Source: Succinispira mobilis DSM 6222 (GTDB lineage: Bacteria > Bacillota > Negativicutes > Acidaminococcales > Succinispiraceae). From it: a stretch of DNA of 64,000 nucleotides. This document shows, piece after piece, positions 1 through 64,000 of the stretch (position 1 is its first letter; every line of letters starts with the position of its first letter). Below the pieces are notes generated by a model. The model ran no database searches. It saw only the letters and a program-made list of their open reading frames with translations, and was not told the origin of the DNA. A program made the translations under genes and the position numbers. The stretch covers positions 492,351 to 556,350 of the forward strand of contig NZ_KB913028.1 in NCBI RefSeq assembly GCF_000384135.1, in the 5' to 3' direction.

Positions 1-1
1 T

Positions 2-958
2 TTAATATTATTGGTGGCCTTGATTACCGTTTGTTTGGAATTTATCTTCATTTTCCGACCAACTTGGGAGCAGGTCGGTTTAGCTTTACGAGAGGTAGAA
101 ATTAGTCGGAGAAATTTATTTAAAATTTTTGAAACGGCTCCAGCAGCGATGTTGTTTGTCGATATTGATGATTGTAAAATTGTTAGGTTGAACAATCTAG
201 CGAAAAATTTACTGAAAAATGCGCTAGCGGCAAGCCAAGATATGAATTTTGCGCATACTTTAAATTTATCTCCAGAGCAATTTTCCCAGCTGTGGGAAAA
301 GATAATTGCTGGTGAAATTTTAGAAAATGTGGAAGTTGAATTGTTGGATAAGGAACACCGTGGCAGAGTGGCCTTGCTTTCGGCTAATATAATTAGTTAT
401 GAAGAAAAATATGGTGTACTTATAGGCTTAGTAGAGATAACGCCGCAAAAAGAAGCTGAGGAGATTTTGCGGAAATATGCCAGTATTGATGATATGACAG
501 GCTTGATGAACAAAAGGTCGGGGCTGAATTTTTTGGAAAATGCTTTGGAAAATCGCAGTAGCGAGCCTTTGAGCGTGGCCTTTATTGATGTTGACGGTCT
601 TAAATATGTAAATGATACTTATGGGCATGAGGAAGGCGATGCCTACATTCGTCAAATTGCGAAAGTTATTCGGGGCAATTTGGGGAGCCATGATGTGGTT
701 TTTCGTTATGGTGGCGATGAATTTGTTTTGATTTTGGATAATTGTGCGCGAGCAATAGCTGAAGTAGTTTTACAGCGTATTGTGCAAAAACTAGAACGCT
801 TAAATGCACAAAGTACTAAACCTTATGCTTGGCATATAAGCTATGGGATTGCTGAATATGGGGAAATTACCAATGAAGATCTTAAAAGTATTTTGGCCCG
901 TGCTGACCAAGAAATGTATCTGCAAAAAAGACAAAGAAAACAGGCCCAGAAAAAATAA
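2..958 (+). CDS. diguanylate cyclase (PAS-GGDEF), 5' end outside window
   Basis: Makes cyclic di-GMP from two GTP. The frame is open to the window edge, so the N-terminus is missing. What remains starts in a hydrophobic segment ending in an FRP sequence, as at the end of a membrane anchor, then a PAS-like region (about residues 35-150) and a GGDEF domain whose intact signature is encoded at 710-724, preceded by conserved FIDVDGLK metal-site residues. The four residues where the inhibitory RxxD I-site normally lies read GSHD, so product inhibition through that site is probably absent. A substrate or signal for the sensor part cannot be told. Confidence 0.85.
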   Translation, partial: LILLVALITVCLEFIFIFRPTWEQVGLALREVEISRRNLFKIFETAPAAMLFVDIDDCKIVRLNNLAKNLLKNALAASQDMNFAHTLNLSPEQFSQLWEKIIAGEILENVEVELLDKEHRGRVALLSANIISYEEKYGVLIGLVEITPQKEAEEILRKYASIDDMTGLMNKRSGLNFLENALENRSSEPLSVAFIDVDGLKYVNDTYGHEEGDAYIRQIAKVIRGNLGSHDVVFRYGGDEFVLILDNCARAIAEVVLQRIVQKLERLNAQSTKPYAWHISYGIAEYGEITNEDLKSILARADQEMYLQKRQRKQAQKK

Positions 959-1003
959 GTAATAGTTAATGGAGGAGTATTTAAGGAAAAATGCGGGAAG
1001 CGC

Positions 1004-1032
1004 TTGTGAATATTCGCTATCTAAAGTATAAT
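1004..1032 (+). promoter_or_regulatory. putative sigma-A promoter for uppP
   Basis: TTGTGA (1004-1009), 17-bp spacer, TATAAT (1027-1032), directly upstream of uppP. Confidence 0.5.
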
Positions 1033-1066
1033 TAAATAGTTGTTTTTTAAAATTGGGGGTATGAAA

Positions 1067-1873
1067 ATGAGTGACACTTTGATAGCGATAATAATCGGGA
1101 TTGTAGAAGGATTAACAGAATTTATTCCTGTGTCTTCGACGGGGCATATGATTTTGGTGGGAAACTTAATCGGCTATAATGATGAGGCGGCAAGTGTTTT
1201 TGAGGTTTTCATACAATTAGGAGCGATTTTGGCGGTAATATTTTTTTACAAAGATAAGTTTCAGCGGTTTTTTACAGCCGAGGCTTGGGATAAAAATAAT
1301 AGTTTGAGTGTTTGGCATGTAGCAGCGGGGATTGTACCGGTAATGGGAATCGGGTATTTGCTACATAAACCCATAAAAATGTATTTGTTTTCTCCGTATA
1401 CAGTAATCATTGGCTTAATTGCAGGCGGGGTAATGATGCTGTTGGCAGAGCGCTTTGGGGGAAGAAAACATACAGAAGATGTTATGCAAATTACTTTAAA
1501 GCAAGCATTTTTTGTCGGCTTATTTCAAATTTTTGCGTTATGGCCAGGTTTTTCTCGCTCGGGCTCTACGATTTCTGGAGCGCTGTTTATGGGGATTTCG
1601 CGCAAGGCAGCGGCTGATTATTCTTTTATAATTGCAGTACCGTTGATGTTTGTGGCTTGTATTTATGATTTACTAAAGAGTATGCATGCTCTTTCGGGAA
1701 ATGATTTATATATGATTAGTGTAGGGTTTGTGGTAGCGTTTTTAGTATCTTATGTAGCCATAGTTTGGTTTTTAAGATTTTTAAATAAATCCAGTTTGGC
1801 AGCCTTTGCCTACTATCGTTTTGCTTTAGCGGCTTTATCTTACTGGTATTTCACTTGCAAGTTAATAAAATAG
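1067..1873 (+). CDS. uppP: undecaprenyl-diphosphatase UppP/BacA
   Basis: Integral membrane phosphatase that recycles undecaprenyl pyrophosphate to the monophosphate carrier for peptidoglycan and other envelope polymers; loss of carrier recycling is the target of bacitracin. Both family signatures are present: EGLTEFIPVSSTGH near the N-terminus and PGFSRSGST in the middle, with many hydrophobic segments between. About 268 residues, normal for the family. I chose the second of two close ATGs (1067) because the GGGGG at 1055-1059 is 7 nt before it; 1061 would be too close. It stands alone with its own promoter and a following hairpin. Confidence 0.93.
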   Translation: MSDTLIAIIIGIVEGLTEFIPVSSTGHMILVGNLIGYNDEAASVFEVFIQLGAILAVIFFYKDKFQRFFTAEAWDKNNSLSVWHVAAGIVPVMGIGYLLHKPIKMYLFSPYTVIIGLIAGGVMMLLAERFGGRKHTEDVMQITLKQAFFVGLFQIFALWPGFSRSGSTISGALFMGISRKAAADYSFIIAVPLMFVACIYDLLKSMHALSGNDLYMISVGFVVAFLVSYVAIVWFLRFLNKSSLAAFAYYRFALAALSYWYFTCKLIK

Positions 1874-1883
1874 TTTTGCTAAT

Positions 1884-1932
1884 AATATGTTGTAATGTCT
1901 AGTTTTGCCACTAAGCATTACAACATATTTTC
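1884..1932 (+). terminator. hairpin terminator after uppP
   Basis: Perfect 14-bp inverted repeat (1884-1897 with 1916-1929), 18-nt loop, short T-rich tail. AT-rich stem, so strength is uncertain. Confidence 0.6.
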
Positions 1933-1977
1933 ATATAATTGCTGGTGAATAATTAGCGGTAATTATTATGATAAAAG

Positions 1978-2006
1978 TTGAAAAAATTCATAGGATGTGC
2001 TATTCT
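1978..2006 (+). promoter_or_regulatory. putative promoter for the CNNM/CorC-type gene
   Basis: TTGAAA (1978-1983), 17 bp, TATTCT (2001-2006) with an extended TGn just before the -10. Confidence 0.45.
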
Positions 2007-2068
2007 GCAAAAAAAAGTAGCTGGAGGTTGATTCTAGCTATATTATAGAAGAAAATGGAGGCTAAATT

Positions 2069-3385
2069 TTGACTACAGAAATTTTATTATTGATTGCTCT
2101 GATTATGTTGAATGCTTTTTTTGCCGCCTCAGAAATTGCGTTGATTTCTCTAAATGATAACAAGATAAAATTATTAGCTGCTGAGGGGGATATAAAAGCT
2201 GGAAAATTGGTTAAATTATTAAGTGAACCGAGTAGATTTTTAGCAACAATACAAATCGGGATAACTTTGGCGGGCTTTTTGGCGAGTGCCTTTGCCGCCG
2301 AATCTTTTGCTACGCCGTTGTTAGAGTTTTTGCAAAAATATAATTTGCCGGTAAGTGCGTATATATTGAAAGTTGCAGTTGTCCTTTTGATTACTTTGAT
2401 TTTGTCATATTTCACCTTGGTTTTAGGCGAATTAGTGCCCAAAAGAGTTGCGATGAAGAAAGCGGAAAGTATTTCCTACATGGTAGTTGAACCACTGCTA
2501 TTGCTACTAAAAATAGCCAGCCCTTTTGTGAAATTTCTTACGGTATCTACTAATTTTTTTGTGCGGTTATTAGGTATAGACCCGCAGTCGGTTGAGGATG
2601 ATGTTACTGAGGAAGAAATAAGAATGTTAGTTGATGTTGGTGAAGAAAAAGGGACCATTCACAAATGGGAAAAAATGATGATTAATAATATCTTTGAGTT
2701 TAATAATAAAACTGTTGAAGAAATTATGACGCATAGGATTGAATTGGTAGGTGTTAAGGCCGATATAAGTTTGACAAAACTATTGGCTACAATAAATAAA
2801 GAACAATTTTCGCGTATTCCGGTGTATGAAAACAATTTAGATAATATTATTGGTATGGTTTATATCAAAGACTTGATTGCTCTAGTGGCAAAGTCGGATT
2901 TGGAAAACTTTAAGGTCCGAGATTACATGCGCAAACCATTTTTTGTTCCTAGTAAGAAAAATATTGATGAAGTTTTTGAAACCATGCGGATAGCTAAGGT
3001 GCATTTGGCGATTGTAATAGATGAATATGGCGGAACAGCCGGGATTGTAACCATGGAAGATTTGTTAGAAGAGATTGTGGGCAATATTTTTGATGAGTAT
3101 GATAGCGAAAACGATTTGGAGTTCAAAGAATTAGAGGCGGGTTTGTACGAAGTAAATGGGTTGATTAGCTTAAATGAGTTGAGTAGAGTATTGGAAATGG
3201 AACTACCTACTAAAGAATATGAGACTTTAAATGGCTGGTTAATTGGCATTTTAGGAGAAATACCGCCTAAAGATAGTACACGGGAAGTAGTATTTAAGAA
3301 TTTACAAATTCGAATTTTAGAAGTTACGGAGAAAAAAATAAGAAAAGTATTAATTAGTAAAAATTTAACTCGCGAAACTGAGTAA
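2069..3385 (+). CDS. hemolysin-family / CNNM-CorC type membrane protein
   Basis: Domain order is that of the HlyC/CorC (TlyC) family: an N-terminal DUF21 transmembrane domain (about residues 1-190), a CBS-domain pair (about 215-330, with the typical IDEYGGTAGIVTMEDLLEEI stretch) and a C-terminal CorC/HlyC domain (about 350-430). Members of this family are linked to divalent-cation, mainly Mg2+ or Co2+, efflux; the hemolysin name is historical. TTG start at 2069, placed 8 nt after GGAG. 438 residues, usual size. Monocistronic. The ion handled here is not shown by the sequence. Confidence 0.88.
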   Translation: MTTEILLLIALIMLNAFFAASEIALISLNDNKIKLLAAEGDIKAGKLVKLLSEPSRFLATIQIGITLAGFLASAFAAESFATPLLEFLQKYNLPVSAYILKVAVVLLITLILSYFTLVLGELVPKRVAMKKAESISYMVVEPLLLLLKIASPFVKFLTVSTNFFVRLLGIDPQSVEDDVTEEEIRMLVDVGEEKGTIHKWEKMMINNIFEFNNKTVEEIMTHRIELVGVKADISLTKLLATINKEQFSRIPVYENNLDNIIGMVYIKDLIALVAKSDLENFKVRDYMRKPFFVPSKKNIDEVFETMRIAKVHLAIVIDEYGGTAGIVTMEDLLEEIVGNIFDEYDSENDLEFKELEAGLYEVNGLISLNELSRVLEMELPTKEYETLNGWLIGILGEIPPKDSTREVVFKNLQIRILEVTEKKIRKVLISKNLTRETE

Positions 3386-3415
3386 ATAGTAATTGAAAAA
3401 TTGTCTGGAAAAAGC

Positions 3416-3443
3416 TTGTGTAGTTAATTTTTAGTGCTATAAT
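3416..3443 (+). promoter_or_regulatory. upstream promoter of the tRNA cluster
   Basis: TTGTGT (3416-3421), 16 bp, extended -10 TGcTATAAT (3435-3443). Lies about 75 bp before a second, stronger promoter, so the stable-RNA operon seems to have tandem promoters. Confidence 0.5.
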
Positions 3444-3516
3444 ATAGAAGTATAGTGCGTAAAATGGCGGATATTTGTTATTTTTAATTTTCCACAGAAA
3501 AGTTGTAAAAAAAGTG

Positions 3517-3545
3517 TTGACATAATATCTCAAATGATATATAAT
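3517..3545 (+). promoter_or_regulatory. consensus sigma-A promoter of the tRNA cluster
   Basis: Perfect TTGACA (3517-3522), 17 bp, perfect TATAAT (3540-3545), 20 bp upstream of the first tRNA, as expected for a stable-RNA operon. Confidence 0.85.
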
Positions 3546-3564
3546 AATTTTTGTCAAGAAAAGC

Positions 3565-3640
3565 GCTGGTGTAGCTCAATCGGTAGAGCAACTGACTTGT
3601 AATCAGTAGGTTGTGGGTTCAATTCCTATCACCAGCTCCA
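3565..3640 (+). tRNA. tRNA-Thr (anticodon TGT)
   Basis: Full cloverleaf; acceptor GCTGGTG pairs with CACCAGC; anticodon loop CTTGTAA; CCA is encoded. Confidence 0.95.
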
Positions 3641-3671
3641 ATCTTTTTTTGTTTAAGGTTGATTTTAATAT

Positions 3672-3756
3672 GGAGAGATTCCCGAGTGGCTAAAGGGAGC
3701 AGACTGTAAATCTGCCGGCTCCGCCTTCGCTGGTTCGAATCCAGCTCTCTCCACCA
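3672..3756 (+). tRNA. tRNA-Tyr (anticodon GTA)
   Basis: Class II tRNA with a long variable arm; acceptor GGAGAGA pairs with TCTCTCC; anticodon loop CTGTAAA; CCA encoded. Confidence 0.95.
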
Positions 3757-3786
3757 ATAAATTCATCAACAATTTCATATTGATAT

Positions 3787-3862
3787 CGCGGGGTGGAGCA
3801 GTTGGTAGCTCGTCGGGCTCATAACCCGAAGGCCGTAGGTTCAAGTCCTGCCCCCGCAACCA
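3787..3862 (+). tRNA. initiator tRNA-fMet (anticodon CAT)
   Basis: Starts CGCGGGG and ends CCCCGCA before A-CCA, giving the unpaired C1-A72 of initiators, and the anticodon stem has three consecutive G:C pairs (TCGGG/CCCGA). These separate it from the elongator further down. Confidence 0.95.
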
Positions 3863-3871
3863 AATGATTTT

Positions 3872-3947
3872 GCTGGTGTAGCTCAGTCGGCAGAGCGTAT
3901 CCTTGGTAAGGATAAGGTCACCGGTTCAATCCCGGTCATCAGCTCCA
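3872..3947 (+). tRNA. tRNA-Thr (anticodon GGT)
   Basis: Acceptor GCTGGTG pairs with CATCAGC (one G-T pair); anticodon loop TTGGTAA; CCA encoded. Second threonine isoacceptor of the cluster, with the same 5' acceptor half as the first. Confidence 0.95.
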
Positions 3948-3974
3948 AAACTAAAAAATTAAATTGCTTAATTT

Positions 3975-4051
3975 GGCGGCGTAGCTCAGTTGGCTAGAGC
4001 ATTCGGTTCATACCCGAAGTGTCCGCGGTTCAAATCCGTGCGCCGCCACCA
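3975..4051 (+). tRNA. elongator tRNA-Met (anticodon CAT)
   Basis: Acceptor GGCGGCG pairs with CGCCGCC; anticodon loop TTCATAC; CCA encoded. The body resembles Firmicutes elongator tRNA-Met. A lysidine-modified tRNA-Ile with the same anticodon is less likely but not excluded. Confidence 0.9.
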
Positions 4052-4064
4052 AATATATACAAAC

Positions 4065-4090
4065 AAACCTCGATTAGAGGTTTTTATTAT
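4065..4090 (+). terminator. terminator of the tRNA cluster
   Basis: 7-bp stem (4065-4071 with 4077-4083), 5-nt loop, T-rich tail. Confidence 0.75.
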
Positions 4091-4129
4091 TTTAATCGCT
4101 AAAATAATATTTTTAAAGGCTAACAAATA

Positions 4130-4158
4130 TTGACATTAATTTTTAATTATGATACAGT
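4130..4158 (+). promoter_or_regulatory. promoter of rpmG-secE-nusG
   Basis: Perfect TTGACA (4130-4135), 17 bp, TACAGT (4153-4158) with an extended TGn. Separates this operon from the tRNA cluster upstream. Confidence 0.65.
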
Positions 4159-4260
4159 ATATCAGTAATATTTTATCTAATTACCTATAAGCATATGCTT
4201 TTTTTTATGCTAAGATTGTAATAGGGTGATATAAATTTTGTAATAAGTGAGGTGTAGCAC

Positions 4261-4410
4261 ATGCGTAATTTAGTAACTATGGCTTGTACAGAATGTAAGC
4301 AACGTAATTACCAAACAAACAAAAACAAGAAAAATGATCCGGATCGTATTGAGCTAAACAAATACTGCAAGTTTTGCAAAAAACATACTTTGCACAAGGA
4401 AACAAAATAA
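4261..4410 (+). CDS. rpmG: 50S ribosomal protein L33
   Basis: 49-residue protein of the large subunit. Two CxxC pairs (CTEC and CKFC) form the zinc-binding version of L33. GTG AGG-type ribosome site just before the ATG at 4261. First gene of the rpmG-secE-nusG unit, the usual Firmicutes arrangement. Confidence 0.95.
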
Positions 4411-4461
4411 TTACTAGATTAATTGTCGAAAGACGGTTAATTGCAGAGAGGAATGTGACAG

Positions 4462-4680
4462 ATGGCTGATCAAGAGGCTGTAAATACAAGAGGTACTTCA
4501 CAGTGGAAATACTTTTTGCGTGAAGTGAAAACTGAACTAAAAAAAGTAACATGGCCAACTCGACAAGAGTTAGTAGCCTACACTGCGGTAGTGTTTGTAG
4601 CAGTTGTTATTGTTGCCAGCTTGATTTGGGGCATTGACGCTTTGTTTAATGTTTTGTTTCGTTGGATTATGAAGGCTTAA
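4462..4680 (+). CDS. secE: preprotein translocase subunit SecE
   Basis: 72 residues: short basic cytosolic part with the conserved ELKKVTWPT stretch followed by one transmembrane helix, the minimal form of SecE. It clamps SecY in the SecYEG channel; the partners secY (34.7 kb) and secG (62.3 kb) are both in this window. Confidence 0.95.
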   Translation: MADQEAVNTRGTSQWKYFLREVKTELKKVTWPTRQELVAYTAVVFVAVVIVASLIWGIDALFNVLFRWIMKA

Positions 4681-4705
4681 CTTAGGTTAAGGTATATTGT
4701 TAGTT

Positions 4706-4748
4706 TAGGAGGATAGGGTAAAGCAGGGCTTTATCTTGATACTATAAT
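4706..4748 (+). promoter_or_regulatory. nusG ribosome-binding region with hairpin between SD and start
   Basis: The only strong Shine-Dalgarno sequence, TAGGAGG at 4706-4712, lies 36 nt before the nusG ATG. Between them 4715-4724 pairs with 4728-4737 (10 bp including two G-T pairs, 3-nt loop). If folded, the effective SD-to-ATG distance falls to about 13 nt. An in-frame TGA at 4737-4739 rules out an upstream start. Confidence 0.55.
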
Positions 4749-5285
4749 ATGGAATCAACTAAAAGATGGTATGTAATCCATACATATTCTGGCTATGAAA
4801 ATCGCGTTACCGCTAACTTAGAGAGAAAAATTCATTCTCTAGGGATGGAAAACGAAATTTTTCGTATTCTAGTACCTATGGAAAATGAAGTAGAAGTTAC
4901 TAAGGATGGCAAGAAAAAGGTAAAGAAGAAGAAGAAATACCCAGGTTATGTTTTAGTAGAGATGATAGTAACTGACCGGTCTTGGTATGTAGTTCGTAAT
5001 ACCCCAGGCGTTACTGGCTTTGTTGGTTCTGGAACTAAACCAGTCCCACTGAGTGACTATGAGGTTTCGCAACTATTTAAAGATATGGGCATAGAAACTC
5101 CTAAGCCGAAAATCAACCTAAAACTTAAGCAAGTAGTTCGCATCACAGATGCTGCTTTTAAAAACTTAACTGGTACTGTTATTGAAATAGATGAAGATAG
5201 AAGTCGAGTTAAGGTTCTAGTTGCGATGCTTGGTCGAGACACTCCGGTGGATTTAGATGTATCGCAAGTAGAAAGTATTGATTAA
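4749..5285 (+). CDS. nusG: transcription elongation/termination factor NusG
   Basis: 178 residues. N-terminal NGN domain begins with the typical KRWYVIHTYSGYE and contains the PGYVLVEM segment that contacts the RNA-polymerase clamp; C-terminal KOW domain from about residue 125. NusG tethers RNA polymerase to ribosome or Rho. The ATG at 4749 is forced by a stop codon just upstream but lacks a normally placed Shine-Dalgarno sequence (see the preceding regulatory entry). Confidence 0.96.
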   Translation: MESTKRWYVIHTYSGYENRVTANLERKIHSLGMENEIFRILVPMENEVEVTKDGKKKVKKKKKYPGYVLVEMIVTDRSWYVVRNTPGVTGFVGSGTKPVPLSDYEVSQLFKDMGIETPKPKINLKLKQVVRITDAAFKNLTGTVIEIDEDRSRVKVLVAMLGRDTPVDLDVSQVESID

Positions 5286-5298
5286 GGAGGTGTAAGAA

Positions 5299-5724
5299 AT
5301 GGCAAAAAAAGTAGTTAAAATGGTAAAATTACAAGTTCCAGCAGGAAAAGCTACTCCAGCTCCACCTGTAGGTCCAGCTCTTGGTCAAGCAGGTGTTAAC
5401 ATTATGGCTTTCGTTAAGGAATTTAATGAACGCACTGCAGCTCAAGCGGGATTAATTATTCCGGTTGAAATTACAGTTTTTGAAGATCGTTCTTTTACAT
5501 TTATCACAAAAACTCCACCAGCTGCTGTATTACTTAAAAAAGCTGCGGGAATTGAAACTGCTTCAGGCGAACCTAACAAGAAAAAGGTTGCTAAATTAGG
5601 TAGAGATAAAGTACGCGAGATTGCTGAAAGCAAAATGGTGGACTTGAACGCTGCTAATGTTGAAGCTGCAATGAGAATGATTGAAGGAACTGCACGTAGC
5701 ATGGGTATTACAATTATTGACTAA
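5299..5724 (+). CDS. rplK: 50S ribosomal protein L11
   Basis: 141 residues, family length. Contains the N-terminal [17 protein letters not shown] stretch, the binding face for thiopeptides and elongation factors at the GTPase centre. GGAGGTG precedes the ATG by 7 nt. Follows nusG by 13 nt and is probably co-transcribed. Confidence 0.97.
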
Positions 5725-5791
5725 GTTGTTGATAACTGTCTGTGCTGTGGGAGGAAAAATCCGTTAGACCACAATTAGGAGGAAAGCTAAA

Positions 5792-6493
5792 ATGGCTAAA
5801 TTAAGCAAAAAATATCAAGAAGCTTCTAAGCTTGTTGAAGAAAACAAATTATATGACTTGGCAGAAGCAATTGAATTAGTGAGAAAAACTTCTGTAACTA
5901 AATTTGATGCAACTGTAGAAGTAGCAATAAAATTGGGTGTTGACCCTAAATATGCTGACCAACAAGTGCGTGGCGCAGTAGTGTTACCACATGGTACAGG
6001 TAAAAGCAAAACTGTATTAGTTTTTGCAAAAGGCGATAAAGTAAAAGAAGCGGAAGCTGCTGGCGCTGATTTCGTTGGTTCTGAAGAATTGGTAGCTAAA
6101 ATCCAAGCTGGCTGGTCTGATTTTGATGTAGCGGTAGCTACACCAGATATGATGGGTCTTGTTGGTAGATTGGGTAAAGTATTAGGTCCTAAAGGTTTAA
6201 TGCCAAATCCAAAAGTTGGTACTGTTACTCTTGATGTAACTCGTGCTATTAATGAAATTAAAGCTGGTAAAATTGAGTATAGAACAGATAAAGCAGGTAA
6301 CATTCATGCTCCTGTAGGAAAAGTTTCTTTTGATGAAAGCAAACTTCTAGAAAATGTTCAAACTTTGATTGAAACTCTTATAAAAGTTAAACCATCTGGC
6401 GCTAAAGGCCAATATGTTCGCACGATCACTTTGTCTACAACTATGGGACCTGGTGTGAAAGTGAATGCGGTTAAAGCTGTATTGGGTAAATAA
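5792..6493 (+). CDS. rplA: 50S ribosomal protein L1
   Basis: 233 residues, the usual bacterial length; builds the L1 stalk at the E site and in many bacteria represses its own operon by binding the mRNA. The 67-nt gap after rplK carries AGGAGG 9 nt before the ATG and no clear terminator, so the two are likely one transcript. Confidence 0.97.
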
Positions 6494-6509
6494 AACTGTT
6501 ATAAGTAAA

Positions 6510-6690
6510 TATAGATAATCAAACTGTAGACAGTAGGTTTAGGAAACTAAGTAAGTATATTTATCGCCTACCGAGGTTAAGCGAAATAACATTTGTTATT
6601 ATTTGCTTGTGTTTTACTGTCCGTAAGGCTAGTAAAATATTCAGAGTTACTCTGACCTCCGGTTTCCTACCGTGAGGTCTTTTTTGATTA
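6510..6690 (+). ncRNA. L10 leader RNA (rplJL autoregulation)
   Basis: The 222-nt gap between rplA and rplJ is rich in structure and matches the position and general look of Firmicutes L10 leaders, in which the L10-L12 complex binds the mRNA and controls a downstream terminator. A small hairpin at 6641-6655 overlaps by two bases the 5' arm of the terminator at 6654-6685, a plausible antiterminator arrangement. Boundaries are approximate. Confidence 0.65.
6654..6685 (+). terminator. attenuator terminator in the rplJ leader
   Basis: GACCTC (6654-6659) pairs with GAGGTC (6674-6679), inner CGGT/ACCG pairs, loop TTCCT, followed by six T. Ends 30 nt before rplJ. Confidence 0.85.
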
Positions 6691-6715
6691 TCTTTTAAAA
6701 AGGAGGTGGATTTAC

Positions 6716-7249
6716 GTGTCAGTTATTCGTTCTGAAAAACAAGCTGTTGTAGCTGAGTTGAAAGAAAAATTAACTAGTGCTAAAGGTGCTGTGTTGATTG
6801 ACTTTCGTGGCTTAACAGTTGCTCAAGATACTGTTTTACGTCGTAAAATGCGTGAAGCTGGTGTTGAATATCGCGTAATAAAAAATACTTTAACTGCAAT
6901 CGCAGCTAAAGAAGCTGGTATTGAAGGGTTAGATACTTATTTAGTAGGCACTACTGCAATTGCAATGTCTTCTGCAGACCCAGTTGCCGCAGCTAAAATC
7001 GTTAGTGAATTTGCTAAAGATAAAGAGTATAAAAACTTTAAAATTAAAGCGGGTATTGTTGAAGGTAGTGTAATCGATGCAAATGGCGTTAAAGCTCTTG
7101 CAGATTTACCATCACGCGAAGTGTTGCTTTCGAAATTACTTGGCAGCATGATGTCGCCAATCAGCGGTTTTGCTACAGTTCTTCAAGGAACTATTCGCAA
7201 CTTCGTTTATGTGCTTGATGCTGTTAAACAACAAAAAGAATCTGCATAA
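6716..7249 (+). CDS. rplJ: 50S ribosomal protein L10
   Basis: 177 residues; base of the L7/L12 stalk and probable regulator of its own leader. GTG start at 6716 placed after GGAGGTGG. N-terminal KGAVLIDFRGLTV stretch is typical; the C-terminal helix that carries L12 dimers ends at the stop. Confidence 0.96.
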   Translation: MSVIRSEKQAVVAELKEKLTSAKGAVLIDFRGLTVAQDTVLRRKMREAGVEYRVIKNTLTAIAAKEAGIEGLDTYLVGTTAIAMSSADPVAAAKIVSEFAKDKEYKNFKIKAGIVEGSVIDANGVKALADLPSREVLLSKLLGSMMSPISGFATVLQGTIRNFVYVLDAVKQQKESA

Positions 7250-7354
7250 TAATTTTATATGCGAGTTTCTTGTTTCCTAAGGGTTATTACGACTGGTGAC
7301 AGTCTGATAAAAATATTAAAAAATAAAAAAACAAAATTTTTGGAGGTATATATA

Positions 7355-7729
7355 ATGAATAAAGAACAAATTATGGAAGCCGTTAAGGCAATGACAGTAT
7401 TAGAACTTTCTGAGCTTGTAAAAGCTATGGAAGAAGAATTTGGTGTATCTGCATCTGCTCCAGTAGCAGTAGCAGCAGCTCCAGTAGCAGCAGCAGGTGG
7501 CGCAGCTGAAGAAGAAAAAACTGAATTCGACGTAATTCTTGCTAACGCTGGCGCTAGCAAAATCAACGTAATCAAAGTTGTTCGTGAAGCAACTGGTCTT
7601 GGCTTAAAAGAAGCTAAAGAAGTAGTAGATGGCGCTCCTAAAGCAGTTAAAGAAAAAATTTCTAAAGCTGATGCAGAAGCTCTTAAAGCAAAACTTGAAG
7701 AAGCTGGCGCAACTGTTGAAATTAAATAA
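7355..7729 (+). CDS. rplL: 50S ribosomal protein L7/L12
   Basis: 124 residues: N-terminal dimerisation helices, an Ala/Val-rich hinge (about 35-55) and the conserved C-terminal factor-binding domain ([20 protein letters not shown]). The start is the ATG at 7355 behind TGGAGG; an upstream in-frame extension is not protein-like. Ends in a strong terminator, so rpoB is not on the same obligatory transcript. Confidence 0.97.
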
Positions 7730-7747
7730 TTTAGCCAAAGCTAAATT

Positions 7748-7784
7748 AAAACCCGTATGCAAAGAAATTTGCATACGGGTTTTT
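7748..7784 (+). terminator. strong intrinsic terminator after rplL
   Basis: Perfect 16-bp stem (7748-7763 with 7768-7783), GAAA loop, T tail. Confidence 0.92.
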
Positions 7785-7786
7785 GC

Positions 7787-7815
7787 TTGTCTAAAGCGAA
7801 AATTTGCGATACAAT
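7787..7815 (+). promoter_or_regulatory. putative promoter of the TauE/TSUP gene
   Basis: TTGTCT (7787-7792), 17 bp, TACAAT (7810-7815), immediately after the rplL terminator. Confidence 0.45.
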
Positions 7816-7860
7816 AGCAGTAATTGAACAGTGAAAATAAATAGTCAAAAGGAGTAGGCG

Positions 7861-8601
7861 ATGTTTGTTGATATCTATGTTTTTTGCGTGATTTTATTTT
7901 CGAATTTTTTACAGACAACTACTGGTTTTGGCTATGCAATTGTGACGACACCGCTATTGGCCCTGGTGTTGCCAGCCAAAGAGAGTGTGATGTTAACGAT
8001 GTTAACGGCTTTGATTGCGCGGTTGTCGATGTTAAAGCTGGTTAGTGGCGCGGGTAGTTTCAGGGATATTAGGCCATTGTTATTTACTGGGCTTATTGGT
8101 TCGGCAGTAGGAGCTTATACTTTGGCTGCGATTAATGAATACTGGCTAAAAATTTTTATTGCGATTATTTTATTATTTACGGCTTGGGGCTTGTGGAAAG
8201 AGCGGCGGATTGAAATTAAACACCCTAAACGGATAGAGCGCTTAGTCGGAGCCTGTTCGGGATTTTTGGGCTCGACAACTAGCATTAATGGACCACCGAT
8301 AATTATGTATTATTTAAATGCCGGTATGGCTGAAGATAAGGCGTTATTTAGAGGACATTTAACACGATATTTTTTAGTAATGAATGTTATTGGCGTAATT
8401 TTAGCTTTTGGTTTTGGTACAATGCAGGTTGGTTCGCTGTGGAAATTTGTCTTGTACTCTCTGCCAGCACTGTTTTTTGGCCTATATTTTGGTGAAAAAC
8501 TTTTTCAACGTATTAATGCTCAAGCTTTTAAACGGATGACCTTGTTGATGGTAGTTTGTAGTGCGGTGTTGATTTTAGCAAATGCAGCGAATGTAAAATA
8601 A
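7861..8601 (+). CDS. sulfite exporter TauE/SafE (TSUP) family permease
   Basis: 246-residue polytopic membrane protein with the two-repeat layout of the TSUP family: TTTGFGYAIVTTPLL near residue 20 and a matching GSTTSINGPPIIMYYL segment in the second half. Family members export sulfite, sulfoacetate or other organic anions; the substrate here is unknown. ATG at 7861 after AGGAG. It has its own likely promoter and lies between rplL and rpoB, which are adjacent in most bacteria. Confidence 0.8.
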   Translation: MFVDIYVFCVILFSNFLQTTTGFGYAIVTTPLLALVLPAKESVMLTMLTALIARLSMLKLVSGAGSFRDIRPLLFTGLIGSAVGAYTLAAINEYWLKIFIAIILLFTAWGLWKERRIEIKHPKRIERLVGACSGFLGSTTSINGPPIIMYYLNAGMAEDKALFRGHLTRYFLVMNVIGVILAFGFGTMQVGSLWKFVLYSLPALFFGLYFGEKLFQRINAQAFKRMTLLMVVCSAVLILANAANVK

Positions 8602-9015
8602 AAATTACTCAAGCAGCAATTGATAATTGACAATTGATAAAGCTAGTCACATATTATTTTACCCAATTAAAAATTAAATATTAGAAGAAACGGAAAATAA
8701 CGAAGAAAATTATGGTTGCGAAAAAAAGTGCTTTGCTCAATTAGAGTTTTGAGCCTGTTTTAGACCTTTTGGCTAAAAATGAGAGAAACTAAAAAAGCTT
8801 GCAATTTATTTTTTTTCATGGTATAATACAAAACTAGACTGGTATTACTATGGTTATAATCAAAATAATAACTTAGCGGTTAAGTATTGTTTTTATTTAT
8901 AATGCAATCCGTTGTTCAACAAGATAAGCAAGGAACTTATGCTGATAAAGTAAGCCCTTGCTATTTTCGTCTTTACAGATAAGAAAATTTAAAAATAAAC
9001 TTAAGAGGTGGTTAT
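8602..9015 (+). promoter_or_regulatory. rpoBC upstream region with promoter
   Basis: 414-bp non-coding stretch. Promoter TTGCAA (8799-8804), 17 bp, TATAAT (8822-8827). Transcribed leader of about 180 nt includes a long hairpin: 8927-8933 pairs with 8956-8962 and inside it CTTA with TAAG. A weak 6-bp hairpin at 8735-8754 may end the upstream gene. No T-run follows the leader hairpin closely, so its role is unclear. Confidence 0.65.
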
Positions 9016-12000
9016 ATGTTCAAGCCAGTTCCAGTTGGTAAGAGAATGCGTTATAGCTATGCAAAGATTAAAGAAGTTCTCGCCATGCCGAACTTAATTG
9101 AAATTCAGAAGAATTCCTACAAATGGTTCTTAGAAGCCGGTTTACGCGAAAGCTTTAAAGAAATGTCCCCAGTACAAGATTTTGCGGGCAACTTGGAATT
9201 GAGCTTTGAGGATTTTCAAATTGGAACTCCTAAGTATAGTGTTGAAGAATGTAAAGAACGCGATGCGAGTTATTCTGCGCCAATAAATGTAAATGTTCGT
9301 TTATTGTATAAAGAAACTGGTGAAATTAAAGAATCGCGCGTATTTATGGGTGACTTGCCTTTAATGACTGATACTGGCACTTTTATTATTAATGGAGCTG
9401 AACGGGTTATCGTAAGTCAGCTAGTTCGTTCTCCTGGTGTTTATTACACACAAACGAAGGATACTACTGGTGATAATCTTTACGGGGCGACAGTAATTCC
9501 TGGTCGTGGTGTTTGGATTGAATTTGAAACGGATGCTAATGGGGTTATTTATGCACGAGTAGATAGAGCGCGCAAATTCCCGTCTACCTTGTTGTTAAAA
9601 GCTTTAGGTTTAGCAAGCAATGGTGAAATAGCTGCATTTTTTAACAATGACCACCGTGTACAAGCGACTTTAGAGAGAGATCATACTAATTCTCGTGAAG
9701 AGGCATTAGTGGAAATTTATAAACGCGTTCGTCCTGGTGAGCCTGCAACTTTGGAAAATGCGCAACAATTGATTGAATCAGTGTTTTTTGATAGTAAAAA
9801 ATATGATTTATCGCAAGTTGGTCGCTATAAATTAATTAAAAAACTAGGGTGGCGGAAACGTTTACTGAATAAAGTTCTCGATGCGCCATATATTGATAAT
9901 CAAACGGGTGAGGTAATTATCCCCGCCGGTGTAGAAATTAGCAAAGAAATGATTGCTGAATTAGATGAAGCGGGCGTGTTTAGTGATCCAAGTATTAAAG
10001 AATTTAAAATTCGCAAAAAAGAAAAAGTAGTTAAAATGCTGTGTATTGGCGATACTTCCTATACACAAAGAACTTTAATGGTAGAAGATGTTTTTTCTGC
10101 CTATAACTATTTGTTAAATATTATGGATGAAGTTGGCAATACTGATGATATCGATCATTTGGGGAATCGTCGCTTACGTTGTGTAGGGGAATTGCTGTAT
10201 GGACAATATCGTAGTGGCTTAATGCGTATGGAACGAGTTATTCGGGAACGGATGGCTGTACAAGACATTGAGCAAGTATCACCAAATGCGTTGATTAATA
10301 TTCGTCCTGTGGTAGCAGCGGTTAAAGAATTTTTTGGTTCCAGCCAATTATCACAGTTTATGGATCAAACTAATCCTTTGGCTGAACTTACACATAAACG
10401 TCGTCTTTCTGCACTTGGGCCTGGTGGTTTGAGTAGAGAACGCGCCGGTTATGAAGTTCGGGACGTACATCACTCCCATTATGGTCGGATGTGCCCAATT
10501 GAAACACCAGAAGGACCGAATATTGGTTTGATTGGTTCTTTATCAACATTTGCGATTATCAATGAGTTTGGCTTTATGGAAACTCCATATCGTTTAGTTG
10601 ATAAAACAACCAATAAAGTTACCGATGAAATTGTTTATTTAGCAGCGGATGAAGAAGATGAATTCTATTGCGCACAAGCTAATGAACCACTCAATGAAGA
10701 TGGTTATTTTAAAGATGATAAGATTACGGTACGTTATCGTCATGATATTTTATCAGTGCCAGTAAAACGTGTTGACTTTATGGATGTTTCGCCTAAACAG
10801 GTTGTTTCTATTGCAACGGCACTAATTCCTTTCTTGGAAAACGATGATGCGAATCGGGCTTTGATGGGTGCGAACATGCAACGTCAAGCAGTGCCATTAC
10901 TTAGAACTCAGGCGCCATTAGTTGGTACAGGTATTGAGTATAAGGCGGCAGTAGATTCTGGAGTTTGTATTTTAGCTAAAAATGAAGGGGTAGTTGAACG
11001 CGTAACTAGTGATGAAATTCATATTCGTACGGATTTCGGCGCTTTGGATCGTTATAAATTGTTAAAGTTTAAGCGTTCTAACCAAGGAACATGTATAAAT
11101 CAACGCCCAATTGTTTATAAAGGTGACCGAGTAGTTAAAAATGAAGTGTTGGCAGATGGTCCAGCAACTGATGGTGGCGAATTAGCGCTAGGCTATAATG
11201 TGATCGTAGCCTTTATGCCTTGGGAAGGTTATAACTATGAGGATGCGATTTTGCTAAATGAAGATTTAGTAAAAGCCGACGTATTTACTTCGATTCATAT
11301 TGAAGAATATGAGTGTGATGCGCGTGATACTAAATTGGGACCAGAAGAAATTACTCGCGATATCCCTAATATTGGTGATAATGCCATAAAAGATTTGGAT
11401 GAACGTGGGATTATCCGTATCGGTGCGGAAGTTCGCCCTGGTGATATTTTAGTAGGTAAAGTAACTCCAAAAGGAGAAACAGAACTTACGGCGGAAGAGA
11501 AGCTTTTAAGAGCTATTTTTGGTGAAAAAGCCCGGGAAGTACGTGATACTTCACTGCGCGTACCACATGGTGAAGCTGGTAAAATTGTTAATATAAAAGT
11601 ATTTAGTCGCGAAAATGGTGACGAGTTGCCACCAGGGGTAAACGTACAAGTGCGCGTATATATCGCTCAAAAACGTAAAATCTCTGAAGGGGACAAAATG
11701 GCGGGTCGTCATGGTAATAAAGGGGTTGTGTCGCGGATTATGCCGCGCGAAGATATGCCGTTTTTACCAGATGGTCGACCAGTACAAATTGTACTAAATC
11801 CTCTAGGGGTACCAAGTCGGATGAATATCGGACAGATTCTGGAAACTCATTTAGGTTGGGTAGCAGCAACTTTAGGAATGCAAATCAAGGCTAGTGAGCT
11901 AGGTATTGCCGAAAAACTTGATGAACTTGGTTATGATATGGATAAATATGGCATGCCAATTCCTGACAAAGCTGGTATTCACATTGCTACACCAGTATTT

Positions 12001-12741
12001 GACGGTGCGCATGAAACTGATATTTTCCGTGGGTTAGAGCTAATCGGTCGTGATCCAGATGGTAAAACTGTGCTCTATGATGGTCGAACCGGGGAACAAT
12101 TTGATAATAAAGTAACTGTTGGTTATGTATATATGCTGAAATTACATCATTTGGTTGATGATAAAATTCATGCGCGTTCTACAGGCCCGTACTCTCTAGT
12201 TACACAACAACCGTTGGGTGGTAAAGCTCAATTCGGTGGACAAAGATTTGGAGAGATGGAAGTTTGGGCACTGGAAGCTTATGGTGCTGCATATACGCTA
12301 CAAGAGTTGTTGACTGTTAAATCTGATGATGTTGTGGGCCGTGTAAAAACCTATGAAGCAATTGTTAAAGGTGAAAACGTGCCAGAACCAGGAGTACCTG
12401 AGTCCTTTAAAGTACTTATCAAAGAATTACAAAGTATCGGCTTAGATATTAAAGTGCTAAATGAGGATGAAGAAGAAATTCCTATTGGGGATAATGAAGA
12501 TGATGTCGAACCAGTTAAAGATATAGAAATACCAGGAGCAGATTTGCCAGTGTTCGAATCGCATCGTCATATGCCGAAAAAGGTTGAAGAAAAAGAAGCT
12601 GTTGAAGAAGTTAGCTTGGAAGAAGAGCATGAGCCAGAGGATTTAGAAGATCCTCTATATGATATAAATAATTTTGATGAAGATGTTGTTGATGAACATG
12701 TTTTCACGACAATTAATGATGATGACGACGAGCTATTCTAA
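9016..12741 (+). CDS. rpoB: DNA-directed RNA polymerase subunit beta
   Basis: 1241 residues. The rifampicin-binding segment (about residues 440-475) is close to the sensitive consensus ([23 protein letters not shown] region intact, with Thr in place of the usual Asn after MDQ). The [12 protein letters not shown] active-site segment and the C-terminal [27 protein letters not shown] region are present. After the conserved end there is an acidic tail of about 90 residues rich in Glu and Asp, longer than in E. coli but common in this phylum. RBS GAGGTGG. Followed by rpoC after 34 nt. Confidence 0.98.
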
Positions 12742-12775
12742 GTAATTATCCTAAACAGAAGGGAGCGAGCTACTC

Positions 12776-15700
12776 TTGTTAGATGTAAATAATTTTGATT
12801 CTATGCGTATCGGCCTTGCTTCTCCAGAGCAAATTACAAAATGGTCATTTGGAGAAGTGCGTAAGCCAGAAACAATAAATTATCGGACTCTGAAGCCGGA
12901 ACGGGATGGTCTGTTTTGCGAAAAGATTTTTGGACCCACAAAGGACTGGGAGTGTCATTGTGGTAAATATAAACGTGTGCGTTATAAAGGGGTAGTCTGC
13001 GATCGTTGCGGTGTTGAGGTAACTCGCTCGAAAGTGCGTAGAGACCGGATGGGTCATATTGAATTGGCTGCGCCAGTTTCTCATATCTGGTATTTTAAAG
13101 GTATTCCAAGCCGGATGGGTTTAATTTTAAACTTATCACCACGTTCTTTAGAACGCGTATTATACTTTGCTTATTACATAGTTCTTGACTCAGGAGAAAC
13201 CCCCCTAGCTAAAGGCAGTTTGTTAAGTGAGCAAGAATATAGTGAAGCACGTGATAAATACGGTGAAAGTTTTGTTGTGGGCATGGGTGCTGAAGCAATA
13301 AAACAACTCTTGAAAGAAATTGATTTAGGTACTTTGGCGGATAGCTTAAGAGAAGAATTAAAAGAAGCAACTGGTCAAAGAAAAGTTAAAGCAGTTCGTC
13401 GCCTAGAAGTTTGCGAAGCCTTTAAAAAATCCGGTAATCGTCCAGAATGGATGATTATGGACATAGTGCCGGTAATTCCACCAGAGCTAAGACCAATGGT
13501 ACAATTAGACGGCGGACGTTTTGCGACTTCTGATTTAAATGATTTGTATCGTCGGGTAATTAATAGAAATAATCGTTTGAAAAAATTATTAGCGCAAGGT
13601 GCACCGAACATTATTGTGCGTAATGAAAAACGGATGTTACAAGAAGCAGTAGATGCTTTAATTGATAATGGTCGTCGGGGTCGCCCGGTAACAGGACCGG
13701 GCAATCGTCCGCTTAAATCTTTATCAGATATGTTAAAAGGTAAACAAGGACGTTTCCGTCAAAACTTACTAGGTAAGCGGGTTGACTATTCTGGTCGTTC
13801 GGTTATCGTAGTTGGTCCAGAACTGAAAATGCACCAATGTGGTTTGCCGAAGGAAATGGCTTTAGAATTATTTAAACCGTTTGTAATGAAAAAACTGGTT
13901 AATAGCGGTCAATCGCCCAATATCAAAAATGCTAAACAACGGGTAGAACGAGCTAATGCAGAAGTTTGGGATGTTTTGGAAGATGTTATTAAAGAACATC
14001 CTGTTCTATTGAACCGCGCCCCCACTTTGCATAGACTAGGTATTCAAGCCTTTGAACCGATTTTATCAGAAGGTCGGGCTATCAAAATCCACCCATTGGT
14101 TTGTACAGCTTATAACGCCGATTTCGATGGTGACCAAATGGCGGTACATGTACCGTTGTCAGCTGAAGCGCAAGCGGAAGCACGCTTACTAATGTTGTCA
14201 GCGCACAATATTTTGGCACCGAAAGATGGTAAACCTGTAGCTGTTCCATCTCAAGATATGATTTTGGGAGCTTACTATTTAACAATTATTCGGGATAATG
14301 CTAAAGGTGAAGGTACTTGTTATACAGGTATTAATGAAGCCTTATTAGCTTATCATCACCAAGAATTACATTTGCAAGCACGGATTAAAGTTCGTATTCC
14401 TAATAAGGAAATTTATGGTCATCCAGACCAAGAAGGTCGTACTTTAGTAAATACAACCGTGGGTAATGCAATTTTCAATGAAGTATTACCTCTAGAATTA
14501 AGATATTTTTACCAAAAAAATGGCGAATGGCATTTGGAAAAATTAGTAGGTAAAAAAGAATTGGGCGAGTTAGTCGCTAAATCTTTTAAACTATTTGGCA
14601 ATACGCGTACTGCTTCTTTGTTAGATGATATTAAAAAAATGGGCTTTGCTAATGCGTGTCGCGCTGGTATTACTATTGCGGTATCGGATATTAAAGTTCC
14701 AGAGCGTAAAGCCGAAATTTTAGCAAGAACTGAAGTGGAAGTAGATCGTACGGAAGGTTTATTCCGTCGAGGTTTGCTTTCTGAAGATGAACGCTATAAA
14801 ACAATTATTAAATTGTGGACAGAAACAACTCAAGAGATTACTGATGAATTGATGCAAAGCACGCTTGATGCTTTCAATCCAGTATATATGATGGCCAACT
14901 CTGGAGCGCGTGGTAATAAGCAACAGATTCGTCAGTTAGCAGGTATGCGTGGTTTGATGGCTGATCCATCAGGTCGAATTATCGACTTACCAATCAAAGC
15001 GAACTTCCGTGAAGGGTTAACAGTATTGGAGTACTTTATATCTACACATGGGGCTCGTAAAGGTTTGGCGGATACGGCGCTAAGAACTGCCGATTCGGGT
15101 TACTTAACACGTCGTTTGGTTGACGTAGCTCAAGATGTAATCGTGCGTGAAGATGATTGTGATGTAACTACTTTTGATCTAAATAAAGCAAAATCAAAAT
15201 TGCGTAGGGTGGAAACTGGTTGCTCGGCTGGAAAATTAGAGGAAATTCTTACGGGTCGTAATTTAGCTCAAACTATTGTAGACCCTGAGACAAATGAAGT
15301 TATAGCTGAGGCTGATAGCATTATTGATGCGACGGTTATTACTGCGGTTGTTGAAAAACATATTTTAGCAGTTGTTGTTTATGCAAAAGACAGTGAAGAT
15401 GCCAATGCTACTGAAACTATTATTTGCAATGTGCCGATGGATAAATTGAATAAAATTCTTAAAGCCGATATTATGTATCGCGTAGGTAACTACCCATTAG
15501 AGGAAGATGTGCGTGATGCTAATGCTCAAGTTGTTTTCGCTAAAGGGACAGTTGTAGATGAAAATGTAGTGGATACTATCTTAGCAAGTGATGGTGTGTC
15601 CACAATTAAAGTTCGTAATGATGAAATTGTCGGTATTGAAGTTAGTGTAATAACAGATGAGAAAGATGAAAAAACTGTTATCGTACCGCTTAAAGACCGT

Positions 15701-16738
15701 CTAGAAGGTAGAACTTTAGCTGAAGATATTTGTGATCCAGAGACTGGTGAAGTTTTGTTCAAATGTAATAATTTAATTACTGAAGATGATGCAGCGGCAA
15801 TTGCTAAATTGAAAAAAGTTGTTCTCATTCGTTCAGTATTAAATTGCAAATCTAAATATGGCGTATGTAAAAAATGTTATGGTAAAAACCTAGCTACTGG
15901 ACAAATGGTAGATATCGGGGAAGCTGTAGGTATTATCGCGGCTCAATCTATCGGTGAGCCTGGTACACAGTTGACAATGCGTACCTTCCATACTGGTGGG
16001 GTTGCTGGGGACGATATTACCCAAGGTCTACCTCGTGTCGAAGAATTATTTGAAGCGAGAAAACCAAAACGGGCGGCTGTTTTAGTTGAACAAAGTGGTA
16101 AGGTTAATGTTACTACTGATCCAAAAGGTAATAAACGAATTCTTGTTACTGATGAGAATAAGGAAGAGCATGCTTATCAAATCCCATATGGTTCTAAGTT
16201 GCACGTAGAAACTGGCGATATTGTTAAAATTGGTGATCGTTTAACTGAAGGATCTAAAAATCCACATGATGTATTGCGTTTGAGCGGTATGAAAGCAGCT
16301 CAAGAATATATTGTGGGCGAAGTACAACGTGTTTATAAATCTCAAGGGGTTGAAATTAATGACCGCCATCTAGAAGTAATGGTGCGTCAAATGATGCGTA
16401 AGATTAAGATTGAAGAAGCTGGCGATACCGAAATGTTACCAGGCGAGCTTATTGACATTAATGAATTTAATGAAGCGAATAAGCTAGTTATGGAACGTGG
16501 TTTAGAACCAGCCCAAGGTCGTGGCGTAGTCCTAGGTATTACCAAAGCGTCCTTGGCGACAGACTCTTTCTTATCAGCAGCTTCATTCCAAGAGACAACG
16601 CGCGTATTAACAGATGCGGCAATTAAGGGCAAAATTGATCCATTGTTGGGTCTAAAAGAAAATGTTATTATCGGTAAACTTGTACCAGCAGGAACTGGGA
16701 TGAGTCGTTATCGCAATATAAACATTAGACATAATTAA
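12776..16738 (+). CDS. rpoC: DNA-directed RNA polymerase subunit beta'
   Basis: 1320 residues, TTG start behind GGGAG. Catalytic aspartates are D449, D451 and D453 in NADFDGDQ; the N-terminal zinc ribbon uses C60, C62, C75, C78. The second zinc site (C795, C1024, C1031, C1034) has 229 residues between its first two cysteines against 74 in E. coli, because of an inserted stretch of roughly 150 residues. Both ends of the insert carry a similar L-E-x-x-L-x-G-R...DPET-x-EV motif (from L821 and L972), so it looks like a partial domain duplication. Confidence 0.97.
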
Positions 16739-16782
16739 GCAAGCTCAGAAATTGTAGGCTTGAAGTTTGTTTAGGAAAAATA

Positions 16783-16824
16783 AAAAACAGCTCCAATCAA
16801 ATTAATTTGATTGGAGCTGTTTTT
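16783..16824 (+). terminator. strong terminator after rpoC
   Basis: Long near-perfect stem (AAACAGCTCCAATCAAA with its complement) around a TTAA loop, then a T-run. Confidence 0.9.
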
Positions 16825-16948
16825 GCTTTAGGGTACGGGAAAAACCATATACTCAATGTTTGAGCAAAAGTACGTTGCATTCTTGGCAAAGTTGTATTAT
16901 CTTAGTAGTAAGAAGTAGCGCTAGTTTACTAAGTGAGGGAGTGAAATA

Positions 16949-18067
16949 ATGAGTTTGCAATTAGATAAGTATTTACAAGAGCTAGAGTTGTTGGTTAACA
17001 TTGATAGTGGCAGTCGCTATCCTGCGGGGGTACGCAAGGTAGCGGAATTTTTTGCGGAAAAATTTACTAAATTAGGTTGGCAAGTGCAATGGTTAGATTT
17101 GGGCGAAGACGTAGGGCCGGCCCTGAAAATAGTAAATCGCCCAGCTGACAAATATGACTTGTTGGTCTTGGGGCATATGGATACCGTATTTCCTGAAGGA
17201 ACAGTAGCGGAACGACCTTTTAAAATTGTTGGTGAACGAGCTTATGGACCAGGTGTAATTGATATGAAAAGTGGCTTACTATATGCTTATTATTTAGCGG
17301 AGCAGTTACAAACAGAGCAATTGCTAGATACTGCTAATATTTGTTTGCTGTTTAACAGTGATGAAGAAATTAGCTCCATATATTCTCGCTCCATAATTGA
17401 GGAAACGGCTAAAAAGGCAGCACATGCAATTGTATTAGAACCAGCACGGGCGAGTGGGGCTAATGTTTATTTACGCAAAGGGGTAGGACGTTACAAATTA
17501 ACTTTTAAAGGTTTAGCGGCACATGCAGGTGTAAATCCGCAGGAGGGAGCTAGTGCAATTCATGAATTTGCACACTGGTGTACCAGTTTGGTACAGCTTA
17601 ACAATCCAGAGACGGAAACAACTTTGAATGTGGGCATGATTACAGGTGGAAGCGCCGCCAATGTAGTAGCTGATTATGCCCAAGCTCAAATTGATATCCG
17701 CATAAAATATTATCGGGAAGCGGAAAAAATTCAAGCGCAATTGGCTAAATTACAAGCACAACCGCTAGACACTAGGGTTCAAGTTGAGGTAGAGGGTGGC
17801 TTGACTCGTCCGCCAATGGAAAACACCGCAGGAAATCAAAAATTAGGCTCTATAGCGGATTCAGTTGCTGCTAATTTGGGGATGAAAATTGATTGGGTTG
17901 CGACTGGTGGTGGTTCAGATGGGAGCTTTACCTCGGCGTTAGGCGTGCCAACTTTAGATACTTTCGGGCCAGTTGGTGGCTTAGGACATGGTGTGGGCGA
18001 ATATATAGATATTCCTAGTATTGAACCAAGGTTTGAGCTATTAATGGGGATTGTAAAAAAATATTAG
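16949..18067 (+). CDS. M20 family metallopeptidase (carboxypeptidase G2-like)
   Basis: 372 residues. Zinc-site motifs in order: GHMDT, GVIDMKSG, the catalytic NSDEE pair, LEPA, and GHGVGEYID near the end; the dimerisation domain carries FKGLAAHAGVNPQEGASAI, which resembles glutamate carboxypeptidases (CPG2-like) rather than ArgE or DapE. Likely cleaves a C-terminal amino acid, possibly glutamate, from a small peptide-like substrate in the cytoplasm; the exact substrate is inference. ATG at 16949 after GGGAG. No signal peptide. Confidence 0.85.
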   Translation: MSLQLDKYLQELELLVNIDSGSRYPAGVRKVAEFFAEKFTKLGWQVQWLDLGEDVGPALKIVNRPADKYDLLVLGHMDTVFPEGTVAERPFKIVGERAYGPGVIDMKSGLLYAYYLAEQLQTEQLLDTANICLLFNSDEEISSIYSRSIIEETAKKAAHAIVLEPARASGANVYLRKGVGRYKLTFKGLAAHAGVNPQEGASAIHEFAHWCTSLVQLNNPETETTLNVGMITGGSAANVVADYAQAQIDIRIKYYREAEKIQAQLAKLQAQPLDTRVQVEVEGGLTRPPMENTAGNQKLGSIADSVAANLGMKIDWVATGGGSDGSFTSALGVPTLDTFGPVGGLGHGVGEYIDIPSIEPRFELLMGIVKKY

Positions 18068-18334
18068 TTAAAGACTGAGAAAGTGATAATTGAGAAAATA
18101 TCGGGCAACTGAAATTTTTAAGTAGTCGACAAAAAACATTTTTAGGTAGCTCTTGTATTGTTAGTTTTATCGTCATACTAGTAGAGAGAGTCGCTTGCTT
18201 CTTAGAACTTAGAACTTTTTAGTTGATATTTTTTTCAATTAAAGTTCACTCGTCGGAGTTGCTTAGACTAACTAAGTTGTAATTGCTAACAATATTGTGG
18301 TAGGTAAATTTAAATTTTTATCGGAAAAGTGCAA
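18068..18334. other. non-coding gap between convergent genes
   Basis: AT-rich stretch with short direct repeats (AGAACTT twice near 18205-18222) and a weak CTTAG/CTAAG hairpin near 18264-18280. I see no gene and no convincing regulatory site. Confidence 0.5.
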
Positions 18335-18379
18335 ATAAAAAGCAGCTGTGGGGCGGAATTAACCGCTACACAACTGCTT
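18335..18379 (-). terminator. terminator of the LemA-TPM unit
   Basis: Read on the minus strand, AAGCAG...CTGCTT plus inner TGTG/CACA and CGG/CCG pairs form a long imperfect stem followed by TTTTTATTT. Confidence 0.75.
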
Positions 18380-18398
18380 AGTTTATTTATTTGGGACT

Positions 18399-19166
18399 TT
18401 ACCAACTACGGCTAGAACCGCCTCCGCCGCCCGAGCCGCCTCCGTAGCCACCGCCACTAGAACCGCCTCCGCCGCGACCGCCACCACGCAACAGAATGGA
18501 TAAAATAAGTTGTAAAATAAAACCGCCTAAAAATATTTGATCAATAATCATCAGGCCCACAAAACCAATTGCCAAAAGCGCAATTGCCCAAGCTGGTAAT
18601 TCAGTGGGTTGCTCCAGTTGCTTGTTGGCTTTGGCTGGTTTAGTTACTGGGGCATCTTTCAACTCGATTTTATATTCTTTAGCAACTAATTGGGCTAAGG
18701 CGTTATAGGCGTTGTTAATGCCTTTATCATACTGGTTTTGTTTAAAGTACGGCAGCATAAACTCATCTTGAATTCTGCCTGTTAAACCATCGGGTAAAGC
18801 TCCTTCGAGGCCATAGCCGACCTCAATTCGAGATTTGCGATCATTTACCGCGACCAGCAGTAGGACCCCGTTATTCTTTTCGCGATCGCCAATTTGCCAT
18901 TTGCGAAATAATTCGAGACTGTAATCTTCGAGGGCATTGCCTTCGAGACTTTTTATAGTAACAACTACGATTTGCGCTTTGGTTTGACGCTGTAACTGTT
19001 CGCCTAGAGCGTTAATATTGGCTTTGGTTTGGGGCGTCAGAATTTGGGCGAAATCTTGTACATAAAAACTGCTGGTGGGAGTTGTTGGAACTTGTGGCGC
19101 AGCAAACGCTACTAAGGAGCATAGAAGTTGCCCTAGTAACAAAATACTGATTAGCCAACGTTTCAT
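18399..19166 (-). CDS. TPM-domain protein (YgcG family)
   Basis: 255 residues. Signal peptide (about 1-23, basic start, hydrophobic core, ends AFAAP), then a TPM/repair-of-photosystem-type domain (about 30-175, with VNDRKSRIEVGYGLEGALPDG), a transmembrane segment near 200-225 and a Gly/Ser-rich tail. Proteins of this type occur with LemA in many bacteria, as here (25 nt downstream of lemA); their role, perhaps in envelope maintenance or phosphatase activity, is poorly known. Confidence 0.85.
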   Translation of the reverse strand: MKRWLISILLLGQLLCSLVAFAAPQVPTTPTSSFYVQDFAQILTPQTKANINALGEQLQRQTKAQIVVVTIKSLEGNALEDYSLELFRKWQIGDREKNNGVLLLVAVNDRKSRIEVGYGLEGALPDGLTGRIQDEFMLPYFKQNQYDKGINNAYNALAQLVAKEYKIELKDAPVTKPAKANKQLEQPTELPAWAIALLAIGFVGLMIIDQIFLGGFILQLILSILLRGGGRGGGGSSGGGYGGGSGGGGGSSRSW

Positions 19167-19191
19167 TAAATCACCCCTTTAAGTTTGTTTG

Positions 19192-19749
19192 TTACTTAAA
19201 GGAAACTTTAGGCACTGCTTTAGCAGCTTCTTCTACCTTGAAGTAATCCTTAGAACTGAACCCAAACATGCCAGCGTAGATCACTGTTGGGAAAGATTTT
19301 ACTTTAGAATTATAAACTTGAACGCTATCATTATAATCTTTACGAGCAACAGCTATACGGTTTTCTGTTCCTGCTAGCTCATCAGATAATTGACGGAAAC
19401 TAGCATCAGATTTTATTTGGGGATAGTTTTCGACAACTACCATTAGGCGAGAAAGAGCACTGCTTAACTCACCATTGGCTGCCGATACTGCCGCTGGACC
19501 TTGAGCACCCATCATTTTAGCACGTGCTTCAGTTACGGCTTTAATTAAGTCTTTTTCCTGATTAGCCATGCCTTGGACAGTGGAGACTAAGTTAGGAATT
19601 AAATCGTTGCGGCGTTGTAATTGGTTTTCTACTTGACTCCATTTACCGCTCACGTTTTCTGACATACTCACTAGAGAGTTATAACCACTAACGCCCATAA
19701 TGGCGATTAGTGCAATGACAACGATTGTAGCAATTAAACCTTTATTCAA
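19192..19749 (-). CDS. lemA: LemA family protein
   Basis: 185 residues: one N-terminal transmembrane helix, then the helical LemA domain with the conserved QVENQLQRRNDLIPNLV segment and YN..V..YN motif. I chose the TTG at 19749: the longer GTG at 19764 overlaps the ribosome site GTGAGGTG itself. First gene of a two-gene minus-strand unit with the TPM protein. Function unknown in detail; often envelope-stress related. Confidence 0.88.
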   Translation of the reverse strand: MNKGLIATIVVIALIAIMGVSGYNSLVSMSENVSGKWSQVENQLQRRNDLIPNLVSTVQGMANQEKDLIKAVTEARAKMMGAQGPAAVSAANGELSSALSRLMVVVENYPQIKSDASFRQLSDELAGTENRIAVARKDYNDSVQVYNSKVKSFPTVIYAGMFGFSSKDYFKVEEAAKAVPKVSFK

Positions 19750-19799
19750 TGTTTGGCACCTCACTTTATTTTAGAATTTTAAAAAGGTCTACGCTTGAT

Positions 19800-19828
19800 A
19801 TTTTAGCTGTTTTTGCAGGCCTTGTCAA
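19800..19828 (-). promoter_or_regulatory. promoter of lemA-TPM
   Basis: On the minus strand TTGACA (19828-19823), 17 bp, TAAAAT (19805-19800). Confidence 0.75.
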
Positions 19829-19969
19829 AATGGCGGGAGAAAGGTAAATAAAATTTAAATATTATATCTTGATGTAAGGAGTTGTAAAGAGCAATTTAGA
19901 GGCTACCGTTAGAGTCGAAAATTTTTAAAAATCTTATAAGACTGTTATAAGAAATATTGCTGAAGAAAA

Positions 19970-20557
19970 TTAGCTTATGTGCTTATAGCCATTGACAATA
20001 ACTTTGATGGCACCACTTTGTGGACAAAACAATAACCCGTGAATAGGGACATCGCCAGGAATGAAAGGGTTGAGACGAACGGTAGCGACAGTTTCTTCGA
20101 TGTTTTGTACTGGATGGTTAAAGCCGTCTACCCAGTGTTCTAGCTTGTCCTTGACTAGATGAATAGCACTTGGATGTACACCGCGAGCTAACATTTTTTG
20201 AATTAAACCCTCGGAAGTACTGTTGGCCAAACCGCAGTCTTCGTGACCGACGATAAAAATTTCTTGCACGCCTAATTCGTAAACGGCGATAATCAAACTG
20301 CGCATGATATTATCGAAAGCCGAAGTGATGGTGTTACCAGCAGCTTTAATAATTTTTGCTTCGCCACGGGCAATGCCTAAAGCTGGTTCGAGAAAATCTA
20401 CTAAACGTGTATCCATACAACTGTAAATGGCCACTTGTTTATCAGGATATTTACTAATTGTAGCGGAATGTTCACAATCAGTGCAGTGCAAATATTCTGC
20501 GGGGAGATTGTTTACAAAATTATCATTTGCTTGGAGCATTTTTTCTAAAGTGTTCAT
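19970..20557 (-). CDS. beta-class carbonic anhydrase
   Basis: 195 residues; interconverts CO2 and bicarbonate. Zinc ligands of the beta class are visible: C47 with D49 and R51 (SCMDTR), then H105 and C108 (GHEDCG). Start is the ATG at 20557 after AGGAGGTG; a longer open frame upstream has no ribosome site. Monocistronic, divergent from the L7Ae-rpsL operon. Confidence 0.92.
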   Translation of the reverse strand: MNTLEKMLQANDNFVNNLPAEYLHCTDCEHSATISKYPDKQVAIYSCMDTRLVDFLEPALGIARGEAKIIKAAGNTITSAFDNIMRSLIIAVYELGVQEIFIVGHEDCGLANSTSEGLIQKMLARGVHPSAIHLVKDKLEHWVDGFNHPVQNIEETVATVRLNPFIPGDVPIHGLLFCPQSGAIKVIVNGYKHIS

Positions 20558-20581
20558 TTTACACCTCCTAAATCTAAGATT

Positions 20582-20590
20582 ATTATAGCA
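20582..20590 (-). promoter_or_regulatory. extended -10 promoter of the carbonic anhydrase gene
   Basis: Minus strand TGcTATAAT; no good -35 at normal spacing. Confidence 0.5.
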
Positions 20591-20689
20591 TATTTTTAAT
20601 ACTTTTAAGACAAATGAAACACTAGGACGCGTGTGCAAAAAGAAGGCCGTAAAACATTGTTTTGTAAGCAATTATTTTATAAAAAAAAG

Positions 20690-20718
20690 TTGACAAAGTG
20701 TTTTTGTGGTGCTACAAT
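20690..20718 (+). promoter_or_regulatory. promoter of the L7Ae-rpsL-rpsG-fusA-tuf operon
   Basis: TTGACA (20690-20695), 17 bp, TACAAT (20713-20718). Confidence 0.8.
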
Positions 20719-20764
20719 GTAGTAGTGTCTAATGACGGGAACCTTTATTGAAGGGATGTTTAAT

Positions 20765-21013
20765 ATGTCGATTGATGCAATAAGCAAGAGTAAGAACAAG
20801 GTAGTTGGCGTAAAACAAGTACTCAAAGCTTTAGAAAGAGACCAAGCGGAGTGCGTTTTCATCGCGACAGATGTTGATGAAAGAATTGTTGAGCCAATTT
20901 TATTTTTGTGTAAAGAAAGAAACATTTCGGTAACTCGAGAGATTACCAAACAAGAGCTTGGTAAAGCTTGTGGGATTCAGGTCGGAGCAACTGCAGTCGG
21001 GTTGCTAAAATAA
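20765..21013 (+). CDS. L7Ae/L30e-family ribosomal or K-turn-binding protein
   Basis: 82-residue L7Ae-fold protein, equivalent by position (before rpsL) to YbxF of Bacillus, which binds kink-turn RNA. Hallmarks: GVKQVLKAL, CVFIATDVD and GKACGIQVGATAVG. The ATG at 20765 is preferred: AAGGGA is 8 nt before it, and the upstream ATG at 20732 lies almost on the expected transcription start. Confidence 0.85.
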   Translation: MSIDAISKSKNKVVGVKQVLKALERDQAECVFIATDVDERIVEPILFLCKERNISVTREITKQELGKACGIQVGATAVGLLK

Positions 21014-21088
21014 CTAGGTAAGGGCCGAAGCAAAGCGCTTTAGGTTTTTATAAATATTAAATACGAATTTTGGGAAGGAGGTGCCATA

Positions 21089-21472
21089 GTGCCTACTATT
21101 AATCAATTAGTACGCAAAGGTAGAACGGTTATTGAGAAAAAGTCTACAGCACCAGCATTGAAAAATTGTCCACAAAAACGTGGCGTTTGTACAAGAGTGT
21201 ATACAACAACACCTAAAAAACCTAACTCGGCGTTACGTAAAGTTGCCCGTGTTCGTTTAACAAATGGTATTGAAGTAACAGCTTATATCGGTGGTATTGG
21301 CCATAACTTGCAAGAGCATAGCGTTGTTCTTATTAGAGGCGGAAGGGTAAAAGACCTTCCAGGGGTACGTTACCATATCGTTCGCGGTGCGTTAGATACT
21401 GCAGGCGTTGCGAAACGTAGCCAAGGTCGTTCCAAATACGGTGCAAAACGCGCCAAAGCAGCAGCGAAATAA
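21089..21472 (+). CDS. rpsL: 30S ribosomal protein S12
   Basis: 127 residues, GTG start after GGAGGTG. Decoding-centre loops [12 protein letters not shown] and [14 protein letters not shown] are wild type at the lysines usually changed in streptomycin resistance. First ribosomal gene of the str operon. Confidence 0.98.
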
Positions 21473-21499
21473 TAATTGTTGCGCAACACAGTCTAATAA

Positions 21500-21982
<483 letters not shown>

Positions 21983-22007
21983 TCTCTAAATAAGGAGTGG
22001 AAATTTA

Positions 22008-24095
22008 GTGGCTAGACAGGTTCCTATAGAAAGAACAAGAAATATTGGTATAATGGCTCACATTGACGCCGGTAAAACGACGACAACTGAACGTATCCTA
22101 TTTTACACTGGTAAAGTACATAAACTAGGTGAAGTTCACGATGGTGCGGCTACTATGGACTGGATGGTCCAAGAGCAAGAAAGAGGTATTACAATTACTT
22201 CTGCTGCAACTACCTGTCAATGGGATGGCCACTCAATAAATATCATAGATACGCCTGGACACGTTGACTTCACAGTTGAAGTTGAACGGTCTTTGCGGGT
22301 ACTAGATGGCTCTGTGGCTGTATTCTGTGCTAAAGGTGGCGTTGAGCCTCAATCAGAAACAGTTTGGCGTCAAGCTGATAAATACAGAGTACCACGTATG
22401 GCCTATGTAAACAAAATGGATATCACTGGTGCTGACTTCTATAACGTAGTTGACATGATGAAATCTAGATTGGGTGCAAATGCTGTGCCAATCCAAATCC
22501 CAATCGGCTTTGAAGATACTTTTGCGGGCATGATCGATTTGATCGAAATGAAAGCAATTATTTACACTGACGATTTAGGTAAAACAAGCGAAGCGTCTGA
22601 AATCCCAGAAGATATGAAAGACCAAGCAGAATTATATCGTCAAGAAATGCTTGATGCAGTAGCTGAAGCTGATGACGAATTAATGATGAAATATCTTGAA
22701 GGTGAAACATTCACTGTAGAAGAAATCAAAGCTGCGATTCGTAAAGCAACTATTGCTTGCGCGATGACTCCAGTCCTTTGTGGTTCTTCTTATAAAAATA
22801 AAGGTGTACAAACATTGCTTGATGCAGTAGTTGCGTATATGCCAGCTCCAACTGACATTCCAGCTATTAAAGGTGTACATCCAGATACTGGTGCTGAAGA
22901 CGAAAGAGCCGCAGATGACTCGCTTCCATTTTCTGCATTAGCATTTAAAATTATGGCCGATCCATTCATTGGTAAATTAGCGTTCTTCCGGGTATATTCT
23001 GGAACACTTTCTTCTGGTTCTTATGTATTTAACTCTACAAAAGGCAGAAAAGAACGTGTAGGTCGTATCCTTCGGATGCATGCTAACCGCCGTGAAGAAA
23101 TCGACATGGTTTGCACTGGTGATATTGCGGCTGCAATTGGTTTAAAAGATACTACAACTGGTGACACTCTTTGCGATGACAAATCACCAATTATCTTAGA
23201 ATCAATGGTATTCCCTGATCCAGTTATCTCTGTTGCCGTTGAGCCAAAAACTAAGGCAGACCAAGAAAAAATGGGTATTGCCTTGCAACGTTTGGCCGAG
23301 GAAGATCCAACTTTCCGCGTGCATACAGACCAAGAAACAGCACAAACTATCATCTCTGGTATGGGTGAGTTGCATTTAGAAATTATCGTAGATAGATTAC
23401 TTCGTGAGTTTAAAGTAGGTTGTAACGTGGGTAATCCTCAAGTTGCATACCGCGAAACAATTCGCAAAGCTGTTGATTCGGAAGGTAAATTCGTGCGTCA
23501 ATCCGGTGGTCGTGGTCAATACGGTCATTGCTGGTTGAAAATCGAACCCCAAGAGCCAGGTACAGGCTTTGTGTTTGAAAACAAGGTTGTTGGTGGTGCA
23601 ATTCCTCGTGAATACATCAACCCAATCGAAGCTGGTGTTAAAGAAGCTATGGATAACGGTGTATCAGCTGGTTACCCAATGGTTGACATCAAAGTTACTG
23701 TATATGATGGTTCTTACCATGATGTCGATTCTTCGGAAATGGCGTTTAAAATTGCGGGTTCAATGGGCTTTAGAGCAGGTTGCTTGAAAGCTAGCCCAAC
23801 AATTTTAGAACCATACATGAAAGTTGAAGTAACAGTTCCTGAAAGTTATATGGGTGATGTAATCGGTGACTTAAACTCTCGTCGTGGCCGTATCGAAGGT
23901 ATGGATTCACGCAATGGTGCTCAAGTTATCCGCGCATTTGTACCACTTTCTGAAATGTTTGGTTACTCAACAGACCTTCGTTCTAAAACACAAGGTCGCG
24001 GTAACTACTCTATGGAATTTGATCATTATGAAGAAATTCCACGCAGCATTGCAGAAGCAATTGTTGCAAAACGTGGTGTGAAAAACAGCGATTAA
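22008..24095 (+). CDS. fusA: elongation factor G
   Basis: 695 residues, GTG start after AAGGAG. G motifs: [12 protein letters not shown] (P-loop), DTPGHVDF and NKMD; domain IV/V segments with [10 protein letters not shown] and [12 protein letters not shown] are intact. Drives translocation on the ribosome. A single full-length copy with the normal five-domain size. Confidence 0.98.
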
Positions 24096-24145
24096 TCGCT
24101 GTTCAAAAATATAAAAAAATACAAAATTTAGGGAGGCATTTAACA

Positions 24146-25330
24146 ATGGCTAAACAAAAGTTTGAAAGAAACAAACCACATGTTAATATCGGTACAATCG
24201 GACACGTTGACCATGGTAAAACAACTCTAACTGCTGCAATCACTAAAACACTTGCAAAAGCAGGCGGAGCTCAATTCATGGCATATGACCAAATAGATAA
24301 AGCTCCAGAAGAACGTGAACGTGGTATCACAATCAATACTTCACACGTTGAGTATGAAACTGCTAATCGTCACTATGCACACGTTGACTGCCCAGGCCAT
24401 GCTGACTATGTTAAAAACATGATCACTGGTGCTGCACAAATGGATGGCGCTATTCTTGTAGTAAGTGCTGCAGATGGCCCAATGCCACAAACTCGTGAAC
24501 ACATTTTGCTTGCTCGTCAAGTAGGTGTTCCTGCGATGGTAGTATTCTTGAACAAAGCTGACATGGTTGATGATGCTGAGTTAATCGAATTAGTAGAAAT
24601 GGAAGTTCGTGAACTTCTTTCTGCATATGATTTCCCTGGTGATGATATTCCAATCATTGTAGGTTCTGCATTAAGAGCATTAGAAGATGATGAACAATAT
24701 GTTAACAAAATTCTTGAACTAATGGCTGCTGTAGATTCTTACATCCCAACTCCAGAACGCGATACTGACAGACCATTCTTAATGCCAGTTGAGGACGTTT
24801 TCACAATCACTGGTCGTGGTACAGTTGCTACTGGCCGTATCGAACGCGGTATTGTAAAAGTTGGTGATACTATTGAAATCGTTGGTATGCAAGAAAAACC
24901 AAAATCAACTGTTGTAACAGGCGTTGAAATGTTCCGTAAACTTCTTGACCAAGCAGTTGCTGGTGACAACGTAGGTTGTCTACTTCGCGGTGTTGAGCGT
25001 AAAGATATCGAACGTGGACAAGTTTTAGCAAAACCAGGTTCAATTAAACCACACACTAAATTCCAAGCAGAAATTTATGTTTTAACTAAAGAAGAGGGCG
25101 GACGTCACACTCCATTCTTCCAAGGTTACAGACCACAATTCTATTTCCGTACTACTGACGTTACTGGTGTTGTAACTCTTCCAGAAGGTACTGAAATGGT
25201 TATGCCTGGCGATAACATTCAAATGGCTGTAGAACTTATCACTCCAATCGCTATTGAACCAGGTCTTCGTTTCGCGATCCGCGAAGGTGGCCGTACAGTA
25301 GGCGCTGGCGTTGTAGCTACAATCGACTAA
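24146..25330 (+). CDS. tuf: elongation factor Tu
   Basis: 394 residues. [21 protein letters not shown] and NKADM mark the GTPase domain; domains 2 and 3 follow with the expected [13 protein letters not shown] and GGRHTPFF segments. Codon use is clearly that of a highly expressed gene. Last gene of the str operon, followed by a terminator. Confidence 0.98.
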
Positions 25331-25351
25331 TATAAACAAAACCAAGTATTC

Positions 25352-25388
25352 TTTTAAGGGGTGCTACCCACCCCTTAAAATTTCGTTT
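25352..25388 (+). terminator. terminator between tuf and rpsJ
   Basis: Perfect 12-bp stem TTTTAAGGGGTG with CACCCCTTAAAA (25352-25363, 25369-25380), 5-nt loop, T-rich tail. Confidence 0.85.
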
Positions 25389-25491
25389 TATGGTAACTGC
25401 GATGATGTGAGAGGTTGCTCACTGCGGTGAGGGGATTTTCACGGAGTATGTCCGTTCGATAGAAACAGGGCGACAAGGAGGATTTTTAAAA
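25389..25491 (+). promoter_or_regulatory. probable S10-operon leader
   Basis: About 100 nt between the tuf terminator and rpsJ, much more GC-balanced than other gaps here and with several short complementary blocks (GAGAGGTTGC, GGTGAGGGG, CACGGAGTATGTCCGT with GGA/TCC pairing). Its position fits a leader controlling the S10-spc-alpha cluster. No clear promoter was found in it, so read-through from tuf may supply transcription. Confidence 0.45.
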
Positions 25492-25803
25492 ATGGCAAAA
25501 CAACAAAAGGTAAGAATTCGTTTAAAAGCATATGATCATAAAGCACTTGATCAAAGTGCAGCAAAAATCGTGGAAACTGCGAAACGTACAGACGCGAAGG
25601 TGTCTGGTCCTATTCCACTACCTACTGAAAAGAATGTATTTACAATTCTACGTTCTCCACATGTTAACAAAGATTCTCGTGAGCAATTTGAAATGCGCAC
25701 ACATAAAAGATTAGTTGACATTTTGGAACCAACACAGAAGACAATTGATGCGTTAATGCGCTTAGACCTTCCAGTTGGTGTAGATATTGAAATCAAGCTG
25801 TAA
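25492..25803 (+). CDS. rpsJ: 30S ribosomal protein S10 (NusE)
   Basis: 103 residues; ribosomal protein that also acts as NusE, linking NusG to the ribosome. Contains [12 protein letters not shown]-like start and [22 protein letters not shown] before the ATG. Opens the S10 operon. Confidence 0.98.
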
Positions 25804-25818
25804 GGAGGAGGTGCAATA

Positions 25819-26460
25819 ATGACAAAAGGAATTTTGGGTAAGAAGATAGGCATGACACAAATCTTTACTGCAGAAGGTAACTTATTACCTGTAACAGTAG
25901 TAGAAGCTGGTCCATGTGTAGTACTTCAAAACAAAACAGTGGAAAACGATGGTTATAACGCTGTGCAAATCGGTTTTGGTGCGAAAAAAGAAAAACATTT
26001 AAGCAAACCAATGAAGGGTCACTTTGAAAAAGCTGGCGTAGCCCCAGTTAAATTCATTAAAGAATTAAGACTAGCTACACCTTCAGAATATACTGTAGGA
26101 CAAGAAATTAAAGTGGATATCTTTGCTGACGGCGAGCTAGTTGATGCAACTGGTATTTCTCGTGGTAAAGGTTTTGCTGGTGGTATTAAGCGTCATAATT
26201 TTGCACGCGGACCAATGACACACGGTTCTAAATCACATCGTGAGCCAGGGTCAATCGGATCTCGTATGTCAGGTCCTGGTGGTAAAGTTTTTAAAGGTAA
26301 AAAACTACCTGGACGTATGGGTTCAGCTCAAGTAACTGTACAACGCCTTGCGATTGTAAAAGTAGATGCTGAGCGTAATTTACTACTTATAAAAGGTGCT
26401 ATCCCAGGTGCTAAAGGCTCTTTTGTAATGGTAAGAAATACGGTGAAACCGAAAAAATAA
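25819..26460 (+). CDS. rplC: 50S ribosomal protein L3
   Basis: 213 residues, starts [14 protein letters not shown]; the loop reaching the peptidyl-transferase centre ([17 protein letters not shown]) is intact. 15 nt after rpsJ with AGGAGGTG. Confidence 0.97.
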
Positions 26461-26487
26461 TTTTCGCGTAAGAAAGGAGGAAGACTA

Positions 26488-27111
26488 ATGCCAAAAGTTG
26501 AGATATATAATATTGCTGGTCAAACAACCGGCGAAACAATAGAATTAAACGAATTTGTTTTTGGCGTGGAAATGAACGAAGCAGTTGTTCACCAAGCAGT
26601 TGTAATGCAACAAGCAGCACAACGCCAAGGAACATCAGCAACAAAAACACGAGCTATGGTTCGTGGTGGCGGTCGTAAACCATGGCGCCAAAAAGGAACA
26701 GGACGTGCACGTGCAGGTAGCATCCGCTCTCCATTGTGGATCGGTGGTGGTGTTGCTTTCGGACCACATCCTCGTTCATATGCAAAAAGCATGCCTAGAA
26801 AAGCACGCCGTTTAGCAATCCGTTGTGCACTTTCTGCAAAACTTGCAGCTGGTGAATTGATGATTGTTGATGGTATGAATTTCGAAGCACCAAAAACAAA
26901 ACAAGTTGTAAGCATGATGAGTGCATTCACAGCGAACAAAGCGTTGTTAATCACTGAAGGTATGCAAGAAATGGTAGAGAAATCTGCACGCAATATTCCT
27001 GGTGCAAAAGCATTATCAAATCAATATTTAAATGTATTTGATCTTTTATATCATGATAAAGTGTTGGTTTCCCGTGAAGCTATAGCTAGAATAGAGGAGG
27101 TGCTTGCGTAA
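26488..27111 (+). CDS. rplD: 50S ribosomal protein L4
   Basis: 207 residues. Contains the long tunnel-lining loop with [19 protein letters not shown], the site of macrolide-resistance changes elsewhere; sequence here is consensus. Its stop codon overlaps the rplW start by one base, indicating translational coupling. In E. coli L4 also represses the S10 operon. Confidence 0.97.
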
Positions 27112-27401
27112 TGGCTGCGAATCCTCGTGATGTGTTAATTCGCCCACTAATTACGGAAAAAACTTCTATGATGATGCAAGAAAATAAGTATGCTTTTCAA
27201 GTAGCACTTAATGCAAACAAAGTAGAAATCCGTCAAGCAGTTGAGCAAATTTTCGATGTAAAAGTATTATCAGTAAACACAGTGCGTGTACTTGGAAAAG
27301 TTAAACGCATGGGCCGTACACAAGGCAAACGTTCTGACTATAAAAAAGCAATCGTAAAGCTTGCTGAAGGTCAAACAATAGAATTTTTTGAAGGTATGTA
27401 A
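27111..27401 (+). CDS. rplW: 50S ribosomal protein L23
   Basis: 96 residues; lies at the tunnel exit and docks SRP and trigger factor. Starts at the A shared with the rplD stop (TAATG); the ribosome site GGAGG is inside rplD. Confidence 0.96.
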
Positions 27402-27424
27402 TCTGTTTTAAAGGAGGGAAAAAA

Positions 27425-28252
27425 ATGGCTGTTAAAAGTTTTAAACCGTATTCTCCAAGTAGACGTTTTATTACAGTTGCTTCTTTTGATGAGATTACAA
27501 CTAATAAACCTGAGCGTTCTTTAGTTGCTCCTTTAAAAAGTAAAGCAGGCCGTAATCAGCAAGGTAAACTTACTGTACGTCATCAAGGCGGCGGTCATAA
27601 ACGTTTATACCGTATAATCGATTTCAAAAGAACAAAAGACGGCGTTCCAGCTGTGGTGGCAACAATTGAGTATGATCCAAACCGTAGTGCGCGAATTGCC
27701 CTGCTAAACTATGTAGATGGTGAGAAAAGATATATAATCGCTCCTAACCATTTAAAAGTTGGCGATAAAATAGTAAGTGGTGCTGATGCAGATATCAAAA
27801 TTGGTAACTGCTTGCCATTAAAAAACATCCCTGTTGGTACAATGGTTCATAACGTAGAAATGAAAATTGGTAAAGGCGGTCAATTGGGTCGTTCAGCTGG
27901 TTCTTCAATTCAACTTATGGCTAAAGAAGGGGATCATGCATTGTTAAGATTACCATCTGGCGAATTGCGCAAAGTACATATTAACTGTCGTGCGACAATC
28001 GGTCAAGTAGGTAACTTAGATCATGAAAACATTACAATCGGTAAAGCTGGTCGTTCTCGTTGGTTGGGCATTCGTCCTGCTAACCGCGGTGTAACAATGA
28101 ATCCTTGTGACCATCCACATGGTGGTGGTGAAGGTCATTCACCTGTTGGACGTAAGCATCCAGTTACTCCTTGGGGTAAATGTGCTTATGGTACACGTAC
28201 ACGCAGACCAAAAGCTTCTGATAAGCTAATTGTGAAACGTAGAACAAAATAA
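27425..28252 (+). CDS. rplB: 50S ribosomal protein L2
   Basis: 275 residues. The conserved VRGVAMNP-type loop near the peptidyl-transferase centre reads [18 protein letters not shown] with the essential His. AGGAGGG before ATG. Confidence 0.98.
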
Positions 28253-28284
28253 ACCGTGATGGTAAGTAAAAGGAGGCTGAAGTA

Positions 28285-28560
28285 GTGTCCAGATCAATAA
28301 AAAAAGGACCTTTCGTCCAAGAAAGTCTTCTCAAGAAGATTGAAGCAATGAATGCTGCTGATGAGAAAAAAGTTGTAAAAACTTGGTCTCGTAGCTCAAT
28401 GATTCTTCCTAGCTTTGTAGGACATACTGTTGCTGTTCATGATGGTCGTAAACACATTCCTGTTTACATCACAGAAGACATGGTAGGCCACAAACTTGGT
28501 GAATTTGCAGTTACTCGTACATACAAAGGTCACGCAGATAAATCAACAGGCTTGAGATAA
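28285..28560 (+). CDS. rpsS: 30S ribosomal protein S19
   Basis: 91 residues, GTG start after AGGAGG. Typical [10 protein letters not shown] start and [22 protein letters not shown] core; pairs with S13 in the head. Confidence 0.97.
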
Positions 28561-28580
28561 GAGGAAGGGGCAAAGATAAC

Positions 28581-28913
28581 ATGGAAGCAAAAGCAATTGC
28601 TAAATATGTTCGCATAGCACCGCGCAAAGTACGAATTGTTATAGACCTCATTCGCGGGAAATCCGTGGCTGAAGCGTTTGCAATTTTAAAGCACACTCCG
28701 AAAGTTGCCTCAGAGGTAATCGAGAAAGTGCTCAAGTCAGCTGTTGCTAATGCAGAACACAATTATGATATGAATGTGGATAATCTATATGTATCTAGTA
28801 CATTTGTAGATCAAGGTCCAACATTAAAAAGAATACACCCACGTTCACGTGGACAAGCATTTCAAATTTTAAAACGCTCTAGTCATGTAACTGTAACAGT
28901 TTCAGAAAAATAA
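28581..28913 (+). CDS. rplV: 50S ribosomal protein L22
   Basis: 110 residues. The beta-hairpin reaching into the exit tunnel ([16 protein letters not shown]) is intact. 20 nt after rpsS, GGAAGGGG ribosome site. Confidence 0.97.
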
Positions 28914-28940
28914 TCCCCAGGGAAAAGGAGGGAAACCGTA

Positions 28941-29609
28941 GTGGGTCAAAAAGTACATCCGCATGGATTTCGAATCGGCGTTATCAAAACTTGGGATTCT
29001 AAGTGGTTCGCTGATAAAAATTATCAACAGTATTTACTAGAAGACATTAAAGTACGTGAGTTTGTAAAAGAAAAATTATTCACAGCTGGTATTTCTCGCG
29101 TAGAAATCGAGCGGTCTTCAAATCGCATGGTGGTAATTATTCACACTGCGAAACCTGGCATGGTTATTGGTCGTGCTGGTTCAAATATCGAATTACTAAA
29201 AAAAGATATCAAAAAAATGACAACAAGTGATCTTGATATCAAAATTCAAGAAGTAAAACAACCTGATATGGATGCTACATTGGTTGCGGAAAATATCGCA
29301 GCTCAATTAGAAAGACGTATCGCTTTCCGTCGTGCTATGAAACAATCTGTAACACGTACAATGCGTATGGGCGCAAAAGGTATTAAAGTACAAGTTGGCG
29401 GTCGTTTAGGCGGCGCTGAAATAGCTCGTTCTGAAGGTTATCGTGAAGGTAGCATTCCACTTCATACTCTAAGAGCTGATATCGATTATGGTACAGCAGA
29501 AGCACATACAACTTATGGTCGTATTGGTGTAAAAGTATGGATTTATAAAGGTGAAGTACTTCCAACAAGCAAGGAGCCTGTGGTTCAGCCTGAGGGAGGG
29601 AAAAAATAA
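28941..29609 (+). CDS. rpsC: 30S ribosomal protein S3
   Basis: 222 residues, GTG start after GGAGGG. KH domain with the GRAGSNIE stretch, mRNA-entry face in the C-terminal half. Its stop overlaps the rplP start (TAATG), so the two are coupled. Confidence 0.97.
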
Positions 29610-30088
29610 TGTTATTACCAAAAAGAGTTAAACGCCGTAAACAACATAGAGGTCGCATGACTGGTCGTGCGTATCGCGGTAATATGATAAGCCATGGTGA
29701 GTTCGGTCTAGTTGCACTTGAACCATCTTGGATTACAAATCGCCAAATTGAAGCAGCTCGTATTGCGATGACTCGTTATATTAAACGTGGTGGTCAAGTT
29801 TGGATTAAAATATTCCCAGATAAACCAATCACAGCAAAACCAGCTGAGACTCGTATGGGTAGCGGTAAAGGTTCACCTGAGTATTGGGTAGCAGTAGTAA
29901 AACCAGGTCGTATCATGTTCGAAATGAATGGTGTGCCTGAAGATGTAGCTCGTGAGGCAATGCGTCTTGCAGCTCATAAACTGCCAATCAAAACTAAGTT
30001 TGTGACTCGTGCTGGACAAGAAGCTGAGTTAAAAGCAAAGAGTGCTTCACAAGAAATTGAAGTGGGTGGTGAAGCAAATGAAAACTAA
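29609..30088 (+). CDS. rplP: 50S ribosomal protein L16
   Basis: 159 residues, about 15 longer than usual because of a hydrophilic C-terminal tail after KSASQEIE. Core [17 protein letters not shown] and [17 protein letters not shown] are consensus. The tail-coding end overlaps the start of rpmC by 11 bases. Confidence 0.97.
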
Positions 30089-30272
30089 TGAAATTCGTGA
30101 AATGTCAGCAATAGACCTTGACAACAAGATTGGTGCTTTAAAAGATGAATTGTTTAGATTACGTTTTCAAATGGCAACAGGACAACTTGACAATCCAATG
30201 CGTATTCGTGAAGTGAAAAAGTCTATTGCCCGCGTTAAAACCATCCAACGTGAACGTGAGTTGAAAGCCTAA
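30078..30272 (+). CDS. rpmC: 50S ribosomal protein L29
   Basis: 64 residues, starting [10 protein letters not shown] at the ATG at 30078, which lies inside the end of rplP; GGGTGGTG is the ribosome site. A longer frame from 30042 would only add L16-overlapping sequence. Contains the typical [17 protein letters not shown]. Confidence 0.93.
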
Positions 30273-30307
30273 AATCTTAACAAGGTTTAAGGAAGGAGGC
30301 AAAAATA

Positions 30308-30568
30308 GTGACTGAAGAAAGAAACCTGCGTATGGTTCGTACTGGTAAAGTTGTAAGCAATAAAATGGACAAAACTATTGTTGTTGCTGTAGAACGCAAA
30401 GTACAACATGAACTATATAAAAAAGGTATGAAACAAACTATAAAATTTAAAGCTCATGATGAAAATAATGAGTGTAACATTGGTGATATCGTAAAAATTA
30501 TGCAAACAAGACCGCTTTCTAAACAAAAACGGTGGAGACTTGTGGAAATACTGGAACGCGTAAAATAG
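30308..30568 (+). CDS. rpsQ: 30S ribosomal protein S17
   Basis: 86 residues, GTG start after [21 protein letters not shown] and [17 protein letters not shown] are diagnostic. Confidence 0.97.
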
Positions 30569-30607
30569 TCATTTTGATTAACGCAATTCGGTAAAGGAGG
30601 AGAAAGC

Positions 30608-30976
30608 ATGATACAACAGCAAACAATACTCAATGTAGCTGATAACACTGGCGCAAAAAAGGTAATGTGTATTCGTGTACTTGGCGGTTCTTATCGTAGA
30701 TATGCAAATATTGGCGATGTAATCGTTTGTGCAGTAAAAGATGCATCACCCGGCGGCGTTGTTAAAAAAGGTGACGTTGTAAAGGCAGTTGTCGTACGTA
30801 CCAAGAAAGGTTTGCGTCGTCAAGATGGCTCTTACATTCGTTTTGATGAAAATGCAGCAGTTGTTATAAAAGAAGATAAGAGTCCTCGTGGAACTCGTAT
30901 TTTTGGGCCTGTTGCTCGCGAGCTACGCGATAGAGATTACATGAAAATTATTTCTTTGGCACCAGAAGTGCTGTAA
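30608..30976 (+). CDS. rplN: 50S ribosomal protein L14
   Basis: 122 residues; [18 protein letters not shown] start and a conserved bridge-forming C-terminus. AAAGGAGG ribosome site. Confidence 0.98.
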
Positions 30977-31015
30977 TTATAAAGCAAATCTGCACTAAAA
31001 GGAGGTGTGTCTAAC

Positions 31016-31351
31016 ATGGCTACAGCTGTAAAATTGCATGTAAAAAAAGGCGATACAGTAAAAGTATTGTCTGGTAAAGATAAAGGTAAAGAAGGTACAA
31101 TCATTCAAGCTTCACCTAAAACTGGCAAGGTAGTGATCGAGAACATCAATAAAGTAAAACGTCACACAAAACCAAGCCAAGCTAACCCACAAGGTGGCAT
31201 TATAGTTAAAGAAGCGCCAATGTCTTCATCCAAAGTCATGTTGGTATGTCCCGCTTGTAAAAAAGCGACTCGTATTAAAAAGACTGAACTCGCTAGTGGT
31301 AAGTTCGTAAGAGCTTGCAAAAAATGTGGCGAAGTAGTAGATAAAGAGTAA
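31016..31351 (+). CDS. rplX: 50S ribosomal protein L24
   Basis: 111 residues with an N-terminal KOW fold (KKGDTVKVLSGKDKGKEG). Two cysteine pairs in the second half (CPAC, CKKC) could bind zinc, as in many Firmicutes L24 proteins. The ATG at 31016 is used: the GTG at 31007 lies within the GGAGGTG ribosome site. Confidence 0.95.
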   Translation: MATAVKLHVKKGDTVKVLSGKDKGKEGTIIQASPKTGKVVIENINKVKRHTKPSQANPQGGIIVKEAPMSSSKVMLVCPACKKATRIKKTELASGKFVRACKKCGEVVDKE

Positions 31352-31379
31352 GATATTCTTAAGAAAGGAGGCAACTTGA

Positions 31380-31922
31380 GTGGCTGCTAGACTTAAAGAA
31401 AAATATTTATCAGAAGTAGCAAAAGCTATGATGGATAAGTTTGGTTATAAAAATATAATGGAAATTCCTAAAGTTGAGAAAGTTATTATCAACATGGGCG
31501 TAGGAGAGGCTGTTGCTAATCCAAAAGTACTAGATGCAGCTATTGGTGATTTAACACTAATTTCTGGTCAAAAACCAGTAATCACACGTGCGAAAAAATC
31601 AATTGCAGCATTTAAATTACGTCAAGGAATGCCAATCGGAACGAAAGTAACTCTTCGTGGCGAACGCATGTATCATTTCTTAGATAAGTTAATCAACGTA
31701 TCTTTACCTCGTGTACGTGACTTCCGCGGTATTAGTCCAAAAGCATTTGACGGACGCGGTAACTACGCTCTAGGTATGAAAGAGCAATTGATTTTCCCTG
31801 AGATTTCTTATGACAAAATTGATAAAACTCGTGGTATGGACATTGTAATTGTTACAACTGCGAAAACTGACGAAGAGGCAAGAGAATTGCTAAAACTTTT
31901 AGGAATGCCTTTTAGCGCATAA
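31380..31922 (+). CDS. rplE: 50S ribosomal protein L5
   Basis: 180 residues, GTG start after AAAGGAGG. Binds 5S rRNA; MGVGEA and [20 protein letters not shown] segments are standard. Confidence 0.98.
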
Positions 31923-31939
31923 TTTAAGGAGGGAAAAAC

Positions 31940-32125
31940 ATGGCAAGAGCTGCACTTATAGAGAAATGGAATAAAGAGCCCAAATATAAAGTGCGTAAAT
32001 ACAATCGCTGCAAAGTTTGTGGAAGACCACATGCTTACATGCGTAAGTTTGGTTTATGCCGTATATGCTTCCGTGAATATAGCTATAAAGGCGAAATTCC
32101 GGGAGTTACCAAAGCCAGCTGGTAA
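31940..32125 (+). CDS. rpsN: 30S ribosomal protein S14, zinc type
   Basis: 61 residues, the short zinc-binding type Z form, with CKVC and CRIC pairs. 17 nt after rplE. Confidence 0.97.
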
Positions 32126-32152
32126 ACAGCAACAGGAAGGAGGTTATGTTAG

Positions 32153-32551
32153 ATGGTAATGACTGATCCGATCGCCGATATGCTTACGCGTATTCGTAAT
32201 GCAAACTCGGTTTATCATGATAAAGTAGAGATTCCAGGCTCTAAAATAAAAGAAGCAATCGCGGTAATTTTGAAAGCTGAAGGCTTTATAAAGGACTTTG
32301 AAACCATCGCCGATAACAAACAAAACACAATTCGTGTAAGTTTGAAATACGGCTCTAATCGTGAAAAGGTAATTTCAGGGATTAAACGTATATCTAAGCC
32401 AGGTCTTAGAGTATATGCGAAAAAAGACCAATTACCACGCGTATTAGGAGGTCTGGGTGTTGCGATTATATCTACATCACAAGGTATGATGACAGATAAA
32501 GCAGCACGTAAAGCAGGTCTTGGTGGCGAAGTAGTCGCATATATTTGGTAA
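32153..32551 (+). CDS. rpsH: 30S ribosomal protein S8
   Basis: 132 residues. Of two close ATGs I use 32153, 9 nt after AAGGAGG (32159 would be 15 nt away). [14 protein letters not shown] start and a [22 protein letters not shown]-terminus. Confidence 0.96.
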
Positions 32552-32580
32552 GATTCTGCAGACAAAGGAGGTGCTTATAA

Positions 32581-33129
32581 GTGTCAAGAATTGGTAAAAT
32601 GCCTATTACTGTACCAGCAGGAGTTACAGTTTCTATAGAAGAAAATTTTGTGGCTGTTAAAGGTCCTAAAGGCGAATTGAGCCGTCAAATCCACAAGGAT
32701 ATGATTATAGAATTAAACGATAATATTTTAACGGTGGCGCGTCCATCTGATGAAAAAGAGCATCGTTCTATGCATGGTTTATCCCGTACACTAATTGCTA
32801 ATATGGTGATTGGGGTTACACAAGGATATACTAAAACATTAGAAATCGCTGGTGTTGGTTACCGTGCCGCTAAAGCAGGCAATAATGTTAATATGACATT
32901 AGGTTTCTCTCATCCAGTAGTTATAGAACCACCTACAGGTATTACAATTGATGTTCCAGCTCCTAACAGAATTGTTATCAGCGGTATCAACAAAGAAACA
33001 GTAGGGGCTATGGCAGCACAAATTCGTTCATTACGCGAACCTGAACCATATAAAGGTAAAGGTATTAAGTATGAAGGTGAAGTTATCCGTCGTAAAGTTG
33101 GTAAAGCTGGCGGTAAAGGTAAGAAATAA
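32581..33129 (+). CDS. rplF: 50S ribosomal protein L6
   Basis: 182 residues, GTG start after AAAGGAGGTG. Two tandem L6 folds, ending in the [20 protein letters not shown] signature. Confidence 0.98.
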
Positions 33130-33161
33130 ATAAGAAGTTTTAAAGGAAGGGAGTGAATACC

Positions 33162-33530
33162 TTGCTTAATAAAGAAGATAAAAATGCAAAGCGTAAAAAA
33201 CGCCATCTTCGTTCCCGCAAAAATGTGATTGGCACGGCAACTCGTCCTCGTTTGAACGTATTCCGTAGCTTAGGCAACATTTATGCGCAAGTTATTAATG
33301 ACGAAACCGGAGTAACTTTGGTTTCTGCAAGTACAATTGATAAAGAAATTAAAGCTTCTGTAGAGTACGGTGGTAACATAGAAGCAGCTAAAATAGTTGG
33401 TAAAGCGATTGCTGAAAGAGCTAAAGCAAAAGGTATCGATCAAGTTGTATTCGACCGTGGCGGTTGTATATATCATGGACGTATCGCAGCATTAGCAACT
33501 GCAGCACGTGAAGCGGGCTTAGAATTTTAG
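33162..33530 (+). CDS. rplR: 50S ribosomal protein L18
   Basis: 122 residues, 5S rRNA binder. I prefer the TTG at 33162, 8 nt after the GGAAGGGAG site; the GTG at 33153 overlaps that site. RLNVFRS and [16 protein letters not shown] are conserved. Confidence 0.93.
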
Positions 33531-33547
33531 AAGAAGGAGGGATATAA

Positions 33548-34048
33548 GTGGCGAAAATTGACTATAGAGACCTTGACCTAAAAGAAAAAGTTGTATTTAT
33601 CAACCGTGTAGCGAAAGTTGTAAAAGGCGGACGTAGATTTTCTTTTAGTGCCTTAGTTGTTGTAGGTGATGAAAATGGTCACGTTGGTATGGGACTTGGT
33701 AAAGCAGGAGAAGTGCCTGAAGCAATTCGTAAAGGCGTTGAAGATGCGAAAAAGAACCTTATCAGTGTTCCGATTGTAGGAACTACTATTCCACACATGA
33801 TTACAGGACAATTCGGCGCTGGTAGTGTATTGTTAAAACCAGCTTCAGAAGGTACTGGTGTTATTGCTGGTGGTGCAGTACGTGCTGTATTAGAATTAGC
33901 TGGAGTACATGACATTTTAACTAAATGTTTAGGCTCAAATAACCCAAACAATGTAGTTCGCGCTACATTAAACGGACTTCAACAATTGAAACGTGCTGAA
34001 GAGGTTGCGCAATTGCGTGGTAAATCAGTACAAGAATTGTTAGGCTAA
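33548..34048 (+). CDS. rpsE: 30S ribosomal protein S5
   Basis: 166 residues, GTG start after GGAGGG. RNA-binding N-half with [19 protein letters not shown] and the ram-region loop [10 protein letters not shown]. Confidence 0.98.
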
Positions 34049-34064
34049 TAGGAGGCTAAAGAAA

Positions 34065-34250
34065 ATGGAAAAAGTAAAAGTTACATTGACTCGAAGCCTT
34101 ATTGGTCGTCCGCAAGATCAGCGTGCTACTGTAAGAGCTTTGGGCTTAACAAAAATAAATCATAGTGTTGTAAAGGAAAACTCTCCATGCGTACAAGGGA
34201 TGATACATAAAGTAATCCATCTTGTAAAAGTAGAGAAAGTTGAAGCTTAA
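34065..34250 (+). CDS. rpmD: 50S ribosomal protein L30
   Basis: 61 residues; [24 protein letters not shown] is the family signature. 16 nt after rpsE with TAGGAGG. Confidence 0.96.
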
Positions 34251-34268
34251 TACAAGGAGGTGCTAGGG

Positions 34269-34709
34269 ATGAAATTATACGAATTAGCTCCTGCTCCAGG
34301 TTCACGTAAGACTCGCACTCGTGTAGGTCGTGGGCTAGGTTCTGGACTAGGTAAAACTTCTGGTAAAGGCCATAAAGGACAAAATGCTCGTTCAGGCGGT
34401 GGCACTCGTCCAGGTTTTGAAGGTGGTCAAAGACCTTTATACTTACGTATACCTAAACGTGGTTTTTATAATAAGTTTGGAAAAACATATGCCGAAATCA
34501 ACGTAGGCGTGTTAGAATGCTTTGAAGACGGTACTGTGATTGACCCAGTAATGTTGATTGAATGTGGCCTAGTGAAAAATATTCGCGATGGTGTACGTAT
34601 TCTAGGTGATGGCGAATTAACTAAGAAGTTAACAGTTATCGCTATGGGCTTCAGCAAAACTGCAATGGAAAAAATCACAGCTGCTGGCGGAAAAGTAGAG
34701 GTGATTTAG
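34269..34709 (+). CDS. rplO: 50S ribosomal protein L15
   Basis: 146 residues. ATG at 34269 used, as the upstream GTG at 34260 is inside the AAGGAGGTG ribosome site. Glycine-rich N-terminal tail ([19 protein letters not shown]). Stop is directly adjacent to the secY start. Confidence 0.95.
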
Positions 34710-35966
34710 TTGTTATCAGCCCTTTCAAATGTATTCCGTATAACAGAGCTTAGAGATAAGATATTATTTACGTTAGCAATGTTTGTCGTATTCAGGGCTG
34801 GAACACATATTCCTGTACCAGGGGTTAACGCAACAGTAATTGAGCAGTTGTTTAACAATGGTAATTTGTTTGGTTTGCTCGATCTATTTGCAGGTGGAGC
34901 TTTAAGTAAGTTTTCTATATTTGCGATGAGCATTACACCATATATCAACGCCTCCATCATTTTACAACTACTAAACGTAGTCGTTCCAACTTTAGAACGG
35001 TGGTCTAAAGAAGGTGAAGAAGGTCGGAAGAAAATTGGCAAGCTTACGCGCTATGGAACAATTGTCTTAGGCTTTATTCAAGCTCTGGGAATGGCTTTTG
35101 GTCTACGCCAAGCGATAAATAATCCAACAATCCCGTCTATTTTGTTAATTGCGCTAACACTAACCGCAGGTACAGCATTTTTGATGTGGATAGGGGAGCA
35201 AATTACGCAAAAAGGTATAGGCAATGGTATTTCGTTAATTATATTTGCTGGGATTGTTTCTCGGTTACCTGATGGAGTGTTTACAATCTATCAGTATCTA
35301 GTGGCAGGAACAGTAAGTATTTTAAATGTTATTCTGTTTGCGATTATCGCTACAGCGATGATTGTATTTGTAATAGCTATTTCACAAGGAATTCGTAAGG
35401 TTCCAGTGCAATATGCGAAACGTGTAGTCGGTCGTAAAACGTATGGTGGACATTCTACTCATTTACCATTAAAAGTAAATCAAGCAGGTGTTATTCCAGT
35501 AATTTTTGCGTCATCTGTGTTAATGTTTCCAGTAACTATTGCCCAATTTATTAATATACCTTGGGTGAAAACAGTAGCTGATTGGTTCGCATGGGGAACA
35601 CCACTACAAACCACAATATATGTGATCCTGATTATATTCTTTACGTATTTTTACACAGCTGTTACGATGAACATTCCAGATATGGCAGAGAATATGAAAA
35701 AACAAGGTGGATTTATTCCAGGGCTACGTCCTGGCAAACCTACTGCGGAATATCTAGATCGCATACTAACTAGAATTACCTTGTCTGGGGCGGTGTTTTT
35801 AGCTCTAATCGCAGTAATGCCAAACCTAATTGTTTGGATTACTAGCATCCAAGGTGTATATTTTGGTGGCACTGCGCTACTAATTATAGTTGGTGTAGCC
35901 TTAGATACAATGAAGCAAATAGAGTCCTTAGTGTTGATGAGACACTATGAAGGCTTTATGAAGTAG
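34710..35966 (+). CDS. secY: preprotein translocase subunit SecY
   Basis: 418 residues, ten transmembrane segments; pore subunit of the Sec channel. TTG start at 34710 immediately after the rplO stop, with GAGGTG 6 nt upstream inside rplO, so coupled translation. Cytosolic loop with KRVVGRKTYGGHSTHLPLKVNQAGVIPVIFA is typical. Confidence 0.97.
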   Translation: MLSALSNVFRITELRDKILFTLAMFVVFRAGTHIPVPGVNATVIEQLFNNGNLFGLLDLFAGGALSKFSIFAMSITPYINASIILQLLNVVVPTLERWSKEGEEGRKKIGKLTRYGTIVLGFIQALGMAFGLRQAINNPTIPSILLIALTLTAGTAFLMWIGEQITQKGIGNGISLIIFAGIVSRLPDGVFTIYQYLVAGTVSILNVILFAIIATAMIVFVIAISQGIRKVPVQYAKRVVGRKTYGGHSTHLPLKVNQAGVIPVIFASSVLMFPVTIAQFINIPWVKTVADWFAWGTPLQTTIYVILIIFFTYFYTAVTMNIPDMAENMKKQGGFIPGLRPGKPTAEYLDRILTRITLSGAVFLALIAVMPNLIVWITSIQGVYFGGTALLIIVGVALDTMKQIESLVLMRHYEGFMK

Positions 35967-35975
35967 GAGGTAAAA

Positions 35976-36638
35976 ATGTATATTCTATTAATGGGACCGC
36001 CGGGTGCTGGTAAAGGCACGCAAGCGGAAAGAATGATTGAAGAATACAAAATCCCACATATCTCTACTGGGGATATGTTCCGCGCTGCTGTGAAAAAAGG
36101 CACGGAATTAGGGAAAGAAGCAAAAAGATATATGGATTCTGGACAGCTAGTGCCGGATGCCGTTACCATTGGTATCGTGCGTGAAAGCTTAGCTAATCCA
36201 GAATGCAAAAATGGGTTCATTTTAGATGGGTTTCCTCGCACATTAGAGCAAGCGCAAGCATTAGATGCTATATTAGCAGATTTGGGTATAAAATTAAGTG
36301 GTGTAATTAATATATCCGTTGCTGACGAAAAACTAGTGGGCAGGGTAACTGGCAGACGCATATGTAAAAATTGTGGTTCTACCTACCATGTAGAGTTTAA
36401 TCCAGTAAAAGTTGATGGTATTTGCGACAAATGCACAGGGGCACTTTATCAACGTGATGACGATAAAGAGTCAACTGTTATGAAACGCTTAGAAGTGTAT
36501 CATGAACAAACAAGACCACTCATTGAATATTACACTCAACAAGGCGTATACTTTGCAATAAAAGGTGACCAACCTATTGATAAAGTATTCAGTGATATAA
36601 ATAGCAGTATTAAGGGAATGAACCATGATAATAATTAA
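35976..36638 (+). CDS. adk: adenylate kinase
   Basis: 220 residues; ATP + AMP to 2 ADP. P-loop [12 protein letters not shown]-binding DGFPRT, and a long LID with two cysteine pairs (CKNC, CDKC) that form the structural zinc site of Gram-positive Adk. Overlaps map by 14 bases. Confidence 0.97.
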
Positions 36639-37377
36639 GTCTGAGCGAGAAATTAATTATATGCGTGATGCAGGCAAAATCGTGGCACTTGCACTAGATG
36701 CAGTGCGTAAGATTGTAGAGCCTGGAATAACGACAGGTGAACTAGATGAGGTCGCTAGAAAAGTAATTGCTGAATGCGATGCGATTCCGACCTTTAAAGG
36801 TTACCATGGTTATCCTGCTAATATTTGTACTTCAGTTAACTCAGAAGTTGTGCATGGAATACCAGGTTCGCGTATTTTGAAAGAAGGAGATATTGTTAGT
36901 GTTGATTGTGGAGCATTATATAATGGCTACAATGGAGACTCAGCAGTTACTTTTCCTGTCGGCAAAGTAAGCCCTGAAGCAATAGCACTTATGGACATAA
37001 CTCGCGAATGTCTTGAGAAAGCTATTGAACAAGCGGTGGTAGGAAATAGACTTGGTGCTATTTCTCATGCTGTACAAACTCATGCTGAAGCAGCTGGTTA
37101 CGGCGTTGTTCGTGATTATGTAGGCCATGGTATTGGTCGCAAAATGCATGAAGATCCTCCTATTCCAAATGTTGGGGAACCCGATAAAGGTCCAAAGTTA
37201 AAAGCGGGCATGGTTTTAGCCATAGAGCCAATGATAAATATTGGCACTTATGAAGTTAAAACCTTAGGTGATGGCTGGACGGTAGTGACGAAAGATGGAA
37301 AGTATTCTGCCCATTTTGAACACACGGTAGCTATAACTGAAAATGGTCCAAGCATACTTACAAAACTTGATCAATAG
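36625..37377 (+). CDS. map: methionine aminopeptidase type I
   Basis: 250 residues; removes N-terminal Met. Metal ligands of the pita-bread fold are visible: [15 protein letters not shown] (two Asp), [12 protein letters not shown] (His), EPMI (Glu) and HFEHTV (Glu). Begins inside the end of adk, so coupled. Confidence 0.96.
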
Positions 37378-37414
37378 ATTAAGTCGCACAATTTTCTAAG
37401 GAGGTATTGATATA

Positions 37415-37776
<362 letters not shown>

Positions 37777-37793
37777 GAAGGAGGTGCATCCTA

Positions 37794-38162
37794 ATGGCAC
37801 GTATAGCTGGGGTTGATTTACCAAGAGATAAGCGTATTGAGTATGCACTGCCGTATATTTACGGCATCGGCCTTACGCTATCTCGCGAAATTCTTACTAA
37901 AAATCAAATCGACTTTGATACTAGAGTCCGTGATTTGACTGAAGAAGAAGTTTCGAAATTGCGTGAGACCATAGATAGAGAATACAGAGTAGAGGGCGAT
38001 TTAAAACGCGAAGAGCAATTAAATATTAAACGCCTTATCGAAATTGGTAGTTACCGTGGTAGACGTCATCGTATGGGCTTACCTGTACGCGGACAAAATA
38101 CTAAAAACAATGCTCGTACCCGTAAAGGTCCAAAACGTACAGCAGGCGGTAAAAAGAAATAA
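37794..38162 (+). CDS. rpsM: 30S ribosomal protein S13
   Basis: 122 residues; [15 protein letters not shown] start and [15 protein letters not shown] tail that contacts tRNA in the P site. Begins the alpha-operon part of the cluster. Confidence 0.98.
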
Positions 38163-38184
38163 CGCATAAGGGAGGGATATACGA

Positions 38185-38580
38185 GTGGCTGCTGCTAGAA
38201 AAGTTGTCCGTACAAAACGGAAAGAACGTAAAAACATAGAGCATGGTGTAGCGCATATTCGCTCTACATTCAACAACACAATCGTTACAATCTCTGATGT
38301 TAGAGGTAACGTATTGAGTTGGGCAAGTGCAGGTGGCATGGGCTTCCGTGGTTCACGTAAAAGCACACCATTTGCTGCACAAATGGCTGCAGAGCAAGCT
38401 GCAAAAGCTGCAATGGAGCATGGCTTGAAACAAGTAGAAGTATTTGTTAAAGGCCCAGGGTCAGGACGAGAAGCTGCGATTCGTTCATTACAAGCTGCAG
38501 GTTTAGAAGTTAACTCTATTAAAGATGTTACCCCTATTCCTCATAATGGATGTCGTCCACCAAAACGTAGAAGAGTATAA
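38185..38580 (+). CDS. rpsK: 30S ribosomal protein S11
   Basis: 131 residues, GTG start after GGAGGG. Platform protein; [13 protein letters not shown] and [12 protein letters not shown] are diagnostic. Confidence 0.98.
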
Positions 38581-38608
38581 TTTTAAAACCGGGAGGTGTA
38601 CCCAATAA

Positions 38609-39235
38609 ATGGCAAGATATACAGAAGCCGTATGTAGACTATGCCGCCGTGAAGGCGCGAAGTTGTACTTAAAAGGCGACAGATGCTACTCTGATAAATG
38701 CGCATTTGCCCGTCGTAGCTTCGCACCTGGTCAACATGGCCAAGGTCGCAAAAAGGTATCAGAATATGGTATACAATTACGTGAAAAACAAAAAGCACGT
38801 AGAATTTATGGAATTTTAGAGCGTCAATTCCGTAGCTATTTCGCTAAAGCTGACAAACAAAAAGGTATCACTGGTGAGAACTTACTTGTTATGCTTGAAA
38901 GAAGAATGGATAATGTTGTGTATAGACTAGGCTTTACTGATAGCCGTACACAAGCTCGTCAATTAGTTCGTCATGGACATATTTTAGTAAACGGCAAACG
39001 TTTAGATATTCCGTCTGCACTAGTTAAAGTTGGCGATGTTATTAGCATTGCTCCAGCAAGCACTGGTAGCGAGTATATAAAAGCAATTTCTGAAAAAATT
39101 ACAACAAAAACTACACCAGCTTGGTTAGTTCTTGATGCAGAAAAAATGGCTGGTAAAGTTGATAGATTCCCAAGCCGTGAAGAAATTGATGCTCCAATTG
39201 CGGAACATTTAATTGTTGAGTTGTACTCTAAATAA
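38609..39235 (+). CDS. rpsD: 30S ribosomal protein S4
   Basis: 208 residues. Zinc-binding N-terminus with four cysteines (CRLC, then C and C further on), followed by the S4 RNA-binding fold ([12 protein letters not shown]...[11 protein letters not shown]). Feeds into rpoA as in E. coli, where S4 represses the alpha operon. Confidence 0.97.
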
Positions 39236-39301
39236 TTAGTCCCTACTCAAGAATCAAGAGTATTTTCGAGAGTATACTCCAAAAGAGGAGGGTTTTGTCG
39301 C

Positions 39302-40282
39302 ATGATAGAAATTGAAAAACCAAATATGACGGTTATCGAAATGAGTGAAGATGGTCGTTATGGTAAGTTTGTATGGGAACCACTTGAACGTGGTTATGGT
39401 ATAACTTTAGGTAACAGTTTGCGTCGTGTACTCCTATCTTCTTTGCAAGGTGCAGCAGTAACCGCCATCAGAATTGATGGCGTACTGCACGAATTTTCTA
39501 CCATTCCAGGTGTTAGAGAAGACGTAACCTCTATAATTTTAAATATCAAGGAATTGTGCTTGAAACTACATGTAGATGCACCTAAGATATTGAGAATTGA
39601 TGCCAGTGGCGAGGGGGATGTAACTGCAGGAGATATTATTGCCGATTCAGATGTTGAAATCCTAAATCCAGATTTGCATATTGCCACTTTAGATGCAGAT
39701 GCAACCTTAAAGATGGAAATATATGTAGATACTGGGCGTGGCTATGTGCCCGCTGATAAAAATAAAAAAGCAGATCAGCCAATTGGTTTAATTCCAGTTG
39801 ACTCAATCTATTCGCCACTAACTAGAGTTAAGTTCCAAGTTACCGATACTCGTGTTGGCAATGTAACGAACTATGATAAATTAACTTTAGAAGTTTGGAC
39901 TGATGGCAGTATTAGACCTGATGATGCAATAAGCAAAGCAGCAGGAATTCTAGTTAGCTACCTACAGTTGTTCCAAAAAGATACTCTCGAAACGGTTGCT
40001 CATGTGGTAACTAGTGATGATGAATCTGTGGAAGCGGATATTGATGAAAACGATGCAACTACAACTACGGATAAGGTATTGTTAATGACAATTGAAGATT
40101 TAGATCTTTCAGTTCGCTCTAACAATTGCTTGAAACGTGCGGGTATCAACACCGTTTTAGATCTAAGCAAAAAATCGGAAGAAGATATGATGAAGGTTCG
40201 TAACCTTGGTCGCAAGTCTTTGGAAGAAGTAAAGAAAAAATTAATTGAGCTCGGGCTAGCACTACGTGGTAGCGAAGAATAA
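39302..40282 (+). CDS. rpoA: DNA-directed RNA polymerase subunit alpha
   Basis: 326 residues, about 10 longer than usual. N-terminal dimerisation domain ([22 protein letters not shown]), then a linker enriched in acidic and Thr residues (about 235-255) and the C-terminal domain with [12 protein letters not shown] and [12 protein letters not shown] that binds UP elements and activators. Confidence 0.98.
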
Positions 40283-40305
40283 AAAGAAAGGGGGCTAATC
40301 TTTAA

Positions 40306-40644
40306 ATGGCATACAGAAAGTTAGGTCGTGATTCTAGTGCTAGAAAAGCACTATTTCGCAGTGTTTTAGTGGCTTTGTTCAAAAACGAAAAAATTGAAAC
40401 TACTGTTGCAAAAGCTAAAGAAGTAAGTGGTCTTGCCGCAAAAATGATTACTTTAGCAAAACAGGGAGACTTACACGCACGCCGTCAAGTTTTAGCTTTT
40501 CTTGTGGATGAGCAAGTAACCACAAAACTTTTTGATGAAATTGCGCAAAAGTATCAAGAAAGACAAGGCGGATACACTCGTATTTACAAATTAGGGCCCC
40601 GTCGTGGCGATGCAGCTGAAATGGCTGTAATCGAACTTGTCTAA
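40306..40644 (+). CDS. rplQ: 50S ribosomal protein L17
   Basis: 112 residues; [16 protein letters not shown] start. Last gene of the S10-spc-alpha run, followed by a strong terminator. Confidence 0.98.
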
Positions 40645-40666
40645 TAATTAAGTAAATGCTTATTTT

Positions 40667-40694
40667 GGGGCAGGTTTTTCCTGCCTCTTTTTTT
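40667..40694 (+). terminator. terminator after rplQ
   Basis: GGGGCAGG pairs with CCTGCCTC across a T5 loop, followed by seven T. Sits 28 nt before the ecfA1 start codon, so the ECF genes depend on read-through or a promoter I could not identify. Confidence 0.88.
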
Positions 40695-40721
40695 ACATCT
40701 TACAATGGAGGCATTGAGTAT

Positions 40722-41561
40722 ATGCAACCGATTATCAAAGCAGTGGACTTATCCTATACCTATATGGACCTTAAAGGGCAAGAACTTCTGGCACTCGATA
40801 AAATAAATTTAACGATTAATCCAGGTGAATTTGTAGCAATTATCGGCACTAATGGTTCAGGAAAATCAACACTTGCGAAACACTTCAATGCTCTATTACA
40901 ACCTAGTGGTGGTCACTGTTATATTGCTGGTTTAGATAGTCTATTGCCAGACAATATCTGGGATATTCGTCAGAAAGTTGGTATGGTTTTTCAAAATCCA
41001 GATAATCAAATAGTGGCGGCAATTGTTGAGGAAGATATTGCCTTTGGCCCAGAAAATTTGGGAATTCCTCCAGCTGAGATTCAAGAACGCGTAAGTAAAG
41101 CTCTAGAACTAGTAGGGATGGAAGAATATCGCCTGCATGCACCACACTTACTGAGTGGGGGGCAAAAGCAACGGATAGCAATCGCAGGAGTACTAGCTAT
41201 AAAACCTACTTGCTTAGTGCTAGACGAACCTACAGCGATGTTAGATCCAAAATCACGTCAAGAAGTTATGAAAACTGTATTAGCTTTAAATAAACAAGAA
41301 GGAATAACCATTGTTCATATTACTCATTTTATGCAAGAGGCAATTTTAGCTGATCGAGTAGTGGTGATGGGAGATGGGAAAATCCATAAGATGGGAACCC
41401 CTAAAGAAGTTTTCCAAGATGTAGAGAGTATTACACAGTTAGGACTAGAAGTGCCAGTAGCTAGTGAAGTTGCCTATTTACTGCGCAAACAAGGTATTAA
41501 GCTTGGCAAAGATATAATTACTGACGAGGAGCTAATTGGGGAATTATGTCTATTAAAGTAG
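40722..41561 (+). CDS. ecfA1: ECF transporter ATPase EcfA1
   Basis: 279 residues. ABC ATPase: Walker A GTNGSGKST, Q-loop VFQNPDNQ, signature LSGGQKQR, Walker B CLVLDEPTAML, H-loop VHITH. Energises uptake of vitamins or metals together with EcfA2, EcfT and interchangeable S proteins. ATG at 40722 after TGGAGG. Overlaps ecfA2 by 16 bases. Confidence 0.94.
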   Translation: MQPIIKAVDLSYTYMDLKGQELLALDKINLTINPGEFVAIIGTNGSGKSTLAKHFNALLQPSGGHCYIAGLDSLLPDNIWDIRQKVGMVFQNPDNQIVAAIVEEDIAFGPENLGIPPAEIQERVSKALELVGMEEYRLHAPHLLSGGQKQRIAIAGVLAIKPTCLVLDEPTAMLDPKSRQEVMKTVLALNKQEGITIVHITHFMQEAILADRVVVMGDGKIHKMGTPKEVFQDVESITQLGLEVPVASEVAYLLRKQGIKLGKDIITDEELIGELCLLK

Positions 41562-42406
41562 AAAATATTACGTTTACCTATATGCCTGGTACTCCTTACG
41601 AGCGTCAAGCGTTAAAACAGATAACGTTAGAAATAAAAAAAGGTGAGTTTGTTGCGATTATTGGGCATACCGGTTCGGGCAAATCCACACTTGTACAACA
41701 CCTTAATGGCTTACTTAATCCAAGTACTGGCAAGGTGCTTATTAATGGTGTCAATTTAGCAGAAAAAAATAAGTCTAAGCAAGAACGGCGGTTAGTGGGA
41801 ATGGTTTTTCAATATCCTGAACACCAGTTGTTTGCGGAAACTATTTATGAAGATATTGCTTTTGGGCCGCGTAATCTTTTGATGACAGAAATTCAGGTAG
41901 AAGCACAAGTGCGTGAGGCAATGCGTTTTGTCGGTTTAGACTATGAAACTTTTAAAGATCGCTCGCCTTTTCAATTGAGTGGTGGGCAAATGCGCCGCGT
42001 GGCAATTGCTGGCGTAGTAGCCATGCAACCTGACTTTTTGATTTTAGATGAGCCATCTGCTGGTTTAGACCCCAAAGCTAAAAAAGCAATTTTTCAAGAA
42101 ATCTATAAGCTGTATAAAAGCCAAAATATCGCGATAATTTTAGTAACTCACAATATGGAAGAAGCAGCTAAATACGCCCAACGCATTTTAGTGATGTCGG
42201 AAGGGGAAATTGTCTGCGATGATACTCCAGAAAAGATATTTTTAGAGAAATTACAGCAATTAGATGTAGCTGGTGTAGATATTCCAGAAGTAGTAAAACT
42301 AGCTAACAAACTAAAAGCGCAAAAATTAACTTCGCACGCTTATAATGCGACCACTCTAGAGTTGCAACAAGATATTTACCAAACACTGCGAGGTAAGAGC
42401 AAATGA
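41546..42406 (+). CDS. ecfA2: ECF transporter ATPase EcfA2
   Basis: 286 residues. Walker A GHTGSGKST, VFQYPEHQ, signature LSGGQMRR, Walker B FLILDEPSAGLDP, H-loop VTHNM. The EPSAGLDP form and the Y in the Q-loop are typical of EcfA2. Starts within ecfA1 and its stop overlaps the ecfT start (ATGA). Confidence 0.94.
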   Translation: MSIKVENITFTYMPGTPYERQALKQITLEIKKGEFVAIIGHTGSGKSTLVQHLNGLLNPSTGKVLINGVNLAEKNKSKQERRLVGMVFQYPEHQLFAETIYEDIAFGPRNLLMTEIQVEAQVREAMRFVGLDYETFKDRSPFQLSGGQMRRVAIAGVVAMQPDFLILDEPSAGLDPKAKKAIFQEIYKLYKSQNIAIILVTHNMEEAAKYAQRILVMSEGEIVCDDTPEKIFLEKLQQLDVAGVDIPEVVKLANKLKAQKLTSHAYNATTLELQQDIYQTLRGKSK

Positions 42407-43200
42407 TGAATATCACAATTGGCCAATACTATCCAGGAAATTCAGTAATTCATCGTTTAGATCCGCGGACTAAGATAATTTGCACCTTGATTTTTATTAC
42501 GGCCGTATTTTTAGCGAAAACATATGTAGCTTATGCCTTATTAGCTGGTTTTGTCGGATTGATTATTATATTTTCACGTCTACCTTTGAGTTTGATAATT
42601 AAGGGCGTAAAGCCGTTATGGTTTATAATTTTACTAACAGTATTAATCCATTTTTTTACAACTAAAGGTGAAATTATCTTTAGTTGGTGGTTGTTGTCGG
42701 TTACGCAAGAAGGCTTGGATCAAGGGTTAATGATGGCGATGCGGCTGGTATTTTTACTAATTGTTTCCTCGCTACTGACTTATACTACCTCGCCAATTGT
42801 GCTTACTGACGGAATTGAAAAACTATTGCGTCCTTTTAAAAGAATTGGTGTACCAGCTCATGAATTAGCGATGATGATGACAATTGCTTTGCGCTTTATT
42901 CCTACTTTATTGGAAGAAACCGATAAAATTATGAAAGCTCAAATGTCTCGTGGGGCTGACTTTACGAATGGTAATATCTTAACTAAAGCAAAAAACCTAG
43001 TACCTTTATTAGTACCATTATTTATTAGCGCTTTTAGGAGAGCTGATGATTTAGCTACAGCTATGGAAGCACGTTGTTATCGTGGTGGCGAAGGACGGAC
43101 AAGAATGCATCAATTGCAACTTACTCGACTAGATACCTACGCTTACCTGTATATAAGCGGTCTAGTGTTAGGCCTAGCGTATTTGAGGTGGCTAGCTTGA
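42403..43200 (+). CDS. ecfT: ECF transporter transmembrane protein EcfT
   Basis: 265 residues, several transmembrane helices in the N-terminal half and the two coupling-helix motifs that grip the ATPases (MSRGAD and EARCYRGG). No substrate-binding S protein is encoded nearby, so this is a shared (group II) energising module whose S partners lie elsewhere. Confidence 0.93.
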   Translation: MMNITIGQYYPGNSVIHRLDPRTKIICTLIFITAVFLAKTYVAYALLAGFVGLIIIFSRLPLSLIIKGVKPLWFIILLTVLIHFFTTKGEIIFSWWLLSVTQEGLDQGLMMAMRLVFLLIVSSLLTYTTSPIVLTDGIEKLLRPFKRIGVPAHELAMMMTIALRFIPTLLEETDKIMKAQMSRGADFTNGNILTKAKNLVPLLVPLFISAFRRADDLATAMEARCYRGGEGRTRMHQLQLTRLDTYAYLYISGLVLGLAYLRWLA

Positions 43201-43994
43201 ACTATTACTATCGAATTGACCTAGCCTATGATGGTGGCAATTATTATGGCTTTCAGAAGCAAATCAAGCATATTACGATTCAAGCGGTAATTGACAAGGC
43301 CTTAAAGAAAATTTTCCAACAAGAAATCAAAACTGTTTCTTCAGGTAGAACAGACAGCAAGGTTCACGCTTATGCTCAAGTAATTTCATTTAAAGCCAAT
43401 GTGGCGGTGCCAGCGGCAAAATTAAAATTTGCGCTAAACAACCTGATGCCGGCCGATATCGTGATTTTAGCGGCGGCAGAGGTTTCAGAAGAATTTCATG
43501 CGCGCTATTCAGCAGTTGCAAAATGTTATACTTATAAAATTGCCCATTTGGCAGAACAATCGCCTTTTCGGAGCCGCTATGTTTGGCAGATTCCGCAAGA
43601 GCTGGATTTAACGGCAATGCAAGTTGCGGCACAATACATAATTGGCGAACATGATTTTTCGAGCTTTCGCTCAGCGGGTAGTGTGCAAAGTGATCCTGTT
43701 CGGAAAATGTATGCGATAGATTGGGATGAGCAGCCCGAAGAGCTAGTTTTTAAGATTATTGGCAATGGCTTTTTATATCATATGGTTCGCAATATTGTTG
43801 GTGCCTTAGTGCAAGTTGGACAAAGAAAGTTTACGGTGGAGCATTTTCAAGAAATACTTGATCTGAAATCTAGGGCCCATAGAGGATTAACAGCGCCAGC
43901 GCAAGGATTATACTTACAACAAGTTTTTTACAGCGAGGAAGCTGTAAATGCTTATATTGATAAATATTTTACAAAAAACAGTAAAAAAGCTTGA
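43197..43994 (+). CDS. truA: tRNA pseudouridine38-40 synthase TruA
   Basis: 265 residues. Catalytic Asp in SGRTDSKVHA; AYDGGNYYGFQKQ start and FLYHMVRNIVGALVQVG are conserved. TTG start at 43197 overlapping the ecfT stop (TTGA) with GAGGTGG inside ecfT; longer starts would run deep into ecfT. Modifies U38-U40 in the anticodon arm of many tRNAs. Confidence 0.93.
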   Translation: MNYYYRIDLAYDGGNYYGFQKQIKHITIQAVIDKALKKIFQQEIKTVSSGRTDSKVHAYAQVISFKANVAVPAAKLKFALNNLMPADIVILAAAEVSEEFHARYSAVAKCYTYKIAHLAEQSPFRSRYVWQIPQELDLTAMQVAAQYIIGEHDFSSFRSAGSVQSDPVRKMYAIDWDEQPEELVFKIIGNGFLYHMVRNIVGALVQVGQRKFTVEHFQEILDLKSRAHRGLTAPAQGLYLQQVFYSEEAVNAYIDKYFTKNSKKA

Positions 43995-44019
43995 CAGAAA
44001 GCTTAATTTTGCTTAAAAT
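43991..44019 (+). promoter_or_regulatory. promoter of rplM-rpsI
   Basis: TTGACA (43991-43996), 17 bp, TAAAAT (44014-44019); the -35 overlaps the truA stop codon. Confidence 0.8.
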
Positions 44020-44025
44020 ATCTTC

Positions 44026-44111
44026 ATGAGATTTTTATAATTCCATTAGCCCGGAGAAGTAAAAGTTCATGACGTATTTAAGATAAATACTTATATAGGG
44101 AGGTAAACACA
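44026..44111 (+). promoter_or_regulatory. rplM leader (possible L13 leader element)
   Basis: About 86 nt between expected transcription start and rplM. It contains a perfect 7-bp hairpin GTATTTA-aga-TAAATAC (44074-44090) just upstream of the AGGGAGG site. Firmicutes rplM genes are known to carry an L13 leader here; I cannot confirm a match to that consensus by eye. Confidence 0.4.
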
Positions 44112-44549
44112 ATGAAGTCATATATGGCTAAACCATCTACTATTGAACGTAAATGGTATGTTGTAGACGCGACTGATAAAATTCTTGGTCGTTTAGCTAC
44201 AGAAGTTGCCAAAATTCTTCGTGGTAAACATAAACCAACATTTACACCACACATGGATACAGGCGATCATGTTATTATCATTAACGCGGATAAAGTAAGA
44301 TTAACTGGTAAAAAATTAATTCAAAAAGAATATTTCCGTCACTCTGGGTATCCAGGTGGCACTACATTCACTAAAGCTGGTGAAATGTTGGCAAAAAGAC
44401 CAGAACGTATGGTTGAATTAGCAGTATTCGGTATGATTCCTAAAACTCGTTTAGGTAATCAAATTTGTAAAAAATTACAAGTATATGCTGGTAGCGAGCA
44501 TCCACATGCAGCACAAAAACCAGAAGTACTAGAATTAAATATTAGATAA
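44112..44549 (+). CDS. rplM: 50S ribosomal protein L13
   Basis: 145 residues; [20 protein letters not shown] and the [17 protein letters not shown] stretch identify it. First of the two-gene rplM-rpsI operon. Confidence 0.98.
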
Positions 44550-44573
44550 AACATCCGGAAAGGAGAACAGAAA

Positions 44574-44966
44574 ATGGCAGTAGTTAGTTACAATGCAACA
44601 GGTCGTCGTAAATCTTCAGTTGCTAGAGTTCGTTTAGTTCCGGGTGAAGGCAATATCATCATTAACCAACGCGAACTAAAAGCTTATTTTGGCTTAAAAA
44701 CTCTAGAACTTATCATCAAACAACCTTTAGTTTTAACAGAAACAGAAGGTAAATATGATGTATTAGTAAATGTAATCGGTGGTGGCGTTTCCGGTCAAGC
44801 GGGCGCAATCCGTCATGGCATTTCTCGTGCATTATTAAAAGTTGATGCAGAATATCGTAAAGGCTTGAAACAAGCTGGCTTCTTGACTCGTGACCCTCGT
44901 GAAAAAGAGCGTCGTAAATACGGTCTTAAGAAAGCTCGTAAAGCTTCTCAATTCTCAAAACGTTAA
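44574..44966 (+). CDS. rpsI: 30S ribosomal protein S9
   Basis: 130 residues; [15 protein letters not shown] start and the C-terminal [12 protein letters not shown] tail whose last Arg-type residue touches P-site tRNA. Followed by a two-way terminator. Confidence 0.98.
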
Positions 44967-44983
44967 TTTGTTGCAAAACAAAC

Positions 44984-45016
44984 AAAACCGTACAGACTCA
45001 GTCTGTACGGTTTTTT
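44984..45016. terminator. bidirectional terminator between rpsI and the EamA gene
   Basis: AAAACCGTACAGA pairs with TCTGTACGGTTTT; A-run on one side, T-run on the other, serving both converging genes. Overlaps the last codons of the minus-strand gene. Confidence 0.9.
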
Positions 45017-45923
45017 ATTTCGCCTTAAATGCGTTAGCCCAAGGTAAACTTTTAAAATTAAGAACCAATAAAGCCAAGATAATAATAATACCTCCTAGAG
45101 TTTGCCAAAAAGAAAGTTGCTCGCCTAAAACTAGGTTAGCGGTAATTAAACCCGTAACAGGAACTAGTAATGATAAAGGGGCAATTTTGGTAGGCGAATA
45201 TTTACTGAGGAGGATATTCCACATACCACAAGCAAAAACTGTAGCACCTAAGGCCAGATAGAGAACGGCTGCTAAAGAACTTGGTTTAAGATTAGTAACA
45301 ACGCTTAATAATTCTTGCGGGCTATTAAATAACAGCGCTAGCAAGAAAAATGGAACTGGTAAAAGCAGACTTGACCAAATTACTACGGCTAGCATATCTA
45401 ACTTTTCTTGTTTTTGCGTGGCTTCTATGGCACTATAGCGGATAACAATATTAGAAATACTCCAAAAGCAGGCCGCTAAAATAGTTAATAAAAAAGCAGC
45501 TAGGGGCAGCGGTACTCCCGAAGTGTCGCCACCAATTAAATACAAACCAGTAAAGGCGATCGCAAATCCTAAAATTTGGAGCCGGTAGAGACTTTCCTTA
45601 AAAAGAAAGGCTGAAAAAATTACTGTGAAAAATGGTTGTGCTTGTAAGACAATCGAAGCAATACCAGCAGGCATGCCGATTTTTAGGGCATAAAATAAAC
45701 AAGAGAATTGGCCGATACCAACGGTTAACCCATATAGAGCTAAATATTTCCAGCTGATATTAGGGCGTTTAATAAAGAAAATTGCTGGTAAGGTGGCAAA
45801 TACATAACGTAAGCCCGCTAAAAGCATGGGCGGAATATCAGCAAGGCCCAATTTAATTACCGTAAAATTAGCACCCCAAATTGTTACAATTAATAAAGCC
45901 ATAAATAGGTCGCGGGGTTTCAT
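45015..45923 (-). CDS. EamA/DMT family transporter
   Basis: 302 residues, ten predicted transmembrane helices in two EamA repeats (WGANFTVIKLGL at the start of the first; second from about residue 150). Such proteins export amino acids or metabolites; the substrate is unknown. ATG at 45923 after AAAGGAG. The 3' end lies in the rpsI terminator. Confidence 0.85.
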   Translation of the reverse strand: MKPRDLFMALLIVTIWGANFTVIKLGLADIPPMLLAGLRYVFATLPAIFFIKRPNISWKYLALYGLTVGIGQFSCLFYALKIGMPAGIASIVLQAQPFFTVIFSAFLFKESLYRLQILGFAIAFTGLYLIGGDTSGVPLPLAAFLLTILAACFWSISNIVIRYSAIEATQKQEKLDMLAVVIWSSLLLPVPFFLLALLFNSPQELLSVVTNLKPSSLAAVLYLALGATVFACGMWNILLSKYSPTKIAPLSLLVPVTGLITANLVLGEQLSFWQTLGGIIIILALLVLNFKSLPWANAFKAK

Positions 45924-45976
45924 AGTAAAAATCTCCTTTAGTTAGAATTAGGAATATTAATGGGCAAGTTTTCTCC

Positions 45977-46004
45977 ACTTTAGCACAATGCGAGTACTTG
46001 TTAA
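45977..46004 (-). promoter_or_regulatory. putative promoter of the EamA gene
   Basis: Minus strand TTAACA (46004-45999), 16 bp, TAAAGT (45982-45977) with extended TGn. Confidence 0.45.
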
Positions 46005-46390
46005 ATAAGGGCGCTTTGATAATTTGGCTAAACTTATTTAATTTTAGTAGTGACAAACTTTGCCTTGCGCTCTAAGCTGGAACTTTACACACAAAGGCCG
46101 CTGATAAATATCTTTCAGTTTAGCAGATAAAGCTGATTTTGCCTAGTTAAAATAATTATCAAATAGTAAGTGAAGCAAGTCGTAGTTAAGAAAAAATAGG
46201 CTGTAGCCTAATATTTATGGGGAGAAATAAAAAATTGATAGTTACTGGAGCGGAGCTAAAGTCATTGTTTCGCTCGTGAAAGACTATGAAAAAACATTTT
46301 AGTAATTTCCCTAAATACAGAAATAAAATTAGCTAGCTAATTGTTACTAGTTATATAACAGAGAATATAAGGCAGATAAAGGCTTGCTTA
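46005..46390. other. intergenic stretch without a gene
   Basis: AT-rich; I find no coding frame with a ribosome site. It holds a small perfect hairpin TAGGCT-gt-AGCCTA near 46198-46211 and repeated fragments such as GATAAA/TTTAGCAGATAAAGC near 46100-46135. Possibly the worn remains of older sequence. Confidence 0.4.
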
Positions 46391-46419
46391 TTGACTTTAT
46401 AGGCTAAAAGTTTTAATAT
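46391..46419 (+). promoter_or_regulatory. putative promoter of the 7TM-GGDEF gene
   Basis: TTGACT (46391-46396), 17 bp, TAATAT (46414-46419). Confidence 0.5.
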
Positions 46420-46497
46420 GTTTTTGCATATGAATATTTGCCAAAAAAATAGAAAAACCTAGTTTAAATGTTACAAAATGGGAGTTGAAAGTACTTA

Positions 46498-46590
46498 GTG
46501 GAGTTAGCGAGAAATGTAATAATTGTCCTTAGTGGACTAAGCGGATTTATTTTAGCGATTGTAGCAATTTTAGCTTGAAAAAAACGCAAC
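46498..46590 (+). other. severed N-terminal segment of the 7TM-GGDEF gene
   Basis: In frame with the gene that follows, from a GTG at 46498, comes a short polar start and a good transmembrane helix (about 20 hydrophobic residues ending ILA), then TGA at 46576-46578, then KKRN leading into the annotated CDS. The TGA sits where a Trp or similar residue would end the first helix; an A7 run follows. It looks like a nonsense mutation in the first helix of the 7TM domain. Confidence 0.6.
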
Positions 46591-48039
46591 GTGCGCATAA
46601 GTAGTGCTGTTCTTTTTTTGTCAGTTGCCGGGATGATTTATTGCTTTGGTTATATGGCCGAACTATGTAGTAATACACTAGAAGAAATTCGCTTTTGGCT
46701 ACATATTCAATATTTAGGCATTTCTTATATACCTGCGGCGTGGATAATTTTAGCAGAAAAACATACACAAGTGCGTATTAAAAATTGGGAAACTGTAAAA
46801 GTTGTTTTAATTACAATTTCGACAATCACTTTAATATTAAGTAGTACCTTTGATATTCACCCCTATTACTATAAATCGCTAACCCTAAACCCAGCCGCAC
46901 CATTTCCCGTAGCGAAAATTGAACCAGGAATTTGGTATATTGTGCATAATACCTTTAATAATATCAGTGCGATATTTGGAAATATTTTATATATAATTTT
47001 TTGGCGAAGAGCAGAAGCTCACAAAAAACAGCAAGCATTTGTATTCTTTTTAAGTTCTTTTTTTCCCTGGACTATGCTATTGATCTATTTATCAGGCGGA
47101 ATTCCTTGGGGTTTGGATCCATCGCCGATAGCTTTTATTGTGCCTGGTGTGCTATATGGTTGGGCAATATTTAATCTAGGGTTGTTTGAAGTAGCCCCTT
47201 TAGCGAAACAATTGATTTTTCAGCGTTTTACAGAAGGGATATTGATCTTTGATCGCAATGGTGTTTTAGTCGATTTTAATGCTGCCAGTAACAAGCTTTT
47301 TCCCAAAATAAAGCGAACGGATATTGGCAAAAAGGGGCAAGAACTTTTTGCGAACTTTCCCAAACTATTAGAGTTGCTTGATGCGGTTAAACGAGTTAAG
47401 GAAATATTAGTTTTAGATGATAACTCCCAATATCAAATGCAAAAAACAATTTTGGCAGAAGCTACTGAAAAAGCAGAAATAGTAGGCTATATGCTCGTAT
47501 TTCAAGATATAACTTACTATCACAATATTGTTACCGATCTGCAAATAGAAGTGGGCAGAGACTCTCTGACAGGCAGTTTAAATCGCAATAAACTGACTAG
47601 TGAAGTTGAAATATTAATGACAAAAATGCAAGCGGAGGAGAATTTAGCGATATTAATGATCGACGTAGATTATTTTAAGCAAATCAATGATACTTATGGG
47701 CATTTAATCGGGGATGAAGTTCTAAAAATATTTTCACAGATTTGCCAAGATAATTTGCGGCATAAAGATATTTTTGGCCGCTATGGTGGCGATGAATTTA
47801 TTGCTGTTTTACCGTATACTAAAGAGGAAGAAGCCCTAATTATTGCTAAGCGAATAAGAAAAACCGTTGCAAGCAGAGAATTAGTTTTGGAAAATGATAC
47901 CATGTTACGTTTAACTACGAGTATTGGCGTGGCTGTAAGCAAAAAACAAGAATTTGGAGAATTAGCTAACTTGATAAGGCAGGCTGATCAAGCATTATAT
48001 AGAGCGAAAGATGCTGGTCGTAACCAAGTGCAAATATAA
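46591..48039 (+). CDS. membrane diguanylate cyclase (7TM-PAS-GGDEF), N-terminus possibly truncated
   Basis: 482 residues from a GTG. Six hydrophobic segments up to about residue 205 with the histidine-kinase-type 7TM sensor look (YLGISYIPAAWIIL; IPWGLDPSPIAF), a PAS domain (about 210-325) and a GGDEF domain with intact GGDEF and an RHKD I-site five residues before it, so it should make c-di-GMP under product inhibition. An in-frame TGA upstream removes the expected first helix. No Shine-Dalgarno sequence precedes 46591, so expression may need reinitiation, or the gene may be decaying. Confidence 0.75.
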   Translation: MRISSAVLFLSVAGMIYCFGYMAELCSNTLEEIRFWLHIQYLGISYIPAAWIILAEKHTQVRIKNWETVKVVLITISTITLILSSTFDIHPYYYKSLTLNPAAPFPVAKIEPGIWYIVHNTFNNISAIFGNILYIIFWRRAEAHKKQQAFVFFLSSFFPWTMLLIYLSGGIPWGLDPSPIAFIVPGVLYGWAIFNLGLFEVAPLAKQLIFQRFTEGILIFDRNGVLVDFNAASNKLFPKIKRTDIGKKGQELFANFPKLLELLDAVKRVKEILVLDDNSQYQMQKTILAEATEKAEIVGYMLVFQDITYYHNIVTDLQIEVGRDSLTGSLNRNKLTSEVEILMTKMQAEENLAILMIDVDYFKQINDTYGHLIGDEVLKIFSQICQDNLRHKDIFGRYGGDEFIAVLPYTKEEEALIIAKRIRKTVASRELVLENDTMLRLTTSIGVAVSKKQEFGELANLIRQADQALYRAKDAGRNQVQI

Positions 48040-48060
48040 ATAACAAAAATTAAATAGATA

Positions 48061-48113
48061 AAACAGACTTTACTTAGACACTGATGAGAGTGTTGGAGCA
48101 AAGTCTGTTTTTT
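48061..48113 (+). terminator. terminator after the GGDEF gene
   Basis: AAACAGACTTT (48061-48071) pairs with AAAGTCTGTTT (48100-48110), inner ACACT/AGTGT pairing, T-run. Confidence 0.75.
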
Positions 48114-48378
48114 AGTCTTCCTGTACACAAATGCGACTATTTAGCATGGCACAGATAGTATTTTTCAGTAGTAGTAAAATAAAAAGTGATAATAAGGTAA
48201 AAAGACAAAGTAAAATAAATTTATATAAAAGTAAATGTGTTTGGCTATACATCAAGTAAGTGGCAATGGTAATTGCGGCAATTGGGAAAGAGTAAGCCCA
48301 CCAAGAAAGATAGAGTTTATCACGGAAGTAGCTAAAAGAAAAAATAACTTGAATCTTTCCAAATTGCCTAAGTTGCAT
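48112..48378 (-). pseudogene. C-terminal remnant of a TDT/SLAC1-type transporter
   Basis: 88 codons encoding the sequence SWWAYSFPIAAITIA followed by hydrophobic segments, which resembles the penultimate helices of tellurite-resistance/C4-dicarboxylate (TDT, TehA/SLAC1) transporters of more than 300 residues. There is no ribosome site before the first ATG and no matching N-terminal part upstream, where another gene begins. Most likely a decayed fragment rather than a small real gene. Confidence 0.55.
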
Positions 48379-48384
48379 TATAAT
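48356..48384 (+). promoter_or_regulatory. putative promoter of the isochorismatase-fold hydrolase
   Basis: TTTCCA (48356-48361), 17 bp, TATAAT (48379-48384). Confidence 0.45.
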
Positions 48385-48464
48385 GGTTTAAATTATGCTA
48401 TTTAGGTAAAATTAGCTGGTAACTAGTAAATATAACAAGCCAGTTAATTAATTGGAGGTTCAAT

Positions 48465-49424
48465 ATGAGTAAATTACCCGCGTATTATCAAGCAACAGAT
48501 AGCCAAAACATATACTTGCCCCGCTATGAGGAGATTGCCCAGGCCGCAAGTTCAGCTAAATCCCAGTTGCCACATCGCTCAAGCAAGGCTCAGACAGCTT
48601 TATTTGTAATTGATGCGCAAATTGGGTTTTGTCACCCGCAAGCCAGTCTATATGTTCCCGGCGCGGAGGCGGACATGGCGCGATTAGCTGAGTTTATCTA
48701 TCGGAATGTCAGTGATTTAGATGCCCTATATTTTAGTTTTGATACGCACTCTTGTTTTCAAATATTTTTTCCCGCCTTTTGGGTAAATGCCAACCAACAG
48801 CAGCCTGCACCTTTTACGATTATTACCGCTCAAGAAGTGGCTCAAGGTAAATGGCGGGCGGTGCGTGAGCCGGAATTTGCCTTGCAATATCTGCGTCAGC
48901 TAGAGGCTACAGGTAAATATCAGCTTTGTATCTGGCCTTATCATACAATGATGGGGGCCATTGACCATGCTTTAGCGCCAGTGCTCTTTGAAAGTGCTCT
49001 ATTTCATGCCCAAGTAACAGGACGTGAGACTTTTTGGCAGGTTAAGGGGCGGGCACCACTTACAGAAAACTATAGTGTGTTTGCGCCAGAGATTACGAAA
49101 CTAGTTACAGCTGATACGCAGCTTAAGGTAGGGAGCTTTAATGTCGAGCTATTAAATAAGCTAATGCGTTATGATCGGATTTATATTGCGGGTGAGGCTA
49201 GTTCACATTGTGTGCGGTTTACGATTGCAGATTTAGTGCAGCAATTAATGAGTGTAGATCGCAGTTTGTTAACTAAACTGTATATTTTGCAAGATTGTAT
49301 GTCGCCAGTACCGGCAATTCCCAATGTAGTGGATTTTCCAGCTTTAGCGACACAAGCTTTAGCGGAATTTGCCGCTTTAGGCGTAAATATTGTCAAATCT
49401 ACGGATGAAATTTATACTTGGTGA
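48465..49424 (+). CDS. isochorismatase/nicotinamidase-fold cysteine hydrolase
   Basis: 319 residues. Core of the family: FVIDAQIGF with the catalytic Asp, a nearby DTHS that aligns with the metal-binding DxH of nicotinamidases, and a nucleophilic Cys in GEASSHCVRFTIADL. Longer than classical nicotinamidases (about 180-220) owing to about 45 extra N-terminal residues and an inserted middle part. Could deamidate nicotinamide or hydrolyse another amide; the substrate is not deducible. ATG at 48465 behind TTGGAGG. Confidence 0.75.
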   Translation: MSKLPAYYQATDSQNIYLPRYEEIAQAASSAKSQLPHRSSKAQTALFVIDAQIGFCHPQASLYVPGAEADMARLAEFIYRNVSDLDALYFSFDTHSCFQIFFPAFWVNANQQQPAPFTIITAQEVAQGKWRAVREPEFALQYLRQLEATGKYQLCIWPYHTMMGAIDHALAPVLFESALFHAQVTGRETFWQVKGRAPLTENYSVFAPEITKLVTADTQLKVGSFNVELLNKLMRYDRIYIAGEASSHCVRFTIADLVQQLMSVDRSLLTKLYILQDCMSPVPAIPNVVDFPALATQALAEFAALGVNIVKSTDEIYTW

Positions 49425-49609
49425 TGAAAAATAAAGTGCAGGCGTAGCGATTAATTATTTCCTGGCGATAAGAAACAACAATTGCTGCTAAGCGAAATTT
49501 TTTGACGCCAGCAACAGCTAAATTTTACGTAATATTTTTTTAAAACTTATTCATGTTCCGATTGATTGTCAATAAAGAATATAAAAGCTGGTAATAGCTA
49601 AATAGTAGA

Positions 49610-49638
49610 AAAAAGTCAGGCATAAAGTCTGACTTTTT
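49610..49638. terminator. bidirectional terminator
   Basis: AAAAAGTCAG (49610-49619) pairs with CTGACTTTTT (49629-49638), 9-nt loop; serves the hydrolase and the minus-strand Fe-S gene. The 185 bp between the hydrolase stop and this hairpin hold nothing recognisable. Confidence 0.8.
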
Positions 49639-49646
49639 TAGTTAAC

Positions 49647-50747
49647 TTATTTTTTAGGCAGTAGTTTGCGAATGATTTCTGCAAGTTTAGTTTCGGAGAT
49701 ATCATGTTGGGCGCGAAATTGTTTTACGGTCAGATTCGTCTCTGTATTAGCAGGGAGCTGTAGTTCTTGCATTAGTTTAGTTCTATCAACTTTTAGAGCC
49801 GTTAAGGCTTGGTCTAGGTTCATCCAACCGCGGATATCTTCGGTGCTAGTAACATTTTTACCAGTAATCATATTGGGAGTTTTAGATTGCCAGTAGGGGG
49901 TATGTTGGACGGTCAAAATAATTGCACCAAACAAAAGTACGGCACTTAGCATAACGGCAATTGTTTTAGACGTTTGCCAATTGCCAAAACGAGCTTTAAG
50001 TTCTAGGGCTTGGACTGGACAGGCCTCGGTACAGCGGTTACAACGAATACATTGCCCTGAATCTGTAGGTTGGCTAGCAATCTTAATTGCGGTAGGACAG
50101 GTGCGGTCGCATTTGTGACAGTTAATACAGTTGTCCTTACGGTTGATTTTCAGGAAACTGATTTTAGATAAGGGATTAATGATAACACTGAGCGGACAAA
50201 GATAACGACACCAAGCTCTTTCAAGAGTAAGTGAAATTAAAATAAAAAACACAATTACCATAGCGGAGCTAAAGTCTTCGACATTCATATGAAAAATTTT
50301 TTTATAGGGGTCAAATTCTTCAAACCAAAGTCGTTTAGTATTGATGGTCATGTAGATAATTAAAAGAAAAAATAAATATTTACTATAGCCTAAAATTTGG
50401 TCTAAAGCAGGTGGGAGGATTAGTTTTTGAGGATAAAATTTTTCACGGAGGCGATACAGCCATTCGCTCAAACTACCTAGCGGGCAAATCCAGCCACAGA
50501 AGACAGCACCAAATAATAGGGTGGTAATAATTAGCGCTAGTAGGAGCCAAAGATTACTGGGGGCAGTTTTCATCAGGTAAGAACCGCCACTAACTAAACT
50601 AGGGAGAGTTTCGATAGCTCCAAATAAACAATAAGAATCAATTGGTGGAACTCCCTGAGGCCCGCCACCAACTATTTGATGGCGTAAACCAAGCCAAGCT
50701 GCCAGCACGACAAAGCCTAATTGAATAAGATGACGAACTTTTAGCAT
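49647..50747 (-). CDS. NapH/CcoG-like membrane 4Fe-4S protein
   Basis: 366 residues. About five transmembrane helices with two CxxxCP motifs (FCGWICP and WCRYLCP) of the NapH/NosR-type Fer4_5 domain, then two classical 4Fe-4S clusters (CINCHKCDRTCP and CIRCNRCTEACP), one more helix (about 255-275) and a C-terminal helical domain of about 80 residues. Probably passes electrons across or along the membrane to an unidentified partner. No reductase gene is adjacent. ATG after GAGGTG. Confidence 0.85.
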   Translation of the reverse strand: MLKVRHLIQLGFVVLAAWLGLRHQIVGGGPQGVPPIDSYCLFGAIETLPSLVSGGSYLMKTAPSNLWLLLALIITTLLFGAVFCGWICPLGSLSEWLYRLREKFYPQKLILPPALDQILGYSKYLFFLLIIYMTINTKRLWFEEFDPYKKIFHMNVEDFSSAMVIVFFILISLTLERAWCRYLCPLSVIINPLSKISFLKINRKDNCINCHKCDRTCPTAIKIASQPTDSGQCIRCNRCTEACPVQALELKARFGNWQTSKTIAVMLSAVLLFGAIILTVQHTPYWQSKTPNMITGKNVTSTEDIRGWMNLDQALTALKVDRTKLMQELQLPANTETNLTVKQFRAQHDISETKLAEIIRKLLPKK

Positions 50748-50778
50748 TTTAAATCACCTCGTGCGATATTTTAGCTAA

Positions 50779-50787
50779 ATTATAGCA
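50779..50787 (-). promoter_or_regulatory. extended -10 promoter of the Fe-S protein gene
   Basis: Minus strand TGcTATAAT; poor -35. Confidence 0.5.
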
Positions 50788-50873
50788 CTATTGCGAAAAA
50801 TTAACAGGGATAATAAAACAAAATAGACAAAAGTACTTAAAATAAATACAGATAAGCTAAAAATAAAATATTC

Positions 50874-50902
50874 TTGACAAAGATACTAGGAAAATGTATA
50901 AT
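50874..50902 (+). promoter_or_regulatory. promoter of the SAM riboswitch-metQ unit
   Basis: TTGACA (50874-50879), 17 bp, TATAAT (50897-50902). Confidence 0.88.
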
Positions 50903-50920
50903 AACAAAAAAGTTAATAGA

Positions 50921-51022
50921 CTCTTATCAAGAGTGGTCGAGGGACTGGCCCGATGACACCCGGCAACCAACACGTAAAGTATGGTGCTAAATCCAGCAGG
51001 ATTAATCCTGGAAGATGAGAGG
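50921..51022 (+). promoter_or_regulatory. SAM-I (S-box) riboswitch
   Basis: Shows the S-box core: CTCTTATCAAGAG start closing with GATGAGAG, GGTCGAGGGACTGGCCCGATGA-type P2 arm, CCCGGCAACC, TGGTGCTAAATCC and the P4 hairpin. Binding SAM would expose the terminator that follows and shut off metQ when methionine is plentiful. Confidence 0.96.
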
Positions 51023-51035
51023 GAGCGTGTATATG

Positions 51036-51070
51036 CGACCTTTCGCTTTAGAAGGGTCGTTTTCTTTTAT
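51036..51070 (+). terminator. riboswitch expression-platform terminator
   Basis: CGACCTTTC pairs with GAAGGGTCG (51036-51044, 51051-51059), then TTTTCTTTT. Confidence 0.9.
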
Positions 51071-51098
51071 TAAAAAAATTTTTTGGAGGTTATTATTT

Positions 51099-51902
51099 AT
51101 GAAAAAAAGTTATTTATCTATTTTCCTAGTAGTGCTATGTTTGGCACTTACCGCTTGTGGTGGCCAAGCTAAAAAAGAAGAAGGCAAAACTCTAAAAGTG
51201 GCGGCGACAGCTGTGCCACATGCAGAGATTTTAAACTTTGTAAAACCGTTGTTAGCTAAAGAAAAAATTAATTTAACTGTAGTAGAAATGGCCGATTATG
51301 TGCGTCCTAATGTGGCTGTTGCTGATAAAGAGTTAGATGCAAACTTTTTTCAACATACCCCTTATTTAGAAAAATTCACTAAAGATCGTAAGCTGGATTT
51401 AGTGAAAGTCAATGGTGTTCATGTAGAACCAATGGGTATTTATTCTAAAAAAGTTAAAGATTTAAAAGATATTCCCGCAGAAGCTACAATTAGTATTCCG
51501 AATGATCCAACTAACGGGGGTCGCGCTTTATTATTATTAGAAAAAGCAGGCATAATCAAATTAAAAGATAAAGCGGGTATTACAGCTACAGTTCAAGATA
51601 TTGTGGCTAATCCTAAAAACGTAAAAATTAAAGAAATTGAAGCCCCACAATTACCAAGAACTTTAGATGATGTAACTTTAGCGGTAATTAATACTAACTA
51701 CGCTTTAGATGCAAAACTTAATCCAACTAAAGATGCCTTAGTTATCGAAGATAAGAATTCTCCTTATGTAAATATTTTAGTTTGCCGAAAAGGTGAAGAA
51801 AACAGACCAGAAATTCAAGCTTTAGCAAAAATATTAAATAGCCCAGAAGTTAAGAAATTCATTGAAGAAAAATACAAAGGTGCTGTTGTAGCAGCATTTT
51901 AA
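51099..51902 (+). CDS. metQ: methionine ABC transporter substrate-binding lipoprotein MetQ/NlpA
   Basis: 267 residues. Lipoprotein signal with LTAC lipobox (Cys20), then the NLPA fold: TAVPHAEIL, FFQHTPYLE, EPMGIYSKK, IPNDPTNGGRALLLL. Binds methionine for the MetNIQ importer. ATG at 51099 after TTGGAGG. Controlled by the SAM riboswitch upstream. metN and metI are not next to it, which is unusual, so this is a solitary binding protein gene. Confidence 0.93.
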   Translation: MKKSYLSIFLVVLCLALTACGGQAKKEEGKTLKVAATAVPHAEILNFVKPLLAKEKINLTVVEMADYVRPNVAVADKELDANFFQHTPYLEKFTKDRKLDLVKVNGVHVEPMGIYSKKVKDLKDIPAEATISIPNDPTNGGRALLLLEKAGIIKLKDKAGITATVQDIVANPKNVKIKEIEAPQLPRTLDDVTLAVINTNYALDAKLNPTKDALVIEDKNSPYVNILVCRKGEENRPEIQALAKILNSPEVKKFIEEKYKGAVVAAF

Positions 51903-51903
51903 T

Positions 51904-52010
51904 AAAAACAAGCTATCTCTTTAGGAATAAAGGCTGTGTTTAGATGTTTGAGCTTAAATTTCGACTCTAGTTAAAGCACTTGAAGACTAAAAAAGAGATA
52001 GCTTGTTTTT
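51904..52010 (+). terminator. long inverted repeat / terminator after metQ
   Basis: Perfect 19-bp inverted repeat (51904-51922 with 51992-52010) around a 69-nt loop, ending in a T-run. Starts at the metQ stop codon. The loop is unusually long for a terminator. Confidence 0.65.
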
Positions 52011-52089
52011 TATTTTATACAATAGTTTACTAAACTGCTAGTAATCCTATTGTATTTGAAGATAAAAGTTAATTAATAAAAATTATCCG

Positions 52090-52118
52090 TTGACAAAGCA
52101 TATGTTAAACAGTAAACT
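52090..52118 (+). promoter_or_regulatory. promoter of the CZB chemoreceptor
   Basis: TTGACA (52090-52095), 17 bp, TAAACT (52113-52118); a sigma-A type rather than a sigma-28 flagellar type promoter. Confidence 0.65.
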
Positions 52119-52154
52119 AAAAAATAAAGAGTTTATCTTTAAGAGGTGGAGTAT

Positions 52155-53636
52155 ATGGTTAATTTTTTTAGAAAACAAACCGGTTGCAGTGAAGTTATAG
52201 ATATTTTGAAAATTGTAGATGCCAAAATGCAAGGACAAGAGGCTTCATTAGTAGGCTTAAAAGTAGAGAATCCTTTACATCAACGGATTTTAAATCAATT
52301 CGAACGATTGTTTAACAATGAATCTAAGATGTCTAAGGTGAGTAATGGGATGTTGGGCGCGGTATCTTCTTTGAGTGATTTTGACGTGCGCATGAAGCAT
52401 TCGGCAGAGTCATTGGCAGATTTTTCCGAGCAATTATCCTTATTAAGCGAGTCTAATTTGGCGGTGGTTGAGCAAATAACAGCAAGCATGAATGATGTAA
52501 ACGAAACTATTGAGCAAACATCCAATAAAATGGTACATTTGTCGAAGGATTCTAGTGATTTAATTGCCAAAAATGATCAAAGTATTATTCAAATAACCGA
52601 GATTGATCAACTTAAAGAAGCTGTTGTCGGTGATACTCAAAAACTAAGTAAACAATTTGAAGAATTAACAGCCATGACGGCTCATATCAGTGATATTGTT
52701 AATGGGGTGGCAGCAATTGCCGAACAAACTAATTTGTTAGCGCTAAATGCTTCGATTGAGGCGGCACGAGCTGGCGAGATGGGCAGAGGTTTTGCCGTAG
52801 TAGCTGAAGAAATTCGCAAGTTGGCGGACAGCACTAAAGGTAGTTTGCAAGATATGCGGGGCTTTGTCGGGAATATTCAACTAGCGGCTCAGGCCGGGAA
52901 AGATAGCTTGCAAGAAACCTTAAATTCTACGCAATTGATGAATGAAAAATTAGATAATGTCTCTGGGACAGTTCAAGAAAATGTGGCGATGTTGAAAAAT
53001 ACAGTACAAGATGTTGAGGGTGTGGCAGAATTATTGGTTCAAGTTAAGGAAGCGGCCAATCAAGTAAATCAAGCTATGAACTTGTCAGCCAGTGATGCTG
53101 AAAAACTTACGACAGTAACTAGAGACATTCACCGCGACGCAGTCCAAAGTCGTGAAAATGCAGAATATATTTCGAAGATAGATACAGAATTGAGTGGTTT
53201 TGTAAAAGATATGTTTGTAGCGCTTAATGGGAGTGTGCACGCTATTTCGAATGTAGAGCTTTTGCAAAATTTAGCTAAAGCTAAGGAAGCACATCGGGCT
53301 TGGATAACTAAGCTTAAGACAATGGTTGCCGATATGAAAACGGTGCCATTACAGACAGATTCTAAACGATGCGCGTTTGGGCATTTTTATCATGCGATAA
53401 CGATTGAAGATCCGGCGGTAAAAAAAGAGTGGCACTCAATTGATGCCGTACATGATGAATTGCATAGTTTAGGCGGGGAAGTTATTGAGGCGATCAAGGC
53501 GGGCGATAGTAATTTAGCGCGTCAGTTAGTTGCCAGAGTTGACGGCCTATCAAAACAGATATTTGCGAAAATTGATAGCACTATTCAAGTGATTGAACAA
53601 AAATCAAAAATTGGCGAAGAATTGTTACGGCACTAA
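52155..53636 (+). CDS. soluble methyl-accepting chemotaxis protein with CZB domain
   Basis: 493 residues, no transmembrane helix. Coiled-coil signalling domain with the hairpin tip ([22 protein letters not shown]) at about residues 195-215, then a C-terminal chemoreceptor zinc-binding (CZB) domain from about 370: His in EAHRAW, Cys in [10 protein letters not shown] and His in VHDELH are the expected zinc ligands. CZB domains are linked to zinc and hypochlorite sensing and to control of c-di-GMP enzymes. ATG at 52155 after GAGGTGG. No che genes nearby. Confidence 0.88.
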
Positions 53637-53782
53637 GGAAAACTGCGCAATAGTTTTAGTATTACAGTTAGATAGACTAACTAGTTGATTTTTGTCGGAT
53701 ATGTTTTGTTTGGATAGTCTTATAAGGCGCACTTAGCTGATAAAGGTATTGGCTAAGGTTGACAAAATTAGCTTGGTTAAAA

Positions 53783-53814
53783 CCAAAAAGAAAAAACTGG
53801 CAATAATTGCCAGT
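53783..53814 (-). terminator. minus-strand terminator
   Basis: Minus strand ACTGGCAA-tta-TTGCCAGT followed by TTTTTTCTTTTT. Backs up the terminator of the candidate ncRNA. Confidence 0.7.
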
Positions 53815-53817
53815 AAA

Positions 53818-54009
53818 ATTGAAAAGCCGTCTAGGCTAGCATTGGCTAGCTCAGACGGCTTTTTAGTTAGTTTGAATATATTGTGCATATCATTGGATTT
53901 GCAGATAGCGGCAAAAGATCCATAAAATATGGTGCTTAAGTTATTGAAGCTTGGTACAACGCATGTTACGTACGGTGCCTTAGTGGTCGACTGGTTCAAC
54001 CAATGAGCA
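53818..54009 (-). ncRNA. candidate free-standing small RNA, about 190 nt
   Basis: On the minus strand a TATAAT (54021-54016) is followed about 7 nt later by a stretch of roughly 150 nt and then a strong terminator: AAAAGCCGTCT (53822-53832) with AGACGGCTTTT (53853-53863) and inner GCTAGC/GCTAGC. The 5' TCATTGG (54006-54000) can pair with CCAATGA (53896-53890), closing a long structured domain. Size, isolation and closing helix recall 6S-type RNAs, but I could not recognise the family. An 88-codon frame overlaps it and runs through the terminator, so I take it as spurious. Confidence 0.4.
53822..53864. terminator. strong terminator, works on both strands
   Basis: 11-bp perfect stem with inner 6-bp GCTAGC helix and ATTG loop; T-run on the plus side, T-rich on the minus side. 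Ends the chemoreceptor transcript and the minus-strand candidate RNA. Confidence 0.85.
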
Positions 54010-54154
54010 ACCCCTATTATATTAATAGGAAAAACAGCTTAAAAATTTTCGGGAAAAGTTGTCTGCCAAATTATTGGGGTCAGAAAAACTAGGAGAATAT
54101 TAGTTTTTAGTTTTAATTAGCTAAAGTGGTAAAACTAGTTTTGTCTAAGTTTGC

Positions 54155-54916
54155 TTAGCTGATGTCTGTGCTGTTAGTAGTTTCAGCACTAATATTTAAA
54201 CTGCTAGCGGTAATACTAGTTTTTTCACTGATAGAAATTTCAATACTGGTATTATTAGCGACTGTTTCGGTGTCTTCAGAATCGTTTTTACCCCAAGCGT
54301 CAAATAATTCTAAGGTGCGAGCATGAGTTTTTTCGGTTATTTCGGGAAGTTTACCGCCAAACATTTCATTAACTTGTTCATAGGCTTTTATCACAGCATC
54401 TTTTAAAAGGGCGGCTTTTTCTGGGTTATCTCCCGATAGGGCTTTAGCAAATTCTAAGGCGCGTTGGGCGGTATTTTCGATGCCGTAAAAACCAGTGTCG
54501 CTAATTGCGGCTTCAGCCTGAGCTTTGGTTTCGGCATCTACGACAATTTCTTTGCCTTGATACATAATTTTTCCTTGGGAAAAATCCAACTCACTAAGAT
54601 TAGCTAGCGTAACTTGTAAACCCTGTCCGAGTGAATCATCGAGCACTTTTTGAAACATTGCTGTTACATTTTTAGTACTCTCTTCCATTTGGGCTTTAAG
54701 CTCACGAATTTTTTCTTCGTCCAAGCCTTTTTTCACCTCTGGCTTAGCATAAGCAGTGGCAGGCGGAGAGGATTCGCCTAAGGAAACTACGGCGGCAGGC
54801 GAATCACCGTTGATTTTAATACTAACATTGGTCTCTTTGGTAATGCTGACAGCTTTTTTTTCGATGTTTAAGTTACTTGTAGTGGTGGGGTTTTGTGAAT
54901 TTGGTGTTATTTGCAT
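54155..54916 (-). CDS. uncharacterised protein
   Basis: 253 residues, not confidently recognised. Low-complexity Asn/Thr/Ser-rich start (about 1-45), a helical middle (about 60-215) with the segment FYGIENTAQRALEFAKALSGDNPEKAALL and GGKLPEITEKTHARTLELFDAW, and a Ser/Thr-rich tail. No signal peptide or membrane helix. The middle recalls uncharacterised proteins of motile bacteria (possibly the DUF5610 group; low certainty). ATG at 54916 after AAGGAGTG. It lies after the chemoreceptor region and before gap on the opposite strand. Confidence 0.6.
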   Translation of the reverse strand: MQITPNSQNPTTTSNLNIEKKAVSITKETNVSIKINGDSPAAVVSLGESSPPATAYAKPEVKKGLDEEKIRELKAQMEESTKNVTAMFQKVLDDSLGQGLQVTLANLSELDFSQGKIMYQGKEIVVDAETKAQAEAAISDTGFYGIENTAQRALEFAKALSGDNPEKAALLKDAVIKAYEQVNEMFGGKLPEITEKTHARTLELFDAWGKNDSEDTETVANNTSIEISISEKTSITASSLNISAETTNSTDIS

Positions 54917-55269
54917 GAAATTCACTCCTTGTATGTAAAATTTAATTGTTAAGTAGATGACTTATATACAATATATCGATGGTTTTGTTTGAATATTAAG
55001 CAAAAGCTGAGCTAATGTAATTTTATCCTTGAAAATAGCTAAAAATACAAATATTTGCAGATGTAAGATAAAGCTGAAATTATAAGGCAATTAGATATGG
55101 ATAGTGAAATTTTTAGGTTAGTAGCTTTTTTAGTTAAAACACTGTTAATATTAAACGGATAAACTGTGTTGCCAGTAAATCGCAATTAAAATTTGAAAAA
55201 TCAGCAATAATGGTTGTTTATTAAGTAAAAACTGATTTAGAATTGAAAAGCTTAGCATAACAAGAAAAA

Positions 55270-55342
55270 ACTTGCAAAAACAAATATAATGGCTAACAAG
55301 GCTAAAACAACTTGGATTTGCAAGTGTAAAATTACTTGCAAA
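55270..55342. promoter_or_regulatory. candidate operator: repeated ACTTGCAAA half-sites upstream of gap
   Basis: TTTGCAAGT (55317-55325), 8 bp, ACTTGCAAA (55334-55342) form a perfect 9-bp inverted repeat; a third copy ACTTGCAAA lies at 55270-55278. Just upstream of the gap promoter. Confidence 0.45.
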
Positions 55343-55360
55343 TAAAGTAGCGAGGGAATG

Positions 55361-56458
<1,098 letters not shown>

Positions 56459-56544
56459 TCTAAGTAGTAGCAACTAATTTGTAGGAATTTGTAATTTTAG
56501 ACCATCTTAAACTATAGCTTAATTCACAAGATAAATTAATTATA

Positions 56545-56628
56545 TTGGTATAGGGAGTAACTAGAACTCCCTAGCCAATAACTATCTGCATTATATGGTG
56601 TAGATAGTTATTGGCTAAATAATACCAA
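56545..56628. repeat. 84-bp multi-hairpin element between gap and pgk-tpiA
   Basis: TTGGTA (56545-56550) and TACCAA (56623-56628) enclose two hairpins: AGGGAGT/ACTCCCT (56552-56558, 56566-56572) and a 16-bp perfect stem (56572-56587 with 56602-56617) extended by three more pairs. The layout is a three-way junction. No T-run follows, so it is not a plain terminator; it may be a processing site, a regulatory RNA or a small dispersed repeat. Confidence 0.55.
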
Positions 56629-56759
56629 ATGTGAAGATAGTTACTTTAAGGTGGTTCCTTTTTTGAAAAAAATTATGTACAGCTAAGCTATTTTGGCGTA
56701 GTTACTAGTTAGCTTATAAGAAACTATAAAGATAGAGAGAATTTTGAAGGGATGGAATT

Positions 56760-58685
56760 ATGAATAAAAAGTCGATTCGGGATATTAATGTTACGGGTAA
56801 ACGGGTTTTAATGAGGGTTGATTATAATGTGCCGATGGATGAGCATGAACAAATTACAGATGATACGCGGATTGTGGCTTCAATTCCCACAATCAACTAT
56901 TTGTTAGAACAAGGTGCAAGTGTTATTTTGATTTCACATTTAGGTCGTCCTAAAGGTAAAGTTCAATTAAAATATAGTTTAGCGCCAATTGCCAAACATT
57001 TAGAAATTAAAATAGGTCGTCCAGTAACTTTTGCATCTGATTGCCTAGGCGAAAGAGTGCAAGAGTTAGCAGGCAAAATGGTTGCAGGCGATATTTTAAT
57101 GCTCGAGAATTTAAGATTCCACCCAGAAGAAGAAGAAAATGATTGGGAATTTGCCGAGGATTTAGCAACTTTAGCAGATATTTATGTTAATGATGGTTTT
57201 GGCGTATCCCATCGGGCGCATGCCTCTACGGAAGGAGTCGCTCATTTTTTACCAAGTGTAGCGGGACTATTATTAGAGAAAGAAATTCAATTTGTTGGTG
57301 GGGCAGTAGCGAATCCACAACGACCTTTTGCGGCGATAATTGGTGGGGCGAAAGTTTCCGATAAAATTGGGGTTATTGAAAACCTATTAGATAAAGTGGA
57401 TGTACTAGTTATTGGTGGCGGCATGGCCAATACTTTTTTAGCCGCTGAAGGCTTTAAAATGGGTCGTTCTTTGGTAGAAGAAGATAAATATGAATTAGCT
57501 AAAACACTAATTAGCAAAGCCCAAGCTAAAGGCGTAAAACTATATTTGCCAGTAGATATGATTGTAGCTGATTGCTTTAGTGCCGAAGCGCAACACCATG
57601 CTTGTGCTATTGGCGAAATTCCTCAAGACTGGATGGCCTTAGATATTGGGCCACAAAGTCGGGAATTGTTCGCAAAAGCCTTAGAAGGTATGCGGTTGGT
57701 TGTTTGGAATGGGCCAATGGGTGTGTTTGAAATGGAAGCTTTCTGTGGTGGTACCGAAGCTGTAGCGCATGCGGTAGCTGGTTCGGGGGCAATTAGCATT
57801 GTTGGTGGCGGTGACTCCGTTGCGGCCATTGAAAAATTAGGTTTAGCTGAACAAATAACGCATATTTCCACTGGTGGCGGCGCATCTTTAGAATATTTAG
57901 AAGGCAAAATTTTACCTGGAATAGATTGTTTAGATGAAATTCGCAAACCTTTGATAGCTGGGAATTGGAAAATGCATAAAACGGTAACTGAGGGTGTACA
58001 ATTAGCGAAAGAAATTGTGCAATTGACTAATGGTGCTTTAGCAGAGGTAGTAATTTTCCCACCGTTTACAGCTTTAGAAAATATTGCCGATGCGATTGAT
58101 GGCAAACATGTGGGTTATGGAGCGCAAAATATGCATTGGGCGCAAGAAGGTGCATTTACGGGTGAAATTTCTGGGAAAATGCTCCAAGATATTGGCTGTG
58201 AGTATGTGTTACTTGGACATTCAGAGCGACGCCATATTTTTGGGGAAAATTTAGAAACAATTGCTAAAAAATTGCAAACGGCCTTAAATTACTCCTTAAA
58301 ACCAGTACTTTGTGTAGGCGAAACTTTAGCTGAACGTGAGGCTGGACAAACTGAAGCAGTGATTACGGCGCAATTGCAAACGGCTTTAGCTAATTTAGAT
58401 AGTAGTAAACTTTTAGATATGGTAATTGCCTATGAGCCAGTTTGGGCAATAGGTACAGGCAAAACAGCGACGGCTGAGCAAGCAGCGCAAGTTGCTAGTT
58501 TTATTCGGACCTATCTCTTAAATAACTGTGGTGAAATTGCCAGTCGGAATATCCGCATTTTGTATGGTGGTAGTGTTAATGAAAAAAATATTGCCGAATT
58601 AATGGCGGCGGCTGATATTGACGGCGCTTTAGTAGGTGGTGCGAGTTTGCAAGCTGAAAGCTTTGCGAATATTGTGAGGTACTAA
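56760..58685 (+). CDS. pgk-tpiA: bifunctional phosphoglycerate kinase / triosephosphate isomerase
   Basis: 641 residues. Residues 1-393 are a complete Pgk (VDYNVPMD, SHLGRPKG, LRFHPEEE, GGAKVSDKI, nucleotide loop GGGDSVAA). Residue 394 is Ile (ATT) where the initiator Met of TpiA would be, and 395-641 are a full TpiA with NWKMHKT (Lys), GHSERR (His), YEPVWAIGTG (Glu) and GGSV. The join has no linker. A Pgk-Tim fusion is known from Thermotoga. Both halves keep all catalytic residues, so two consecutive-pathway enzymes are made as one chain. Confidence 0.96.
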   Translation: MNKKSIRDINVTGKRVLMRVDYNVPMDEHEQITDDTRIVASIPTINYLLEQGASVILISHLGRPKGKVQLKYSLAPIAKHLEIKIGRPVTFASDCLGERVQELAGKMVAGDILMLENLRFHPEEEENDWEFAEDLATLADIYVNDGFGVSHRAHASTEGVAHFLPSVAGLLLEKEIQFVGGAVANPQRPFAAIIGGAKVSDKIGVIENLLDKVDVLVIGGGMANTFLAAEGFKMGRSLVEEDKYELAKTLISKAQAKGVKLYLPVDMIVADCFSAEAQHHACAIGEIPQDWMALDIGPQSRELFAKALEGMRLVVWNGPMGVFEMEAFCGGTEAVAHAVAGSGAISIVGGGDSVAAIEKLGLAEQITHISTGGGASLEYLEGKILPGIDCLDEIRKPLIAGNWKMHKTVTEGVQLAKEIVQLTNGALAEVVIFPPFTALENIADAIDGKHVGYGAQNMHWAQEGAFTGEISGKMLQDIGCEYVLLGHSERRHIFGENLETIAKKLQTALNYSLKPVLCVGETLAEREAGQTEAVITAQLQTALANLDSSKLLDMVIAYEPVWAIGTGKTATAEQAAQVASFIRTYLLNNCGEIASRNIRILYGGSVNEKNIAELMAAADIDGALVGGASLQAESFANIVRY

Positions 58686-58688
58686 AAT

Positions 58689-61516
<2,828 letters not shown>

Positions 61517-61574
61517 TTAGGCAAAAAAGATTAAAGTTTTTGCAGCACAATAAGGGCAGATAAGGGATATTATA

Positions 61575-61622
61575 GGCGATTCAATGAAGCTTTAAGTTTC
61601 ATTGAATCGCCATTGAATTTTT
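61575..61622 (+). terminator. terminator of the glycolytic operon
   Basis: Perfect 14-bp stem GGCGATTCAATGAA with its complement (61575-61588, 61598-61611), then a T-rich tail. Confidence 0.8.
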
Positions 61623-61682
61623 GTTATAACGACATATTCCAGTACTATTTCAGTCCTAGGAATTTTTGTGTATAATTATTTT

Positions 61683-61765
61683 TATTGAGCATGATTTGAA
61701 AATCCACCTTTGAGCGATTTCGCAACTTTATCAGAAAGGATTTTTCAAGATCATGCTCATTTTTC
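61683..61765 (+). ncRNA. candidate small hairpin RNA of about 80 nt
   Basis: TATAAT at 61671-61676 is followed by a stretch that is almost one long hairpin: TGAGCATGAT (61686-61695) with ATCATGCTCA (61750-61759), then TGAAAATCC with GGATTTTTCA (one bulge), closed by about 35 nt, and TTTTTCT after the base. It could be a small RNA with its own terminator or only an unusual terminator. No good -35 was found. Confidence 0.35.
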
Positions 61766-61842
61766 TATAAAAAATATGCTGTGATATGCAGAAAATTTCC
61801 CTAGCACACAATATATATTATAGAGCCGCTGTTTAATTTAGC

Positions 61843-61877
61843 AGGTACCTCAAACTTAGCTATCGAGGACCTTTTTG
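61843..61877 (+). terminator. orphan intrinsic terminator
   Basis: AGGT-a-CCTC (61843-61851) pairs with GAGGACCT (61865-61872), 13-nt loop, then T5. No gene precedes it; may end a very short transcript or a leader. Confidence 0.6.
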
Positions 61878-62076
61878 ATTATTTACAACCCTTAGAGAAA
61901 AATTCCTAAATTTAAATTAGGGTGAAAAAATAGCTACAGCCGTTTTTTAGAAAAAATTGCTGGCAGCAAGAAAAATTAAACTTAATTAAGTTGTTAATTA
62001 GTTGAAGCTGGCTAAGATATTAGCGTTAGGCTCTTAAGCACTTAGCAGAAAACAGCTAAATAATAAAGCATAAAAG

Positions 62077-62167
62077 TTATGCACAATAGGAAAAAAGCAG
62101 AAACAACAAAAAAATACAAAAAAATGTGGATAACACTGTGGATAATATGGGTAAAACTTGTTGATAA
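62077..62167. other. cluster of DnaA boxes
   Basis: Two perfect boxes TGTGGATAA (62125-62133, 62137-62145; complement TTATCCACA), one TTATGCACA (62077-62085, fits TTATNCACA), one TGTTGATAA (62159-62167, one mismatch) and a poorer TATGGGTAA (62146-62154). A 30-bp A/T-only-type run follows at about 62181-62210. Looks like a DnaA-binding region, either titration/regulatory or origin-like. Flanking genes both run rightward and dnaA is not here. Confidence 0.7.
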
Positions 62168-62251
62168 AGTTTATGAGCTGAGATAAAAAAATTTTTGTTA
62201 AATTTATTACAGAAAAAGCTCTAAAAAAGCATAAAAACACCATAAAGTTAA

Positions 62252-62280
62252 TTGTAAGGCTTGACTTGATGTGTTAAAAT
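62252..62280 (+). promoter_or_regulatory. putative promoter of secG
   Basis: TTGTAA (62252-62257), 17 bp, TAAAAT (62275-62280) with extended TGt. Lies 85 bp after the DnaA boxes. Confidence 0.5.
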
Positions 62281-62311
62281 ATAAAGGTATGAGTAGTAGG
62301 GAGGGATTTGC

Positions 62312-62542
62312 GTGGAAACCGCTTTAATGATATTAGATGCTATACTGGCTGTAATTTTGATAATTTCGGTAGTTTTACAATCTGGCAAAAGTTCAGGTTT
62401 AGCTGGGGCCTTAGGTGGTGGGAGCGAAGGACTTTTTACTGGTAAAGCAAAAAGCAGTGATGCTATGTTGGCACGAGTAACGATGATTACTGGTTCGCTG
62501 TTTGGGCTCGTAACACTATTATTGGCAAAAATCACTAGTTAA
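62312..62542 (+). CDS. secG: preprotein translocase subunit SecG
   Basis: 76 residues, GTG start after GGAGGG. Two transmembrane helices around the conserved LQSGKSSGLAGALGGGSEGLF loop. Third subunit of SecYEG; its neighbours secE and secY lie with ribosomal genes, whereas secG follows eno as in many Firmicutes. Confidence 0.93.
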   Translation: METALMILDAILAVILIISVVLQSGKSSGLAGALGGGSEGLFTGKAKSSDAMLARVTMITGSLFGLVTLLLAKITS

Positions 62543-62616
62543 TTGTTTAAGCAGCTTGATTACATGTTAATTAAGCTTTTAATTTTTAAAAAACAAGTTT
62601 GAAAGGAGTAATAATT

Positions 62617-64000
62617 TTGGGTAATTTTTTATTTTTAGCTATGGCCATCGGCCTAGTAGCACTTATTGTAGCTTATTTATTGGATTTAGCTATTAGCCGT
62701 GCAAGTGCAGGTAATGCGCGTATGCAAGAAATTGCTGGCTACATCTCTGAAGGGTCTATGGCCTTTTTGAATCGCGAATATAAATATTTATTCGTGTTTG
62801 TAGCAGTAGTTGCGGCAATTATTGCCGGATTTATTGGTTTTGAAACAGCAGTATGTTTCGTAGCAGGAGCTATTTTTTCAATTTTGGCTGGTTATTTTGG
62901 TATGCGAGTGGCAACTATTGCTAACGTGCGTACTGCAGAAGCAGCTAGACATGGGATGAGCGAAGCTTTAAAAATCGCTTTCTCTGGTGGGGCAGTAATG
63001 GGTCTTGCCGTAGTAGGTTTAGGTATTTTAGGTTTAGCTATTGCTTTTATGGTATTTAAAGGTGATACAAATATTATCACTGGTTTTGGTTTAGGTGCAA
63101 GCTCAATTGCCTTGTTTGCCCGTGTAGGTGGCGGTATTTATACTAAAGCTGCTGACGTAGGTGCTGACCTTGTAGGTAAAGTTGAAGCTGGTATCCCTGA
63201 AGACGATCCTCGTAACCCAGCAGTTATTGCCGATAACGTAGGTGATAACGTAGGTGACGTTGCGGGTATGGGTGCTGACTTATTTGAATCTTATGTTGGT
63301 GCGATTATTTCTGCACTTACTTTAGGTGCAATTGTATATAAAGGTGGCGAAGGTGCAATTTTCACATTTGCACTAGTAGCAGCTGGGATCGTAGCCTCTG
63401 TAATTGGTATTGTTTTTGCTAGAAACATGAAAACTAGCAATCCACAACAAGCTTTAAATATGGGAACTTATATTGGCGGTACGCTAGTAATTGCCGCTGC
63501 TGCATATTTGAGTACTACAATTTTTGGTGATTTCAAAGCATTTTACGCAATCGCAGCTGGTTTAGTAGTGGGTATGATGATTGGTAAAATTACTGAGATC
63601 TATACTTCTGGCGATTATGGATATGTTAAGAAAATTGCCCAACAATCTGAAACTGGTCCAGCAACGACAATTATTTCAGGTTTAGCTGTAGGGATGTATT
63701 CAACTTTATGGCCAATGGTATGTATTTGTGCTGGGGTTTTGATTTCTTTCTTCGCTATGGGTGGCGCACAAGACGTAGGTATGGGTCTATTTGGTATTGC
63801 TCTAGCTGCAGTAGGGATGTTGTCTACAACTGGTCTTACTGTTGCGGTTGATGCTTATGGTCCAATTGCTGATAATGCAGGCGGGATCGCTGAAATGTCA
63901 GAATTGCCTCCATCAGTACGGGAAATCACTGATAAACTTGACTCTGTAGGTAACACTACAGCGGCTATTGGTAAAGGTTTTGCGATTGGTTCAGCAGCAC
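62617..64000 (+). CDS. hppA: membrane-bound ion-pumping pyrophosphatase, 3' end outside window
   Basis: Open from a TTG at 62617 (AAGGAG 8 nt upstream) to the window end, 461 codons. Many transmembrane segments; substrate-site motifs [20 protein letters not shown] and [20 protein letters not shown] bind Mg-pyrophosphate. The late segment [11 protein letters not shown] has Ala where K+-independent enzymes have Lys, so it should be K+-dependent. Pumps H+ or Na+ using pyrophosphate; the ion cannot be decided here. Completes an energy-saving link with glycolysis and biosynthesis that release PPi. Confidence 0.95.

Follow-up and report, generated by a model that had tools for sequence, protein, structure and literature searches.

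The intergenic region between eno and secG carries a compact cluster of four DnaA boxes outside the origin of replication, and we consider it probable that this site is a lineage-specific extra-oriC cluster that binds or titrates DnaA. The window analysed here, a stretch of 64,000 nucleotides, corresponds to positions 492351–556350 of a genome consisting of one contig of 2,085,243 bases. In favour of this reading, the boxes are intergenic, lie past the 3' end of eno, and occur in a genome that encodes DnaA; against it, there are four boxes only, and their location is not kept in 29 relatives from the same order.

Four DnaA boxes in the eno–secG gap

The gap measures 795 bp (30% GC) and is bounded by eno, encoding enolase (60224–61516), and secG (62312–62542), with hppA, encoding a membrane pyrophosphatase (62629–63999, running off the window), next in line; all three genes are on the plus strand. 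The gene names proposed in the first-pass annotation were upheld, secG and hppA by matches to Pfam families PF03840 (SecG, E=3e-16) and PF03030 (H_PPase, E=1e-172), and eno by tblastn matches next to secG in relatives. The four boxes fall within 91 bp (62077–62167), and both the perfect boxes and the near-consensus boxes listed by that annotation are present. The two perfect TTATCCACA boxes (62125–62133 and 62137–62145) are both on the minus strand, 12 bp apart from start to start and separated by 3 bp; they are accompanied by two boxes with one mismatch each, TTATGCACA on the plus strand (62077–62085) and TTATCAACA on the minus strand (62159–62167). The box-NNN-box layout of the perfect pair (62125–62145) is the same as that of an oriC pair of its own genome (258684–258704), and the box-bearing segment is present in a single copy. 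As quoted in PMC7561715, a cluster comprises three or more consensus-like DnaA boxes spaced, on average, less than 100 bp apart; the four boxes found here, intergenic and outside oriC, fall within that definition.

An A/T run had also been described next to the boxes, and such runs are found at 62107–62127 and 62184–62211. Duplex stability in the gap is lowest in a 50-bp A/T-rich stretch that lies between the boxes and secG (62180–62229, −1.07 kcal/mol per step); this stretch is nevertheless more stable than the AT-rich elements of oriC (−0.96).

Another part of the gap is taken up by one end of an insertion sequence of the ISL3 family, now decayed (61535–61827, minus strand), in which the N-terminus of the transposase is interrupted by stops. 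Other copies of this end lie at genome positions 1121484, 1749226, 10141, 59438 and 1549764, the copy at 1121 kb holding the longest transposase pieces seen. A fifth one-mismatch box, TTATACACA at 61667, is located within the relic and is probably unrelated to the four-box cluster. The relic also contains a strong hairpin (61686–61759, z = −4.7), which was rejected as a small RNA gene because it belongs to the decayed multi-copy element. Searching the gap against Rfam for RNA genes and riboswitches gave nothing at the gathering score near the site, chance matches only. Elsewhere in the window, a SAM riboswitch was detected at 50921–51021 (Rfam, 88.9 bits).

The box cluster exceeds chance expectation

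Where eno and secG are adjacent in relatives, the distance between them is 131–421 bp in 12 of 15 cases and about 1.3 kb in the other three. Judged from these sequences, the 795-bp gap has probably been enlarged in this lineage, partly by the ISL3-family end, whose presence explains the width of the gap in part and is separate from the boxes. Boxes could arise fortuitously in such an AT-rich, lineage-specific spacer, with an incidental function or none, and the size of the gap, the decayed insertion sequence and the lack of conservation of the boxes between families are in line with this. The composition of the gap, however, does not reproduce the cluster. Among 5000 dinucleotide shuffles of the same 795 bp, not one had four boxes of one mismatch or fewer within 91 bp, nor did any contain two perfect boxes; five boxes with at most one mismatch were observed in the gap, compared to a mean of 0.19 per shuffle. 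Shuffling the whole window 200 times likewise yielded no four-box cluster and no tight pair of perfect boxes. The box cluster therefore exceeds chance and its layout, in addition, matches that of the oriC pair, so that we regard a fortuitous origin as quite unlikely.

Across the genome, perfect boxes number 40, with 30 matches for a reversed control pattern, showing that single boxes carry little information. Pairs are far more discriminating: perfect boxes in the same orientation with a gap of at most 30 bp occur four times, and the control pattern never. Two of these four pairs overlap at oriC, one lies at 231441–231458, and one is the pair in the eno–secG gap. A TTATNNACA pair search in all orientations added one further convincing cluster, at 51546–51691, most other TTATNNACA pairs being AT-rich variants at a rate near that of the control. 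Similar box density across the genome, which would have spoken against a special site, was thus not seen; besides oriC, comparable clusters were found only at 51.6 and 231.4 kb, a handful per genome, in pattern searches limited to gaps of at most 30 bp, which could miss wider-spaced or more degenerate clusters. The cluster at genome positions 51546–51691 (L072:1452–1597) has five boxes, two perfect and three close variants; it adjoins an ORF of the 97–105-aa type without a Pfam match, downstream of a ppk-like gene. The cluster at 231315–231458 (L037:6315–6458) has six boxes and lies about 26 kb from dnaA, with a rubrerythrin-like gene on one side and what seems to be the end of a 5S rRNA on the other. 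No further cluster of at least four boxes was found in 451 kb of sampled sequence. Three boxes at 29021–29145 were rejected as a cluster, being 55–61 bp apart, without a perfect box among them, and situated in an apparent coding region.

None of the three extra-oriC clusters is more than 0.3 Mb from oriC. If placed uniformly, three clusters would lie that near to oriC with a probability of about 0.02, a value computed post hoc, and their closeness to oriC could be chance.

The chromosomal origin lies at dnaA

A chromosomal origin between eno and secG had been judged unlikely in the first-pass annotation, which named GC skew and the location of dnaA and dnaN as checks, and both bear out that judgement. 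The sole full DnaA of the genome, with both domains, is encoded on the minus strand at about 257.0–258.5 kb, within an rpmH-dnaA-dnaN region (about 256.8–258.9 kb) at which the GC skew switches sign. After dnaA come dnaN, a gene for an S4-type small protein and recF, and on its other side lie rpmH, rnpA and the yidC region (gene names here, except dnaA, were assigned by reading translations). Boxes are clustered in both gaps flanking dnaA, with three perfect ones at 258684–258723. The dnaA–dnaN gap contains TTATCAACATATCAACAGCCCCTACTACG and, after it, a very AT-rich stretch; its elements are, in order, TTATCAACA, TATCAACA, GCCC and CTACTA, and then the strong AT stretch. This matches the order of box, GC-rich spacer and trios known from other Bacillota (PMC7561715; PMC8287927), although in the tract seen here the triplets are of the CTA/TTA type only in the first two positions and in two later ones. 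The rpmH-dnaA-dnaN region is a normal bipartite oriC.

The eno–secG cluster lies 297 kb from dnaA and oriC, on a replichore without a local skew change. In the twenty 20-kb stretches sampled in addition to the window, the skew rises between 253 and 261 kb, from about −0.2 to about +0.2, and is positive in all sampled stretches through 1.2 Mb, with values of about +0.13 to +0.25 in those at 300–720 kb and a constant course over 540–620 kb.

With boxes in tandem and an A/T-rich stretch adjoining them, the site resembles bacterial oriC and the basal unwinding system (PMC8287927), and its oriC-like box-NNN-box pair with A/T runs beside it could suggest a relic or second origin, for example an integrated replicon or a relocated copy of oriC. 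A permissive published pattern (a box, a spacer of at most 16 bp and, on one strand, three or more NAN triplets) is likewise present, only by way of a T-rich tract. Unlike the dnaA–dnaN gap, however, the eno–secG boxes are followed by neither a GC-rich spacer nor CTA-type DnaA-trios (3'-GAT-5'), the A/T element is the more stable one, replication genes such as dnaA and dnaN are not adjacent, and the skew switches at dnaA and not here. A second origin is rejected on the skew, the missing trios and the clear oriC at dnaA, and an origin-derived site of any of these kinds is extremely improbable.

Position relative to secG and hppA

For the role of the site, the first-pass annotation had offered DnaA titration or DnaA-dependent regulation of secG-hppA. 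As a class this is the best available; of the two proposals, regulation is the weaker one, given that none of the boxes overlaps the predicted promoter of secG. This promoter is of the sigma-70 type with an extended −10 element (TTGTAA-17-TAAAAT, 62252–62280, plus strand) and is predicted from a consensus match only, in a region where such matches are about as numerous as chance expects. The last box ends at 62167, which leaves about 85 bp to the predicted −35 element (62252) and 145 bp to the start of secG, both of them downstream.

As a promoter element regulated by DnaA, the site would, once occupied by DnaA, raise or lower transcription of secG-hppA with replication status. The boxes are indeed intergenic and upstream of secG, with hppA next on the same strand, and in B. 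subtilis DnaA regulates several operons from such clusters, including sda, ywlC and trmE (PMC4447404); regulation would also be compatible with titration. On the other hand, the distance of the boxes from the predicted secG promoter is too great for simple occlusion, both secG and hppA have housekeeping roles, and the boxes do not recur upstream of secG in the 29 relatives compared (see below). From this analysis, direct control of secG-hppA by the candidate DnaA cluster is possible but weaker than titration, and we consider it unlikely that the site is primarily a promoter element.

Comparison with known DnaA-box clusters and proposed role

The closest counterparts of the eno–secG site are the extra-oriC clusters of B. 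subtilis (Okumura 2012, as cited in PMC5295017 and PMC13220808), six of which jointly delay initiation, the removal of all six leading to early initiation (PMC5295017; PMC13220808). Like these, the eno–secG cluster is intergenic, carries several TTATNCACA boxes, belongs to a set of a handful per genome besides a bipartite oriC at dnaA, and occurs in a member of the Bacillota. It differs in box number, with four boxes compared to 7–11 in most strong B. subtilis regions (4 at trmE; PMC4447404 Table 1), and in its neighbours, which in B. subtilis are ywcI/vpr, gcp/ydiF, trmE, ywlC, sda and yydA. The B. subtilis clusters are known from binding and deletion data, the eno–secG cluster from its sequence. 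E. coli likewise concentrates boxes near oriC (PMC12371093), and its datA locus, which lowers DnaA availability and has five high-affinity boxes (PMC5295017), is a non-origin box cluster like the one described here; datA differs in spanning about 1 kb and in acting with IHF by promoting DnaA-ATP hydrolysis. As it stands, the eno–secG site is an unremarkable example of an element type already known from Bacillus.

By titration, DnaA would bind the two perfect boxes, whose spacing and relative orientation are those of the oriC pair, and may spread cooperatively from there to the two weaker boxes. Since the locus is 297 kb from oriC on chromosome arms of about 1.04 Mb, it is duplicated early after initiation. 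The duplicated locus could then hold a share of the free DnaA and help to delay re-initiation, by analogy with the six B. subtilis clusters. If DnaA does bind, this Negativicutes-type lineage would have its own set of DnaA-holding sites, which would make it possible to test whether the timing of initiation depends on how many such sites lie near oriC, or on their dose, and not on where exactly they are placed.

Box clusters in other Acidaminococcales

Conservation of the boxes in related genomes, a further check named at the outset, gave a result that goes against the expectation. The relatives compared belong to other families of the same order, and in none of the 29 in which the secG locus was read did the 800 bp preceding secG contain two or more boxes (0/29). 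On the sequences compared, the position of the cluster is one seen so far only in this lineage.

Box pairs as such are widespread in the order. Perfect pairs occur in 40 of 63 genomes, and the control pattern gave none; in 28 of the 63, at least one perfect pair is separated from dnaA by more than 15 kb or is carried by a different contig, the latter not being proof of distance from dnaA, as many of these assemblies are fragmented. Several locations recur. In three relatives (L171, L194, L196), box clusters are flanked by a RarD-like gene on one side and a UxaE-family gene on the other, and a cluster beside a 97–105-aa ORF without a Pfam match is shared by the query genome (at 51 kb) and two relatives (L166, L167). 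Directly downstream of tsaD, a box pair is present in seven relatives from three genera (L173–L177, L181, L184), and the tsaD of the query genome (L201) is without such a box cluster. We take tsaD to be the gene called gcp in B. subtilis. A strong DnaA-binding region lies downstream of gcp in that species (PMC4447404).

We tentatively raise the possibility that extra-oriC clusters are a regular feature of the Acidaminococcales, a few sites recurring while others, such as that between eno and secG, are lineage-specific and turn over. If this were the case, initiator titration would be an old, conserved layer of control in the Bacillota, and total titration capacity, not position, would be under selection.

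Four genomes of one genus (G012:C1, G013:C31, G014:C4, G017:C4) contain a second match to the DnaA C-terminal domain about 3 kb from dnaA, in each case beside further box pairs.
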